A DNA stretch of 43,720 nucleotides from a virus, in IMG/VR virus record IMGVR_UViG_3300037189_014561, positions 1 to 43,720 of that record; one strand, written 5' to 3'. This document shows, in pieces, positions 1 through 43,720 of this stretch (the stretch's first letter is position 1; the number at the start of each line of letters is the position of its first letter). Made by a program: the position numbers and the translations under genes. The notes beneath the pieces were generated by a model. That model did no database searches, had not been told where the DNA came from, and saw nothing but the letters and a program-made list of their open reading frames with translations.

Positions 1-87
1 AATGCTTGAGTACTTTCTTTCCATGGTTGTCACCGAGTATACCAATCTCCTCGATCCTACCTGTGGTAGCGGTACTGCTATTCGAGC
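1..87. repeat. Left copy of 87-bp terminal direct repeat
   Basis: Bases 1-87 are identical to 43634-43720. Joining the copies restores one reading frame, so the unique circle is 43,633 bp. This may be true terminal redundancy, circular permutation, or a k-mer-sized assembly overlap; sequence alone cannot tell which. Confidence 0.97.
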
Positions 88-208
88 TGGAGCAAAGCTT
101 GGTGCTCGTAGTGCGCTCGGACTCGAACTTAATCCAACTGTTGCCGCTACCTCTGCCACCAAACTTTCCCTCTTCCTTGAAAGAATGAAAAATGAGTCTG
201 AGTCTTGA
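1..208 (+). CDS. ParB-DNA methyltransferase fusion, C-terminal end (gene starts at 42408)
   Basis: This is the continuation of the gene that starts at 42408 and runs off the right end. Joined, the protein is 477 residues. This part holds the AdoMet-binding motif DPTCGSGTA (about residues 427-435) followed by the acidic GLELNP strand end, both typical of DNA adenine/N4-cytosine methyltransferases. In the full protein this motif lies C-terminal to the catalytic DFPY motif, the order of the beta class. The stop overlaps the start of the next gene at 192. Confidence 0.9.
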   Translation, partial: MLEYFLSMVVTEYTNLLDPTCGSGTAIRAGAKLGARSALGLELNPTVAATSATKLSLFLERMKNESES

Positions 209-422
209 GAATTCCATCAAAGAAACCATCGCAAAAATTAAAGAGGAGAACCTCCGTCCGGCGGAAGAGATAAGGGTCGCGGAACGCCTCATTCTCTCCG
301 GCCTCACTCTCGTCCTCCAACATCAAGCCGCAGGCACCGGAACCGATGCACAGCTCCTCGACGTCGCCTACACCGTCAAAAGACTCGCCGACAGCCTCGT
401 CGCAAGGATTGCGAAAGGGTAA
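192..422 (+). CDS. Small hypothetical protein, 76 aa
   Basis: Unrecognised. It starts inside the 3' end of the methyltransferase gene and is predicted mostly helical, with charged N-terminal heptads (KETIAKIKEENLRPAEE) and a hydrophobic LILSGLTLVLQ segment. It has no Cys pairs or catalytic motif. The downstream UDG-exonuclease frame overlaps its 3' end, so it probably belongs to the same polycistronic replication message. Confidence 0.65.
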   Translation: MSLSLENSIKETIAKIKEENLRPAEEIRVAERLILSGLTLVLQHQAAGTGTDAQLLDVAYTVKRLADSLVARIAKG

Positions 423-1554
423 ACTTTTCACCTTCGTTGGCGAGTTTTACTCCCAGGCCGATGAGATAGCGCAAAGGCCCTTCTTTGGCTCCGGCGGACA
501 AGAACTCACCCGACTCACGAGGGAGGTCGGGATCAACCTCAGCGATTGCTCCCTCACCAACGTCTTCAACCTAAGGCCCCCAAACAATGACCTTCGATCC
601 TTCTGTGTCTCCAAAGCTGCAGCAGTGCATTCTTTCACTGGAGAACGACCCAAGCTTCTTGAACAATTCCCCGAGTATCCTTGGCCACAGGCCTACGACT
701 TCCCCCCAATCCTGGGGGCGGGAGGTTTTCTGCATCCTGCGTACCTCGGACACTTGGCAACCCTTCGAAGACATATCCTGGAACACAACCCAAAGCTGGT
801 TATTGGAATGGGAAACGTCGCAACCTGGGCTCTTCTTCGTGCTACCGGCATTGGAAAGCTACGAGGGTATTCTTTTCCTCTCACCTTTCTTCCTGGAGGA
901 CCACGAGTCGTTCCTACCTACACCCCTACCAGCTGCCTACAGCAGTACGCTCATCGACCAGTTGTTATCGCAGATCTCCGAAAAGCGGTACGGCTGGCGT
1001 CCGGAGGCACTGCTCTTCACTCCTCCCTTCAACTGGCTGGACATATCCGGACTCTATGGATTGAACCAAGCCTTGAAGATCTCGAGACCTGGAGGAGCAA
1101 GTTTGTCAGCGTGGCCTCGCAACGTGTCTCAATCGACATTGAAACCTTTGGAGGCACCATCACCTGCATTGGGTTTGGGACCGAGCGCTCGGCAATCTGT
1201 GTCCCCTTTTGGCTCCGTTCTCATGAAGGATCTTCGGCCGACCTCGACGGAAGGTCGTACTGGGCAACTCCGGGTGAGGAGGCCCTCGCCCTCAGCTGGG
1301 TACGATCCCTTCTAGAGAGTCCGAACCCGAAAGTCTTGCAGAACGCCCAGTACGATCTGCAGTACTTATGGAGAACCTGGGGGATGGTGCCGAAGGGCAC
1401 CATCCACGACACCATGCTGATGGCCCACGCCCTGCAACCAGAGATGGAGAAGGGGCTGGGCTTTCTTGGCTCTGCGTACACAGATAGCCCTGCATGGAAG
1501 CACCTCAGAAAGGTCTCCGACCAAAGAGCAAAGATGGAGAAGAAAGATGCCTGA
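346..1554 (+). CDS. Uracil-DNA glycosylase-like domain fused to N-terminal part of a DEDD 3'-5' exonuclease (DNA polymerase, first piece)
   Basis: The protein has up to 402 residues. Residues ~30-215 resemble the UDG superfamily: an NVFNLRPPNND segment near residue 72 and a TYTPTSCLQQY segment near 191, the positions of the usual NxxxxRPP and HPS motifs. Residues ~255-400 are a polymerase-I-type proofreading exonuclease: Exo I SIDIET (D264, E266), Exo II LQNAQYDLQYL (D337), then HDTMLMAHALQPE. Exo III is missing here and sits at the start of the polymerase protein encoded at 1958, so the exonuclease domain is split between two polypeptides. SPO1-type phage polymerases have the same UDG-Exo-Pol domain order. 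The ATG at 346 overlaps the preceding gene by 77 nt; a TTG at 409 just before the conserved FTFVGEF is an alternative start. Confidence 0.85.
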   Translation: MHSSSTSPTPSKDSPTASSQGLRKGKLFTFVGEFYSQADEIAQRPFFGSGGQELTRLTREVGINLSDCSLTNVFNLRPPNNDLRSFCVSKAAAVHSFTGERPKLLEQFPEYPWPQAYDFPPILGAGGFLHPAYLGHLATLRRHILEHNPKLVIGMGNVATWALLRATGIGKLRGYSFPLTFLPGGPRVVPTYTPTSCLQQYAHRPVVIADLRKAVRLASGGTALHSSLQLAGHIRTLWIEPSLEDLETWRSKFVSVASQRVSIDIETFGGTITCIGFGTERSAICVPFWLRSHEGSSADLDGRSYWATPGEEALALSWVRSLLESPNPKVLQNAQYDLQYLWRTWGMVPKGTIHDTMLMAHALQPEMEKGLGFLGSAYTDSPAWKHLRKVSDQRAKMEKKDA

Positions 1555-1765
1555 AGAAAACATTCGATACTGGGTCATTCTGGCTGCAGTTTTCCTTGTC
1601 CTCATCATTCCACTCATCGGAATCAACTACGGCGCAGAGCGCTACAAGTGCTCCACCGTGGCGAAGGAGTTAGAGCGGGAATACAAAATCAGCACTGTCT
1701 ACGGTTGCCTCATCAAGACCAAGGATGGTTACGTCCCCCTGAGCCAGATGAGGTTTCAGCCATGA
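1547..1765 (+). CDS. Small single-pass membrane protein, 72 aa, inserted in the polymerase locus
   Basis: The ATG at 1547 lies within the last codons of the UDG-exonuclease gene. Residues ~8-28 form one hydrophobic segment (YWVILAAVFLVLIIPLIGI), followed by a short charged domain with two Cys. Function is unknown. The stop overlaps the next start as ATGA, implying translational coupling. Together with the next gene it separates the two halves of the polymerase. Confidence 0.7.
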   Translation: MPEENIRYWVILAAVFLVLIIPLIGINYGAERYKCSTVAKELEREYKISTVYGCLIKTKDGYVPLSQMRFQP

Positions 1766-1983
1766 AAGCCCAAACCCGTCTGATGTCTTTCATCGAGGCC
1801 TGGAGTAACGTCGCCGTAGGTTTTGTTATCAATCTCTTCGCCAACCTACTCATACTCCCCCTTTTCGGCCTTCAAGTAACTCTTTCCGACGCCTTAGGGA
1901 TTGGGCTTGTATTCACAATCATTTCTGTGATAAGGTCATATCTCCTTCGCCGGTTTTATGAAAGGCTCCGTCTCCGTGGCTAA
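1762..1983 (+). CDS. DUF7220-like small membrane protein, 73 aa
   Basis: Starts at ATG 1762, overlapping the previous stop (ATGA). The pattern SFIEAWSNVAVGF...NLLILPLFG...LGIGLVFTIISVIRSYLLRRF, with two membrane segments and a basic C-terminus, matches a small phage protein family I recall as DUF7220 (from memory, not searched). Function is unknown; it likely sits in the host inner membrane. Its 3' end overlaps the start of the polymerase gene at 1958. Confidence 0.75.
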   Translation: MKAQTRLMSFIEAWSNVAVGFVINLFANLLILPLFGLQVTLSDALGIGLVFTIISVIRSYLLRRFYERLRLRG

Positions 1984-3487
1984 AATCATTGACTTTGAAG
2001 CCTTGAGTGACGAGGAGCTTTCCCTGAGTGCCGCCCACACCTACTGGGCCTACAACGCAGCCGACTGCCTCGTGACCTCAGAAATTGCACCAGTTCTTGA
2101 AAAACAGCTCGATGAACATTCGGGCTGGATTTACTACTTCGAGCGAGCGTGCCTTGCACCTGCCATGGAAATGGCGCTGAGGGGAATACGAGTCGATATG
2201 TTGGCGAAGGAGGACTTCGTCCGCCGACTCAGTGCTGACGCCGACCGCTACGAGGAAATCCTCTTGGAGTACGGAAGGGCCCTCGGGCACCCTGCAGGGA
2301 TCAATGCAAATTCCACTACCCAACTCAAAAAGATCTTTTATGACCAGCTCTTGCTTCCTGAGCAAAGGAAGTACGATAGAGCGAAGAAGGAGGAAAAAGT
2401 AAGTGTTGACCGTGAAGCTTTGGAGAAGCTCCAAGTGCACAAAATTGCCAACCCCCTCGTCCTTGCCATACTCGGCAGACGTGATTGCGTCAAAAAGCTG
2501 TCCGTCCTGCGCAGCGGAATTGACCGTGACTCTCGTATGCGTTTCTCCTTCAACGTCGGAGGAACAGAAACTGGTCGCTGGAGTTCGTCAAAGAATGCTT
2601 TCGGAGGCGGGATGAATGCCCAGAACCTCACCGAGGAGCTCAGGTACCTTTTCATCAGTTCATCTGGCAAGAAACTTGCATACATCGATCTCGAACAGGC
2701 AGAGAGTCGAGCAGTGGCTTACCTGTCGGGAGACAGGGGATATTGGGACGCTTGCAATTCGGGCGATCTTCACACCACAGTCACCAGGCTTATTTGGCCA
2801 AATCGAGGTTGGACAGGAAATCCTGCTGACGATCGTAAGCTCGCCGATGCCCCGTTTTATAGGCAATACTCCTACCGTGACATGGCTAAGAGAGGTGGAC
2901 ACGGATCTAACTACCTTGGTACCCCTCGAACAATGGCCAAGCATTTGAAGATCGAGCCGAAGATTATGGAAGACTTTCAATATGGCTACTTCAAGGCCTT
3001 CCCGGGCATCAAGCATTGGCATGAGAAGACCGCAAGTCAACTTCAGAGCAAAGGAAAGTTGATCACGCCTTTTGGCAGAGTCCGGCCATTTCTCAGCAGA
3101 TTGAATGATAATGCGACTATTAGGGAAGCCGTCGCCTACGTCCCCCAAAGCCTCATTGCCGACTACATGAATGCAGGAGTCTGCCGACTTTGGGATTGGG
3201 GGAAGGTGGATCTCCTTGCCCAGATCCATGACGCAGTGGTCTTTGAATACCCTGAAGGGCAGGATGCCCTCGTGGCCGAAGCGGCCACGATACTCTCAGC
3301 CCCCATCACCCTGATTAATGGAGATTCGTTCTCCATCCCTTGTGAGCCAAACGTGGGCTGGAATTGGGGGAAAGAGACCAAGGACAACCCACTTGGTCTC
3401 CGAAAGCTGAAGAAGGGAGATGACCGGAAGGGGCCTGTGGTGGGGGAGAATGTTGCGGCGGAGATCTTGGGTAGGGCGTTCAAATGA
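1958..3487 (+). CDS. Family A DNA polymerase (second piece: Exo III motif plus polymerase domain)
   Basis: The 509-residue protein replicates phage DNA. It opens with the end of an exonuclease domain: YNAAD at residues 32-36 is the Exo III motif that the upstream UDG-exonuclease protein lacks. Polymerase motif A is YIDLEQAESR (D244, E249). Motif B runs RDMAKRGGHGSNYLG (R307, K311, Y319). Motif C is QIHDAVVFEYP (D425), where the usual HDE is HDA. GGTETGRWSS near 201 is the conserved T-x-TGR-x-SS segment. The ATG at 1958 lacks a clear ribosome site; GTG at 1976, preceded by AAAGG, is a plausible alternative. Split from its exonuclease by the two membrane genes at 1547-1983. Confidence 0.93.
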   Translation: MKGSVSVAKIIDFEALSDEELSLSAAHTYWAYNAADCLVTSEIAPVLEKQLDEHSGWIYYFERACLAPAMEMALRGIRVDMLAKEDFVRRLSADADRYEEILLEYGRALGHPAGINANSTTQLKKIFYDQLLLPEQRKYDRAKKEEKVSVDREALEKLQVHKIANPLVLAILGRRDCVKKLSVLRSGIDRDSRMRFSFNVGGTETGRWSSSKNAFGGGMNAQNLTEELRYLFISSSGKKLAYIDLEQAESRAVAYLSGDRGYWDACNSGDLHTTVTRLIWPNRGWTGNPADDRKLADAPFYRQYSYRDMAKRGGHGSNYLGTPRTMAKHLKIEPKIMEDFQYGYFKAFPGIKHWHEKTASQLQSKGKLITPFGRVRPFLSRLNDNATIREAVAYVPQSLIADYMNAGVCRLWDWGKVDLLAQIHDAVVFEYPEGQDALVAEAATILSAPITLINGDSFSIPCEPNVGWNWGKETKDNPLGLRKLKKGDDRKGPVVGENVAAEILGRAFK

Positions 3488-3611
3488 TCGCCACGCAATG
3501 GCCGAAAATTTGCCCGTGGGCGGGCGGAACGGGTGCCCCGGTACCCACGTAACCCCCCAAATAAACGCCCGTGTACGGTCATTATAACGAACATCCCAAA
3601 GAGTCCCCTCC
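3488..3611 (+). other. Intergenic gap after polymerase, GC-rich potential hairpin
   Basis: 124 bp without a convincing gene. It contains CGTGGG (3515-3520) and a matching CCCACG about 20 bases downstream, which could fold into a hairpin, and then an AT-richer stretch before the ATG at 3612. A 22-codon frame overlapping the polymerase stop (from 3484) exists but has no support. Confidence 0.4.
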
Positions 3612-4802
3612 ATGACCTCAACAAGAAAACTCAAGGCCTGGATACCCGCCTTCAGCGGGTACACTCAGCACATGGGTGTTCCGCCGCTGTGGAGAAGGTG
3701 GGCTGCAATCACCGCAATCTCCGGGGCACTTGAACGTAGGGCATATCTTCGTACAGCCAAAGGAGTCCTTATTCCTAATGTCTTCGTCCTCCTCGTCTCA
3801 CCCCCAGGAGTTGGAAAGTCTGTCATCATCAATGAAGTCTTCCACTTCTGGCAGAAGGTTCCTGACCTCCGCATCGCCCCATCTTCTACGACCAGGGCTG
3901 GTCTTATTGACTTTATGGTGGATGCCAGAAAGATCGATGTTTCTGGAACTGTGCCTGTTGTTTATCATAGTGTCCTCTGTGCGTCTCCCGAGTTCGGAAA
4001 CCTCGTCCCCCAGTACGATAACGCCTGGCTCAACATTCTCAATGATCTTTACGATTGTGGCTCTCTCTTTTCTGATGTGACGAGGAAGTATGGAGAAATT
4101 AGAATTGAACACCCGCACCTTTGTATCTTGGCAGGTACACAACCCAAGTACCTTGACAATCTCCTCCCAGATGCGGCCTTTGGAATGGGATTCACCTCTC
4201 GCCTCGTCATGGCCTACGCACCCGCTGGAGCCTATACCTCCCTCTTCTCCAATGTCCAAAAGTCAGCTCAAGTCCACGACTTCCTTGTGGAGGATCTTAA
4301 GACTATCGGAAAGCTCCACGGAGAATTCTACCTCACCCCTGAAGCTCTTGAGCTCTGGGAGACTCTCGCTAAGGAGTCGTTCAAGCCGGTCCCGGAACAT
4401 TCCAAACTTCAGCATTATGTCTCGCGACGACCTGCTCATATCCTCAAAGCGATGATGTGTTTTAGTGCTTCGGAACGAGACGACCTGCGGATCACCGAGG
4501 ACCACATTGAGTCAGCAGTAAAGCTTCTTCACGATACGGAAAAGGAAATGCCTCAGATTTTCTCAGAGATGGTAACCAAGGGTTACGCAGACGCCAACGA
4601 GGAGACCCTCGCGCATGTCAAGGAGACGTTTAGACTTAATGGTGGCAAGCCGCTACAAGAAACAGCTCTTATCCGCTTTCTTGTGGGGAAAGTCCCAAAT
4701 AACCAAATCAAGCAAACAATTGACCTTCTCACTCAGTCAGGGCAGCTTAAACTACACGTTCTCACTACAGGAATTAGAGCTTATTCTCCTGCAGGTAAGT
4801 AG
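3612..4802 (+). CDS. DUF3987-like P-loop ATPase / replicative helicase candidate
   Basis: 396 residues. Walker A is SPPGVGKS (63-70), preceded by a hydrophobic strand (VFVLLVS). The downstream text (APSSTTRAGLIDFM, a CASPEFGNLV segment in the Walker B area, then HPHLCILAGTQPKYLDNLLPD and a GFTSRLVMAYAP segment) is the pattern of DUF3987-type phage primase-helicase proteins that take the place of DnaB-like helicases. The C-terminal ~80 residues look like a winged-helix tail (GGKPLQETALIRFLVGKV). It lies directly downstream of the polymerase, which supports a replication role. No separate primase was recognised. Confidence 0.75.
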   Translation: MTSTRKLKAWIPAFSGYTQHMGVPPLWRRWAAITAISGALERRAYLRTAKGVLIPNVFVLLVSPPGVGKSVIINEVFHFWQKVPDLRIAPSSTTRAGLIDFMVDARKIDVSGTVPVVYHSVLCASPEFGNLVPQYDNAWLNILNDLYDCGSLFSDVTRKYGEIRIEHPHLCILAGTQPKYLDNLLPDAAFGMGFTSRLVMAYAPAGAYTSLFSNVQKSAQVHDFLVEDLKTIGKLHGEFYLTPEALELWETLAKESFKPVPEHSKLQHYVSRRPAHILKAMMCFSASERDDLRITEDHIESAVKLLHDTEKEMPQIFSEMVTKGYADANEETLAHVKETFRLNGGKPLQETALIRFLVGKVPNNQIKQTIDLLTQSGQLKLHVLTTGIRAYSPAGK

Positions 4803-4809
4803 GCTCGAC

Positions 4810-4832
4810 GTATATACAATTTCCCCCGGAAA
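4810..4832 (+). promoter_or_regulatory. Motif copy 1: GTATATAC / TTTCC / GGAAA element
   Basis: GTATATAC, then AA, TTTCC, CCC, GGAAA. This is one of six copies of a 23-bp element and ends 16 bp before the start codon of the gene at 4849. It could be a promoter or a protein-binding site. Confidence 0.6.
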
Positions 4833-4848
4833 CACAAAGGAGCCTCAC

Positions 4849-5244
4849 ATGGCACACCACCCACCTTCATTCAATCATCCCCGCAACCCGCTGCAAGATC
4901 AAGCCCACGCCTTCGCTTTCGCACCGCCTCGGAAAGAGGAGGCCGCGCTTCGATATGACTCCGGAAAGCCAAGGTATGACTTAATCCCTGGGGATGCCCT
5001 CGACGACCTCGCCAAGCTCTACGACTACGGAGCCCAGAAGTATGCAGAAAGAAACTGGGAGAAGGGGATGAGTTGGAGTAGGTGTTTCGGCTCCCTGATG
5101 CGTCATGCCTGGGCCTTTTGGCGCGGAGAGGACATTGACCCAGAAAGTGGTATTCACCACATGACCCACGCGGCGTGGAACTGCATCGCCCTCGTCTCGT
5201 ACTCGAAGCGTAAAGTTGGACTCGACGATAGGAGTGTGAAATGA
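4849..5244 (+). CDS. dATP/dGTP diphosphohydrolase-like protein (DUF5664 / MazZ-related)
   Basis: 131 residues with an ATG start behind an AAAGGAG ribosome site. The core RYDSGKPRYDLIPGDALDDLAKLY (residues ~36-59), YGAQKYAERNWEKG and the helical SLMRHAWAFWRGEDIDPESG plus HHMTHAAWN match the phage dATP/dGTP diphosphohydrolase N-terminal family, relatives of which act as MazZ in 2-aminoadenine phages. The E, H and D residues in RHAWAFWRGEDID...HHMTHA would bind metal. No PurZ or DatZ partner is seen, so a general nucleotide-pool role is more likely than Z-DNA synthesis. A 23-bp conserved motif lies just upstream. Confidence 0.82.
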   Translation: MAHHPPSFNHPRNPLQDQAHAFAFAPPRKEEAALRYDSGKPRYDLIPGDALDDLAKLYDYGAQKYAERNWEKGMSWSRCFGSLMRHAWAFWRGEDIDPESGIHHMTHAAWNCIALVSYSKRKVGLDDRSVK

Positions 5245-5474
5245 ACAAAAGCTGTGGAACGTGCAAGCACGGAAGACTCAAGATGAACCCGGACAAGACT
5301 GTGAACGTCCAACAGAGACTCTGCCGGAGATTCCCTCCGACCTCTCAAAACGTCCTCATCCCCCAGGCTGGGGGAGGACTCATGGTGAATAATATGAACT
5401 TCTACCCTACAGTAGATGCCATTGACGAAGGGTGTGGGGAGTACGTATTGAACTTAGCTTCTTCTCAGAATTGA
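5241..5474 (+). CDS. Small Cys-rich protein, possible zinc-binding, 77 aa
   Basis: Starts as ATGA overlap with the previous gene. CGTCKHG (residues 5-11) followed by LCRRFPP (~27-33) and GCGEY (~64-68) gives four to five Cys suited to metal binding; the pattern is common in small phage proteins of unknown function. It is the last plus-strand gene, and its final 68 bp overlap the minus-strand o-spanin candidate, so the two transcription blocks converge here. Confidence 0.72.
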   Translation: MNKSCGTCKHGRLKMNPDKTVNVQQRLCRRFPPTSQNVLIPQAGGGLMVNNMNFYPTVDAIDEGCGEYVLNLASSQN

Positions 5475-5709
5475 CTTCCGAGGGGCACAACGCAGAATAC
5501 ACCTCGTTGTGCCTCTTCACTTCCCTTATCGTCTGAGTGGTGTCATGCACCCGGCTGAAAGTTATCAGCTTAAAACTTCCACAGAGAGCCCTTCTGATAC
5601 TCTCCCGGTCGTCCTTAGTCTCGACTGTTTGGATCGGCGTTGCGCAGCTGGTCGTCAGGCAGAGCGTCAACCCGAGCACCAGCATCTTTTGCTTTCTCGA
5701 TAAACTCAT
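5407..5709 (-). CDS. o-spanin (Rz1-like) lipoprotein candidate, 100 aa
   Basis: The ATG at 5709 gives a basic N-terminus, a hydrophobic core MLVLGLTLCLT and a lipobox LTTSC, so the mature protein would be anchored in the outer membrane at that Cys. The following SIRRALCGSFKLITFSRVHDTTQTIREVKRHNEVYSALC pattern resembles small Rz1-type proteins. It starts inside the upstream membrane gene in another frame, the usual nested Rz/Rz1 layout. It would fuse inner and outer membranes at lysis. A TTG at 5715 is an alternative start. Confidence 0.7.
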   Translation of the reverse strand: MSLSRKQKMLVLGLTLCLTTSCATPIQTVETKDDRESIRRALCGSFKLITFSRVHDTTQTIREVKRHNEVYSALCPSEVNSEKKLSSIRTPHTLRQWHLL

Positions 5710-5839
5710 CTGCAAGTTTCCCTAAGCTACCCTTTCGCGCCTCTTCCCAAACCCTTTGCTTCTGGGCCTCATCCAGCTTCGCCATTACATAGTTGACGAG
5801 TTGGATGAGCCCCAAAGCAAGATTAAGCCATCCGGTCAC
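5615..5839 (-). CDS. i-spanin-like membrane protein candidate, 74 aa
   Basis: Starts with GTG at 5839, overlapping the stop of the gene at 5836-6015. An N-terminal hydrophobic segment (WLNLALGLIQLVNYVM) is followed by a charged, probably coiled-coil helix (EAQKQRVWEEARKGSLGKLADEFIEKAKDAG). This topology and the 95-bp overlap with the downstream lipoprotein gene suggest the inner-membrane partner of a spanin pair. Sequence alone does not prove it. Confidence 0.65.
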   Translation of the reverse strand: MTGWLNLALGLIQLVNYVMAKLDEAQKQRVWEEARKGSLGKLADEFIEKAKDAGARVDALPDDQLRNADPNSRD

Positions 5840-6015
5840 GGCTTGGGAGGCACTGCCGCGCGGATCGCACCGAGTCCAGCCGCGCTGAGAATCAGATAGA
5901 CGTAATCAGGGATGACGATCTCAGGCCAGATGGCCTGAGCCAGACCAATGGTCGCGCCTGCAAAGGCAACGAGGTAGGTCTTCTTCCCTTCAAGAAAAGC
6001 AAGGATTGCGTTCAT
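5836..6015 (-). CDS. Small two-TM membrane protein, holin candidate, 59 aa
   Basis: The protein begins MNAILAFLEGKKTYLVAFAG and has two hydrophobic segments (TYLVAFAGATIGLAQAIW and YVYLILSAAGLGAIRAAV) around a short polar turn, ending in AVPPKP. Its size and topology fit a class II holin, and it sits between the endolysin and the spanin genes. No holin family was confirmed, so the neighbouring one-TM protein at 6080 is a rival candidate. Confidence 0.75.
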   Translation of the reverse strand: MNAILAFLEGKKTYLVAFAGATIGLAQAIWPEIVIPDYVYLILSAAGLGAIRAAVPPKP

Positions 6016-6079
6016 GAGGATGACTCCAAAAGATGGAACTATTCCATCAAGAAGAGTCTAATGGAAGACTTGCAGAAAG

Positions 6080-6364
6080 TCAAGGATGCCCGATGCGAGA
6101 GGCTAGATCGTCAATTCGCTTTTCGAGGGCATTCATTCGTTCCCTCGTCTGGGCCAGCTCGATGAGGATGTCAGTTTGCTTTTTCAGCTCAACTTCCATA
6201 TCATCCATGCGTTCACTGATTCCACCTACACTTACCACCACTAGGTTCAGTTTTGACAGCAGAGAGTACACTGCAGTCATAACTGAGCCCAGTACTGTGA
6301 GCATGGTAAGCAGGTTCCCAAGATCAATGTGTGAAAAGTCGAGGCTCACGGATAGGCTCTCCAC
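6080..6364 (-). CDS. Membrane-anchored coiled-coil protein in lysis cassette, 94 aa
   Basis: One hydrophobic segment (LLTMLTVLGSVMTAVYSLL, residues ~18-36) leads into a second hydrophobic patch (LNLVVVSVGG) and a long coiled coil (ERMDDMEVELKKQTDILIELAQTRERMNALEKRIDDLASRI). It overlaps the endolysin gene end by 19 bp. It could be a holin, a spanin-like or an accessory lysis protein; no family was recognised. Confidence 0.68.
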   Translation of the reverse strand: MESLSVSLDFSHIDLGNLLTMLTVLGSVMTAVYSLLSKLNLVVVSVGGISERMDDMEVELKKQTDILIELAQTRERMNALEKRIDDLASRIGHP

Positions 6365-6723
6365 GTCAGCTGAATATGAGGGAAATCTTTAAAGGTCTTC
6401 CAATCCGACCCCGACTCTATCGGAACAGAGAGAAGACGGGAAGCTTCCTTGAAAACCGCGATAACGGGGAAAAAGGCAGGAGTCTTCCACGTTACCTCCC
6501 CGTCAATCAGTGGGGCGAAGTCGATGGCGTGGCCTGTCAGATGACGACTCTTCATGGTCTTACTGAAGCCTTGTGCCACAAGACTCTTCTGCCGTTCGAG
6601 GGTACGAAGGCCCTCCGTAATAATGAAGTCGACAGTGGAGAGTTTCGCCGCCATCTCGACAACACGAATGAGGTCCTTATGCACCCCCTGGAGATTCTTG
6701 AGACTTCTCTCGTTCAGGATCAT
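6346..6723 (-). CDS. Endolysin, peptidase M15 family (L-Ala-D-Glu / D-Ala-D-Ala peptidase)
   Basis: 125 residues. The M15 zinc motif SRHLTGHAIDFAP supplies H61 and D68, and the late PHIQL supplies H116, the usual three metal ligands. GLRTLERQKSLVAQGFS (39-54) matches the conserved T-x-R-x-xxxQ-xxLVAQG stretch of phage M15 endolysins. It has no signal peptide, so release through a holin is expected. The ATG overlaps the stop of the LamG-like gene (ATGA). It cuts peptide bonds in peptidoglycan stems at the end of infection. Confidence 0.93.
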   Translation of the reverse strand: MILNERSLKNLQGVHKDLIRVVEMAAKLSTVDFIITEGLRTLERQKSLVAQGFSKTMKSRHLTGHAIDFAPLIDGEVTWKTPAFFPVIAVFKEASRLLSVPIESGSDWKTFKDFPHIQLTWRAYP

Positions 6724-7523
6724 GGCATACTCGTGAAGCGTTGTTTGGAGTAGGTATATAATAGATTGAGTTCAGCTAGACTCAAGGCACGAGAAAACAT
6801 AGCCTCTCCATATACTCGTTTTGCGCTTGAATTGAGAGAGTCCGCAGACGTGGGAGGTGTAATAAGTGGCGTAGCTGCATTGGTTGTTAGGGTACTTGTT
6901 GGTGCTGTAAATGGCGTATCTTGGACCCCGTTGAGGTAGAAAAAACTCGAACCGCCCACAGTATAAGAGAGCGCAATCATGTTCACTACACTTAGGCTAT
7001 AAGCCAAAGTTGCCGAAGTTGCAGTTGCTGTTGGTGTATTTGAGGTAGTACAATTTATGTTGTAGAACCCAGTAGTTGAAATGTTAAAAATGGGACCTAC
7101 AGTTGAGCGACCGTCAAAGAAACGGTAGTTAGATGTTACATTGCACCAGAAGTACAAAATAACAGTAAATGTGCCACCGGCCTTGCACCAAGGATCAATA
7201 AATGTAGAGTTAGCTTGTGCAGTAAATCCTCCACCAGAGTTTCCAGTGAAGTAGTTTACTTCACCAAGTGAGCCAGCTGTACCAACAAAAAGTGGATCAC
7301 CTGTTGCTGTTTCTACAGCATTACTAGCGCCAAGCCAAAAATGGTTTGATTGCCCTGAAACGTCAGACCATTGTTGCCCAGAACCTGAATAAGAATTAAT
7401 ATCTCCTGCATCAAGAACAAGATTCAAAGATGAAGTGCCAACTGTACCACTAATAATGTCAGCCAATTTAAGCGTTGCAGGACCAGGATTTCCTCCTGCC
7501 AGTGCTTGATGAATCCCTGTCAT
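6720..7523 (-). CDS. LamG/ConA-like tail protein, receptor-binding candidate, 267 aa
   Basis: The start chosen is the ATG at 7523, which overlaps the tail-fibre stop (ATGA). The text LVLDAGDINSYSGSGQQWSDVSGQSNHF, then FTVILYFWCN...YRFFDGRS, a FFYLNGVQ strand and the final KRVYGEAMFSRALSLAELNLLYTY is the pattern of LamG/concanavalin-like jelly-roll domains in phage tail proteins. The gene is clearly more AT-rich than its neighbours, which suggests exchange with other phages. Position between tail fibre and lysis genes fits a host-binding tip. Confidence 0.8.
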   Translation of the reverse strand: MTGIHQALAGGNPGPATLKLADIISGTVGTSSLNLVLDAGDINSYSGSGQQWSDVSGQSNHFWLGASNAVETATGDPLFVGTAGSLGEVNYFTGNSGGGFTAQANSTFIDPWCKAGGTFTVILYFWCNVTSNYRFFDGRSTVGPIFNISTTGFYNINCTTSNTPTATATSATLAYSLSVVNMIALSYTVGGSSFFYLNGVQDTPFTAPTSTLTTNAATPLITPPTSADSLNSSAKRVYGEAMFSRALSLAELNLLYTYSKQRFTSMP

Positions 7524-8620
7524 GTGAACTTCCCCGAAATAAACCACTCAGTACTTTTTGTCTTGATGATGGTAGCGACGGAGTTGGCAGCAATAGTTCT
7601 GCTGCCAGTCCCCGCCGTTCCATCGCCCCTCCGTAGGGTGTCTGTGGTGATGGCGAGGGTTAGGTTGCCACCACCAGTGTTATTCACGATGGTGATCGCA
7701 GTGCCGATGGGATAGGCCACGGAGGCGTTGGCTGGGATGGTGTAGGTGTGGGGAGTGGCTGAGTCGTGAAAAAGGTGTCCACCGGCATCCGCCAGCACCA
7801 TCGTGTAGTCATTCGGCTGCGCATTCTGCGGAATACCCCTTGAGCCAAGTTCTCTCGCCGAAGGTGCGCCGATGATCTGCCCTGAAGTGATTGCTGCGTA
7901 GTTCGTATTGTCGGAGTCAATAAAGGCCCATTCCCCTGTGCGAAGGGTAATGCTCGTTCCGCCGCCGAGGGTCGAGGTTGTCGGCGTGATTGTAACAAGC
8001 CCCGCACCAAGGTTCTGGTGCCAGGAGTACCACCCCGCGCCGAAGGTGGTGCTGTTGGCCTGAGGAAGAGTTACCGCGACAGCTGCGGCATTGGAATAGG
8101 TGACCCACTTCGCCCTGTCCCCTGTGAGGATGGTGTAGGTGGTTCCCGTCTGTGCGTTGCGGGTGAGAGTCTGACTTCCCGCCGCCGCTACCGAGTACCC
8201 CGAGAGGAGTACCATACTCGTCCCATCATACATGAAGACGAGAAGATCTCCGATGGCCCACTGAGGGGCGTTGAGGGCAACACTTCCAGGTAGCACGATG
8301 GTCTTCGCACCGAGTGCTCCGACGTTGAGAGTCGGGTTGGTGACAGTATTTACTGCGGTAGCCTTCAGCGCGAACATGTGGCCTACGGCATAGGCTGCCT
8401 GGTACGGGTTAGGGGTGGTGGTGAGGGTGATGGCATCACCAGTACCTCCCACCGTACCCTGATTGATCCCACCCTTCATCAACGCAAACCACTCAGCGAG
8501 GTCAGCCATCAGCTGTCTCGCGGAGTCATTCACAGTTGATGGCACTTGCCCTTCCGCGAAGTTGATCGAATCAACTGAGGCGTTCGAAGCAGGTGTCGTG
8601 GAGAAGTTCTTTACACTCAT
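7520..8620 (-). CDS. Tail fibre / tail spike-type protein, 366 aa
   Basis: The N-terminal segment NFSTTPASNASVDSINFAEGQ with PSTVNDSARQLMADLAEW is typical of the virion-attachment end of podovirus tail fibres. The rest is Gly/Thr/Ala-rich, beta-rich sequence with repeated TLPQANSTTFGAGW and TITIVNNTGGGNLTL strand patterns. A GAGGAAAG ribosome site precedes the ATG. It presumably carries or is joined by the LamG-like protein downstream, to which it is coupled by ATGA. Confidence 0.87.
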   Translation of the reverse strand: MSVKNFSTTPASNASVDSINFAEGQVPSTVNDSARQLMADLAEWFALMKGGINQGTVGGTGDAITLTTTPNPYQAAYAVGHMFALKATAVNTVTNPTLNVGALGAKTIVLPGSVALNAPQWAIGDLLVFMYDGTSMVLLSGYSVAAAGSQTLTRNAQTGTTYTILTGDRAKWVTYSNAAAVAVTLPQANSTTFGAGWYSWHQNLGAGLVTITPTTSTLGGGTSITLRTGEWAFIDSDNTNYAAITSGQIIGAPSARELGSRGIPQNAQPNDYTMVLADAGGHLFHDSATPHTYTIPANASVAYPIGTAITIVNNTGGGNLTLAITTDTLRRGDGTAGTGSRTIAANSVATIIKTKSTEWFISGKFT

Positions 8621-8629
8621 CTTCTTTCC

Positions 8630-10405
8630 TCAATTCGTCAAGGCTGGGACAGCTGCAGGCATCATACTTTTTTGCTTTGGCTTTGCCAAGACGGGCTCAT
8701 TTTGGGTGCTCGCAAGGTCTTTCAATTTCTGGATCTCTTTTGCCACCTTCTCCCCCTGATTCGCACTCTTCCAGAGCTTCGTCGCCGTCTTACCAATGGT
8801 GATGGCAGTGGCAAGCTTCCCAAGCCCAACCATGTGGAGGAGTCCGTGGAGACCACTGTGGGAGAGGAGAGTTGCGTAGGGCGAGGTTTCTTTCGGTAGG
8901 GCCTTGATGACCTTAATAATCTGGGTGGCGATAGGGGAGGCCTTATCAGCCGGAGAGAGGGCTTCGAGAAGCCCCTTAAGTTCTTCCGACGCCTCCGTCC
9001 CATTAGCCTTGGCCGCTGCTGCTGCTTTCTTCGGCAGGTCATCGATGGCCTTCATGAGCCCAAGCGACTTCTCCGCCGCGAGGCCTTTCTGCAACTTCAG
9101 AATGTCAGAAGAGGCAAAGCCCGGAGTAACTGGGGCTTCGGGTGGAGGCTTCGGAATGGATGACTTACCGAAAGTCCCTTCATTCCCCCTAAACTCTCCC
9201 CCATCAAGCCCAAGCTCCCCCTGAGTCTTCAGGGCCGCTTTCATGCCCTCAAAGTCAAAGGCACTCTGCGTGCCGGGGGAGGGCGCAGGCTTCTCCGGGA
9301 ACCCAAAAGTGAACTCTGACTGAGTATTCGGGAATGGACGGGAGGTGTCAAACTCCGTCTGCACGGGATCAATAGGTGCAGCCTTCCCCTTCGCCTTTCC
9401 TTTCCCTTTCGCCTTCCCCTTCGGGACTTTAGGGGCTGGAAGCGGTGGTTCGGCTTGCTTGAGGGGAAGGGGTAGTTGCTGTTCGGGGAAGGGAAGTTCT
9501 CCCTGCACCATCGGGCGCGGAGGAGGCTTCACCCCCGGCGGGAGATTCAGCGAAAGCTGCTGCTCCATCCCCGGGCCGAGTGGGAGATCCAACTGTGTCT
9601 CCATCCCACCACCAGGCGTCCACTGCTTAAAGGCAGGCTTTGCCTTCGGCAGTCCACCTTGTGGTTGATGCACAGTCCACCCATCCATAGCCCTATTCGC
9701 AAGTTCTTCTGCGGGGATGGAAGTGGGGGCCTTCGGGCGACCAGAGGTGAGCTTAGGAATCCCGCCCGCGGTGAGGCCAAGGAGTCCCATGATCGTGCTG
9801 ACGTAAGGGTTGTCTGGTGCAATGTCTTCCCCGAGGCGATTGAGGATCGCACTGCCCGCGGAGGCAATTTGAGGAATAAGACTTGTTCCGCCAGTGGCTG
9901 CAGTCTGCGCAGCAAATTCACCTACACGAGCCGGGTATCTTGTCCAGTCATTCGGGTCCCTTCGATCATAAAGACCAAGAGTGTCCGAGGCAAGCTTGTC
10001 TGTGGTTTCAGGGAGAAGGATTTCCGGTGCCCAGTCTTTTGCCTTCGAGGTCTGTTCCCAGGGCGTGCCATTGACGCCCCACTGGTAGGCGTCGGCAGCA
10101 AGGGTCGGGACACCAGAAAGAATATTCGCAGGAAGGCGAAGAAGTCCCCTCGTCGCAGCATTACCTACTGCATGGACTGCGTGCCCAACGCCCTGATCAA
10201 GTTTACCCAATGGTGACTTGGCATCGTTCGGCTCGCCATTAAACCACATCCCGCCAAGGGGTTTTTCCGGAGGTGGAGCAGGAGACTTCTTTGTTTGCTG
10301 TGTGTAATGCTGAATAATCTCTTGCTCGGAGAAACCAGCAGACTTAAGCTTGTTGTATTCAGCAATCTCGGCGTCAGAAAAGCCTGCGGCTTTAAGGTCT
10401 GCCAT
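8630..10405 (-). CDS. Internal/ejection protein with repeated Q-x-x-hydrophobic peptides, 591 aa
   Basis: Not assigned to a family. The N-terminus repeats AGFSDAEI and AGFSEQEI (residues ~7-30), followed by helical, Ala/Gly-rich sequence. Residues 271-400 are Pro-rich and carry eight short peptides: QLDLPL, QLSLNL, QGELPF, QLPLPL, QTEFD, QSEFTF, QSAFDF, QGELGL. Several fit the hexapeptide consensus of bacterial beta-clamp binding. A KGKAKGKGKAKGKAAP basic stretch (~329-344) lies among them. The C-terminal third is helical. Its location after the transglycosylase-bearing protein fits an ejected core protein. TAATG overlap with its upstream gene. Confidence 0.75.
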   Translation of the reverse strand: MADLKAAGFSDAEIAEYNKLKSAGFSEQEIIQHYTQQTKKSPAPPPEKPLGGMWFNGEPNDAKSPLGKLDQGVGHAVHAVGNAATRGLLRLPANILSGVPTLAADAYQWGVNGTPWEQTSKAKDWAPEILLPETTDKLASDTLGLYDRRDPNDWTRYPARVGEFAAQTAATGGTSLIPQIASAGSAILNRLGEDIAPDNPYVSTIMGLLGLTAGGIPKLTSGRPKAPTSIPAEELANRAMDGWTVHQPQGGLPKAKPAFKQWTPGGGMETQLDLPLGPGMEQQLSLNLPPGVKPPPRPMVQGELPFPEQQLPLPLKQAEPPLPAPKVPKGKAKGKGKAKGKAAPIDPVQTEFDTSRPFPNTQSEFTFGFPEKPAPSPGTQSAFDFEGMKAALKTQGELGLDGGEFRGNEGTFGKSSIPKPPPEAPVTPGFASSDILKLQKGLAAEKSLGLMKAIDDLPKKAAAAAKANGTEASEELKGLLEALSPADKASPIATQIIKVIKALPKETSPYATLLSHSGLHGLLHMVGLGKLATAITIGKTATKLWKSANQGEKVAKEIQKLKDLASTQNEPVLAKPKQKSMMPAAVPALTN

Positions 10406-12729
10406 TACTGCCCTCCTGTCCGCTTAAGGTAGTCACCGATGGACTCACCCGGCTTCCGTGCCTCTACCTTCCCTGCAGCCTCTGGCTTCGAGTGAAGGTC
10501 TGAGGTATCTTTGATCCGACCCTGCAGTCCATCTACCGTCAACTTGAGTTCTTCCAACTTATTCATCGTGTCAGGAATGATTGCCTGATCCAGCACTGAG
10601 ATGATCTGGCTCTGGCTCATGTACTGATTGAGCATGGAAGCTGCCTGCTTACGCAGGGCATCGGAAGTCTGGGTGTTGCCGAAGGAACCTGAAAGAATCT
10701 TCGCGTATTCGTCGAGGACAGTGATGAGGTTCGCCTCGAAGGGCGGAACCTTGTCGCTTCCGAGGTTGTATCTGATCCCCTGCACCCAGTTGTTGATGAA
10801 GGTGAAGTCTGTACCCGCACCTTCCTTCATCGTGGCCCTGAGATTGTCGATATTTCTCAGCATGGTCTTCTCGAAGATCTCATTCTGTGCCTGGATCTGA
10901 CGAACCTTCGTCAGTGCCGCACCGTCTGACTTCAAGTTCGCTCGACGGAGATAATCGTCAGCGACACTCCCCGCATTATCCGCGCGGAGGTCTTTTGCCC
11001 TTTGTCTCAGCACTTGGGCTGCAAGGTCACCAGTTCCGCGACCAGAGGGAAGGCGACCAGTAAGGCGATACTCATCTGTGGCTGCGCGAACGACTGCAGC
11101 ATCATCTTCACTGTTTGCGGGGTCAAGGAGTCGACCCGAAGGGGTTGTGGACTTCTGCCACGGAACCTCTTCCACTTCCCCTGTGACAAGGTTCTGTCGG
11201 ATGGTGACAGGTTCGCCCTTGTCATTGTAGGCGGAAGTGAGGGGTCCCCAGACCTTGGTCCCTGAGGCTGTGCGGCCAGAGGCTTTCGTGGTGAGGGCAA
11301 GGAGGGACTCTCCGAGATTCTCCGCGAACTCTCTCTTATTCCCTGATGCCTTCATCCAGGCACCAAGAATGAGTTGATTTCTTGCCCCCGGCTCCAAAGC
11401 CTGCAGGGCGTTGAGAATTGATGCCTTCGTCGGAAGTCCATTTGGCCCCGGAACAAGGGGAGGAATGGAGGGCGTAGACCCGACGCCCTCCACTCCTGGT
11501 CCCCCCGCAGCAGGAGCCGGGGTTTGGGGGCTCGGCCCGCCAACAGGCGCGGATGGGGGTGCGCTAGCCTGTGGTGCTGCAGGAGGTACGATGGACTGGG
11601 GAGGCGCGGAGGCCTGAGCACCCGGCGAGGGTCCGAAGGGAACGGGTGCCGGGGGCGGAGGAGAAGGCGGGAAGCCCGGAGTCGCAGGTTCAGGAGCCCC
11701 AGACGCGGAGGCTGTTCCGAGGCCGGAGCCGGAGAACTGGGGCGGTGCAACTTGCGGTTGTGCAGTTCCCTCAACTGGTGGTTGAACTTGAGGCTGGCCC
11801 CCACCCTGATAGCGAGACATAGCTGCCTTCACCTTCGCCACATACTCAGCCCCGTTTGGGGTGATATTGCCCTGCCTGTCAATCCCTCCACCATACGAGG
11901 CAATGGCCTTGTCCAAGTCCCCGCCGTACATTGCGAGGTGTTGGGAGAGCAGCTTACCCATGCCGGGAATGGCCTGCTGCGGATCCATAGGATCAATACC
12001 GAGGCCCTGCGCTGTTTCTGGGCGGAACTGTCCAATTCCCTGCGCATTCCACTTCTTCCCAGTCCTCTTATCAATCACATCTGGCCCGATGGCCTTGGGA
12101 TTGAAGGTGGACTCGATTTCTCCCATGGCGGAGAGGATACCATCAGGAAGTTTTGGATTTGCCTGTTGGGCGGAGGTGAAGAGGTCTTTGAAGGCCTCAT
12201 AACCCTTCGGAATGGGGGTGGAAGAAGCCAGCGCTGTGGTTGGCGTTTGGGCCTTGATTGCATCCGGGTTCCCAGAGGGATTCGTGAGGGAGGCAAGGAG
12301 TTCGCCTGGGTCAAGGGAATCAGCCCAGGAATTCTTATCCTGAAGTTCTTTCCAGGCCTGACTCTTCACCTTATTCCCAACATAGGCCCCAGCCACAGGA
12401 ACATCAGCATCCCTCTGCGCTGCGTAGTCATTCACCGCCCCTGCGATGTCTTGACCAAGAGAATGAGGGCGAGGAGCGGGGCCAGACTTCGCGAGAAGAT
12501 TCAGGCCCATCCTGAAAAGCGGGTTGGCGAGAATGCCTCCCTGCTCCCCAGTAGTAGGATCGCGGTCAGGGAAGAGTCTTCCAAGGAGCCCACCCTTTCC
12601 ACTGTAGTCATGCGGGGCATCCCGCGAGCCAGGAAGGTCTCCGGGAAGCAAAGACGCACTCGGAGCTTGCGCTTGCGTGGTCTGCCGCTGGAGGATCATA
12701 TTCAGCAATGCTTGCTCTGCGCCAGCCAT
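10405..12729 (-). CDS. Virion-associated protein with lytic transglycosylase (SLT) domain, 774 aa
   Basis: Residues ~175-310 form an SLT lysozyme-like domain: ILSAMGEIESTFNP (catalytic Glu probably E206), then GIGQFRPETAQGLGID (231-246, the usual G-x-MQxxPxTA segment) and AIASYGGG (the usual AYNxG). A long Pro/Ala/Gly-rich linker (~330-430) follows, then a helical C-terminal half (GARNQLILGAWMKASG onward). Podoviruses carry such proteins in the capsid and eject them to open peptidoglycan for DNA entry. Its neighbours on both sides are putative ejection proteins. Confidence 0.88.
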   Translation of the reverse strand: MAGAEQALLNMILQRQTTQAQAPSASLLPGDLPGSRDAPHDYSGKGGLLGRLFPDRDPTTGEQGGILANPLFRMGLNLLAKSGPAPRPHSLGQDIAGAVNDYAAQRDADVPVAGAYVGNKVKSQAWKELQDKNSWADSLDPGELLASLTNPSGNPDAIKAQTPTTALASSTPIPKGYEAFKDLFTSAQQANPKLPDGILSAMGEIESTFNPKAIGPDVIDKRTGKKWNAQGIGQFRPETAQGLGIDPMDPQQAIPGMGKLLSQHLAMYGGDLDKAIASYGGGIDRQGNITPNGAEYVAKVKAAMSRYQGGGQPQVQPPVEGTAQPQVAPPQFSGSGLGTASASGAPEPATPGFPPSPPPPAPVPFGPSPGAQASAPPQSIVPPAAPQASAPPSAPVGGPSPQTPAPAAGGPGVEGVGSTPSIPPLVPGPNGLPTKASILNALQALEPGARNQLILGAWMKASGNKREFAENLGESLLALTTKASGRTASGTKVWGPLTSAYNDKGEPVTIRQNLVTGEVEEVPWQKSTTPSGRLLDPANSEDDAAVVRAATDEYRLTGRLPSGRGTGDLAAQVLRQRAKDLRADNAGSVADDYLRRANLKSDGAALTKVRQIQAQNEIFEKTMLRNIDNLRATMKEGAGTDFTFINNWVQGIRYNLGSDKVPPFEANLITVLDEYAKILSGSFGNTQTSDALRKQAASMLNQYMSQSQIISVLDQAIIPDTMNKLEELKLTVDGLQGRIKDTSDLHSKPEAAGKVEARKPGESIGDYLKRTGGQ

Positions 12730-12740
12730 GGAGACGTCCT

Positions 12741-13247
12741 TTATTGAATCTTATTCAACCCGTATTGTTGGATTAGCTGCATCAGTGCTCCTTGTCCAGA
12801 ACCCTGAGCACCGCCCCCACCTCCAGGTTGGAATGGCGCAAGTTGCATGGGGGCCTGTTCCTGCTGCATCCCCATTTGCATGAGGGAAAGTCCAGCATCC
12901 CGGATATTGCCCTTATTCCTTTCAAGCCAAGACGGGCTCTTCATCTTATCCATGATCCCCTGCATCCCCTGCTCCATAACAGGTTTGATGTCAATTTTTG
13001 CAGGAGTCGGAAGGCCCAAACCTTGCGGCTTGAACTGCGGGGTTGGGATGGGGGAGTGCGTGAGCCCCGCCAGTGCGCTGCTTGCCCCTGCAGTGCTTGC
13101 GGCACTTGACGGGCCCTTGAGTAGGGACGCAAGAGGGCTGAGAGAAGTCAGCCCTCCCCCGCCAAGTTTCGTCATAGCCTGTGCGGCCCCGGTGATTCCA
13201 GTTTTCCCCAGCATCGCCATCGGGGAAAGCATTGCTGCCTTTGCCAT
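12741..13247 (-). CDS. Small Ala/Gly/Gln-rich virion protein candidate, 168 aa
   Basis: Unrecognised. It is rich in Ala, Met, Gly and Gln, with a low-complexity N-terminus, a charged SPSWLERNKGNIRDAGLSLM helix and a Gly/Gln-rich tail (FQPGGGGGAQGSGQGALMQL). Location between two larger internal proteins suggests an ejection or tail-tip role. Confidence 0.75.
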   Translation of the reverse strand: MAKAAMLSPMAMLGKTGITGAAQAMTKLGGGGLTSLSPLASLLKGPSSAASTAGASSALAGLTHSPIPTPQFKPQGLGLPTPAKIDIKPVMEQGMQGIMDKMKSPSWLERNKGNIRDAGLSLMQMGMQQEQAPMQLAPFQPGGGGGAQGSGQGALMQLIQQYGLNKIQ

Positions 13248-14621
13248 CTACTTAATCCTTCCTGTGAGTCTGTCGTACTCTTGGTAAAACTCTTGCCATT
13301 TTCTCGCCCGAGCCTGATCATCCGCCGGTTGATACCTTAAAATCATATCATCAGGTGCTGTGTCATAGTACGGACGATTATACTCATGGCCTGCTTGCGT
13401 AACAAAATCTGTTTGAGGAATTACCCTATTCCAGGGGAAGAAATAGTGGTGGTCCTGATCGCTGAAATCAAGGCGTGATGAGCCCCACACACGCGCATCG
13501 GCTTCACCTTTATGTCTCAAGTAATTTTCAAAGGAACCAGCAGCTTCCACACTAGTACCAAGTGATGCCTGTGGGTTTTTAAACTGCCCACCGTGTTCCC
13601 CTTCGTGTCCTGCAACAGAGAGTAGACGCTTAGGCGTAATGGGACGACGACTCCAAGGCTCATGCAGCGGCAACTGCATTGTACCTGGATTCGGTCGGAT
13701 ACCTGAGTCTATGAAATTTTGCGCTGCGTCCATGGGGAAGGTGAAAGGATCGTGCATCTGGTCTGGGTCATAGTGCCCACCATATTTTTTCTGAAATTTA
13801 ACCCTTTGATCGCCAAACCAAGGTGCAGTTTCGTACATCTCTGGGAAGGAGAAAATTTCGTCAAAGCGAGGATGCAGACGATTTCCCTTTTTTGCCTCAT
13901 CCGCGAGTTCTGTTAGATCTTTGATTGAGTACTTCAACCTGAAATCGTGCATAGGAATTTCAAAGCGAGCATCACCATCCAGTGGGTCGATATAAGCTCC
14001 CTTACTCACCCTGAAAATGTCTTTCGCCTCTTTCCCCGCCTCAGACATGTTGAGCAGGGTATTGTACTTATGCTGAATATCAGATCGCTGCAGGATCTTC
14101 GGATCGAGCTGGGAGAAGGCCAAGGTATTAGCAATGGCCACGCCGCCTGCCCCTGCACCAACTTTCGCAAGAGCTGCAAGCTTCCCATAGGGAAGTCCTG
14201 CAGTATCTCCGACTTCCTGCGCTCGTTCCTTGTCGTAACCAAACCCCCTATTAAGCAGAGCCTTTGTAGCTTCCCCCGGAAGTTTTGTTACTGAGTCCGT
14301 CACTTGGCCGAGATTTGCGGACTCATTTCCAATTCTTGGCCCCACAGGAATCTGTCGTACCTGCTGGAGAAGGGGTGAGAACTCCGCAGCCGCTGAGGCT
14401 GCAGGAGACGTCAACATCTGCATAAGACCCGAGGCCATGTCCTGAAGTCCAGCAACAGATTTTCCAGGCCCACCAAGCAGTCCCCCAACACCGGGGGCTA
14501 CATTTGCAGCCGGATGCGTGAGTTTCTTCCACCCTGACGCAATGGCGTCAGTGAACGCCGTCTGCGGAATGGGATAAGGGCCAGTATTTGGCCTCCTAAG
14601 TTGGTTCCGAAGATCCGGCAT
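13248..14621 (-). CDS. Structural/ejection protein with HExxH zincin-like motif, 457 aa
   Basis: Residues ~1-200 are Ala/Gly-rich and helical. The C-terminal half contains LLSVAGHEGEHGGQF with HEGEH at 339-343, the gluzincin signature, followed by GEADARVWGSSRLDF, which resembles the E-A-x-x-V segment that often follows HExxH in phage large polyvalent-type proteins. If zinc is bound, it could be a protease carried in the virion. The other zinc ligand is not obvious. Upstream and downstream genes encode other internal proteins. Confidence 0.78.
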   Translation of the reverse strand: MPDLRNQLRRPNTGPYPIPQTAFTDAIASGWKKLTHPAANVAPGVGGLLGGPGKSVAGLQDMASGLMQMLTSPAASAAAEFSPLLQQVRQIPVGPRIGNESANLGQVTDSVTKLPGEATKALLNRGFGYDKERAQEVGDTAGLPYGKLAALAKVGAGAGGVAIANTLAFSQLDPKILQRSDIQHKYNTLLNMSEAGKEAKDIFRVSKGAYIDPLDGDARFEIPMHDFRLKYSIKDLTELADEAKKGNRLHPRFDEIFSFPEMYETAPWFGDQRVKFQKKYGGHYDPDQMHDPFTFPMDAAQNFIDSGIRPNPGTMQLPLHEPWSRRPITPKRLLSVAGHEGEHGGQFKNPQASLGTSVEAAGSFENYLRHKGEADARVWGSSRLDFSDQDHHYFFPWNRVIPQTDFVTQAGHEYNRPYYDTAPDDMILRYQPADDQARARKWQEFYQEYDRLTGRIK

Positions 14622-14630
14622 TGAAGACTC

Positions 14631-15386
14631 CTAGATGAAGAAGGAGGCGATGGTGGCGGCAGTGCCAAGGGCCTGACCAAACCCGTTCGAGTTGTTCGGC
14701 TGAGTCCCAGTACTTGTACCACCAAGTTGCGCTGTCGGGTTCACAAGCCCGGCGAGCTGTTGCAGCCTTGCATACGGCGCGTTCTGGTAGAAGTTGTACC
14801 TATTCATCGAGTCCTGGAGGTTCTTCCCCGCCTGGCCCTCAAAGGACTGACCCACCTGCGCCAAGTGCTGAGGATCGGAGTAGTCGGCCTCAGCCATCTG
14901 CGGCGCAAAGAGCATCCCCTGCATCTGCCGCTGCCGCTCAGACTCATAGTTCCCACCATAGATCTTCGTGGCGAGGTCGCCAAGGTTATCTCCCATAGCT
15001 CCCATGTGCATGGAAGAGCCATAAGTCCCATTCCTATTGAACTGGCTGTCGAGGGAGCTTCTCACCTTCCCGGCTGCGAGGTCGTAGGTCTGATCGAGGT
15101 ACGGGTTGGAGTTGAGGTAGTCTCCATTGATGGTTTTGTCGAGTTGTGTGTTCGCGTCCCGCTGCACAGGACTCCCGTTGATCGCCCGATTTGCTGCAGT
15201 ACCCAAAGCCTGCTCAGTGAAGGGGGAGAAGGGTACCACTGTGGAGCCAGGGAAAGGATCTCGCCCGTAAGGCGAAGAATACCACTTCGCGGTGTCGGAG
15301 AGGGCACCCTTCAAGTACGGCTGGGCCGGTGCCCAGGGCTCATTCTTCTGCGTCGTAGTAGTACTTCCACCGCCGCCTTTGCTCAT
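14631..15386 (-). CDS. Tail-associated / internal protein, 251 aa
   Basis: Begins MSKGGGGSTTTTQKNEPWAPAQPYLKG, an N-terminus shared by many podovirus tail-tip or internal proteins (recalled, not searched). Central residues contain Q-rich helical repeats (YESERQRQMQGMLFAPQMAEADY) and the C-terminus ends in a hydrophobic GTAATIASFFI. No enzymatic motif. Confidence 0.8.
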   Translation of the reverse strand: MSKGGGGSTTTTQKNEPWAPAQPYLKGALSDTAKWYSSPYGRDPFPGSTVVPFSPFTEQALGTAANRAINGSPVQRDANTQLDKTINGDYLNSNPYLDQTYDLAAGKVRSSLDSQFNRNGTYGSSMHMGAMGDNLGDLATKIYGGNYESERQRQMQGMLFAPQMAEADYSDPQHLAQVGQSFEGQAGKNLQDSMNRYNFYQNAPYARLQQLAGLVNPTAQLGGTSTGTQPNNSNGFGQALGTAATIASFFI

Positions 15387-15388
15387 CT

Positions 15389-15871
15389 CTACAACTCCAG
15401 CTCGAACATGACTCCATGTTCCTTGAAACCAAACTTTTCAATCCACCCTCGTCTCCCGCCCCCGCCGAGTTTCGAGCATCCCGAATTTCTTGCCCAAGCC
15501 TTCAGTACATCAAACATCTCGTGAAGCCACTTCCTTCCCTTATGGTGGGCTCCACCAGTCCAATGTATGTCCCCTATGAGGCATCGCGGGTACTGTACGA
15601 TGGAAACTATACAAAATCCAATGATCTCATTCTCGTCGATGGCGAGCCAGAGAATCATCCTCTTTTCTTCCACCAGCTTGTAAATGTCTTCCGTACCATA
15701 GAGGTCAGGACCATAAGTCAGGGCGGACTTGAGCCAAGGTTCAATGACCGGCCAGACGACAGGGAGGTGATCTGGATGGCAGGGAATGCACTCCGCCTTA
15801 GGCGTTTCGTCGGGCTGCACGTTCTGCCTCTTTCTGCTGACGTCTTGTGAGCTTTGTCGTATCCGTCGCAC
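15389..15871 (-). CDS. GNAT-like acetyltransferase-fold protein, 160 aa
   Basis: After a basic N-terminus that overlaps the previous gene by 74 bp, residues ~30-160 have a GNAT-like layout: PVVWPVIEPWLKSAL helix, ILWLAIDENEIIGFCIVSIVQ strand pair, then KGRKWLHEMFDVLKAWARNSGCSKL and a C-terminal GWIEKFGFKEHGVMFELEL strand typical of the family end. Such proteins occur in tail modules of other podoviruses. The acetyl-CoA loop is poorly conserved (GGGGRRG lies further on), so activity is uncertain. A later start would reduce the overlap. Confidence 0.72.
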   Translation of the reverse strand: MRRIRQSSQDVSRKRQNVQPDETPKAECIPCHPDHLPVVWPVIEPWLKSALTYGPDLYGTEDIYKLVEEKRMILWLAIDENEIIGFCIVSIVQYPRCLIGDIHWTGGAHHKGRKWLHEMFDVLKAWARNSGCSKLGGGGRRGWIEKFGFKEHGVMFELEL

Positions 15872-16181
15872 CTGCAGGGTTCAGCTGCCCGAAGCTCGGT
15901 GGAAGGCCATAAATCCCAGGCGCTGCGGATGCAGTCTGAACCTGCGGACTCTGCCCACCGAAGAGACTGGAGAGCTGCGGAAAGCGCTGGAGAAGGTCTG
16001 TCGTCATGAGGGGGGAGGAAACTCCCGGCATCATGAAATTGCCCTTGTCCCAATAGTTCTGCTGGGGAAGAATGGGAAATCCGCCAGAGGCAGGGTAGGG
16101 CTGAAAGCCCGACACAAAGTTCCCCTTGTCATCCTTCGAAGTCTTCGTGGCTCCACCTCCGCCACCACCACCTTTGCTCAT
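15798..16181 (-). CDS. Small Gly/Pro-rich tail-module protein, 127 aa
   Basis: Starts MSKGGGGGGGATKTSKDDKG, like the protein at 14631-15386, so the two N-termini may be related. The middle is Pro/Gly/Phe-rich (FQPYPASGGFPILPQQNYW) and the C-terminus is a basic helix (KLTRRQQKEAERAARRNA). Probably a structural or ejected protein. Confidence 0.75.
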   Translation of the reverse strand: MSKGGGGGGGATKTSKDDKGNFVSGFQPYPASGGFPILPQQNYWDKGNFMMPGVSSPLMTTDLLQRFPQLSSLFGGQSPQVQTASAAPGIYGLPPSFGQLNPAGATDTTKLTRRQQKEAERAARRNA

Positions 16182-16190
16182 CTTCCACTC

Positions 16191-16526
16191 CTATCCAATA
16201 ATGACGATTCTGTAGGTTCGATCAGTCTGCGCGTTGTTTGCGTGAGTAAAGACTGCTGTGCCATTAACGCGGCCTGTTTCGCTTTGGTATATCGTTCCAG
16301 CTCCAATTTCAGCGGATGCATTGGCTGTCGTAGGAACCAGCACAACAGTGCTATCAATGGAAATTCTGGCATCAGTCAAAGTACTCGTTGCAACATTTGC
16401 GGTGAGGGTGAAAAGGCCCACAGTATTCAGTCGCCCCATCAGGATGCCATTGTGGCTCGCTGTGATGCGAGCCATGAAGTCCTGCCACCGGGAAGCAGAA
16501 GGGGATACTGGCGGTTTCGCGACCAT
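16191..16526 (-). CDS. Small beta-rich structural protein, 111 aa
   Basis: A basic/polar start (VAKPPVSPSASRWQDFMARI) is followed by alternating Thr/Val-rich strands (GLFTLTANVATSTLTDARISIDSTVVLVP, and YRIVIIG at the end). Resembles small tail or decoration proteins in podovirus tail modules. Start overlaps the nozzle stop by one base (TAATG). Confidence 0.78.
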   Translation of the reverse strand: MVAKPPVSPSASRWQDFMARITASHNGILMGRLNTVGLFTLTANVATSTLTDARISIDSTVVLVPTTANASAEIGAGTIYQSETGRVNGTAVFTHANNAQTDRTYRIVIIG

Positions 16527-18022
16527 TACAGATTACTCAACTCAAGAAGATCAAGATAGACCCCCTGAATGTGCTCGCAGGGTCCGTCGGCAGAAACCTT
16601 GATTAGATTCCTGAAGTACCGAGAATTGGTCCTACAGGGCACCTTATTTTCCCTGTTGAGCCCTCGATACGCACCGTAAGTCACATTAGAGTTCATACTA
16701 TCTCTCGTTCCCGTGGCACAGCTCACAGTCGCACCGACGCCTGTGATCATAGGCCGCATCGCGTTGACCATGTAGCGTTTGCCCTCGAGATCCAAGTCAC
16801 CTGTTTCGAGTGTGGCCTCAAGGTTTGCACCGGAGAAAAATCCAGCCTTATGCGTTGAGTCAAATGCGGCGAGGCTTGGCCGACCATTGCCCATCCAGGC
16901 GCGGGAGTCAAGGCTCGTTGTGATAGTATCCATCGTGCCGAAGGCGTCAAGGCTTTCCAACGAGTACCCAATACTCCCCAGACGGCAGAGTGTCTCAATG
17001 CTGCAAGAGATGGGCGGTGCCCACTTTTGCGAAACGTAGTTGTAGGTGAGAAGCTTATCAATCACACCAGTGGTGGAGGCAATTGAGGGATACGCGATGA
17101 TGTAGATTTTGTAGACTGGATCAATTTCTCCAATCACCCTGTCCATGTAGGCCGGGTTTACATCTTCATAGAAAAAGTCGTCTACAAATCCAGCTCCAAT
17201 TGGTAGGGACTGGCTTCCGTCGCAGACGTAGAAGCCGTCTTCACCGAGGTAGTAGATGTTTCCGCCGTACCTTGCAACTGACTGAGGGGAAGGGGTTCCT
17301 CTCGCTCCATCCATGGGCTGGAACGCGAAAACGTCAGGGGTTCCGATGTAGGTACAGCGAGAGATTTGTCGTTCCTGGATAACAATCGCATCAATGGAGC
17401 CAACCCGAGGAACAATCCGCTGAACAGCTCCCCCTGCTCCGGAGATGTTGACTCGTCCACTTTGCACTGCTGCGGCGGCAGAAGATCCTGCCGTGGGCCA
17501 AGAGGTTCCATCCGCGATGGCACTCCACCAGAGACCATCAGGTTGGAGTCCATAGGTTCCGTCATTGGTGTTTCCTAGCATTAAGAAGTTTGAAACCACC
17601 GCCATATGTTTGGCCTTGGGGGCCCCAGACACATCAGCGAAGATGGAGGAAGAGTTCAGAAGGAAACTCTGGAGAGAATCTGTGATATTGGTGGCGAAGA
17701 CCCTCTGACCAAACTGACAGAACTCCCAGTTTTCCGTTGCAACAAGACCATAGGGGGCAACCCTGGAGACGTCAGAGAAGCTTACGCCCGCGGAGAGCTT
17801 GTAGAGTTTCGTCGCGGTGCCAGCCCAAAGGGCTGTGTTCCCTACGGAGTCGATGGAGTAGAAAGCCCCCTGACACCGAGCAGCAAGGGCGTTGTAGGTG
17901 GGGGAGAAGGTCTTGCCGGGGCAGAAGGACCCATCCGACATCGCGTAGACATTCCCACCCCCTACAATATGCTGTGCAGTGGGAGGCCGATCAGGAGCAA
18001 AAGAGCCGTATTCCAGCATCAT
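16526..18022 (-). CDS. Tail nozzle protein, P22 gp10-like, 498 aa
   Basis: The repeated beta-propeller-like strands (for example GNTALWAGTATKLYKLS, WEFCQFGQRVFATN, AVVSNFLMLGNT, GVIDKLLTYNYVSQKWAP) and the conserved stretches RISRCTYIG-like and SVARYGGNIYYLGEDGFYVCDG match the packaged-DNA stabilisation/nozzle family of podoviruses. It sits directly after the adaptor gene (ATGA overlap), the usual order. It closes the portal and connects to the tail tip. Confidence 0.87.
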   Translation of the reverse strand: MMLEYGSFAPDRPPTAQHIVGGGNVYAMSDGSFCPGKTFSPTYNALAARCQGAFYSIDSVGNTALWAGTATKLYKLSAGVSFSDVSRVAPYGLVATENWEFCQFGQRVFATNITDSLQSFLLNSSSIFADVSGAPKAKHMAVVSNFLMLGNTNDGTYGLQPDGLWWSAIADGTSWPTAGSSAAAAVQSGRVNISGAGGAVQRIVPRVGSIDAIVIQERQISRCTYIGTPDVFAFQPMDGARGTPSPQSVARYGGNIYYLGEDGFYVCDGSQSLPIGAGFVDDFFYEDVNPAYMDRVIGEIDPVYKIYIIAYPSIASTTGVIDKLLTYNYVSQKWAPPISCSIETLCRLGSIGYSLESLDAFGTMDTITTSLDSRAWMGNGRPSLAAFDSTHKAGFFSGANLEATLETGDLDLEGKRYMVNAMRPMITGVGATVSCATGTRDSMNSNVTYGAYRGLNRENKVPCRTNSRYFRNLIKVSADGPCEHIQGVYLDLLELSNL

Positions 18023-18687
18023 GTCGTGGTAACTCCCAAGATCCTCGAGGTCAGGGCGGTGCCTGAGAACTCAATGGCCTTTTCATTGGAGTGAATGGCG
18101 GAGAGTTGAGAGATGAAGGCAGTTTGGAAGAATGGAAGCCTTCCATCCATGCCGATGTAGATGGCCAGGTGGCGCAAAGCGCCATAGAGGTATGCCATGG
18201 GGTAATTTGTGCAGATCCAGTTCTCTCCTGCAGTCACCAGGTTCGGCGGGTCGTCGTAGTAGGTGATGCTCAGGGTGTCTGTCGCACTTGCATTCGGGCC
18301 AACGCGGAGTTGTCCACCTTCCACACAATACGCGACAGGGAAGGAAGAAGTGTCAGAGGAGAGATAAGTCGCATTGAACACAGCAGGGGTGGCGAATTCA
18401 AGCTCAGCGCCAGAAGTCCCATTCAGCTTGATTGTCCGGAAGCCGAGGAAACCAGAAGGCAGTGCTGTGTACTCACCACTCAACGCGAAGGATTGGTTCA
18501 CCACCTCCATCCTATGACACCGCAGCGGCTTCACAACACTCCTTCCCGTTGGGTCGAAGAGCCCGTGGAGCATCTCCATCTCTGCGGCGTTGATGAAGAG
18601 GTCAAGTTGTGAGTCGGCAAGTTCTGTTCTCGCTACCCAATCCGCGAGGGCAAGACGGAGACTCGTCAGATTGTTGATAGCGGCCAT
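18019..18687 (-). CDS. Head-tail adaptor (SU10/P22 gp4-like), 222 aa
   Basis: The N-terminal helices LTSLRLALADWVARTELADSQLDLFINAAEMEM followed by MEVVNQSFALSGEYTALPSGFLGFRTIKL and the TLSITYYDDPPNLV and WICTNYPMAYLYGALRHLAIYIGMD segments are the pattern of the phage adaptor family that docks under the portal. It lies between small head genes and the nozzle, as expected. Confidence 0.85.
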   Translation of the reverse strand: MAAINNLTSLRLALADWVARTELADSQLDLFINAAEMEMLHGLFDPTGRSVVKPLRCHRMEVVNQSFALSGEYTALPSGFLGFRTIKLNGTSGAELEFATPAVFNATYLSSDTSSFPVAYCVEGGQLRVGPNASATDTLSITYYDDPPNLVTAGENWICTNYPMAYLYGALRHLAIYIGMDGRLPFFQTAFISQLSAIHSNEKAIEFSGTALTSRILGVTTT

Positions 18688-19041
18688 TTATGCCTCCCTG
18701 ATTTTCACTCGACCCCGAGAGCACCGCACCCAGTTCCAATCTGGGTCATTCAGGAGACGAGTCAGCAGCGACTCGTTGCCTTTGTCCAAGGGATTCACCC
18801 CGTAGATCTTTTCCCAGATTTCAACCACTTGAAGCGGGATAGATGCGACCTTTTTAAAGGCCTTATCCTTATCCCCTGAGTATCCATCCCAGCCATCGTT
18901 TTGGAGTCGCTGGTTCTCGTGAAGCGCACCCCACTCGTTGCCATCGAAAGTTCTGGCTACGCCATAGGTCTGACTCACGGGGTCGAAGACGAAGTCTTCC
19001 CTCACCCCGTTTGAGTCATAGCCGAGAAATCGCTTTTCCAT
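18688..19041 (-). CDS. Hypothetical head-completion-region protein, 117 aa
   Basis: Family unknown. Charged and aromatic throughout (GYDSNGVREDFVFDPVSQTYG, HENQRLQNDGWDGYSGDKDKAFKKVASIP, DPDWNWVRCSRGRV). It is coupled to the previous gene by TAATG and abuts the adaptor gene, so it probably belongs to head completion. Confidence 0.8.
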   Translation of the reverse strand: MEKRFLGYDSNGVREDFVFDPVSQTYGVARTFDGNEWGALHENQRLQNDGWDGYSGDKDKAFKKVASIPLQVVEIWEKIYGVNPLDKGNESLLTRLLNDPDWNWVRCSRGRVKIREA

Positions 19042-19358
19042 TACCCCACCTCAAGCGGAATGATATTGAGTTTGACTGCCGCAGATTCCTGGAGGTAGGC
19101 CAAGGTGGTCATCCCCATGACGTTGAGGATGAGACCCTGCGAGGCCACGATAGGAATATCATTCACTGTGCAGGTTAGGCCAGCCTGACCCACCTTCACA
19201 TAAGCTGCACCAGAGAGTGCTGCAACGAAAATGTACTTCGCCTGCACACCACTCGAAGTGTTTGGGATTGTCTGGGTGGCGCTTGCCGCACCTGTGGTGA
19301 CCTGAACTCCCGCCGCAGCGATTGCCAACTCACCTACTTTTGAATTATGACTTGCCAT
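19041..19358 (-). CDS. Small beta-rich structural protein, 105 aa
   Basis: A Gly/Ala/Thr-rich sequence with alternating strands (VQVTTGAASATQTIP, AKYIFVAALSGAAYVKVGQ, TTLAYLQESAAVKLNIIPLEV). Similar small proteins occur between capsid and adaptor genes in podoviruses and may decorate the head or neck. Confidence 0.78.
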   Translation of the reverse strand: MASHNSKVGELAIAAAGVQVTTGAASATQTIPNTSSGVQAKYIFVAALSGAAYVKVGQAGLTCTVNDIPIVASQGLILNVMGMTTLAYLQESAAVKLNIIPLEVG

Positions 19359-19376
19359 TGGAACTCCATAGAGTTA

Positions 19377-19406
19377 GGGCGGAAGAAGGAATTTCCTCTC
19401 CCGCCC
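19377..19406 (-). terminator. Hairpin between two structural genes
   Basis: GGGCGG (19377-19382) pairs with CCGCCC (19401-19406), with partial inner pairing. There is no long T tract, so it may stabilise or attenuate the late message rather than end it. Confidence 0.4.
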
Positions 19407-19412
19407 GTAGTA

Positions 19413-19883
19413 TTACAGAACGTGACCAGTGACAAGAAGACTTGCCACAAGACCCGAAGATGCACCTGAGGCTGTCGAGGCCGTAAGGAACAAGGCCGAA
19501 GTCCAGATCTGGCGGTTGGCGATAAGGCCACCACCAAAAATACCCGTGGCGGCAACAGACTGACCAGAGATCAGCGTTGCATTGAGGGTAGTCGCGTTGG
19601 CTGCACAGCCGATTGAGACTGTACAGGCGCCGGCACTCTGCGTGGTAACTGCAAGCAGCGTGTCGATGATGTAGAAGGAACGACCGAAGGGATTGGCAAT
19701 AGCGCCAAGTGCACCGGCTGTGTCAGTGGGACCACTGATCAGAAGTTCCAAAGTGAAGGGCATACGCCACGCTGCAACGGACTTCGTTGCAGCGCCTCCA
19801 CCGATTTTGCCGATCTGGAGACCCGTGGCTTCATCGACGAAACCGAGGCTTCCATCAGCATTCTGAATAAGATTCGTGCCCAT
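19413..19883 (-). CDS. Head decoration-type structural protein candidate, 156 aa
   Basis: Lies immediately downstream of the capsid gene. After a polar start (GTNLIQNADGSLGFVDEATGLQIGKIGG), it is small-residue-rich and beta-rich (FTLELLISGPTDTAG, CTVSIGCAANATTLNATLISGQ). Its position fits a decoration or cement protein. No motif was recognised. Confidence 0.75.
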   Translation of the reverse strand: MGTNLIQNADGSLGFVDEATGLQIGKIGGGAATKSVAAWRMPFTLELLISGPTDTAGALGAIANPFGRSFYIIDTLLAVTTQSAGACTVSIGCAANATTLNATLISGQSVAATGIFGGGLIANRQIWTSALFLTASTASGASSGLVASLLVTGHVL

Positions 19884-19910
19884 AAGGGACTCCTTTCAAA
19901 AGTTGAAGGA

Positions 19911-19945
19911 GGGGGGTATATACGATTTCCACCGTAAAACCCCCC
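19911..19945 (-). terminator. G6/C6 hairpin below the capsid gene enclosing motif copy 2
   Basis: GGGGGG (19911-19916) can pair with CCCCCC (19940-19945), placing the 23-bp GTATATAC motif in the loop. It lies 8 bp past the capsid stop, so it could modulate the very high capsid expression relative to downstream genes. Confidence 0.4.
19916..19938 (+). promoter_or_regulatory. Motif copy 2: GTATATAC / TTTCC / GTAAA element
   Basis: GTATATAC, GA, TTTCC, ACC, GTAAA on the plus strand, in the gap between minus-strand capsid and decoration genes. Its orientation is opposite to the local genes. Confidence 0.55.
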
Positions 19946-19952
19946 AGCCCTA

Positions 19953-20894
19953 TTAGGTCAGCGAACGAATGACTGCGGACGACTTCTCGTTCTTCCCCAT
20001 CAGGGAGTATTCGACAGTCATCAGCTTCTTCATCGCGTCACCCGTCTTGGCAAGGTCCTGCACCTGCACCGGACGGAGGTACACAACATTCCACATATCC
20101 GACTGGAGGAGGAAGGCCGTGCGGTTACGCTGGAAGCGGTTCGGGATAACCTTGAACTCGAAGAAGTCGGAAACATACACGTCGATTGCAGTGTACAGCT
20201 TCGCATCTTCGCTCTTGTCCATACGAGTCGCGTTACCCGTGAAGCCAGAAACAGTCTGCTTCTGAGTCGCACCGACCATCAGGTAGTTCGGGTTGCCACC
20301 AGAGGTGAAGGTCTGCTGGCAGACATCCTTCAGCAGGGTTTCCGTGAACGCACGCTGGGTACCGTCAGTGATGGCGACCCAGTTGGAGGAAGAATAACCG
20401 CCACCAGTGTCACCGTTGATGTTGACGTTGGTAGTAATCATGTTCTCCAGCGCACCGAGCTTACGCGCAACAGTCGTGGAGCCGGTGACCGAAGCCTGGT
20501 TCTGGGTGAGAATCGCTTCCATATCACGCTTCAGTTCGTAGGTCTGCTTCGTGAGCTGGTAGGCAACTTCAGAACCACGCCCCGCTCGGGTCGTAGCTTC
20601 CATCGTACCCGAGATGGTGAAGGCCTTGGAGCTGATCTGGCAGCGATTGCCAAGACGCACCGTTGCCGTCACAGCCGCCGCCGTGTAGTCATCACCTTCA
20701 AGCTGCGCGTTCGAGGTGGAGGCGGCTGCATACGCATCCGTCTGCCATTCGAAGAAGGTGTTCTCTGCTTTCGCCTTCCCAGCCATGTTCTGGAAAGGGA
20801 CGTCCTTGGGCGATACGTTCGCGATGAAGTCCTTCAGGTCTTCGCGCATACCGATGACGCTGAAGGTCGTAAATTCGTTGGTAGGGATAGTCAT
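19953..20894 (-). CDS. Major capsid protein, SU10-type (DUF5309)
   Basis: 313 residues. The MREDLKDFIANVSPKDVPFQNMAGKAKA start, FEWQTDAYAAASTSNAQLEGDDY, RLGNRCQISSKAFTISGTME and the end segment KLMTVEYSLMGKNEKSSAVIRSLT match the SU10 major capsid protein family (HK97 fold) used by many podoviruses. It follows the scaffold gene by 12 bp. No N-terminal cleavage domain is apparent. It builds the icosahedral head. Confidence 0.93.
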   Translation of the reverse strand: MTIPTNEFTTFSVIGMREDLKDFIANVSPKDVPFQNMAGKAKAENTFFEWQTDAYAAASTSNAQLEGDDYTAAAVTATVRLGNRCQISSKAFTISGTMEATTRAGRGSEVAYQLTKQTYELKRDMEAILTQNQASVTGSTTVARKLGALENMITTNVNINGDTGGGYSSSNWVAITDGTQRAFTETLLKDVCQQTFTSGGNPNYLMVGATQKQTVSGFTGNATRMDKSEDAKLYTAIDVYVSDFFEFKVIPNRFQRNRTAFLLQSDMWNVVYLRPVQVQDLAKTGDAMKKLMTVEYSLMGKNEKSSAVIRSLT

Positions 20895-20906
20895 CTCTTT
20901 GATTCC

Positions 20907-21908
20907 TTAACTTGAAAGAAGCTTTTCAAGGGCAGCCTGGGTGGAGCCTTGATCTCCACTCCTCGCCACCCTGTGCAGACTTGCCTTCGAGAGCCCAGAA
21001 ACCGGTCCAGTACCTTCCCCCTTCCCGGGTGCTACCACCTTCGGAAGAGGTTTCGCTGAAACCTTCTTTTCTGCTGATTTGAGTGCGGACAGTGCCTTCT
21101 GGCCCTCCATGAACTGCTTCGCAAAAAGCAGAATACGGTGGTCAGAAATCCCTGCAATCTCGCTGTCTGTGAAGTTGAAGCTCTTCAACGTGGATGAAAT
21201 CTCGTCCCGCAAGGTCACACCCTTCACAGGGTCTGCCAGCTCAGGCCACTTTTCGACCAAGGCTTGGGCTTCGCGCTGCAGCTGGGCACTTTGCGATGCC
21301 TGCCACTGCTGAGCCTTATGCTGCTCAAGTTGTTCCAACTCCCCAAGAACTGAGGCTGCCTGTTCCCGCCAGATCATAAATCGCTGGGCGGCTGCTGGAT
21401 CGCGTTGTGCGAGTGCCTGAAGGTCGGAAGGTGCCCTGATTTCACGAAATTCAGCCGGAATGTTTGCTTCCATCTGCTTCGCGAGCACATTCAAACGCTG
21501 CTCGTAGGCTTGCCGGTACTGCAGAGTCTGAGAGTTCTCAGTCTCATACTGTTTCCGGAGTTCGGCGGTCTCTTGGAGACGCTGGTTGATTGCACGCTCA
21601 CGTTCGGCCTCACGATTAGTGATGATTTCCCGAACGTCAGGTGGCAACTTCGCCCACTTCTCTTTCGCTGCCGCATCCCAAGAAGACGGAGGGGAAATTT
21701 CCTCAGCCGTCTCCTCATCCGCGCTGGCCTCTTCAGGTGCGCTTTCCTGTGGCGTAGGTTCCACAGTATTCCTCTCCTGTGCACGCCGTGCCACAGGCTT
21801 AGTCGGAATGGCGGGCTCGACTTCAGGTTCTTGACCTGGGCCCCTCAACAGTTCCGACAATTTATTGCTATCTGAGTCTAGCCCAGAATCATCAATGAAG
21901 CTCATCAC
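20907..21908 (-). CDS. Capsid scaffolding protein, 333 aa
   Basis: An acidic, Pro/Glu-rich N-terminus (residues ~20-85) leads to SSWDAAAKEKWAKLPPDVRE and a long coiled coil (NREAERERAINQRLQETAELRKQYETEN through KAQQWQASQSAQLQREAQAL). This is the usual make-up of podovirus scaffolds, and it lies directly upstream of the capsid gene. The basic C-terminal end (KKVSAKPLPKVVAPGKGEG) would contact the coat protein. Coordinates prohead assembly and leaves before maturation. Confidence 0.87.
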   Translation of the reverse strand: MMSFIDDSGLDSDSNKLSELLRGPGQEPEVEPAIPTKPVARRAQERNTVEPTPQESAPEEASADEETAEEISPPSSWDAAAKEKWAKLPPDVREIITNREAERERAINQRLQETAELRKQYETENSQTLQYRQAYEQRLNVLAKQMEANIPAEFREIRAPSDLQALAQRDPAAAQRFMIWREQAASVLGELEQLEQHKAQQWQASQSAQLQREAQALVEKWPELADPVKGVTLRDEISSTLKSFNFTDSEIAGISDHRILLFAKQFMEGQKALSALKSAEKKVSAKPLPKVVAPGKGEGTGPVSGLSKASLHRVARSGDQGSTQAALEKLLSS

Positions 21909-22185
21909 TCGATCCTTTCTTGAGGGCCTCGATCTGCATCGCAGCCAATTTGCCCGTTACCACAAACTCACGCAAGAACCCTTCGAGCTGGACAAGAATT
22001 TTCACAGCCATGAAAAGACGCTCACGCCCTTCAGTATCCCGCACCGCCGAGGTTTCCCAGGCGTCCACCATCTGTTTCTTTATTGCGGAGAAGGCCTCCG
22101 CAATGAGCGGGTGCTCGAGAAGAAGCTTCGCTTCCCCTGCCTTCTTCAGTTCTTCCTCAAGAGTCAAAGTATGTACTCCATGCAA
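21892..22185 (-). CDS. Small helical protein before scaffold, 97 aa
   Basis: A mostly helical, charged protein (LEEELKKAGEAKLLLEHPLIAEAFSAIKKQMVDAW, RERLFMAVKILVQLEGFLREFV). It overlaps both neighbours (29 bp and 17 bp), which suggests translational coupling with the scaffold. Similar small proteins precede scaffolds in related phages. Function is unknown. Confidence 0.78.
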   Translation of the reverse strand: MHGVHTLTLEEELKKAGEAKLLLEHPLIAEAFSAIKKQMVDAWETSAVRDTEGRERLFMAVKILVQLEGFLREFVVTGKLAAMQIEALKKGSSDELH

Positions 22186-24319
22186 AGTTTATCAAAAACT
22201 CCTCCTCCGCTTTCCGGGCCTCATCAACCCTCTGGGCTTCTTCTGCGAGGGCATCTTCCGCCAGGGACTCACTTCGAAGAAAGTCTTCAAAAGTCCCTTG
22301 ACCGAGAAGAAGAAGTGCTTCTTCCGCAGCCATTTCAGCCTTAGTAGCCCCAGCAAACCACGCATCGAGGAGTTCCGCAGTGATCGTCTTCACATTACCG
22401 AGAACGAGATCCTGAGGCAAGGGGGTAGAAGGAGTCTCTGAGCGGAGGAAGGCGGTGACAGCCTTGTTCTGACTCTTCCGGACTTTCTGTACTTCCGCCT
22501 TCGGGGCAGAGTCAGGGACAAGGAACTGGTCAGGGTGAGGGATTACGAGTTTCTTCTTTTTCTTCCCAACCCCGTCCTCATCATAGTACCCACCACCAGG
22601 CTTCAGGCCCTGGGTAAGGCCGAAGAGGGCAGGAGAACCGCTCAGGGCGAAGGAACCACCACTCGCCACGATGGTGTAGGCAATAGGACTGCCGCCAACG
22701 GTGTAGACCAAACCAGCCGAAACGCCAGAAATGGTGAATGCACCCGCCGACCCTACAAGCTTTCTTCCAACCCGGAGAGTTGCGGCAGAGCCCGTAAGTG
22801 CATAACTTCCGGAGGCAAGGGCGAGCTTCCGACCGAGGGAGAAGTTGGCAGCAGAACCACTAAGGGCGTAGGACCCTGCAGCGGCAGGAAGTTTAACCCC
22901 TCGAATCAGTCCTGTTGCCGAACCACTAAGTGTGAGGGAACCAGCAGCAAGGCTGAGCTTCCGTCCGACAGAAAGGGTTGCGGAAGAGCCGGAGAGGTTG
23001 AAAGATCCAGCAGCAAGGGCAAGGGAATAGTTGATCGGCCCTGCAGTGCCTGGAGTATAGGTGAGGGTGGCTGCAGAGCCATTAATTACAAAAGACCCAG
23101 TGGCGAGGGCAAGCTTTCGATTTACAATCGGGGTCAGGTTTGACCCCGAGAGCGTGAACGCTCCTGCAACCAGCGGAAGTTTTCTGTTAGTCTTCAGAAC
23201 CGCGGCAGAACCACTAAGGGTGAAAGACCCCGCAGAACCAACAAGGACCCTTCCAACCTTCAGGATGGCGGCGGAGCCACTTAGCGCAAAGGAACCAGCA
23301 GCGAGGGAGAGCTTCCGTCCAGCAGAAGTGGAGGCTGCAGAACCTGTGATGGTGAAAGAAGCAGGGGCAGCAATCAGCTTTCTGGCAAGGGCAAAGTTCG
23401 CAGCACTACCTGTGAGGGCAAAGGAGGCAGACGCAGCGACTAACTTATAGCCCTTGATGAGGTTTGCAGCACTTCCACTAAGCGCAAAGGACCCTGCGGC
23501 AAGAGAGAGCACCCGGCCAGTTTTAAGGGTCGCTGCACTGCCACTTAGCGCAAAGGCCCCGGGTGCCAACACCAAGCTCTGGGCGGTGGGTACGCCTGGC
23601 TGCTTAATCGCAATGGTGTAGGTTTGGAGTGTGCTGGAAGCTGTGAAAGTAGAGGGGTCGTATGTGGCCCCTGTGTAACCAGACTCCACCAATTCCGAAT
23701 AGACCGCGGTGTCGGAGGACAAAAGAGCCGAACCTGCAGAGTCACCAAGCACCGCGAAGAATGAGTAAGGGCGATCAGTCTGCGCTGCGGGTTTGGCAGT
23801 GATGCCTGTACCGCCAACACCCTCTGTTCCGATGGTGAGGAAGATGGTCTTGTCGAAAGCGCCCCAAGAGGGGGTAATCGCCGCAGGATTATCGTTGGCC
23901 TGTACTGCTTCGGGGGCGGTTCCACTCTGTGCATTCCCCACAATCAGGACGTGGAGAATATCCGCCTGCAAGACAGCACCGCGAGTGTAGGTAAAAGTCG
24001 TCTCAGTCCCATTAAGGAACTTATACGCCAAGAACTCCGTGGTGGAGGGAGAGAGGAGGGTTGTCCACCCCGCTCCAATTGCCATAGTGGCTGGGCCCTT
24101 AACACCAACCACAAGGGCCAGGGTGTTCGCTGGCCAGGGGGTTGCGTCAGGGCTCTGAGGGAGATTTACAGTGTTAGTGGTGGTGGCTGCCCCAACGTAG
24201 GCAGCCATAGTACCACGGGCAAGAATAAAGGGAGAGCCCTGAGTAATACCACCAGAAAGGCCACGAAGTAGCCTTTTCTTGATATTACTGGGACCTTTTC
24301 CCCTTAAGGGATGACGCAT
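22157..24319 (-). CDS. Large structural protein with 14 tandem ~22-residue repeats, 720 aa
   Basis: Residues ~38-245 form a beta-rich domain (AAYVGAATTTNTVNLP, TDRPYSFFAVLGDS, QTYTIAIKQPG). Residues ~252-575 contain 14 imperfect copies of a ~22-residue unit with core AGSFALSGSAA and GRKL at its end; two copies carry inserts. The C-terminal ~140 residues change to charged helices (KKKKKLVIPHPDQ, EVQKVRKSQNKAV, EEALLLLGQGTFEDFLRS). It is probably a head fibre or appendage, given the location between portal and scaffold; function is not established. Confidence 0.85.
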   Translation of the reverse strand: MRHPLRGKGPSNIKKRLLRGLSGGITQGSPFILARGTMAAYVGAATTTNTVNLPQSPDATPWPANTLALVVGVKGPATMAIGAGWTTLLSPSTTEFLAYKFLNGTETTFTYTRGAVLQADILHVLIVGNAQSGTAPEAVQANDNPAAITPSWGAFDKTIFLTIGTEGVGGTGITAKPAAQTDRPYSFFAVLGDSAGSALLSSDTAVYSELVESGYTGATYDPSTFTASSTLQTYTIAIKQPGVPTAQSLVLAPGAFALSGSAATLKTGRVLSLAAGSFALSGSAANLIKGYKLVAASASFALTGSAANFALARKLIAAPASFTITGSAASTSAGRKLSLAAGSFALSGSAAILKVGRVLVGSAGSFTLSGSAAVLKTNRKLPLVAGAFTLSGSNLTPIVNRKLALATGSFVINGSAATLTYTPGTAGPINYSLALAAGSFNLSGSSATLSVGRKLSLAAGSLTLSGSATGLIRGVKLPAAAGSYALSGSAANFSLGRKLALASGSYALTGSAATLRVGRKLVGSAGAFTISGVSAGLVYTVGGSPIAYTIVASGGSFALSGSPALFGLTQGLKPGGGYYDEDGVGKKKKKLVIPHPDQFLVPDSAPKAEVQKVRKSQNKAVTAFLRSETPSTPLPQDLVLGNVKTITAELLDAWFAGATKAEMAAEEALLLLGQGTFEDFLRSESLAEDALAEEAQRVDEARKAEEEFLINFAWSTYFDS
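22600..23570 (-). repeat. Tandem 66-bp coding repeats (14 units)
   Basis: DNA-level repeat coding the ~22-residue units of the 720-residue protein. Units are diverged at synonymous and some coding sites, so they are old rather than recently duplicated. Copy number could change by recombination. Confidence 0.8.
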
Positions 24320-24341
24320 GGCTCAGCCCTCAGAGAGGGCT

Positions 24342-24911
24342 CTAAAAGCCCGTGGATGTCATGTAGGCAAGGCTGTACTGGTGCAGGGTGCAGGAGCCTG
24401 TAGCGACGGTCTGGGTGAAGTTGAAGTCCCAAAGAGTCGTGACTGTGGAGTCAAAGTTTGCACCAACCACAGGGGCAGTGTTGAAGGGCACAGTGATTGC
24501 ACCCGTCCAAGGGCCCGTAGCAACCGCCACAGTTGCGATGAAGGCAGTGGAAACGCAAAGCCCTGTCCAGAAGATATTCGCAGTGGTTCCGATTGCCCTG
24601 ACCGTTCCCCAGCCTTCCAACCACCAGGGGACGTTCGTCTGGGCAGTTGTGTTGAGGTTCAATGCGAGGGTGTCGAAGTTAGCCGTACCTGCGATACCAA
24701 GGTCCCAGCGGGCAGAACCAGGAGTGGTGACGACGCAGGAGATTCTCCCCGCGGCCTTCACATGGATCTGATCCCCAACCTTCATCTTATTCGCGGGCAT
24801 AGTGAACCGCCCCATCGTCGCACCCGCAGTCATCGAGGTACGAGCCGCAGCGGTTATTGCTGTTCCGTCGTTGTTGATGGAGGCAAGAGTTTCCCAAAAA
24901 CCAATAGACAT
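24342..24911 (-). CDS. Beta-rich structural protein, 189 aa
   Basis: Strand-rich, Thr/Ala-rich sequence (GRFTMPANKMKVGDQIHVKAAGRI, VPWWLEGWGTVRAIGTT, TLWDFNFTQTVATGSCTLHQYSLAYM). It resembles small phage head-fibre or decoration-like proteins found upstream of capsid genes. No catalytic motif. Confidence 0.8.
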   Translation of the reverse strand: MSIGFWETLASINNDGTAITAAARTSMTAGATMGRFTMPANKMKVGDQIHVKAAGRISCVVTTPGSARWDLGIAGTANFDTLALNLNTTAQTNVPWWLEGWGTVRAIGTTANIFWTGLCVSTAFIATVAVATGPWTGAITVPFNTAPVVGANFDSTVTTLWDFNFTQTVATGSCTLHQYSLAYMTSTGF

Positions 24912-24912
24912 C

Positions 24913-25161
24913 TTATGGCCTCAGCTTGAGAAGGGTTGGCGCCTGCGCTGCGTTTGCGGAAGCGAGGGCAGTGATTGATCCCATTGCAGCAACAAATTCC
25001 GCTGCGGAAATGTCAGAAGAGGTGAACTCCCCCGCAAGGGCTGTCTCATCCCAACCGAGGGCAGTTGCCATCGCAACCATGTCCTTTGCTTTCGCAAAAG
25101 CCTGCTGTGCAATGGTGATGGTCTGACGGAACTCACCGATGAAGTTTGATTTGCTTGCCAT
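24913..25161 (-). CDS. Small helical hypothetical, 82 aa
   Basis: FIGEFRQTITIAQQAFAKAKDMVAMATALGW followed by SSDISAAEFVAAMGSITALAS; predicted two or three helices. Lies between two beta-rich structural genes with only a few bases spacing, so it probably belongs to virion assembly. Similar small genes occur at this site in related phages. Confidence 0.78.
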   Translation of the reverse strand: MASKSNFIGEFRQTITIAQQAFAKAKDMVAMATALGWDETALAGEFTSSDISAAEFVAAMGSITALASANAAQAPTLLKLRP

Positions 25162-25166
25162 GTTCT

Positions 25167-25610
25167 TTACACCAAGGTGAAGACAGAAGTGTCAAGGCCA
25201 GTGACCTGGAACGTGTCACCATTCGCACCACTCAGGACAAGGCTCGAGCCGTAATCCCACCAACCAATGAGGTCTTTGTTCGTCGCCGTGCCATCGTAGG
25301 CCACACAGGATCTCAGGGTGAAACCAGCACCGGAGGCTGTCCAAGTAGGAATGGCGGAAGTGGTACGCACCGTCTCGGTGCCTGTGGCGTTGCTTTTGAT
25401 ACTTGCACCGCCTGAGTTACCAGTGGTGGTGTATCCGTTTCCGTTCGCAACCTCCGCAGCTGTTGAAGAAGCAAGCGTTGTTGCGTACAGAGCATCTGCT
25501 GCGACCGCAACAGCGGTGTACAGAGCGACCCTGATGATGTTCGTTCCGAAGACATGAGTACCCCCACAAAGCTTGTCCGTGAAGAGGTTGAACTTATTGA
25601 AAGTCGCCAT
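25167..25610 (-). CDS. Beta-rich structural protein, 147 aa
   Basis: The start MATFNKFNLFTDKLCGGTHVFGTNIIRVALYT and the strand-rich remainder (IPTWTASGAGFTLRSCVAYDG, LIGWWDYGSSLVLSGANGDTFQV) match a widespread small structural phage protein type. ATG overlaps the preceding stop (TAATG). Confidence 0.8.
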   Translation of the reverse strand: MATFNKFNLFTDKLCGGTHVFGTNIIRVALYTAVAVAADALYATTLASSTAAEVANGNGYTTTGNSGGASIKSNATGTETVRTTSAIPTWTASGAGFTLRSCVAYDGTATNKDLIGWWDYGSSLVLSGANGDTFQVTGLDTSVFTLV

Positions 25611-25834
25611 TAATTAAATCCTTCCAATTTCCAACCAAGGCGGGCTGGTTCGGCGGTGAGGCCATGGTTTCGCTGAAGATCCGGATCTTTAGGTTGACAC
25701 TTCGCGTGGAAGTTGTGAAGTCCCCTCGTAATCTTATCCTGGATGAGAACATAGTTCTCAAGACCAATCTCCCTCTGACACCCCCTACACACGAGGCCGG
25801 GAACATGAAACTTAACCGTTCTCGCCACCATCAT
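25610..25834 (-). CDS. Small Cys-containing protein, 74 aa
   Basis: Starts inside the 3' end of the portal gene. VCRGC (residues ~15-19) and KCQPKD (~44-49) suggest a partial zinc site like HNH-less finger proteins. Function is unknown. A second ATG follows the first directly. Confidence 0.7.
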   Translation of the reverse strand: MMVARTVKFHVPGLVCRGCQREIGLENYVLIQDKITRGLHNFHAKCQPKDPDLQRNHGLTAEPARLGWKLEGFN

Positions 25835-28091
25835 CCTCCATCATGGCTTCTGCAACAGGAAGAAGGTCACCACCGGGATCAGCCTCCTTCTTAATTTCCT
25901 CGTAGATGGGAGTAAGGCCCGTGATTTCCCTCGTTGTGGGGTCACGTTGGACTTCCATCCTGATAGGTTTCTTCTTGTCCTGATTCTTGAGTTCATCACT
26001 CGTTGTCTTCTGATTTGCGCTCATATTGGCTTGTGCGAGCGTTGTCAGATTTGACTCTCTCGCAATGCGGAGTTTGAGTTCTCTCTCCGCCGCCTGATTC
26101 TTCGCATCCTGCGCCACTCGAGCCATTTCAATCTTCGAGGACACAAGCTTCTCCTGCGCCTTGTGTTGAAGTTCCAACTCCTGCATATGGCCCGCTGCCT
26201 GCGCCTTCGCACCCTCAAGTTTCATCTTCGCCTGCGCCTCAATTTCTTCTGGTGAAGGTTTAGGTGGTGCCGGGGGTGCCTGATCAGGGTCAGTGAAGTA
26301 TAGCTCGACGTGTTTCAGGCCTGTATTCTCAATCACTTTGGCAAGAGTGTTGTAGATGTTCTTCGGGGTCACCAAAGGTGACCCACTCATCAGCGCTTTC
26401 TCCTGAACTGCCAGCACCTGTTGCAGGTGCAACAGCATCTGGTCCTTGTTGTTTGTTCCCAGGGCGACATCCGTCGTCGCCTTCATGTTGGCATTCCAGG
26501 CGGAAGGGTCCACATCCACCCACTTCCCTCTGAGCTGGATGGTCTTCCTTTGATCCTGGTGCTTAACGGTGAGTTTCAGCATCTGCTGGAACATCCCAGC
26601 GATGCCGGTTTCAGCAAAGATTCTCGCGATCAGGAGGATACGTTCCTGCGCCGCACCCATGATCTGGCTAATACCGCTCGCTGTCTTATTCAAAGAATTG
26701 GCGTCGAGCCCCTGATTGTAAGACGTGACACCCGTGGACTTTTCCCGCATCGAGTTGAAGAACTCAAGAGACGGAATGAGTGTGTTGCCGATGGGCTGTG
26801 GCTGCAGCGGCATCACCGCTTCGTTCGGAGGTCCCATCGTTCGAACAATAGCATTCGGGCGATTTGTCAGAAGGTCATCCAAGTTCACCCTGTCCGCATT
26901 CACCACCACTCGATTGTTGTTGATCGAATAGACGTTGTCGAGAAACTGACGGACAATCGTACTTTGAATTCTCTGCCACTGCTGAACAAGGTCATACATG
27001 GAGAGCCCGTAGAACTTATGGGGCATGATATTGGGAGTGACAGACTCAAAAGGCCAATCACCCTCCCATTCCTCCTTCGTGATGATCTCGTACTGATCGC
27101 CAGCAAGAAGAAATCTCCACCGTTCTGCAATTCCGTCCTGATCCACATCCATCAGCGCGTAGCACTCATAGAGCCAGACATATCGGGCAGACTTCTCGGA
27201 CGTGTCCGCGGTGGGGGAGGTGTCCCCATCATAAGAGAACCTCTGCTGGCGCTCCAGGGAGTACTCTCCATCAGTCGCGGCACCCGCGAAGCTTTCAGCC
27301 TTCTCTTTCGACACGCCGAGGGCGATGAGGTCGGAGACGGACTTTCTGCAACGATGAGCGCAGAATCTACTTCCCTGAATCGAGTCCGCCCTCTGGGTGA
27401 GGAGGAACTCTTCAGGGGGCAGGCAGACCACCTTCACCCCTCCGTTCGTCTTCTTTCTCCGGATTTGGAGGTCGCAGACCTCAATCGGACCAGAAGGGAG
27501 AACGAGTTGTTTCGAGGTGTAGGCAATGGGCTCGACTTCTGGGTCCTGAAGCACCGCGTTGCGTTCGAGGATGGTAAGATTTTCATACGTCTCCTTCGTC
27601 ACCGTCTCGGTCTTGTCCCAGAAGATCTTCACCACCCCATTCTTGAACATCAGGGCGTCCTTCATCAGCGTGTAAAGGATTAGAAAGCCTGGATTGTCCA
27701 CCATGAAGACGTGGTTGATGTAGTCGGTGGCCTGTTGGCAGCCGGGTTCGTCGGCAGGAGTTTCGGGACGGAACTGGACGACGGTGTCAGAGCTCATAAA
27801 AATCTTCATGAGCTGAGGAAGAAGGCTCTCAACGGTGTCGCGGAACTCAGTAGTAACTACTGAGCTTCTTCCATCAAGCTCATCCCCATAGGGATCGCCC
27901 ATGTAGTACTTCAACGCCTTCCGGCGGTCCTCTTGGAGCCTTGAAGTGGTCGCAGAACCGGCAGCGGTTGAGATTTCAGCTCGGAGAATGGAGAGGATTT
28001 CCTCATCCTTCATCCCTTGGGTGCCCTCTTCCCCTTCTTCCGTCGCATCTTCGAAGGGATCTTCCGCTTCAACCGTGTTCCGCGTGACCAT
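25812..28091 (-). CDS. Portal protein, P22-like, 759 aa
   Basis: The start used is ATG 28091, which overlaps the previous stop (TGATG). Conserved stretches include YYMGDPYGDELDGRSSVVTTEFRDTVESLLPQLMKIF, EEFLLTQRADSIQGSRFCAHR, PNIMPHKFYGLSMYDLVQQWQRIQSTIVRQFLDNVY and TGVTSYNQGLDANSLNKTASGISQIM, all characteristic of P22-type portals. The C-terminal ~170 residues are a charged coiled coil (EIEAQAKMKLEGAKAQAAGHMQELEL), probably the barrel. Forms the dodecameric DNA gate and binds the terminase. Confidence 0.93.
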   Translation of the reverse strand: MVTRNTVEAEDPFEDATEEGEEGTQGMKDEEILSILRAEISTAAGSATTSRLQEDRRKALKYYMGDPYGDELDGRSSVVTTEFRDTVESLLPQLMKIFMSSDTVVQFRPETPADEPGCQQATDYINHVFMVDNPGFLILYTLMKDALMFKNGVVKIFWDKTETVTKETYENLTILERNAVLQDPEVEPIAYTSKQLVLPSGPIEVCDLQIRRKKTNGGVKVVCLPPEEFLLTQRADSIQGSRFCAHRCRKSVSDLIALGVSKEKAESFAGAATDGEYSLERQQRFSYDGDTSPTADTSEKSARYVWLYECYALMDVDQDGIAERWRFLLAGDQYEIITKEEWEGDWPFESVTPNIMPHKFYGLSMYDLVQQWQRIQSTIVRQFLDNVYSINNNRVVVNADRVNLDDLLTNRPNAIVRTMGPPNEAVMPLQPQPIGNTLIPSLEFFNSMREKSTGVTSYNQGLDANSLNKTASGISQIMGAAQERILLIARIFAETGIAGMFQQMLKLTVKHQDQRKTIQLRGKWVDVDPSAWNANMKATTDVALGTNNKDQMLLHLQQVLAVQEKALMSGSPLVTPKNIYNTLAKVIENTGLKHVELYFTDPDQAPPAPPKPSPEEIEAQAKMKLEGAKAQAAGHMQELELQHKAQEKLVSSKIEMARVAQDAKNQAAERELKLRIARESNLTTLAQANMSANQKTTSDELKNQDKKKPIRMEVQRDPTTREITGLTPIYEEIKKEADPGGDLLPVAEAMMEDDGGENG

Positions 28092-28309
28092 CAGGCTTGT
28101 TCCCACATTTGTTTCCAGATATTCTCTGGATTGTGACCCTTTGCCGCAGCCAACATGTCGTTTGTTGGGCCTGAAGCTGTGAATTTCCAACCCTGGGCTT
28201 CGCAAAGCTCAAGAAGTTGCTTACATTCCACAGTTGTGGCACGGAAACCAAGGATTGCCAATCGGCCTCTAAGGAATGTGGCCTTCTTTTCTACTGAAAG
28301 TTGTGTCAT
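28091..28309 (-). CDS. Small hypothetical between terminase and portal, 72 aa
   Basis: ATG at 28309 overlaps the terminase stop (ATGA), and the stop overlaps the portal ATG, so the three genes are translationally coupled. Pattern TQLSVEKKATFLRGRLAILGF with AKGHNPENIWKQMWEQ; predicted helical. Position suggests a role in packaging. Confidence 0.8.
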   Translation of the reverse strand: MTQLSVEKKATFLRGRLAILGFRATTVECKQLLELCEAQGWKFTASGPTNDMLAAAKGHNPENIWKQMWEQA

Positions 28310-29592
28310 ACGATCCACCTGTTGTCATATTTGAGAGGACGCATCGAGATTTGATCGCTGCGTGGAAGCATTAAGGCGAGAGTTCTGAAGGCGTCTGCAC
28401 CGTGGGAGGCCCAATCGTGTAGGGGACGGTCCGAGAAGACCTTCTTCTTCGCATCCCACTCCCTTCTATAATGCCTCAGGGCCTCAATCCCTAGTTGACA
28501 CCTCAGCGCATTGAAGTTGCACCGCGGAATTAGCAGCCTTGCCGCATTAATTCCCTCTTCCACCTTGGTCCTCGGCACCACAGTGGGGGTTATGCCTAGG
28601 TCGCGGAGGACCTCAGTACGACTTCGGGCAGTCGTTACTTCTCTCTGCTCGACGTCGTGGGGGAAGTAATGAGCCGCGTATATATAATTTCTGCGGAAAA
28701 TTTCCCCAGCATACCAGTCCAACCCCACGCCGGAGTTCTCTACGTAGTCAAAAATATGCACCGCGTCACCTATGAGCTGTGCAAACCAAACGGCGGTGGA
28801 GTCCCCTACACCCAAGTCCCAACCAGTGTAAACTCTCTTTCCCCGCTCATGAACTACTTGCCCCACACGGGAGTCTTTCTGGGCCTCTTCAATCAATTGC
28901 CCGAAGTAGGAACCAACGATGGGGGCCGCCCAGGAGCATTCGTATTCGGCTGCATAGGCCTCAGGGCTCATTTGCCTCCGGGCATCTTCGAGTTCACTGT
29001 GGGGCACAATCCCCGTTGCACTCGCTGGGTGGATGGCAACGTACCAGTCCTTTGCAAACTCAGGCTGAAGAGATCGTTCGTACATGTCGTAGAAATGGTT
29101 CCGGCCTCGCACCGTTCCAATAAAAATTGCATAGCCCAGTCGATCACTGAGCGCAGGGCGGACAACGTCGTTCCAGGCTCGAGGGTCCATATCTCCAAAC
29201 TCATCCAGAACCGCCCCATCGAAGTAGACACCTCGCATTCGATTGTAGTTATCGGCCCCGTAGAGTCTAATTCTACCCCCGTTGGGAAAGTCCACTCGAA
29301 GTTCCCCTTCGTGGTAGGAGATTCCTGGAATGTCCCGGGTGAACTCTTGGAGATAGTTCCACGCGACGTCCTTCGCTTGAGAATATGTTGGAGCGATGTA
29401 GGCAAATCGCGGGGAGGGCTTTTCACAGGTAAGGACTCCTTTTATGAGTTCATTAATACACGCGACTGTCTTCCCACACCTCCGGTGGGCAACCACGAGG
29501 GCCCACCTTTTTTCCCTTTGGTGGAGGGGGAAGAAGATTTCTCTTGGCCGGTAGTTGATCCGGACCTCTTGCGTCCCGTACTCCCTACTCAT
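28306..29592 (-). CDS. terL: Terminase large subunit, 428 aa
   Basis: DNA-packaging motor and nuclease. The ATPase carries Walker A AHRRCGKT (about 35-42) and Walker B VYFDGAVLDEFG (D130, E131), followed by motif III FIGTVRGRN. The C-terminal RNase H-like nuclease begins at YTGWDLGVGDSTAVW (D259). HYFPHDVEQREVTTARSRTEVLRDLG fits the middle nuclease strand. The gene overlaps the small subunit by 8 bp. A copy of the 23-bp GTATATAT motif lies inside the coding sequence at 28678. Confidence 0.95.
   Translation of the reverse strand: MSREYGTQEVRINYRPREIFFPLHQREKRWALVVAHRRCGKTVACINELIKGVLTCEKPSPRFAYIAPTYSQAKDVAWNYLQEFTRDIPGISYHEGELRVDFPNGGRIRLYGADNYNRMRGVYFDGAVLDEFGDMDPRAWNDVVRPALSDRLGYAIFIGTVRGRNHFYDMYERSLQPEFAKDWYVAIHPASATGIVPHSELEDARRQMSPEAYAAEYECSWAAPIVGSYFGQLIEEAQKDSRVGQVVHERGKRVYTGWDLGVGDSTAVWFAQLIGDAVHIFDYVENSGVGLDWYAGEIFRRNYIYAAHYFPHDVEQREVTTARSRTEVLRDLGITPTVVPRTKVEEGINAARLLIPRCNFNALRCQLGIEALRHYRREWDAKKKVFSDRPLHDWASHGADAFRTLALMLPRSDQISMRPLKYDNRWIV
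28678..28700 (+). promoter_or_regulatory. Motif copy 3: GTATATAT / TTTCT / GAAAA element inside terL
   Basis: GTATATAT, AA, TTTCT, GCG, GAAAA on the plus strand, within the minus-strand terminase gene. It is one of the least perfect of the six copies, probably limited by coding. Confidence 0.45.
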
Positions 29593-30028
29593 CCTTCAGT
29601 CCTTCAATTTTTGACGGGGTGAGGCTCTCCACTGGGGCCGTTCCGGCCCCTAGCATCCCGCGTTCCGCGGAGCCTCTGAATGATGCATCCGTCGTTCCGA
29701 CGGGGCTGTGTTCAATGATTCTTCCGGGTTCCTTGAAGCCAGCCGCTGCTGGGCCCTCCCACTTCACGATGAGTTTGGAGATGGGCTCTTCCCCTCCGGT
29801 GTTTTCCTGGACAGCCACTTTCCCGTCGATTCTGTTCGCGATCTCGTTGATCGCGATGTAGTCCCCATTCAGCGCGTCGTGGACGACAATTCTGGCTATG
29901 CGTTCGAGGGCGGTGCCTGTCGGCCCGTCAGCGCGTGCGAGTTCTAGCCTCAAGGCGTCACGCCATGCGCGACCTTGGTTGTTCGAAAGGGGGAGCTGGG
30001 CCTTCAGCCCGGGTTTCTTTTTTGCCAT
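29585..30028 (-). CDS. Terminase small subunit-like protein, 147 aa
   Basis: The ATG at 30028 (MAKKKPGLKAQLPLSNNQG) is preferred over an upstream in-frame ATG that would run into the palindrome array. The core GRAWRDALRLELARADGPTGTALERIARIVVHDALNGDYIAINEIANRIDGK is typical of phage proteins encoded before terL that recognise DNA ends. The C-terminal third is less ordered. It is the first gene of the late block. Confidence 0.82.
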   Translation of the reverse strand: MAKKKPGLKAQLPLSNNQGRAWRDALRLELARADGPTGTALERIARIVVHDALNGDYIAINEIANRIDGKVAVQENTGGEEPISKLIVKWEGPAAAGFKEPGRIIEHSPVGTTDASFRGSAERGMLGAGTAPVESLTPSKIEGLKDE

Positions 30029-30126
30029 GATTAGGGCATATATCAGGAATGGGCAAAAATCACCATGGGCCTGGATCCCGATTTTTGGTTTTTTTGTGGG
30101 CCAGTGACCCGTCGCACCTGAAGGAG

Positions 30127-30407
30127 GTGCGACAAATTGTCGCACCCCTGCGACAAAATGCCGCAGCGGTACCCGGGGGTCAAGCCTGCGACAAATTGAC
30201 CCACCCCCTTGACTGGCGGAAAATCATGCGACACTTTGTCGCATTGACAAAGCGGAAGGGCGCAAAATCATGCGACATATTGACGCAGGTTGAGGGTGCG
30301 ACATAATGTCGCATTGACTCAAAAAACGGCGCAAAGGGGTGCGGCAAAATGACGCAGGGGATTGACACCCATCTAACCCATTGAAATCATGCGGCATCAC
30401 GCCGCAC
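30127..30407. repeat. Array of eight 19-bp palindromes (operator or iteron candidates)
   Basis: Copies lie at 30127-30145, 30148-30166, 30186-30204, 30226-30244, 30270-30288, 30296-30314, 30339-30357 and 30389-30407. The first, GTGCGACAAATTGTCGCAC, is a perfect palindrome; the consensus is RTGCGRCAN-N-NTGYCGCAY. Centre spacings are 21, 38, 40, 44, 26, 43 and 50 bp. Copies 3-8 have TTGAC within or shortly after them. A half site GTCGCACC precedes the array near 30111. A dimeric DNA-binding protein is the natural reader. Confidence 0.92.
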
Positions 30408-30428
30408 CCCCTTGACACCATTTGGGGC

Positions 30429-30456
30429 TCGACCCGGCCGAAAAAATCGGTATGAT
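30429..30456 (+). promoter_or_regulatory. Weak sigma-70-like promoter for the early block
   Basis: TATGAT (30451-30456) is preceded 16 bp upstream by TCGACC (30429-30434), a poor -35. It lies just downstream of the palindrome array, so array-binding protein could control it. Confidence 0.4.
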
Positions 30457-30462
30457 GTAGTC

Positions 30463-30594
30463 ATGGTGATGGTTCGGGTTGATGAACACGGACTCACCGC
30501 AACCGGGTTGACGACTCGGGGGCAAATCCGCCGTGATACGGGTGGCGGCCGACTCGATGGTGGTCCGGACGTTAAAGACGTTGGCATGTGGTGA
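30463..30594 (+). CDS. Possible small leader gene, 43 aa
   Basis: ATG at 30463 sits 7 bp after the TATGAT box, so it would be leaderless; there is no ribosome site. The product is Gly/Arg/Thr-rich with no motif. The stretch may simply be a 5' untranslated leader. Listed with low confidence. Confidence 0.2.
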   Translation: MVMVRVDEHGLTATGLTTRGQIRRDTGGGRLDGGPDVKDVGMW

Positions 30595-30665
30595 CAACCG
30601 ATCATCGAGTCGCATGGATGGTGGTGGTACAATTCCCCAGTCCGTGCCCAAATCGAAAATAGTTG

Positions 30666-30719
30666 GGTGTTGCCCGACTCGCACACCAAGACCATGCGGT
30701 GTGTGGCTCGGGCAACACC
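30666..30719 (+). promoter_or_regulatory. Long leader hairpin upstream of first early gene
   Basis: GGTGTTGCCCGA (30666-30677) pairs with TCGGGCAACACC (30708-30719), a perfect 12-bp outer stem. An inner stem CACACC (30682-30687) / GGTGTG (30698-30703) closes a 10-base loop, with a small internal loop between the stems. It lies ~30 bp before the ATG at 30749. It may be a mRNA-stabilising structure, an attenuator or a protein-binding site. Confidence 0.75.
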
Positions 30720-30748
30720 AAACAACCCGCCCAAAGGAGACTACAATC

Positions 30749-31276
30749 ATGGCGAAGAAAACACAGGTTGAGTTCACGTCGCAGGGTTTCATCACGGAAA
30801 ATCACTGGGATGAGACATTGCTTGGACGCAACGAGTGGAAGTGGGACGACCACTTTGGAATCGAAGGCGACACGATCCGGGAAGACAAGATCCCGTTCGT
30901 GAAGTACCTGATCAGCCGCGGAATTAACGAGTCCGTGCAGAACAGTTACCAAGCGCACGCCAAAGGCACGGGCCTCGAGCCCCGCCGAGTAGCGTTCAAT
31001 CGTCGAGTCGCGGACCTCATGGCAGGCATCTGGGAACGTGCAAAGACGTCCCGCGCCGAGCCGGAAATCGACCTCGATGCGATGACACTCAAAGTCGTCG
31101 TAGCGAAGTCGCTGATGAAGGAATACGACATCAGCCCCGCAGAGTGCAAGGCATTGCTGAAGAGTGTCGAATTCGCGGCCCAGGAAGTTGCACGTCGCAA
31201 CGGACTGGATGCGAAGGAGATCCTCGCCACATGGAAGCAGCGCGCCGAAGACGATCTCAGCGGCCTCCCGATGTGA
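30749..31276 (+). CDS. First early-block protein, hypothetical, 175 aa
   Basis: ATG follows an AAAGGAG ribosome site. The protein is charged and helical (NRRVADLMAGIWERAKTSRAEPEIDLDAM, then KSLMKEYDISPAECKALLKSVEFAAQEVARRNGLD). The C-terminal half could be a small DNA-binding fold, but no clear helix-turn-helix is visible. As the first substantial gene downstream of the palindrome array it is a candidate array-binding regulator or host-takeover protein. Confidence 0.82.
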   Translation: MAKKTQVEFTSQGFITENHWDETLLGRNEWKWDDHFGIEGDTIREDKIPFVKYLISRGINESVQNSYQAHAKGTGLEPRRVAFNRRVADLMAGIWERAKTSRAEPEIDLDAMTLKVVVAKSLMKEYDISPAECKALLKSVEFAAQEVARRNGLDAKEILATWKQRAEDDLSGLPM

Positions 31277-31353
31277 CACGCGGTGCGGGCTTGGACAACC
31301 ATCCGAGCCCCATCCGAGTTTCACACTCACAACACCCAACAAGGAGAGAGACA

Positions 31354-31686
31354 ATGCAAATCAATCTGGATGTGATCGCCGGACTCCACCGCGAAGCCCG
31401 GATCACGGATCAGCTGCCGAAGGCATTCCCATTCCCCCTGACGGTTGAATACTACAACCTGCAAGCGGAGAATTACATGCTCACCCAACCAGTCTACACC
31501 TACCACGCACTGGTTGAACGATACGCCTCGCTCATGAAGTACATGACGAACCATCCTTCACACGTCGAGCCGGACTCGGTGGCACTCCACTGGTTGACAC
31601 CAGACGGGATGTATCCAGTCTTCGGATACAACGAGAAGAGCGGGCTCACCTATCCACTCGGTGACCTGCCCTTCGAACATCCCTAA
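31354..31686 (+). CDS. Hypothetical early protein, 110 aa
   Basis: A strong AAGGAGAG ribosome site precedes ATG. Aromatic-rich sequence (YYNLQAENYMLTQPVYTYHALVERYASLMKY) with no recognised domain. Followed by a structured intergenic element. Confidence 0.8.
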   Translation: MQINLDVIAGLHREARITDQLPKAFPFPLTVEYYNLQAENYMLTQPVYTYHALVERYASLMKYMTNHPSHVEPDSVALHWLTPDGMYPVFGYNEKSGLTYPLGDLPFEHP

Positions 31687-31687
31687 G

Positions 31688-31745
31688 GGATTACACTTCG
31701 AGGGGCCGCATCGCGGCCCTTCATGGATGCAATCCCTGCATCAAA
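31688..31745 (+). ncRNA. Structured intergenic element, copy 1
   Basis: Stem GAGGGGCCGC / GCGGCCCTTC with loop ATC (ten pairs including one G-T wobble). The flanking GGATT and AATCC can also pair, enclosing it, and GATGCA / TGCATC forms an alternative second hairpin. A related copy at 32088 keeps the structure with three compensated pair changes, which supports an RNA function such as processing, stabilisation or regulation. Confidence 0.7.
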
Positions 31746-31778
31746 CCTACCTTGTAACACCCAACGAAGGAGACTGAC

Positions 31779-32087
31779 ATGAGACTCATCCCGAAAGTGG
31801 AGAACACCATGTCGAAAGAAGAAATCGCGAACCAGACTCTCACCATCGAGTCCGGTGTGCCGGTGCCTAGCACCAAGGGCCGGAAGGCATTGTTTCCCGC
31901 ACTCCCCATCCATCGGATGGAGTCAGGAGACTCGGTCGTGATCTGGGGGATCAATAGGGCCTCCCACATCACATCCGTAGCCAATCGGACGCGGAAGACA
32001 GCTGCGAAACTTGGCCGTGAAGTCCGGATCTTCACCAAGCATGTCACGGAAAATGGCAAGCATGGTGTGCGGTTCTGGATCGTCTAG
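31779..32087 (+). CDS. Hypothetical early protein, 102 aa
   Basis: A GAAGGAG site precedes ATG 31779. An N-terminal acidic part (MSKEEIANQTLTIESGVPVPSTKGRK) leads to SGDSVVIWGINRASHITSVANRTRKTAAKLGREVRIFTKHV, a strand-helix-strand pattern with a basic helix that might bind nucleic acid. Similar short proteins occur in other phages; no function was recognised. Confidence 0.8.
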   Translation: MRLIPKVENTMSKEEIANQTLTIESGVPVPSTKGRKALFPALPIHRMESGDSVVIWGINRASHITSVANRTRKTAAKLGREVRIFTKHVTENGKHGVRFWIV

Positions 32088-32144
32088 GATTACACTACGA
32101 GGGGTGGCAACGCCACCCTTCACGGATGCAATCCTGCATCAAAT
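32088..32144 (+). ncRNA. Structured intergenic element, copy 2
   Basis: Stem GAGGGGTGGC / GCCACCCTTC with loop AAC, bounded by GGATT and AATCC as in copy 1. Three stem positions differ from copy 1 on both sides in a compensating way. It lies between two early genes. Confidence 0.7.
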
Positions 32145-32169
32145 GGGCAACACTCAAGGAGATACCTGC

Positions 32170-32514
32170 ATGGTAATTCAAGATGGAATTAAGTTCTTCC
32201 GTCGAAACCCCACTGTGCTCACGGATGAAGACTATCTTATCCTCGCCGACACAGTCGTGATGTTCTTCCCTGCTGACAACCTTGCAGACTTTGTGAAGAG
32301 TCTGGATCGGATGTGCCAAGAGGCACATCGGGAGTTCCTCGATTACGAAGATGAGTTTCGTTACCACCATCTCGAGTCCTTCCTCCGAGCCATGATCCAG
32401 TGTCTGCACGACAGAGACTACTGGTTCGAAGGTGGCTTTGGTGCCGGACCACTGGTGATGTGTCACCAGGACATCCAAGCCCCACCCGAAGGTTACCAAG
32501 GCCCTGTGAAATGA
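32170..32514 (+). CDS. Hypothetical early protein, 114 aa
   Basis: CAAGGAG ribosome site precedes ATG 32170. Acidic, helical protein (LTDEDYLILADTVVMFFPADNLADFVKSLDRM, YEDEFRYHHLESFLRAMIQCLHDRDYW). No motif was recognised. The stop overlaps the next ATG (ATGA). Confidence 0.78.
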   Translation: MVIQDGIKFFRRNPTVLTDEDYLILADTVVMFFPADNLADFVKSLDRMCQEAHREFLDYEDEFRYHHLESFLRAMIQCLHDRDYWFEGGFGAGPLVMCHQDIQAPPEGYQGPVK

Positions 32515-32600
32515 AAGCCGGGCTTTGGCTCATCGTGAAGATCCTTCTTGTGATCTTCACTCTTCTCACCATGCTTTCCCGCCGGGGAGGCGAACACTGA
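32511..32600 (+). CDS. Micro membrane protein, 29 aa
   Basis: Sequence has a single hydrophobic helix (LWLIVKILLVIFTLLTML) with a basic end (SRRGGEH). Start overlaps the upstream stop (ATGA), implying coupled translation. It likely inserts in the host inner membrane; function unknown. Confidence 0.6.
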   Translation: MKAGLWLIVKILLVIFTLLTMLSRRGGEH

Positions 32601-32613
32601 AGGAGACGTGCAT

Positions 32614-32964
32614 ATGAAGACTTCCGCAACACCCAACTCGAAGTTCAACTTTCGGGTGATCTCGAAAGAAGAACAAAGGAGCATCGTGGCAGCGTTCAAT
32701 CGGCTGGATGATCTCCTGAGTGAACTCGACACCGCCCTCGATGAAGTGGTGCAGGCGTGCGATGGGGCAGAACTCACCGTGCAAGCCCATTACGAAGAAG
32801 AAGGAAATGAGTGTCCTGACGACGAACCACTCATTGAACTCTTCTCCACCATCCGAGCTGCCTGTGAAGGGCTTCAGCCAGACAATCCTCTCGACATCAC
32901 AATCGAGGACGGGAAGGTTGAACTTCGTGAGTGGAGGGAGAGGGTGGACGCGAGCGTCTTCTGA
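32614..32964 (+). CDS. Hypothetical acidic protein, 116 aa
   Basis: AGGAG lies 8 bp before the ATG at 32614; a GTG two codons upstream is less well spaced. The protein is acidic and helical (FNRLDDLLSELDTALDEVVQACDGAEL, EEEGNECPDDEPLIELFSTI). Possibly a DNA-mimic or host-protein-binding type, by composition only. Confidence 0.75.
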   Translation: MKTSATPNSKFNFRVISKEEQRSIVAAFNRLDDLLSELDTALDEVVQACDGAELTVQAHYEEEGNECPDDEPLIELFSTIRAACEGLQPDNPLDITIEDGKVELREWRERVDASVF

Positions 32965-32978
32965 TCCCCCTCCACAGA

Positions 32979-33001
32979 TTTCCACGGGAAATTGTATATA
33001 C
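32979..33001 (-). promoter_or_regulatory. Motif copy 4: GTATATAC / TTTCC / GGAAA element, minus orientation
   Basis: On the minus strand it reads GTATATAC, AA, TTTCC, CGT, GGAAA. It lies 14 bp after a stop and upstream of the plus-strand gene at 33046, pointing opposite to the genes. Confidence 0.6.
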
Positions 33002-33024
33002 AAGGCCCCATTGCAAAAACCGAG

Positions 33025-33047
33025 ATGGGGGGACACAATCCCCCCAT
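33025..33047 (+). promoter_or_regulatory. Perfect 8-bp hairpin covering a start codon
   Basis: ATGGGGGG (33025-33032) pairs with CCCCCCAT (33040-33047) around a seven-base loop. The second arm includes the first two bases of the ATG at 33046, and the first arm contains an in-frame ATG. The hairpin could restrict translation initiation. Confidence 0.55.
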
Positions 33048-33222
33048 GCTCAAAAACCTCAAACTCCGCCACGAGAATTTTGCCAAAGGTGTCGCACAAG
33101 GCGAGCCTTTGGCAGATCTCTGCGCTCGGCTCGATTTCCCCCTCGAAGTGGGAGAACGACTCATTAAGTCTCCCACCTTCCACCACTACATCGAGAAGCT
33201 CCGAGATGCCTCCAAGTCATAA
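33046..33222 (+). CDS. Small protein, possible HTH, 58 aa
   Basis: NFAKGVAQGEPLADLCARLDFPLEVGERLIKSPTFHHYIEKLRD resembles short HTH segments of small terminase- or Cro-like proteins but is not conclusive. An in-frame ATG at 33025 would add 7 residues. The end overlaps the next gene start by 17 bp. Confidence 0.6.
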   Translation: MLKNLKLRHENFAKGVAQGEPLADLCARLDFPLEVGERLIKSPTFHHYIEKLRDASKS

Positions 33223-33772
33223 GTCTTTCCCCCATTCCTTCACTTGGAAGAAGGAGTGGGTGAGAGAATCCACCTACCGTCCCCCATCTTCTGGCTGGAG
33301 GCCGAAGGCCAGCATGAGGGCAGGACTTCGTTTCGAGGAAAATGTGGGGAAGATCCTTCTTCTCCTCGCCCAGGAGCACGGCTTCTCCTACCACTTCCAG
33401 AAAGCCTTCGAGTCGCCTGAAGGCACAAAGATCCCTGACCATTTCTGGCTGCCCAAGGGGAGATTTAACCCCGGCAAGGCTGAGTACCCCGAGCTCGGTT
33501 TCGTCTTCGAGACGAAACTCACCTGGCGACAGAGCGCCATCAGCCAACTCCGCTCCTATTCCGGAATCCTGAGCTCTTATTACTCCGTCCCTTTCGTCCA
33601 AGTGATTATTGCGAAGAACCTTTCTCCGAAGATGACCGGGAGTGAACTCATTTCCTCCTACTCCACCCTCCCCCTCCTCAACTCCGAGGGGCCTTTCACT
33701 CTCCACTCCTTGTGGCCAGAGTACACCTTGAGGGAGCTAGACCGAGTTGATTTACCCGATTTTTCCGATTGA
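33206..33772 (+). CDS. PD-(D/E)XK nuclease-fold protein, 188 aa
   Basis: After a basic N-terminus, RAGLRFEENVGKILLLLAQEHGF (Glu near residue 42) is followed by KIPDHFWLP and FVFETKLTWRQSAISQLRSY. The E, PD and ExK residues in that order are the PD-(D/E)XK signature, as in small phage endonucleases or resolvases. FVQVIIAKNLSP is a likely next strand. It lies immediately before the large inverted repeat, which could be relevant if it acts on cruciform DNA, but that is inference. Confidence 0.72.
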   Translation: MPPSHKSFPHSFTWKKEWVRESTYRPPSSGWRPKASMRAGLRFEENVGKILLLLAQEHGFSYHFQKAFESPEGTKIPDHFWLPKGRFNPGKAEYPELGFVFETKLTWRQSAISQLRSYSGILSSYYSVPFVQVIIAKNLSPKMTGSELISSYSTLPLLNSEGPFTLHSLWPEYTLRELDRVDLPDFSD

Positions 33773-33775
33773 GAC

Positions 33776-34027
33776 ATTCTGTCTCATTTGATCTCATTCG
33801 GTCTCATTGCCTATGATCTCAAAAACACATGGGTGGGGGAGGGTATATACACCCCTGGACCCCCGGAGGGGTGGGTACCTTTACTTATAAAAAAAAAAAA
33901 AAAAAAGAACAAACAGTGAACACCCACCCCCTGTCTCCCATCCGCCACAGGGGTGTGTCCCCCTCCCTCTCCCATCAAAAATCACATCATAGGCAATGAG
34001 GCCAAACAAGATCAAATAAGAGATAAT
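33776..34027. repeat. Large imperfect inverted repeat centred on an A18 tract
   Basis: A ~250-bp palindrome. CTCATTGCCTATGAT (33803-33817) matches ATCATAGGCAATGAG (33986-34000) perfectly, and ATTTGATCT (33786-33794) matches AGATCAAAT (34009-34017) on the same axis. Further inside, ACACCCCTG (33849-33857) matches CAGGGGTGT (33948-33956), and GGGGTGGGT (33868-33876) matches ACCCACCCC (33922-33930). The axis falls at about 33902, in an A18 run (33889-33906). The left arm has TCTCATT at 33782, 33792 and 33802, spaced exactly 10 bp. It contains no gene. Candidate replication origin or cruciform/terminator region. Confidence 0.88.
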
Positions 34028-34056
34028 TCCACAATCTCAATCACCGGGAAAACGGG

Positions 34057-34116
34057 AAAAATAATTGCAAAGTCTTGTCGATTTCCATTGCAAGGCTTGC
34101 TTTTTCGTTTTACAAT
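34057..34116 (+). promoter_or_regulatory. Early promoter region with conserved AAAAATAATT...CTTGTCG block, copy A
   Basis: AAAAATAATT (34057-34066), seven bases, CTTGTCG (34074-34080). Just downstream TTGCAA (34088-34093), 17 bp spacer and TACAAT (34111-34116) form a sigma-70-like promoter for the gene at 34157. Confidence 0.6.
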
Positions 34117-34156
34117 CCGTTTCAAATTCACAAACCCAACCTAGGAGCCCCTAGAA

Positions 34157-34369
34157 ATGTCTGACAAGGAATGGAACACCACCTCGGAGACCAAGCCCCC
34201 GCCGAAAAAGAAGGCTGCACCCCGCATGTCGCAAGCGGAGATCAAGGCCAAAAACAAGGCGATGCGCCCAGTCATGGGCCGGATGCCCACGTCTTATTGC
34301 CTCGGCGACACCTACCCATCCAATTGGAGCCGAGTGAAACTCCGCCAATTGGATCTTTCAGGGAGATAA
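34157..34369 (+). CDS. Small basic hypothetical, 70 aa
   Basis: N-terminus is Lys/Pro-rich (ETKPPPKKKAAPRMSQAEIKAKNKAMRPVMGR), suited to DNA or RNA contact. The ribosome site AGGAG is about 9 bases upstream. First gene after the inverted repeat and its promoter. Function unknown. Confidence 0.75.
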   Translation: MSDKEWNTTSETKPPPKKKAAPRMSQAEIKAKNKAMRPVMGRMPTSYCLGDTYPSNWSRVKLRQLDLSGR

Positions 34370-34372
34370 GAG

Positions 34373-34648
34373 ATGAAAATCATCGAACTCATTGAAGTCC
34401 TCCGTGCCCATCCCAAGGATGCGGAAATTACTGGTGTGGAACACCTCCGAATCTCCGCCCCGGTGGTTGCGACTGAGCCTCCACCCCCACCCACCGTGCG
34501 GAAGACAAAACTCACAAGACAAAACCGGATCGACTGCGCAACCGACCCTCGGGACATTGAGGTCGTTGCAAGGAATTTCGGTGTGAGCCCCGACTACGTC
34601 CTCCACCTCCGCACCCTCCTCCGTCAGAACAAGATTGATGTAGGGTAG
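34373..34648 (+). CDS. Hypothetical protein, 91 aa
   Basis: N-terminal MKIIELIEVLRAHPKDAEITGVEHLRI resembles small phage proteins of the type IxELIExLxxxPxDAxV found next to HTH regions. The C-terminus contains CATDPRDIEVVARNFGVSPDYVLHLRTLLRQ, with RDIEVVARNFGVSPDYV similar to a helix-turn-helix. Possible regulator. Confidence 0.75.
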   Translation: MKIIELIEVLRAHPKDAEITGVEHLRISAPVVATEPPPPPTVRKTKLTRQNRIDCATDPRDIEVVARNFGVSPDYVLHLRTLLRQNKIDVG

Positions 34649-34670
34649 TATATACACTTTCCACCAGAAA
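34648..34670 (+). promoter_or_regulatory. Motif copy 5: GTATATAC / TTTCC / AGAAA element
   Basis: GTATATAC, AC, TTTCC, ACC, AGAAA, directly upstream of the ribosome site AAGGAG and ATG 34683. Position and orientation resemble copy 1 at 4810. Confidence 0.6.
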
Positions 34671-34682
34671 AGGAGACAGCCT

Positions 34683-35075
34683 ATGGACTACATGAAATTC
34701 TTCGACGAACTCCGGGCAAAAGCCGAGGCGGAAGCCGAGGCCTCCGCCCCCACCATGCCGAAAGAGGTTCTCTTCGAGAAGCTCAAGAACTCCCCCGGCA
34801 TCGCCTTCTACAACATCGAGCGGCTGAAAATCGTCACCGACTCGATGGCGGGGACCAAGAAGGACATCGCAAGGATCCCCGGCGTGCCTTCCCTTTCAAA
34901 ACTTGTTGATGTGTGGGAGGGGGAGGTCATGGACGCCGGGCTCGCGCTGTGGTTCACCCGTGAAGCCTCATTGAAAATCATCCGGCAGCTTCTCGACCCC
35001 AACTGCCCGGAAGAGGTCAAGGAGATCTTCCGGACAAGTATTGAAACCCTTCTCTCCAACCCGAAGATGAACTAA
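34683..35075 (+). CDS. Hypothetical protein, 130 aa
   Basis: Acidic helical start (FFDELRAKAEAEAEASAPTMPKE) followed by KKDIARIPGVPSLSKLVDVWEGEVMDAGLALWF and REASLKIIRQLLDPNCPEEVKEIF. No recognised domain. Preceded by motif copy 5 within 15 bp. Confidence 0.78.
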   Translation: MDYMKFFDELRAKAEAEAEASAPTMPKEVLFEKLKNSPGIAFYNIERLKIVTDSMAGTKKDIARIPGVPSLSKLVDVWEGEVMDAGLALWFTREASLKIIRQLLDPNCPEEVKEIFRTSIETLLSNPKMN

Positions 35076-35087
35076 GGAGCAAGACCT

Positions 35088-35255
35088 TTGGCACCCGCTG
35101 ACCTTACACCCCTCCTCGATCTCTGCACCCGGTGTCGAAAGGCGCCGGGTGCAAAACCTCATCTTTGCCCGTACAACGAGGAAATCCACCCGGAAGACAA
35201 GACCGAGTGCAATTGCTGCCAAGACTGCGCAAACAACTGCGCCGACGAAATCTGA
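35088..35255 (+). CDS. Cys-rich zinc-finger-like small protein, TTG start, 55 aa
   Basis: Start is TTG at 35088 behind AAGGAG. Eight Cys are grouped as LCTRCRKAPG, HLCPY and ECNCCQDCANNCADEI; this arrangement is a recognisable small phage Cys-rich protein that likely binds zinc. No ATG start exists in this frame. Function unknown. The next gene begins after its own GGAG site. Confidence 0.75.
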   Translation: MAPADLTPLLDLCTRCRKAPGAKPHLCPYNEEIHPEDKTECNCCQDCANNCADEI

Positions 35256-35272
35256 ACAAGGAGAAAGACCCA

Positions 35273-35689
35273 ATGACACCGCAAGAAGTTTTCAACACTG
35301 TCGCAACACATCTCTTCAACCAAGGCAAACAAGCCGGGGAGTACAGAGAAGAGGAAATCCGGGACGGAGAATACGCTCCTTCCTTCAAATGCCTCTACCG
35401 CGGGCCCGAAGGCACCAAGTGCGCCGCGGGGTTCCTGATTCCTGACGAGCTCTACAACCCAGCCATGGAGAATCGTTCCATCTATGATGTGATCGAGGCC
35501 TACCCAAAACTTGCCGAACTCCTCGAAGGCAACCGGGGGCTCTTGGTCGAACTCCAGAACATCCACGATGGGTATTCCGAGAAGTACAACAAGGATGAGT
35601 CTTTCAAGTGGTATCTCCGAAGAAAGCTCTACGAGCTTGCCACCGACAGTGGTTTCACCACTGAAGTCCTCGACTCCTGGGTGATTTGA
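35273..35689 (+). CDS. Hypothetical protein, 138 aa
   Basis: TPQEVFNTVATHLFNQGKQAGEY...KCLYRGPEGTKCAAGFLIPDELYNPAMENRSI and ELLEGNRGLLVELQNIHDGYSEKYN form a pattern seen in other phage hypotheticals (Y-R-x-x-G-x-KCAxGxLIPD). Three Cys/His positions might bind metal, but this is unclear. Function unknown. Confidence 0.82.
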   Translation: MTPQEVFNTVATHLFNQGKQAGEYREEEIRDGEYAPSFKCLYRGPEGTKCAAGFLIPDELYNPAMENRSIYDVIEAYPKLAELLEGNRGLLVELQNIHDGYSEKYNKDESFKWYLRRKLYELATDSGFTTEVLDSWVI

Positions 35690-35691
35690 AG

Positions 35692-36012
35692 ATGGTCAAG
35701 CAAAACATCCAAATCGCTGCCTGGGCGAGAGATCTCTGGGAGAAGGTGGTGGAAGCGGACGGAGACGTCCGCCTCCACTACAACACCCGAGCCAAGGCAA
35801 GCGCATCCCGCTTCGCCCTCTACACTGCCCGCAACATCAACAGGGAAGAGCTCAAACTCGTCTACGACAAGGACGACCCCTTCTACGGCTCATCCCCTTG
35901 GGACGGGTTCAGGTTGACTATCGAAGTCGACCAGTCGTCTCACGACTGGGTACTTCTCATTACCCGCCACTCCGAAGCCCAATTCACCCCTACAAGGATT
36001 GAGGGTCTGTGA
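35692..36012 (+). CDS. Hypothetical protein, 106 aa
   Basis: ATG at 35692 or TTG at 35686 (overlapping the upstream stop). Alternating strands (VRLHYNTRAKASASRFALYTARN, FRLTIEVDQSSHDWVLLITRHS). No domain recognised. Confidence 0.72.
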   Translation: MVKQNIQIAAWARDLWEKVVEADGDVRLHYNTRAKASASRFALYTARNINREELKLVYDKDDPFYGSSPWDGFRLTIEVDQSSHDWVLLITRHSEAQFTPTRIEGL

Positions 36013-36013
36013 A

Positions 36014-36448
36014 ATGTTTAGGGAAGATGGAGCGAAGCTCCAAGTGAAGTTCTACGAGGTGGGGCTCATGCCCCACCTCTCCGAGCTACAACTCGCCCAG
36101 TACCACAAAGAGCCCCTGATGGCTTTCCGAGCCGAGATCTGGGGGCTTGGGCTTTGGTACTCAGGGCGAGAGTACCTCATTCTTGACGAGAAGGGATTTT
36201 TGACCAAGACCACCGATGGGGGCCTTGCCCTAAGGCTAATCTCTTTCGAGTCGGTGCACGGGCCAGGCGCGCTAAGGGCAGTACTGCGAAGGGAGATCCT
36301 CAACCCGCAGGGTGCAGTGCAAGTGCTGAAGACAAAATTCAACCCTTCCGCACCCGTTCCCTCCGCAAAGCCTGAACCCATCCCAAAACCCCTTCGAAGG
36401 AGGAAAATTGACCCAGCTGAGTTCTCCAAACTCTTGGAGGGGCTATGA
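36014..36448 (+). CDS. Hypothetical protein, 144 aa
   Basis: The N-terminal ~100 residues are mixed strands (FRAEIWGLGLWYSGREYLILDEKGFLTK), and the last 40 are basic and Pro-rich (KPEPIPKPLRRRKIDPAEFSKLLEGL). Overlaps the next gene by ATGA. Possibly binds DNA through the basic tail. Confidence 0.75.
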   Translation: MFREDGAKLQVKFYEVGLMPHLSELQLAQYHKEPLMAFRAEIWGLGLWYSGREYLILDEKGFLTKTTDGGLALRLISFESVHGPGALRAVLRREILNPQGAVQVLKTKFNPSAPVPSAKPEPIPKPLRRRKIDPAEFSKLLEGL

Positions 36449-36957
36449 GAGACTACTACCTGGCAGAGATAGGCAAGCTGCACAAGGAGGTCGAAGACCT
36501 CAAAACGAAGAACCACGACCAAGCAAGGCATATCAACAAACTCAAGGCAGAGGTCGAACGCCACAAGGCGCAGAATGCAACCATCAGAGCTGAGTTCGAA
36601 CTCCCGCAGATAGTGGAAGGTGTGGCAGAGATTATTAAGGCATTCCCCCAATTCCCCTTCATTCATAGGAAGAAACAGGAAGTACTGAAGATTCTCTGGG
36701 ACGCTGCGAAGGCAGACTCTGACTGGTGGGTCTCTCCGAGGCAAATCCACACCCTCCTCTATTCCAACCTCCCGGAAGAACAAAAGCCCGGACTCCGCGT
36801 CGTCCACACTTACATCTCCTACCTCCGCGGAGATCTCAAGTTCTCCTCCCTCGAAATCATCGGGAAGTACAACAAGGGGTGGAGGCTGGTCTTCCGGAAC
36901 TCAATCTTCACCCAGGAGTCAAGTATTCCAGACACAAAAATAATTTCCAATTCTTGA
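36445..36957 (+). CDS. Winged-helix regulator candidate with N-terminal coiled coil, 170 aa
   Basis: Residues 8-55 are a coiled coil (IGKLHKEVEDLKTKNHDQARHINKLKAEVERHKAQN). Residues ~90-155 (WWVSPRQIHTLLYSNLPEE...LRVVHTYISYLRGDLKFSSLEIIGKYNKGWRLVF) match the OmpR/PhoB-type winged-helix DNA-binding domain, including the recognition helix VHTYISYLRGDL and the wing GKYNKGWRL. It lacks a receiver domain. A plausible reader of one of the repeated DNA motifs. Confidence 0.78.
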   Translation: MRDYYLAEIGKLHKEVEDLKTKNHDQARHINKLKAEVERHKAQNATIRAEFELPQIVEGVAEIIKAFPQFPFIHRKKQEVLKILWDAAKADSDWWVSPRQIHTLLYSNLPEEQKPGLRVVHTYISYLRGDLKFSSLEIIGKYNKGWRLVFRNSIFTQESSIPDTKIISNS

Positions 36958-36983
36958 CGATTTTCGTTTCAAGTCCGTATATA
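36936..36983 (+). promoter_or_regulatory. Sigma-70-like promoter with conserved block, copy B
   Basis: AAAAATAATT (36936-36945), seven bases, CTTGACG (36953-36959). TTGACG (36954-36959), 18-bp spacer and TATATA (36978-36983) form a good promoter for the gene at 37036. The block overlaps the upstream stop codon. Confidence 0.7.
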
Positions 36984-37001
36984 CCGTGCCATAATCCGTC
37001 A

Positions 37002-37014
37002 CGGTTTCAAACCG
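37002..37014. promoter_or_regulatory. Perfect 13-bp palindrome downstream of the promoter
   Basis: CGGTTTCAAACCG lies 18 bp after the -10 box, where a repressor could block transcription. It could also form a short hairpin in the leader. Confidence 0.5.
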
Positions 37015-37035
37015 CCAACCTTAAAGGAATTCTCA

Positions 37036-37521
37036 ATGACTGAAGAAACTTCCAACCTCCGCGAAATCACCATCCAGGGAACCGAACTCTCCCTCGAGGT
37101 GCCCTATTCTGAGGGCCATGTGCTGACGGCTGCGGAAGCAAGCCAGCTCAATCAAGTGTACTGTGAAAACCTCGGCAACAACTTCCGTTCCAAGGTCAAG
37201 GAAATGCTCGAGGGTGGATCCTCGGTTGACGACATTCAGGCCGCGTTCGACGCCTACGCCGATGCCTACGAGTTCGGCTCCCGCCGGGCTTCGTCAGGTA
37301 CCAAGCGCACCGCCGACCCCATCGAGAAGGAAGCCCGTGCCCTCGCCAAGCGTGCGCTCACCGAGTTCTTCAAGAAGAAGGACATCGACTACTCCTCCCT
37401 CTCCGTGGATGAGAAGGAGCAGAGCCTCCGTACTTACATGGAGAAGCACGGTGAGAAGGTGCGAGAAATCGCAGCCCGCCGAGTTGCCGACCAGAAGGCC
37501 ATGGCGGAAGCCGGTCTCTGA
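37036..37521 (+). CDS. Hypothetical conserved-type phage protein, 161 aa
   Basis: ATG follows AAAGGAA. Contains a strand-rich start (NLREITIQGTELSLEVPYSEGH), and a Tyr-rich helical middle (DDIQAAFDAYADAYEFGSRR) followed by a charged C-terminus (EARALAKRALTEFFKKKDIDYSSL, EIAARRVADQK). It has its own promoter and is followed by two hairpins, so it is a single-gene unit and likely well expressed. Function unknown. Confidence 0.83.
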   Translation: MTEETSNLREITIQGTELSLEVPYSEGHVLTAAEASQLNQVYCENLGNNFRSKVKEMLEGGSSVDDIQAAFDAYADAYEFGSRRASSGTKRTADPIEKEARALAKRALTEFFKKKDIDYSSLSVDEKEQSLRTYMEKHGEKVREIAARRVADQKAMAEAGL

Positions 37522-37526
37522 GGGGC

Positions 37527-37563
37527 GTGACCTAGGGTTTCGTTGGGTGTTCCCCTAGGTCAC
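37527..37563 (+). terminator. Hairpin after the 37036 gene
   Basis: GTGACCTAGGG (37527-37537) pairs perfectly with CCCTAGGTCAC (37553-37563). No T tract follows, so it may stabilise the 3' end or act with the next hairpin. Confidence 0.6.
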
Positions 37564-37569
37564 CGCAGT

Positions 37570-37603
37570 GGGGGGAGAGTTTTAGTCTCCTGGCTCTCCC
37601 CCC
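37570..37603 (+). terminator. Second hairpin in tandem
   Basis: GGGGGGAGAG (37570-37579) pairs perfectly with CTCTCCCCCC (37594-37603), followed by ATCTTCTTTCTTCC. The T-rich tail suggests an intrinsic terminator. Confidence 0.65.
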
Positions 37604-37632
37604 ATCTTCTTTCTTCCTTCACGAGGTGTGCA

Positions 37633-37827
37633 TTGAGTAAAGCCGCTGAGAAAAAGATCGCAGTCCTCGTTCGACTCTTCGAGTCGGACCTCGACCGCCT
37701 CCAGCGGTTTTACCCAAAGCAACCCTACAACATGGTCATAAGGGTCCTCGTTCGGAAGCACCTGGACGCTTTGGAGAAGAAGATTGAGAAGTCTTCCCCG
37801 ATTACAAACCTACCCAAGGAGATCTAA
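37633..37827 (+). CDS. Ribbon-helix-helix-like DNA-binding protein, TTG start, 64 aa
   Basis: TTG at 37633 preceded by GAGGTG. KKIAVLVRLFESDLDRLQRFYPKQPYNMVIRVLVRKHLDALEKK has the strand-helix-helix layout of CopG/Arc-type repressors (strand IAVLVRLF, helix DLDRLQRFY, turn PYN, helix MVIRVLVRKHLDAL). It would dimerise and bind a palindromic operator. The following gene overlaps by TAATG. Confidence 0.7.
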   Translation: MSKAAEKKIAVLVRLFESDLDRLQRFYPKQPYNMVIRVLVRKHLDALEKKIEKSSPITNLPKEI

Positions 37828-38102
37828 TGAGTGACGATTCCTTCCCGCAGCCATCTTCTTCGCAGATTCTCGCTCTCGGAAGCATACCGCCTTCCCTCCA
37901 ATCCCTTTTTGGACGCGACCCACTCAGCCTTACTCGCATTGAAATCAACTCCATTGTGGCTGAACTCCGGACCCAGCGACAGAATTTCGTTGCTGCAGAC
38001 TCTGAAGCGAAAACTGCTGGTCGAAGAGTCAACGCAAAAAAGGCTATTGCGAAAGGAAAAGGCGCGGTGCCAGACATCGCAAGCCTCCTCGAAGACCTCT
38101 GA
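37827..38102 (+). CDS. Hypothetical protein, 91 aa
   Basis: Starts at ATG overlapping the RHH gene stop. Ser/Pro-rich start (SQILALGSIPPSLQSLFGRDPLSL), a helical centre (IEINSIVAELRTQRQNFVAADSEAK) and a basic segment (GRRVNAKKAIAKGKGA). Possible partner of the RHH protein (antitoxin-toxin-like size), but there is no motif to support that. Confidence 0.7.
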   Translation: MSDDSFPQPSSSQILALGSIPPSLQSLFGRDPLSLTRIEINSIVAELRTQRQNFVAADSEAKTAGRRVNAKKAIAKGKGAVPDIASLLEDL

Positions 38103-38222
38103 AAAATAATTCATCCCTTGTCGTTTTTTGTATCGAGGAGAGAAGAACCATCGTATAATACGAATACTAAAGACTAGCACCAAAAACCCAAGCCGGGGAT
38201 GTCGTTCCCCAAGGAGAGACTA
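38102..38222 (+). promoter_or_regulatory. Promoter region with conserved block, copy C, and leader hairpin
   Basis: AAAAATAATT (38102-38111), five bases, CTTGTCG (38117-38123). A consensus TATAAT lies at 38154-38159 but with poor -35 spacing. GGGGA and TCCCC around a TGTCGT loop form a small hairpin just before the AAGGAG site of the gene at 38223. Confidence 0.55.
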
Positions 38223-38573
38223 ATGCCTAACTCCAACGCAGTGCTGAAACCCACCTTCCACACCGTAGTCGATGGCTACGTCGAGTCCCTCGGGAAAGCC
38301 GTCAGGGCGTTGAGGAATGACCTCCTCGAGTCTCACCCCTCCGGCAACCTTTCCTTCCGCCTCGAACTCCCCACCCGGATGGACGCAGACCCTTCCGCCC
38401 TCCCAGTCCCGGAAATCGTCCTCACCTTCTACCACTACTCCATCTACGACACCAACTCCGTCACGGTGAAGGGCCTGGAGTGGGACGAGGTCCGCGATGA
38501 ATTCTTCCGTCGCCTCGGACGTGACCGGACGCTCAAGCGTCTTTCCGCGGCCAAGGGCCGGGTGGAGGACTGA
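38223..38573 (+). CDS. Hypothetical protein, 116 aa
   Basis: CAAGGAG precedes ATG 38223. Strand-rich sequence with a paired acidic helix (VESLGKAVRALRNDLLES; YYSIYDTNS-like YHYSIYDTNSVTVKGLEWDEVRDEFFRRLG). Family not recognised. Confidence 0.78.
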   Translation: MPNSNAVLKPTFHTVVDGYVESLGKAVRALRNDLLESHPSGNLSFRLELPTRMDADPSALPVPEIVLTFYHYSIYDTNSVTVKGLEWDEVRDEFFRRLGRDRTLKRLSAAKGRVED

Positions 38574-38575
38574 AC

Positions 38576-38908
38576 ATGAGGAGCAAGATCGAGCGCCAAT
38601 TCGAAGCCTTTGGCTGGACCTTCGACCTGAAGTTCTCCGATGAGGACGGGACGGAGTTCATCCGCATTCACCGCCCTGACGACCGAGGCACCGGAGAGAT
38701 CTTCATCGAGGAGGGCTCCCCCCTCGAAGACGAAACCATTCGGGCTGTGCAGTCCCTCAAGCGTTTCGTCAACTTCGAGGACGACACCTACTCCGACCTC
38801 AAAGCGGCGGAGGAAGAGTACTACGAGCCCGATTGGGATGAGGGCTATGACCAAGGGGACGACGTGGCTGACGCATTGAGTTCCCGCGACGACGAGATGG
38901 GGCAATGA
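38576..38908 (+). CDS. Acidic hypothetical protein, 110 aa
   Basis: IERQFEAFGWTFDLKFSDEDGTEFIRIHRPDDRGTGEIFIEEG followed by a very acidic C-terminus (EEEYYEPDWDEGYDQGDDVADAL). Two bp after the previous stop; overlaps the next by ATGA. Acidic tail might mimic DNA; no function recognised. Confidence 0.78.
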   Translation: MRSKIERQFEAFGWTFDLKFSDEDGTEFIRIHRPDDRGTGEIFIEEGSPLEDETIRAVQSLKRFVNFEDDTYSDLKAAEEEYYEPDWDEGYDQGDDVADALSSRDDEMGQ

Positions 38909-39180
38909 GGAAAACTCAGCTGCCCGTCCAGGGCATGTCGTCCGACAAGCTGCTGCGGTCCGAGGCGTTTCGCCTCGGATTCGCTGCTTCCAATCGCAAA
39001 TTCTTCGAGCCAGAGGCTTTCTATTCCGACGAGAATGACCTTTGGAACTACGAGCGCGGCTTCCACTTCGCCACAGTACTCCGTACAAGGGGCATACTTC
39101 TCCGCACCCTTCCGAAGAAGCCAACGGAGAGTCTCAAGATCGCCCTCCGCATTGCTGTGAACAGAAAGGAAATCATTTAG
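38905..39180 (+). CDS. Hypothetical protein, 91 aa
   Basis: Basic ends and LRSEAFRLGFAASNRKFFEPEAFYSDENDLWNYERGFHFATVL, suggesting a small helical bundle. Coupled on both sides (ATGA at start, TAGTG at stop), so made together with the nuclease downstream. Confidence 0.75.
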   Translation: MRKTQLPVQGMSSDKLLRSEAFRLGFAASNRKFFEPEAFYSDENDLWNYERGFHFATVLRTRGILLRTLPKKPTESLKIALRIAVNRKEII

Positions 39181-40322
39181 TGGACTTTCTCCCCCAAAAG
39201 GCATCGTTCAGTGACAAGGTCACGCAAAACGTCTGGGACAGCTCTTCGCTGTCCACCTACCTCCGCTGTCCAAGGCGATATTTTTACACTTACGTCCTCA
39301 ATCTCCGCCCCACGATTGAGTCCGTGGATCTGGTTTTCGGCTCCCTCTACCACATCGCTATGGAGGAGTATCATCTCGAGCGTCAGACAAGGGGCCACAA
39401 CGAGGCTCAGGTGCTGGGGATCAAGGCACTCCTCTCCGCCGCCTGGAGAGAGGCTCCTTTGGGCTCCACCCCTTCTGGTGAATACTGGGCGAGTACTTCT
39501 TCAAACAAAAACCTTTGGAATTGTCTACGCGCCTTTGTCTGGCACACCGAGCATTTTGCCTTCGAGCCGGATTTCAACACTACTATCCTCGGCCGCAAAC
39601 TCTACGCCGTGGAGCTTCCGTTTTCTTTTGACTTGGGACTCAAGGTCAATGGCGTGGCGGCGTCGTACTGCGGACATCTCGACCGAGTTGTTGACACTGC
39701 CGCAGGTCGTTGGGTGGTGGACTATAAGACTACAACCAAGACCCTCACTTCGGCTTATTTCGACACCTACAACCCATCAACCCAGCTCCCAGGTTATGCG
39801 GTGGCGGCTTCCATTGTTTTCCATGAGCCCGTGCAGGGTGTCATCATTGATGCAGTGCAGGTGGGAGTTGATTTCACAAGAAATGGCCGGAGCCACCTAC
39901 GTCTTGGCACCGAGAGGGCGGATGAGTGGATGGAAGGGACGCACGGCTGGGTTGAAAACGCCATGCTTACGGCAACCCAAGCGAAGATCATTGAGACAGA
40001 AACCCTTGCCGAGTTCGCCGCCCTGAACGCCAAGCACTGGCGGATGAACACAGAGAGTTGCTTCATCTGCCCCTTCAAAGAGGTCTGCCGATCCACCCCC
40101 TCCGTCCGGGGTCACCTTTTGACCTCCGAGTTCCACCCCCACATCTGGGATCCAGCAGTAAGACAAGGAGCCAAGAATGCCCCAAGAGAGTCCAATAGAG
40201 AGCCGGAGGTACCGGGAACGATTGCTCCTGGAGAACATCAAGATCGGGAAGACCTTCGAGTTGAAGGAGATGCGGGTGGTGAAGTTCAAAGTGATGCACC
40301 CGCTGGTCTTCCTGTGCTATGA
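39180..40322 (+). CDS. PD-(D/E)XK nuclease, RecB/Cas4-like with Fe-S cysteines, 380 aa
   Basis: GTG start overlapping the previous TAG. Nuclease core: GHLDRVVDTAAGRWVVDYKTTTK (Asp, Asp, Lys). N-terminal YLRCPRRYFYTY and C-terminal CFICPFKEVCR supply the four Cys of a Cas4/AddB-type 4Fe-4S cluster. Such proteins make 3' ssDNA with phage recombinases. It stands just upstream of a Sak4-like ATPase and an SSB-like gene, forming a recombination set. The last ~50 residues (from KNAPRES) are unusual in composition and overlap the next gene by 146 bp. Confidence 0.87.
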   Translation: MDFLPQKASFSDKVTQNVWDSSSLSTYLRCPRRYFYTYVLNLRPTIESVDLVFGSLYHIAMEEYHLERQTRGHNEAQVLGIKALLSAAWREAPLGSTPSGEYWASTSSNKNLWNCLRAFVWHTEHFAFEPDFNTTILGRKLYAVELPFSFDLGLKVNGVAASYCGHLDRVVDTAAGRWVVDYKTTTKTLTSAYFDTYNPSTQLPGYAVAASIVFHEPVQGVIIDAVQVGVDFTRNGRSHLRLGTERADEWMEGTHGWVENAMLTATQAKIIETETLAEFAALNAKHWRMNTESCFICPFKEVCRSTPSVRGHLLTSEFHPHIWDPAVRQGAKNAPRESNREPEVPGTIAPGEHQDREDLRVEGDAGGEVQSDAPAGLPVL

Positions 40323-40557
40323 ACCCCGGCACCACATCTTGGCCTTCGTTTCCGGAGTCAGTTTTTCGAGAGCCCGTGAGAGACTTATTGCAGACGACTC
40401 CTGTTGGGAGGGCCTCAAGACCTTCATTGCTTGTTTCCCGGTCGGAGTCCTCGACTACACCAAGCTCCTCGACACCACCCCTATTGACGAACCCATCCAC
40501 TTCATCGCAGACAAGACCACCCCTATAAGGAAGCATCGCAATGGCGAGACAGAGTGA
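40177..40557 (+). CDS. Hypothetical protein overlapping the nuclease gene, 126 aa
   Basis: AAGGAG precedes ATG 40177, inside the nuclease frame. Coherent protein composition (RLLLENIKIGKTFELKEMRVVKFKVMHPLVFLCYEP, then DDSCWEGLKTFIACFPVGVLDY) supports it as real. Small beta/alpha protein, unknown role in the recombination cluster. Confidence 0.7.
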   Translation: MPQESPIESRRYRERLLLENIKIGKTFELKEMRVVKFKVMHPLVFLCYEPRHHILAFVSGVSFSRARERLIADDSCWEGLKTFIACFPVGVLDYTKLLDTTPIDEPIHFIADKTTPIRKHRNGETE

Positions 40558-40771
40558 ATTGACCCTTCTTCGCAAGGCGAACGCGAACCTTAACTCCAGT
40601 CTGAAGGATGCGAACAGGACCATCGACGATCTTAACTGGGCCATTCATCAGCTGAAACTCAACGACGAGACTAAGTCGCGAATGATCGGCTCGCTCCTCC
40701 ACACCAACACCTCTATTACTGAAGCCCTCAACAACATGCACAAGGAGTTCGCCGGTGGCAAACTTGACTAG
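40541..40771 (+). CDS. Small coiled-coil protein, 76 aa
   Basis: LLRKANANLNSSLKDANRTIDDLNWAIHQLKLNDETKSRM is a heptad-like helix. Overlaps both neighbours (17 bp each). No known domain; could bridge the nuclease and ATPase proteins. Confidence 0.7.
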   Translation: MARQSELTLLRKANANLNSSLKDANRTIDDLNWAIHQLKLNDETKSRMIGSLLHTNTSITEALNNMHKEFAGGKLD

Positions 40772-41612
40772 TAAGAAAGAGAAAGACCCCCTCAAGGTTC
40801 TCGTAATCGGAGACTCTGGCACGGGCAAGACGGGGGCCTTGGCAGCCCTCGCCAACGCTGGGTATGAGTTGTTCATTCTTGACCTCGACAACGGAACAGA
40901 CATTCTGAACTTCGTCGTGCAGGACAAGTATAAGAATAAGGTCCACATCGAGACCCTCACCGACACAGGGAAGATGAGTGGTTCCGGGACCAACCAAAAA
41001 ATCATCAAGCTCAACCCTCAGGCCTTTCCGAAGGCACTCAGCTTGCTGCAAAAGTGGAAAGACTCAGAGACAGGAGAAGACTTTGGACCAGTTAGTTCTT
41101 GGGGTACGAGTCGGATACTTGTTGTGGACTCTCTTTCTTTCCTTGGTATGGCTGCTCTTGATTACGTCCTGGCCAAAAATGGTCGAGGCGGTGAACAGCC
41201 CTTCCAAGCCGACTGGGGTGAGGCCATGCGAATGCTCGAGCAGACCCTGCAGATTATATATTCAACTGAAATAAAGTGCCATGTGGTGATGAACTCCCAC
41301 ATCACCTACCAGCAAGTTGAAGGGTCAGGGATACAAAAGGGTCTCCCGATGGGGCTGGGCAGCCAGCTGCCCCCAAAAATTGGACGCTACTTCAACATGA
41401 TGCTGATGACGAGGAGCAAGGGGCAGGGCGAGAGCACCAAGCGAGTCCTCCTCACCAAACCCGAGGCGAATGTGGAGGTCAAATGCCCCATTCTTTCTGC
41501 TCCCAAGGAACTCCCAATCGAGTCAGGTCTCTCTGACATCTTCAAGCTTTGGGGCGCACCAGCCCCCCAAGTCGCTGCGGGCGGCGATAACTTCACCCGT
41601 AAGATCGTCTAA
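40755..41612 (+). CDS. Sak4-like RecA-type ATPase (single-strand annealing / recombination), 285 aa
   Basis: GTG start within the upstream gene. Walker A is GDSGTGKT (19-26) and Walker B is RILVVDSLSFLG (D125). ELFILDLDNGTDIL and KCHVVMNSHI strands fit the RecA-fold AAA_24/Sak4 proteins of phages, which anneal or pair ssDNA with SSB help. The flanking nuclease and SSB-like genes support this role. Confidence 0.85.
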   Translation: MANLTSKKEKDPLKVLVIGDSGTGKTGALAALANAGYELFILDLDNGTDILNFVVQDKYKNKVHIETLTDTGKMSGSGTNQKIIKLNPQAFPKALSLLQKWKDSETGEDFGPVSSWGTSRILVVDSLSFLGMAALDYVLAKNGRGGEQPFQADWGEAMRMLEQTLQIIYSTEIKCHVVMNSHITYQQVEGSGIQKGLPMGLGSQLPPKIGRYFNMMLMTRSKGQGESTKRVLLTKPEANVEVKCPILSAPKELPIESGLSDIFKLWGAPAPQVAAGGDNFTRKIV

Positions 41613-41637
41613 ACCCTAAAGAAAGCAACCAAGCACA

Positions 41638-42075
41638 ATGAGCGTAAACTTCAACGACATCCTCGCAACCCGCGCTGACACCATCGAAGCACCGAAGAGC
41701 CTCCCACCCGGCAAGTACCTGGCCTCTGTCAAGTCCTTCGAGCCGGGCGTCAGTACTCAGAAGAAGACCCCCTACGTCGAAATCAAGTTCGCCGTGACTG
41801 GGATCATCGACGTGCCTGCGGATCAGGAATCCGAGGCATCCGCTGCCCTCTCCAAGGGCCCGGTGGAAATGCGGAGTTCCTTCTACCTCTCCGACAAGTC
41901 GATGTACCGCATCATCGACTTCCTTGAAAAGGACCTCGGAATTTCGAGGGCTGGCCGTACCCTCGGCGACATGCTCACGGAGTGTGTCGGACTCGAGTGC
42001 GGGGTGCTCCTCGACATTGAACAGTCGAAAGATGGTCGCGACTTCACCGCCATCAAGCGTACCCTGAAGGCCTAA
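41638..42075 (+). CDS. SSB-like ssDNA-binding protein, 145 aa
   Basis: SLPPGKYLASVKSFEPGVSTQKKTPYVEIKFAVTG has the OB-fold-like layout of phage SSB proteins located next to Sak4; FYLSDKSMYRIIDFLEKDLGI and CVGLECGVLLDIEQSKDGRDFTAIKRTLKA match the C-terminal half of DUF669/DUF2815-like SSBs. No acidic C-terminal tail. A perfect terminator hairpin follows. Confidence 0.8.
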   Translation: MSVNFNDILATRADTIEAPKSLPPGKYLASVKSFEPGVSTQKKTPYVEIKFAVTGIIDVPADQESEASAALSKGPVEMRSSFYLSDKSMYRIIDFLEKDLGISRAGRTLGDMLTECVGLECGVLLDIEQSKDGRDFTAIKRTLKA

Positions 42076-42078
42076 GTG

Positions 42079-42100
42079 TAGGGCCCCTTCGGGGGCCCTA
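42079..42100 (+). terminator. Perfect hairpin with TTCG tetraloop
   Basis: TAGGGCCCC (42079-42087), TTCG loop, GGGGCCCTA (42092-42100), then CCTCTTCTCT. A stable terminator-like stem after the SSB-like gene, though the T tract is weak. Confidence 0.75.
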
Positions 42101-42126
42101 CCTCTTCTCTCACCGGAGTCTCTCCC

Positions 42127-42405
42127 ATGGCGACCAGCACTTCCTACAAAGCAATCCATTTCCCCCTCAATCCTTCCCTCTCCCGCCTCATCACTTGGGA
42201 AGAGCACCCGCCTCTCCACGAACTCCAGGCCCTCGTCGGAGGCCCGATTGAGGTAATCAGGGCTCCAAAGTTCCCGGGGTGCACCCTCCTTGCTGACGAA
42301 GAGGGGACGTTCAAGGTCGATCCCCAGATCAACAGAGTCGGTTTCAACCTCTGCGGTCAGCCCTTGGTCGGCCCCCTCCTTCTCCTCCTCTTCCCTCTGG
42401 AGTAA
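42127..42405 (+). CDS. DUF3846-like protein, 92 aa
   Basis: ELQALVGGPIEVIRAPKFPGCTLLADEEG followed by NLCGQPLVGPLLLL matches the DUF3846 pattern (LQxxVGGxIExV...NEEG...IVGxxLL) found in phages and plasmids. Function unknown. Lies between the SSB terminator and the methyltransferase. Confidence 0.75.
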   Translation: MATSTSYKAIHFPLNPSLSRLITWEEHPPLHELQALVGGPIEVIRAPKFPGCTLLADEEGTFKVDPQINRVGFNLCGQPLVGPLLLLLFPLE

Positions 42406-42407
42406 TC

Positions 42408-43720
42408 ATGTCCTCCTTCTTTCTCCCGATTTCTGACATCAAGGTCAACGATGACGACAGACAAAGAAAAGACCTCACTGGGATCGAAGATCTCATGGCC
42501 TCCATTACCCGAATTGGTCAGCTCAACCCGATCATCCTCGATCAGGACAATAATCTCATTGCTGGAAGGAGAAGGCTTGAGGCTCTCCGACGTTTGGGTA
42601 GAACGCAAGCGAAAGTCTCCATTCTTGGAGATCTCGACGCTGGGGCTCGACAGCTCGTCGAATTGGACGAAAATCTCCGCCGAGTTGATCTGCCGTGGCA
42701 GGAAACGGCTGGTGCAATCTATCAAATTCACCTCCTCAAACAAGCTGATAGTCCCACCTGGGGCCAAGTTGATACTGTGGAATATACAGGGCTTTCCGCT
42801 ACAGTCATATCAAACGCCATTGCTGTCGGTGCGGCGCTTTCAAAAGGGGACGAGAAGGTTCGAGCCTGTGGTACTCTCGGTTCCGCTGCAGATTTGCTTA
42901 GAAGGCGACGTGCCCTCGCTCTCGACGCCGCACTGAGTGAAGACCTTTTTGCAGAAGAAGAAGAACATGAGTACACAACCGACTTCGGAGGCGAACCCAC
43001 CCCTCCTCCACCCGCACCCAGCGGTGAACAGGGTGGTATATATGATTTCCCGCGAAAAGAGTCGCCAGCACCCCTCGCTGGAGACCATCCACCGCCTCCG
43101 CCAACTCTGCCTCCTCATCGAGCACCTTCTCCTTTTCGCATCATCCAAGGAGACTTTTTACAGAGCCTCCGGTCCGGGTTTTTTGGAAAGGCAAAGTTCA
43201 ACCTCCTCCACTGCGACTTCCCCTACGGGATCAATTTCGACCGCTCTGCTCAGGGAGGCAGCGAGAGCAATGATGCTCAGTACTCTGATAGCCCAGAAAC
43301 TTTCTGGGCTCTCACGGACGGACTCTTAGCCCACCAAGATGAGTTCATTGCTGACTCCGCCCACATGATTTTCTGGTACAGCATGAATTACCACTCTGCT
43401 CTCATTGAAAGGCTCGAAAAGCATGGCTGGTTCGTCGTCCCCACCCCTCTTATCTGGTACAAATCCGATGGTGCAGGAATTGCGAGTGACTATCGAAGAC
43501 GCCCAAAGCACATTTACGAGACGGCTCTCTTTTGTTCTCGAGGAGATCGACAAATTCTCCAGCTTAGAAATGACGTATTCGCTGAAGGCTTGGCGCGACA
43601 CACAGAGGGACACCTTTCTGCCAAACCTCAAGCAATGCTTGAGTACTTTCTTTCCATGGTTGTCACCGAGTATACCAATCTCCTCGATCCTACCTGTGGT
43701 AGCGGTACTGCTATTCGAGC
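42408..43720 (+). CDS. ParB-DNA methyltransferase fusion, N-terminal and middle part (continues at base 2)
   Basis: The gene begins here and ends at 208 after the circle closes (477 residues). Residues ~5-110 are a ParB/Srx-like domain (PISDIKVNDDDRQ; QLNPIILDQDNNLIAGRRRLEAL, with GRRR in place of the GERR box). A Glu-rich and Pro-rich linker (residues ~181-245) follows and carries a copy of the 23-bp DNA motif at 43036. The methyltransferase domain opens with FRIIQGDF and has catalytic DFPY (270-273). The AdoMet motif lies at the wrap. Order DFPY before CGSG is the beta class, giving N6-adenine or N4-cytosine. Such ParB-MTase fusions are common phage orphan methyltransferases; they can protect against restriction. 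Confidence 0.92.
   Translation, partial: MSSFFLPISDIKVNDDDRQRKDLTGIEDLMASITRIGQLNPIILDQDNNLIAGRRRLEALRRLGRTQAKVSILGDLDAGARQLVELDENLRRVDLPWQETAGAIYQIHLLKQADSPTWGQVDTVEYTGLSATVISNAIAVGAALSKGDEKVRACGTLGSAADLLRRRRALALDAALSEDLFAEEEEHEYTTDFGGEPTPPPPAPSGEQGGIYDFPRKESPAPLAGDHPPPPPTLPPHRAPSPFRIIQGDFLQSLRSGFFGKAKFNLLHCDFPYGINFDRSAQGGSESNDAQYSDSPETFWALTDGLLAHQDEFIADSAHMIFWYSMNYHSALIERLEKHGWFVVPTPLIWYKSDGAGIASDYRRRPKHIYETALFCSRGDRQILQLRNDVFAEGLARHTEGHLSAKPQAMLEYFLSMVVTEYTNLLDPTCGSGTAIR
43036..43058 (+). promoter_or_regulatory. Motif copy 6: GTATATAT / TTTCC / GAAAA element inside the ParB-MTase linker
   Basis: GTATATAT, GA, TTTCC, CGC, GAAAA on the plus strand. It falls in codons of the disordered linker between the two domains (around residues 210-217), where sequence constraint would be low, so its presence is notable. 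Confidence 0.5.
43634..43720. repeat. Right copy of 87-bp terminal direct repeat
   Basis: Exact copy of bases 1-87. It lies inside the methyltransferase reading frame, so both copies code for the same residues (starting MLEYFLSMVV). Confidence 0.97.

Follow-up and report, generated by a model that had tools for sequence, protein, structure and literature searches.

In the T4-related Aeromonas phages 25 and 44RR, the family B DNA polymerase is split into gp43A and gp43B, and the two parts of the phage 25 enzyme co-purify and show polymerase activity (PMC2988022). The split ribonucleotide reductase NrdA of Aeh1 is likewise active after reassembly (PMC2988022). Among family A polymerases, the enzyme of the OM43 phages MEP401 and MEP402 and their relatives is encoded in two ORFs with a small ORF of unknown function in between (PMC10580990), and the polymerase of PaBG displays the domain order UDG-Exo-Pol (PMC7412058).

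The locus described here lies in the IMG/VR virus record IMGVR_UViG_3300037189_014561, of which positions 1 to 43,720 were analysed; this whole stretch of 43,720 nucleotides is referred to as the window. According to the ORF list and Pfam, a tightly packed run of plus-strand genes encodes a UDG-exonuclease, two small membrane proteins and an Exo III-polymerase, flanked by the following neighbours:

2-208, plus strand: C-terminal end of a probable DNA methyltransferase, truncated by the window start (DPTCGSG motif; weak Pfam methyltransferase matches under the cut-off)
346-1554, plus strand: first piece (chain 1), UDG-like domain and exonuclease motifs I and II (PF03167, PF01612; TTG 409 is a possible start)
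1547-1765, plus strand: junction gene 1, a 72-aa protein with one hydrophobic segment (ORF; no Pfam match)
1762-1983, plus strand: junction gene 2, a 73-aa small membrane protein, DUF7220 (PF23858, E 1.5e-29)
1976-3487, plus strand: second piece (chain 2), exonuclease motif III and family A polymerase domain (PF00476; ATG 1958 is an alternative start)
3612-4802, plus strand: downstream neighbour, a DUF3987 protein (PF13148, E 2.1e-20)

Successive borders overlap by 8 nt (exonuclease stop and gene 1), by an ATGA (genes 1 and 2) and by 8 nt (gene 2 and polymerase gene), which gives the picture of translationally coupled genes. An earlier note, made from the letters of the window, had described two coupled membrane-protein genes overlapping both polymerase pieces, and these are indeed seen at 1547-1765 and 1762-1983. 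In Pfam, the protein encoded at 346-1554 matches UDG (PF03167, E 7.8e-8) and DNA_pol_A_exo1 (PF01612, E 4.5e-7), and that encoded at 1958-3487 matches DNA_pol_A (PF00476, E 3.2e-33). Since positions 558-789 of the phage DNA polymerase family PHROG 17 are covered by the first protein and positions 805-1240 by the second, the two together correspond to one polymerase. GTG 1976 is more likely to be the start of the polymerase gene than ATG 1958, because relatives start at the equivalent of VAKII. At the other end, a 76-aa ORF at 192-422 overlaps the start of the UDG-exonuclease gene (346-424). Due to the overlap with another ORF and to the low confidence of residues 1-21 of chain 1, many of which have a pLDDT below 50 in the AF2 model, it is uncertain whether this gene starts at ATG 346 or at the in-frame TTG 409. 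A DUF3987 protein is encoded 3' of the polymerase also in Kuura and Mel-JY34.

The catalytic motifs are distributed over both chains (all on the plus strand; chain 2 numbered from ATG 1958; counts refer to aligned sequences):

1135-1143, plus strand: Exo I motif D264-I-E266 (D and E in 71/71)
1342-1356, plus strand: Exo II motif N333-x3-D337 (D in 71/71, N in 70/71)
1408-1410, plus strand: further conserved acid D355, in HDTM (71/71)
2051-2065, plus strand: Exo III motif Y32-x3-D36, 'YNAAD' (Y and D in 69/69)
2687-2704, plus strand: polymerase motif A, D244-LEQAE249 region (D in 69/69, E in 62/69)
2876-2914, plus strand: polymerase motif B, R307...K311...Y319 (R and K in 69/69; Y in 65 and F in 4 at position 319)
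3227-3232, plus strand: polymerase motif C, H424-D425 (69/69)

With a PF00476 domain carrying motifs A, B and C, chain 2 is a family A DNA polymerase of the Klenow type. The Exo I, II and III residues of a 3'-5' exonuclease are all present, but on two proteins, and UDG, Exo and Pol are not joined in one polypeptide: a stop and a start lie between the two ORFs. Where 65 of 71 relatives have the conserved UDG histidine, the window has Thr193 (922-924), a replacement that may have changed or abolished its uracil glycosylase activity.

Single-chain AF2 models reached a mean pLDDT of 86.9 for chain 1 and 92.3 for chain 2, with low predicted confidence beside the break, in the last 13 residues of chain 1 and the first 7 of chain 2. 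In structure comparisons, residues 23-228 of the chain 1 model match family 4 UDGs, and a further match is to the front part of the exonuclease domain of Klenow. Residues 6-482 of the chain 2 model align to Klenow residues 469-928 (Z 32.9), a range that contains Y497 and D501; chain 2 therefore includes this pair and the final portion of the exonuclease domain.

In order to place the arrangement among its relatives, two profile scans of viral contigs were used, with 591-592 relatives among the matches listed per scan. The best 80 of each were taken together with four loci from genome contigs, giving 134 deduplicated loci with both parts: four intact genes from GenBank, the window's own copy, a Vibrio phage locus broken elsewhere (L024) and 128 others. 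These 128 and the window, 129 split loci in total, all break at the same loop between Exo motifs II and III; the sample consists of nearest relatives, so that it does not measure how frequent intact genes are further out. The two closest relatives, L002 (72% identical in the first piece, 85% in the second) and L003 (66% and 79%), as well as distant ones of about 30-45% identity, have two pieces with corresponding ends. The gap between exonuclease and polymerase genes ranges from -8 to 1629 bp with a median of about 344 bp over the 129 loci; in 25 it is shorter than 60 bp, with nothing in the junction, and several of these are ATGA overlaps. The exo-loop split is common to a large group of phages, most of them uncultured. 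The division of the polymerase inside its exonuclease domain, with UDG, Exo I and Exo II apart from Exo III and the polymerase domain as the earlier note had described it, is borne out by Pfam, by the motifs and by 128 further loci. As the arrangement recurs in these other deduplicated loci, it is neither due to chance nor to an assembly error, which disposes of the proviso that a sequencing error might make it unique to this assembly.

In Caulobacter phage Kuura, a cultured member of the group, the UDG-exonuclease half (Kuura_029, L021:4273-5382) is annotated as a hypothetical protein and two further ORFs lie between it and the DNA polymerase gene; the Kuura paper speaks only of a DNA polymerase (PMC9959647).

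A tree of 85 representatives was calculated from the exonuclease and polymerase columns, leaving out the junction. Of the 72 split rows in it, 71, among them the window, group in a single clade (SH-aLRT 99), and no re-fused gene is found inside that clade. The earlier note had proposed a search for unsplit relatives; intact UDG-Exo-Pol genes, Mel-JY34 and its kin, turned out to form the sister clade. An intact sister clade together with conserved catalytic residues points to a single ancestral gene that became neighbouring cistrons. The sister clade also includes two genes broken elsewhere, L024 (L024:2950-6084, Vibrio phage) and L209 (L209:3986-7361), in which the polymerase domain itself is broken and coding sequence separates the pieces. 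A scan started from intact genes gave either intact genes or this other kind of split. The one exception among the split rows, L188 (L188:4959-7884, on the contig of a Pseudomonadota MAG), is split at the same loop yet lies outside the split clade. As grouping it with the other split rows is rejected (AU p 0.009), L188 is likely to represent a second, independent fission at this loop, seen on a single contig and against a thin outgroup.

Between the window and L002 or L003, dN/dS amounts to 0.26 for chain 1 and 0.07-0.08 for chain 2; both genes are under purifying selection. The distance matrices of the two chains are similar (r = 0.80), a similarity that adjacency alone predicts.

The junctions of the 129 loci hold 169 ORFs in 96 similarity clusters. 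Recurrent cargo comprises DUF7768 (25 loci), DUF7220 (23, window included) and HNH endonucleases (12); the others are orphans. Mapped on the tree, DUF7220 requires 4 changes, HNH genes at least 6, empty gaps 11 and DUF7768 12, about as many as shuffled labels, so that a fixed split contrasts with cargo that is quickly replaced. Leaving the window aside, the gaps of the split loci (54 kb) contain 22 DUF7220 and 25 DUF7768 genes, with neither found in 598 kb of flank, an exclusivity that may be overstated, as gap members had served to build the profiles; HNH genes are found 12 times in gaps and 9 times in flanks, a density about 15 times that of the flanks. DUF7768 genes often lie directly before the polymerase gene (for example L043:2093-2431 and L117:3424-3945). 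The idea that the junction is an exceptional hot spot was rejected, as the junction upstream of the exonuclease gene equals or exceeds it in length (median 643 bp versus about 343 bp), and only the one downstream of the polymerase gene is tight. Since the upstream junction also holds inserts, the exo-pol junction is not alone in accepting new genes; it resembles any other intergenic site whose content changes quickly.

In the window, junction gene 1 gives weak matches to PHROG families of unknown function (best E 2.9e-6), and no homologue was found among the other junction ORFs, whereas junction gene 2 has homologues in 22 other junctions. L002 and L003 carry other small ORFs in the gap. A relocation of DUF7220 to elsewhere in these two relatives was considered and rejected, as none was found in their records; none was found in that of Kuura either, though the control genomes of this search gave no signal as well. 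Also rejected was DUF7220 as a dedicated partner of the polymerase: among the best 80 DUF7220 loci in IMG/VR, none has such a polymerase in the flanks of up to 4 kb that were covered, and the neighbours are mainly N6_N4 methylase and ParB_N genes. Because cargo comes and goes and the nearest relatives have other ORFs with no DUF7220 found, the two membrane-protein genes are late passengers and not the cause of the split. The claim that they divide the polymerase consequently fails, as the split is clade-wide.

Taken together, these data point, with a probability of roughly 0.8, to a two-subunit, proofreading-competent family A polymerase that arose by an old fission in the Exo II-III loop and whose chains dock to share one exonuclease site. 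This reading is based on the shared break, the single clade (71 of 72), the conserved catalytic residues, purifying selection and cargo turnover; from them we infer chain association, nuclease activity and the event behind the original break. The gene would have been broken once in the ancestor of the large clade, and apparently a second time on the contig of L188. Chain 1 with UDG and Exo I/II and chain 2 with Exo III and the polymerase domain would be translated from neighbouring genes and dock to form a Klenow-like proofreading site, so that the holoenzyme could both polymerise and proofread. After the fission, the junction would have become an ordinary inter-gene site gaining and losing small genes, with the membrane-protein genes of the window as later arrivals. 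An extension of this reading, in which the polymerase is obligately two-chained throughout the lineage, proofreading is switched or exchanged via chain 1 and junction genes such as DUF7220 and DUF7768 act on assembly, is doubtful.

A single normal polymerase could still be made if the gap were spliced out as an intron or the chains were joined by an intein or a frameshift. SPO1-like phages have introns in this gene, as judged from the reference list of PMC2988022, and the authors describing MEP401/402 proposed an intron for their split gene (PMC10580990). However, the Rfam scan of positions 1200-2300 gave sub-threshold matches only and no family, group I introns included, at gathering score. 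In 25 of the 129 loci there is no room for an insert, and such gaps of less than 60 bp, several with ATGA overlaps, argue for two separate products; elsewhere the protein genes in the gap differ from relative to relative and are unrelated. No intein family was found in the four window proteins or in ten junction proteins scanned, and a frameshift could join the chains of overlapping genes but could not bridge the gap of the window. In agreement with the earlier note, an intron can be excluded for practical purposes. That note had also stated that the halves must either meet or leave a dead exonuclease. Family A polymerases can function without an active exonuclease domain, as in Taq, and chain 1 evolves faster; chain 2 might thus polymerise alone, with chain 1 kept for a UDG or DNA-binding role. 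Against this, the exonuclease residues of the two chains vary little, if at all, in about 70 diverse sequences (69-71 per motif), and Thr193 counts against a UDG-only role. A dead exonuclease is therefore unlikely, and the first half of the statement agrees with site residues on both chains. These residues fit one active site, yet another function could preserve each chain.

As to how the two-chain gene originated, an HNH homing endonuclease gene may have been inserted and later lost and replaced. The enrichment of HNH genes in 12 of 129 gaps and the T4-related precedents mobE and seg43 (PMC2988022) speak for such an origin. However, the HNH genes are as scattered on the tree as shuffled labels and may for this reason be later invaders of an existing junction, as the endonuclease may likewise have invaded an already split gene in the T4-related cases (PMC2988022), and no intact allele is near enough to reveal an insertion site. 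We consider this origin tenable but somewhat against the odds; other candidates are a stop mutation and a duplication followed by partial loss. The membrane genes raise a different alternative, namely that DUF7220 and its small neighbour tether the split polymerase to the membrane. Apart from its occurrence in gaps, counted with a profile biased towards gap members, DUF7220 lies upstream of the polymerase gene in three sister-clade loci; in two of them it is situated just 5' of the intact gene and overlaps its ORF start (L022:2751-3029 and L205:3774-3998). It is, however, present in just 23 of the 129 split loci, the search of the L002, L003 and Kuura records found none, and its methylase and ParB neighbourhoods elsewhere hold no such polymerase within 4 kb. 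Of the membrane-linked polymerase suggested earlier, only a weak possibility is left: as an account of the locus tethering is very improbable, it could operate in the minority that carries DUF7220, and it cannot explain the split.

Family A polymerases do not usually divide their proofreading site between two proteins, as is proposed here, and more than 100 loci sample the clade in which this split has become fixed. The group offers a natural system for the tolerance of a polymerase to a cut through its exonuclease site, for a possible regulation of proofreading by the supply of one chain and for a broken gene becoming a site for new genes, with Kuura as a cultured test case. Because its UDG-Exo half is annotated as hypothetical, such phages may wrongly seem to lack proofreading.

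Compared with described systems, the locus resembles gp43A/43B in that two neighbouring cistrons, separated by a homing endonuclease gene or a spacer, encode a replicative polymerase. That enzyme, however, belongs to family B and is restricted to few phages, whereas the clade of the window has a family A polymerase with UDG, cut in the exonuclease active site, lineage-wide and with many junction genes. Aeh1 NrdA is also encoded in pieces, but is a ribonucleotide reductase split by a mobE insertion. Mel-JY34 and PaBG share the UDG-Exo-Pol order in one continuous gene, and the family A polymerase of phiLo (PDB 9qhs), which Foldseek ranks first among the whole-length matches of chain 1 (E 2e-10), is a single chain of 1122 residues in the library model. 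In MEP401/MEP402 the break lies within the polymerase domain and not in the exonuclease domain; L024 and L209 are of this type. No report of an exo-loop split in a family A phage polymerase was found in the open-access literature, and a jumbo-phage paper considered as such deals with other cases. In conclusion, family B offers known cases of split phage polymerases, and so does family A for breaks within the polymerase domain; what is new is a lineage-wide cut through the proofreading site.

Follow-up and report, generated by a model that had tools for sequence, protein, structure and literature searches.

RegA, PrrA, RegR and ActR belong to one family of global redox response regulators, with a Fis-type helix-turn-helix and the sensor kinase RegB as partner, and regulators of the RegA type are found in many Proteobacteria. 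Boxes of this family have been described in Rhodobacter and Bradyrhizobium, both as a consensus (PMC5506826) and as ChIP sites (PMC5359404); the published consensus sequences are GNGRCRTTNNGNCGC for RegR, YSCGGC-N5-GWCRMA for PrrA and SSGNVRDNHYSNCSS for RegA (PMC5506826), and the sites are reported to be degenerate and to differ between species (PMC5506826, PMC4263372). Dimerisation of RegA is promoted by copper (PMC9147068). As for phages, clusters of CtrA sites are described in vB_BsubS-Delta and other phages of Alphaproteobacteria (PMC9437464), and in the cyanophages S-PM2d and P-SSM2 host PhoB controls phage genes through Pho boxes in their promoters (PMC10976474). Our literature search, made in journals open without subscription, found these CtrA and PhoB cases and no phage case for RegA or PrrA.

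We analysed a stretch of 43,720 bases, hereafter the window, which comprises positions 1 to 43,720 of IMG/VR virus record IMGVR_UViG_3300037189_014561. The ends of the record share a repeat of 87 bases (1-87 and 43634-43720), for which reason it is read as a complete circular genome; this terminal repeat lies inside an apparent DNA methyltransferase reading frame (LLDPTCGSGTAIRAG), which is probably the ParB fusion mentioned in an earlier note on this DNA. Between the two divergent gene blocks of the window lies an array of eight palindromes, which is, in our judgement, probably a cluster of boxes for a host regulator of the RegA family that would couple phage transcription to the redox state of the host.

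The array between the late and early blocks

The late block, which begins at about 30.0 kb and runs leftward, includes the large terminase gene together with portal, capsid and other structural genes (all but the terminase assigned from position and sequence). The early block runs rightward from 30.75 kb, across the record end, to about 5.5 kb, and encodes a PD-(D/E)XK nuclease, a RecA-like AAA protein, a family A DNA polymerase and a DUF3987 protein. The features of the gap and of the genes that border it are as follows.

29585 to 30028, minus strand: gene in the small-terminase position, first of the late block, probably starting with the ATG at 30028
30111 to 30135: hairpin with arms GTCGCACC and GGTGCGAC, overlapping site 1 on the late-gene side
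30128 to 30144: site 1, TGCGACAAATTGTCGCA, a perfect palindrome including its flanks
30149 to 30165: site 2, TGCGACAAAATGCCGCA, exact PrrA and RegR consensus on the minus strand
30187 to 30203: site 3, TGCGACAAATTGACCCA, then CCCCCTTGAC; TGACCCACCCCC is kept in both close relatives
30227 to 30243: site 4, TGCGACACTTTGTCGCA, with TTGACA directly after
30271 to 30287: site 5, TGCGACATATTGACGCA
30297 to 30313: site 6, TGCGACATAATGTCGCA, with TTGACT directly after; exact RegR consensus on the minus strand
30340 to 30356: site 7, TGCGGCAAAATGACGCA, exact match to the PrrA consensus YSCGGC-N5-GWCRMA
30390 to 30406: site 8, TGCGGCATCACGCCGCA, centred about 65 bp upstream of the predicted early start
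30412 to 30418, plus strand: TTGACAC between site 8 and the early promoter, kept in all three phages
30429 to 30456, plus strand: predicted early sigma-70 promoter, TCGACC-N16-TATGAT
30749 to 31276, plus strand: first long conserved gene of the early block, 175 aa, no assigned function

The eight palindromes, TGCGRCA-N3-TGNCGCA (7-3-7), stand at 30127-30407 and in the window occur only in the late/early gap, with all eight packed into 281 bp of one intergenic control region. The 19-mers start at 30127, 30148, 30186, 30226, 30270, 30296, 30339 and 30389, and the start-to-start distances of 21, 38, 40, 44, 26, 43 and 50 bp confirm the irregular spacing of 21-50 bp that the earlier note had given. 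When up to three mismatches are allowed, the pattern has 10 matches in the window, eight of them in the array, where shuffling leads one to expect 1.4 and none of the shuffles gave as many as 10; matches to 12 or more of the 14 specified bases occur at eight places (0.15 expected) and matches to all 14 at three (0.00 expected). A de novo palindrome-array search that was blind to the motif recovered this array and those of both close relatives, and returned no arrays in 20 Markov-shuffled controls. The array is therefore real, by the pattern counts against shuffles as by the de novo search. Its reported extent of 30111-30407 is right at the end and wrong at the start, as the array begins at 30127 and 30111 takes in the small hairpin, both arms of which change together in one relative, L006 (ATCGCGCGC / GCGCGCGAT). 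Likewise, the eight shared palindromes are all present but are not equal: site 3 is the most degraded on one arm (TGACCCA), and in about half of the sites the bases at core positions 4 and 12 do not pair. Two of the sites have TTGAC directly after them, and at two others it comes after CCCCC.

The close relatives, IMGVR 3300033571_025403 and 3300032315_001584, were taken from a terminase search (terL 90 and 89% identical). Each carries six to seven such sites, confined to the corresponding gap, and their alignment with the window keeps sites 2, 3, 4, 6 and 8 together with the TTGACAC after site 8. This comparison, which the earlier note had proposed, thus finds the palindromes at the same gap and supports its view of them as predicted sites for a dimeric protein in an early/late control region. 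The relatives also have a promoter in the same place (TTGATC-N16-TATAAT and TTGAAC-N16-TAAGAT); in the three phages this promoter has a 16-bp spacer and a -10 that is 60-61 bp downstream of the first base of site 8, and the centre of the last site lies at -64/-65 from the predicted early start. In terL relatives at about 55% identity no such sites were found, and a search for equivalent palindrome arrays in terL and early-module relatives without the motif gave either none or low-complexity G+C-rich matches.

Over the 21 sites of the three phages, core positions G1, C2, G3, C5, G11, C13 and C15 are invariant, while 4 and 12 vary. These data bear on the proposal that the palindromes work at the RNA level, as hairpins in a transcript leader, which is highly improbable: each core could form a stem of 7 bp with a loop of 3 nt, but about half of the 21 sites have a mismatch at the position 4/12 pair amid invariant neighbours, which is the pattern of a protein site, and the bacterial copies described below lie upstream of the -35. 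The earlier note had also considered a replication origin in which the palindromes would be iterons. Clustered repeats in a large intergenic gap would be in keeping with such an origin, but we find it very unlikely, given that the spacing is irregular and without helical phase (2.0-4.8 turns, phase coherence 0.19), that AT content is 32-57% across the gap with no AT-rich stretch adjoining the array, and that the same site stands singly at promoters in bacteria and in other phages; the GC-skew minimum, which according to that note might fall at the array, lies away from it, at about 6.2 kb.

A very stable hairpin (-47 kcal/mol for 30655-30760, z -5.7) was observed further downstream, at 30662-30723, in the predicted early leader; the first long early gene has its ribosome site just after it. 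The arms, GTTGGGTGTTGCCCGA and TCGGGCAACACC, are kept in both relatives, and in relative L007 about 280 bp with a small ORF are inserted between them. Rfam and tRNA scans of the window were empty, and the fold predicted for the 175-aa early protein is of low confidence (pLDDT 64), without a meaningful structural match.

Consensus match and linkage to regB and regA

By its letters, the core GCGRC-N5-GNCGC is the published RegA/PrrA/RegR family box, a match to a host redox regulator that the list of candidate binders in the earlier note had overlooked. This core has 12 matches in the window, all of them in the array, against 0.67 expected. The RegR consensus is exact at two of the sites and present with at most one mismatch at seven of the eight (12 such matches in the window versus 2.6 expected); that of PrrA, too, is exact at two and within one mismatch at seven of the eight (16 versus 5.5), and the loose RegA pattern, which fits seven of the eight, is by itself not significant over the whole window. 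Among the 21 phage sites the core varies at positions 4 and 12, and these are the positions at which the RegR consensus is degenerate. Because sites of the RegA family are reported to be degenerate and to differ between species, the consensus match alone is weak, and it is the linkage to regB that carries the argument. A literature search for the letters of the palindrome gave nothing relevant.

The 19-base pattern occurs in 45 bacterial contigs, including Pandoraea, Nitrosomonas and Porticoccus, and Nitrosomonas-type genomes have five or six exact copies of the 17-bp palindrome and none of the backwards control. At 15 of 27 distinct bacterial sites the palindrome abuts a -35 that has a -10 at 17-bp spacing. 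The genes beside these sites, named by eye from sequence, include those for TonB receptors, PepSY proteins, SCO1, PCuAC and nosZ, of which the last three fit redox or respiratory control. A copper-specific regulator of Nitrosomonas-type regulons was considered first, because neighbouring genes looked copper-related, and was dropped once the core had been recognised as the consensus for RegA and the palindrome had been located at regB. Beside the palindrome in one Nitrosomonas genome lies the gene for a sensor kinase of the RegB type, whose kinase domains were confirmed.

A regulator's box ahead of its own operon is a classical sign of autoregulation. In eleven genomes (nine of the 369 considered below and two others) the palindrome stands 29-146 bp upstream of a regB-like kinase gene and 1.3-1.5 kb upstream of regA; the kinases are of 412-471 aa, and ten of the eleven have an H-box of the HELGTPL/HELNTPI type. 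This position before the regB/regA operon links the palindrome to RegA independently of any likeness to a consensus.

As an independent test, the association was assessed across 369 genomes of the class of a Nitrosomonas, some of them incomplete, in which the presence of RegA was called by one similarity cut-off with a query that has receiver and Fis-type HTH_8 domains and matches the PrrA DNA-binding domain 1umq. A RegA orthologue was found in 39 of the 44 palindrome-positive genomes versus 81 of the 325 negative ones (odds ratio 23, Fisher p=2e-16, shared ancestry uncorrected), and the backwards-pattern control was not significantly associated with RegA (p=0.22). At this cut-off RegA is absent from five palindrome-positive genomes, and two thirds of the RegA-positive genomes are without an exact palindrome. 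All 12 bacterial genomes in which the palindrome was first found have RegA (48-57% identity). Furthermore, the assembly of a SAR11-type single-cell genome, which has a RegA homologue at 38% identity, includes a stretch that bears the palindrome and is nearly identical to its counterpart in two viral contigs; RegB/RegA of SAR11 are mentioned in PMC7318151.

The same bacterial data weigh on another suggestion of the earlier note, that the array is a centromere-like partition site for a ParB-domain protein of the phage. A palindromic cluster and the reported ParB fusion would suit this suggestion, but no evidence for it was found, the palindromes track host regA rather than a partition gene, and a single copy serves at bacterial promoters; we can give it hardly any credence.

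Two further groups of bacterial loci were observed. In L324, L325, L326 and L287, clusters of RegA boxes precede genes for secreted proteins of the AHTR..GHSC type, TlpA-like thioredoxins, TonB receptors and a CobN-like protein; these loci look like a Gammaproteobacteria regulon linked to copper or redox. At L219 and about 20 other Pandoraea loci, a conserved tandem of two RegA-type palindromes is followed by TTGACA without a clear -10 and lies upstream of a 61-aa membrane ORF.

The same site in other phages

At least 120 viral contigs, drawn from many habitats, contain TGCGACA-N3-TGTCGCA-TTGAC, a lower bound that is not corrected for phage kinship, and the same letters written backwards were found in none. 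Most of these contigs have no protein in common with the window. Several near-complete ones have two to five sites each, often clustered, and four sites are present in G030, whose early module is distantly related to that of the window; two of these four form a 21-bp tandem like sites 1 and 2 of the window. Cultured phages gave no full match to a 30-nt probe.

At most viral sites the TTGAC tract has no -10 at the expected distance. A role for TTGAC as a -35 everywhere, which fits many bacterial and some viral sites, was rejected, as most viral sites and the inner sites of the window are without a convincing -10. In L101, L162, L165, L196 and similar viral contigs the palindrome is followed by a second recurring element, TTGACACAAGAT(A/G)TAGT, which often adjoins GGTGGGCCCCGCCCAC or CCCCGAAGGGG hairpins.

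In the earlier note the cognate protein was sought in the phage itself, and the array could accordingly be read as the operator of a phage regulator acting in an early-to-late switch: the RHH protein (37633), the coiled-coil winged-helix protein (36445) or the 175-aa first early protein. All three occur in both relatives that keep the array, and the early protein encoded at 36445-36957 is a possible phage transcription factor, with an OmpR/PhoB-like winged helix (best Foldseek hits SaeR, ToxR and CadC) behind a predicted long N-terminal helix. This winged-helix protein is, however, only about 31-34% conserved in both relatives; among the palindrome-bearing phages searched, G030 included, neither the three candidates nor the 161-aa protein (37036) has a homologue outside the close relatives of the window, and bacteria have the same palindrome beside regB. 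We consider such a phage operator unlikely. As the DNA-binding candidates of the window are absent from unrelated phages with the palindrome, a common binder must come from the hosts, or be a phage protein that our searches missed; a RegA-like protein is encoded in none of nine palindrome-bearing phages tested, the window included.

A candidate redox switch and its counterparts

If the array is bound by host RegA, as we think probable, RegA dimers would load onto it after entry of the phage, between the divergent early and late blocks, and either the phosphorylation state of RegA or its copper-promoted dimerisation would report respiration and redox to the phage. Site 8, at its fixed distance from the early promoter, has the placement of a class I activator site and could activate; sites 1 and 2 adjoin the late-side leader, and through the remaining sites control could be graded with concentration and may extend to the late side. 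With eight sites the response could be steep or graded, and phage transcription would be tied to the respiratory or redox, possibly copper, state of the host, the effect being activation, repression or delay of the lytic programme. That RegA of the phage's own host binds these sites is what we infer, and its effect there may be to activate or to repress.

The occurrence of one site in many unrelated phages suggests that such phages read the energy state of the host through the host's own regulator. More tentatively, and as a plausible conjecture towards which we would not yet lean, a large and taxonomically scattered set of uncultured phages may have come independently to use the RegB/RegA redox system as a sensor of the environment. 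Early/late timing, or a pause in lysis, would then follow host respiration and copper/oxygen status, as a redox counterpart of the 'lytic deferment' of CtrA. If this is true, many environmental phages depend for infection on the redox state of their hosts. From the near-perfect copies in the phages one also obtains a sharply defined RegA site of 17 bp; the published consensus sequences for this site disagree between species.

With the boxes of Rhodobacter and Bradyrhizobium the window has the GCGRC-N5-GNCGC inverted repeat in common, but these boxes are chromosomal and degenerate, whereas the phage copies are near-perfect and eightfold. Like the window, the CtrA phages have a dense cluster of sites for a host regulator, which the phage uses as a sensor; CtrA, however, senses the cell cycle, with binding and control shown experimentally, whereas in the window the regulator would be the redox regulator RegA, as predicted from sequence. 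The cyanophage Pho boxes resemble our reading of the window in that a host two-component response regulator acts on boxes in phage promoters, but they serve individual promoters and respond to phosphate, whereas the window has an array in one divergent switch that would respond to redox. By analogy, the CtrA-cluster phages, the Pho-box cyanophages and the array of the window may be regarded as the same kind of device, each built on a different host response regulator.

Follow-up and report, generated by a model that had tools for sequence, protein, structure and literature searches.

A stop-codon-linked hairpin plan at three consecutive gene junctions of a presumed phage early operon

The early operons of phages contain many genes that belong to no recognised family, and their expression is timed post-transcriptionally by unknown means. 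The viral DNA considered here, a 43,720-base virus record in IMG/VR (hereafter the window), raises this question at the junctions between small genes, where an earlier note had described two similar intercistronic elements with paired changes in their central stems. Are these elements selected as RNA structures and, if so, what might they do between one gene and the next? A stop codon tied to a switchable hairpin, with its pairing kept across relatives, would constitute a testable gene-boundary module.

The operon and its relatives

The minus strand of the window carries a large-terminase gene and an SU10-type portal. A rightward operon of small, family-less genes, presumed to be early from its gene layout, starts from a regulatory region at about 30.1-30.46 kb that holds many TGCGACA/TGTCGCA repeats and sigma-70-like promoters. 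Repeats of this type at 30123-30416 are interleaved with several TTGAC-type promoter-like boxes, as they are also in the two related phages introduced below, and the cluster is probably a multi-operator control region. The head of the operon and the genes around the elements (sites 0, 1 and 2, numbered from upstream) are as follows.

30429..30456, + strand: TCGACC/TATGAT, a promoter-like sequence heading the early operon, beneath the cluster of repeated operator-like sequences
30752..31276, + strand: early gene for a 174-aa protein, upstream of site 0, conserved in both relatives, of no known family
31354..31686, + strand: early gene for a 110-aa protein, flanked by sites 0 and 1, with no relative found
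31779..32087, + strand: early gene for a 102-aa protein, flanked by sites 1 and 2, with no relative found
32170..32514, + strand: early gene for a 114-aa protein, downstream of site 2, with no relative found

None of the genes next to the elements matches a Pfam or PHROGs family, RNA-binding and single-stranded DNA-binding families included, a missing match being weak evidence for small diverged proteins. Protein scans of IMG/VR and GTDB genomes found the 174-aa gene in two relatives only (61% and 39% identity) and the 102-aa gene nowhere. These relatives, L004 and L005, have terminases of 90% and 89% identity and share their gene order with the window; both lack sites 1 and 2 together with the genes that those sites flank.

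One plan at three junctions

The two elements of the earlier note exist and its central stem sequences were quoted correctly; aligned without gaps (31688-31735 and 32087-32134), the two are 85% identical over 48 nt, and the second copy of GGATTACAC begins at 32087 rather than 32088. The central stem is nevertheless only part of each element; what had been overlooked is a further hairpin, GATGCA/TGCATC, together with a strand on the stop codon that pairs with the loop of that hairpin. Nor are there only two elements, since a third of the same plan, although more diverged, stands one gene upstream.

31272..31328, + strand: site 0 element
31272-31276, + strand: 5' strand of P1 at site 0, TGTGA, including the stop codon TGA at 31274-31276
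31287-31310, + strand: HP1 of site 0
31316-31328, + strand: HP2 of site 0, with the 3' strand of P1, TCACA, at 31321-31325
31329..31347, + strand: CAACACCCAACAAGGAG, the A/C-rich leader with its ribosome site that follows site 0
31686..31742, + strand: site 1 element, 57 nt
31686-31692, + strand: 5' strand of P1 at site 1, AGGGATT, overlapping the last base of the stop codon TAA at 31684-31686
31700-31722, + strand: HP1 of site 1
31726-31730/31738-31742, + strand: stem of HP2 at site 1, its loop carrying the 3' strand of P1 at 31731-31737
31756-31765, + strand: box AACACCCAAC after site 1, also present in the site 0 leader
32085..32140, + strand: site 2 element, 56 nt
32086-32091, + strand: 5' strand of P1 at site 2, AGGATT; stop codon TAG at 32085-32087
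32099-32121, + strand: HP1 of site 2
32125-32129/32136-32140, + strand: stem of HP2 at site 2, with the 3' strand of P1 at 32130-32135
L085:10676-10735, + strand: site 0 orthologue in L004
L089:2143-2199, - strand: site 0 orthologue in L005

Three consecutive early-gene junctions thus share one plan. A strand on the upstream stop codon is followed by a GC-rich hairpin of 9-11 bp (HP1), a linker of 2-5 nt and a hairpin of 4-6 bp (HP2) whose loop is able to pair with the stop-codon strand (P1), after which come an A/C-rich leader and the ribosome site. A stop codon lies under the element in all five cases (the three window sites and those of L004 and L005), and the window elements end 25-36 nt upstream of the next start codon. 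Exact matches to GGATTACAC occur in the window at sites 1 and 2 only, and the same is true of GGATGCAATCC. The box AACACCCAAC lies immediately 5' of the ribosome site in the leaders of sites 0 and 1, while the site 2 leader has the shorter form CAACACTCAAGGAG. Cluster K mycobacteriophages likewise carry repeats in the non-structural half of the genome, known as SAS and ESAS, in which an inverted repeat accompanies a conserved box at translation starts (PMC3203893). The likeness lies in this repeated combination of an inverted-repeat element with a short box at translation starts. The ESAS, however, consists of a single 17-bp inverted-repeat pair whose spacer varies, whereas the present elements combine HP1, HP2 and P1 in other sequences, and the 13-bp SAS, GGGATAGGAGCCC, is absent from all three window leaders.

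Seven substitutions separate sites 1 and 2, two on each arm of the HP1 stem and three in the loop or linkers, and no pair is broken. The double changes in HP1 are C-G to U-A and C-G to G-C, so that pairing is kept as had been proposed, but at two pairs and not at three. With substitutions placed at random, at least two compensations with none broken arise with P=0.0006. P1 supplies a third double change, G-C to A-U, and its length shifts on both strands (AGGGATT/AATCCCT against AGGATT/AATCCT). When the pairs of these two sequences alone were shuffled, 68 of 500 shuffles equalled the real pair, a control that two rows make weak; relatives are therefore needed, and it is from them that the weight of evidence comes.

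Site 0 in the window and in both relatives retains an HP1 of 9-11 pairs whose letters are quite different in each phage, and the HP2 stems read GAGT/ACTC, GAAGGT/ACCTTC and TGAGTC/GACTCA. P1 is fully different between the class of sites 1 and 2 and that of site 0, yet is still paired (GGATT/AATCC against GUGA/UCAC), and exchanging the 5' strands between the classes brings its pairing down to 2-3. The five elements have 7, 6, 5, 6 and 4 Watson-Crick pairs in P1, with shuffle P of 0.00025, 0.006, 0.013, 0.008 and 0.13, values that are not independent because the elements within a class are related. A MAFFT alignment of the five was not consistent with the structure, and pairs were therefore compared by hand-defined helices. 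The comparison with related genomes, in which arms varying without compensation would have spoken against selection, thus comes out in its favour, with the site 0 plan present and its pairing kept in two relatives and sites 1 and 2 without an orthologue. That HP1, HP2 and P1 are all kept in relatives while their letters differ bears out the proposal of a selected structure ahead of the ribosome sites of early genes, and we consider the elements very probably to be selected RNA structures, although a DNA-level role, as a cruciform, is conceivable.

A mutational origin has also to be weighed, whereby a unit of element plus gene was copied and the compensation arose through palindrome-templated switching, with no selection on RNA. 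Sites 1 and 2 do form a duplicated unit around one gene absent from the relatives, and the two changed HP1 pairs are adjacent and could be produced by one template-switch event; the adjacent compensations could in part have come about in this way. As a complete account it is highly improbable, given that two overlapping pairings (P1 and HP2) are both maintained in the same segment and that the orthologous site 0 keeps its plan in three phages despite different stem sequences.

In a sliding scan the z-scores of minimum free energy are -6.1 for site 1, -4.7 for site 0 and -4.5 for site 2 against a mean of -0.9 (sd 1.5), but fold energy alone is not decisive because some coding windows reach equally low values. 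A scan of 1.12 Mb for the architecture, stop codon required, returned the five family sites and three chance matches, a figure which gauges specificity and is not blind, the descriptor having been written after sites 1 and 2 had been seen and the site 0 regions read. The covariance-model search that the earlier note had suggested recovered both sites from which the model was built, but no further member: confident matches were those two only, in 1.12 Mb and 25 viral records, with weak matches to their own reverse complements. This model misses site 0, so that the case for relating the two classes depends on architecture, on position and on a short run that they share in the stretch between P1 and HP1.

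Rfam release 15, at the gathering score and at relaxed thresholds, contains no credible match to the elements. Scans with conserved leader strings returned L004 and L005 only, besides chance matches, and no members beyond these three phages were found in the data searched, in which the distribution is narrow. The sole exact-pattern match to both flanks in IMG/VR, L001, was dismissed as chance, since it lies within a helicase-like open frame and shows no folding (z -0.2). A mobile repeat was likewise rejected, there being just two close copies, neither found elsewhere.

Competing folds and function at the gene boundary

Each element taken alone has two competing folds, one irregular hairpin (conformer A, comprising P1 plus HP1, 19-23 bp in all five elements) and a pair of hairpins (conformer B, HP1 plus HP2). 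Predicted energies, in kcal/mol, are as follows.

Site 1: conformer A -31.5, conformer B -27.6
Site 2: conformer A -25.9, conformer B -24.9
Site 0: conformer A -31.5, conformer B -23.4
L004: conformer A -32.5, conformer B -27.8
L005: conformer A -31.4, conformer B -30.6

When sites 1 and 2 were folded in full native context with nested, pseudoknot-free pairing, conformer B was favoured and P1 formed in only 0-3%, so that the long hairpin at these sites may need a pseudoknot or kinetic help. As modelled, P1 and HP2 exclude each other except within a pseudoknot. With HP2 treated as a stem opened on its inner side, the two helices use separate bases and could form together, the pseudoknot loop being nearly all paired; known kissing-loop complexes suggest that a pseudoknot with so tight a loop would be feasible.

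A function at the gene boundary is suggested by where the elements lie (on a stop codon and, in the window, 25-36 nt short of the next start), by the absence of a U-tract and by how large fold A is. An intrinsic terminator was rejected; a terminator scan of the + strand finds no such site at 31.2-32.2 kb, and there is no U-tract. Our preferred explanation, held tentatively, is that they are T7-like intercistronic elements, serving for processing or as boundaries, that possess one further, alternative hairpin. Five cut sites in the early RNA of T7 yield messages of one and two genes (PMC4858673), and in assays with the E. coli enzyme a 12-bp stem and one set of recognition boxes suffice for RNase III to cut a single strand (PMC8708148). 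The T7 signals (R0.3, R0.5, R1, R1.1 and R1.3) resemble the present elements in being irregular hairpins with internal loops between early podovirus genes, placed on or just after the stop codon of one gene and ahead of the ribosome site of the following one, with several per early operon. When the T7 junctions were put through the same folding program, irregular hairpins of some 17-21 bp resulted, except that R1.1 took a different fold in the segment chosen. The gene 0.4 stop codon is part of the R0.5 lower stem, and R1 starts one base past the stop of gene 0.7. Conformer A has the same make-up of two helices and an internal loop between early genes.

By analogy with T7, the long hairpin would be cut by a host double-strand endonuclease of RNase III type, near the internal loop or in the linker between HP1 and HP2. 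The upstream mRNA would then keep HP1 as a 3' cap right behind its stop codon, and the downstream mRNA would carry HP2 as a 5' cap before its ribosome site. Because a ribosome completing the upstream gene would sit over the P1 strand, which state the element adopts would hinge on whether that gene is translated. Such a model accounts for all three helices, the cut itself being a prediction, and the pair of HP1 and HP2 suggests how one cut could give both products a hairpin cap; if true, it would extend the RNase III logic of T7 to another phage group. Against it, conformer A is not the favoured fold of sites 1 and 2 in their native context, the T7 upper-stem sequence AAGGTC...GGCCTT is absent, HP1 differing in sequence, and the two sets share no common sequence; moreover, the HP2 that is added here around the 3' strand of the lower stem has no counterpart at T7 sites. 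A phiEco32-like phage is also reported to have hairpins between its genes, at which RNA ends have been mapped and whose role is unsettled (PMC8948821).

The same overlap of pairing and stop codon would suit a translational operator or coupling switch. Here a pseudoknot between the stop-codon strand and the HP2 loop, located 25-36 nt ahead of the start codon, would be opened or fixed by a finishing ribosome or a phage protein and would thus set initiation of the next gene, in the manner of T4 gene 32 or of the repYZ-type logic of plasmids. The conservation of both P1 and HP2, compatible only as a pseudoknot, speaks for it, as does the presence of the 5' strand on the stop codon in 5/5 elements. 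The T4 gene 32 operator is a pseudoknot upstream of an unstructured leader that covers the ribosome site (PMC3014915), and the A/C-rich leader and ribosome site that follow the possible pseudoknot here are laid out similarly. The present elements depart from that operator in having a GC hairpin inserted, in overlying the stop codon of the gene before and in being followed by three unrelated family-less genes, and Pfam and PHROGs reveal no single-strand binding protein among the downstream genes. We regard an operator as unlikely, given that the predicted folds do not strongly occlude the ribosome site, that the neighbouring genes lack a recognised RNA- or ssDNA-binding family and that an element common to three adjacent genes would be unusual for autogenous control.

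GC-rich hairpins occur at other gene ends of these three phages, which would agree with a plain mRNA stabiliser or Rho shield guarding 3' ends and covering untranslated RNA with no specific cutting; this is an unlikely explanation, as it leaves the conservation of P1 and HP2 and the overlap with stop codons unaccounted for. Two tandem stem-loops within about 57-60 nt of an early transcript also recall the putL and putR antiterminators of HK022, whose RNA (about 70 nt, two stem-loops; PMC9378689) binds the transcribing polymerase and carries it past downstream terminators. A put-type role seems decidedly unlikely nonetheless. Each HK022 operon has a single copy, with putL just below PL and putR about 270 nt downstream of the PR start, whereas the present elements repeat at consecutive junctions some 0.8-1.7 kb below the promoter-like site; P1 ties them to stop codons, of which put needs none, and no strong + strand terminator was seen nearby in the window.

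The leader hairpin and a candidate antisense loop

Two further hairpins bear on the early leaders.

30662..30723, + strand: long leader hairpin of the early operon, core of 12+9 bp, z -6.6
37527-37603: hairpin with loop TTTCGTTGGGTGTTC, after a 161-aa gene at 37036-37521

The left arm of the leader hairpin, GTTGGGTGTTGCCCGA, is identical in both relatives, and the structure is possibly a further hairpin of the processing type. A small open reading frame apparently lies between its two arms in L005. The complement of the box AACACCCAAC, GTTGGGTGTT, is found both in this left arm and in the loop of the hairpin that follows the 161-aa gene, where 13 nt of TTTCGTTGGGTGTTC are complementary to the site 1 leader (gene 31779). 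In both relatives the corresponding hairpin carries the loop motif GTTGGG(T/C)G on a stem that differs, and the complementarity of the loop to early start regions exceeds that of shuffled loops in each genome (P 0.015, 0.006 and 0.004). Three distant relatives of the 161-aa gene (L123-L125) are without the GTTGGG loop. Judged by complementarity, these observations suggest that the loop is a candidate antisense regulator of the early leaders. A second, terminator-like hairpin follows that at 37527-37603.

Taken together with the folds, the loop would allow a broader reading, in which the elements are translation-sensing switches and the AACACCCAAC boxes are read by the antisense loop GTTGGGTGT, making an RNA-only timer of early genes. 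A ribosome ending the upstream gene would keep the P1 strand open, and the junction would flip between the long hairpin, nuclease-cut or blocking, and the two-hairpin or pseudoknot form; the conserved antisense loop, which sits in the 3' hairpin of a later gene, would provide the timing. We hold this combination to be very unlikely.

Elsewhere in the window, a word like GTATATACA recurs between genes near 32994, 33845 and 34650, and is found in L005 too; it is possibly a phage promoter or operator motif. A long inverted repeat with 67-nt arms, 76% complementary, surrounds an A-run at 33751-34052 and is a possible candidate for a replication origin, and L004 has an A-run region resembling it near 6350.
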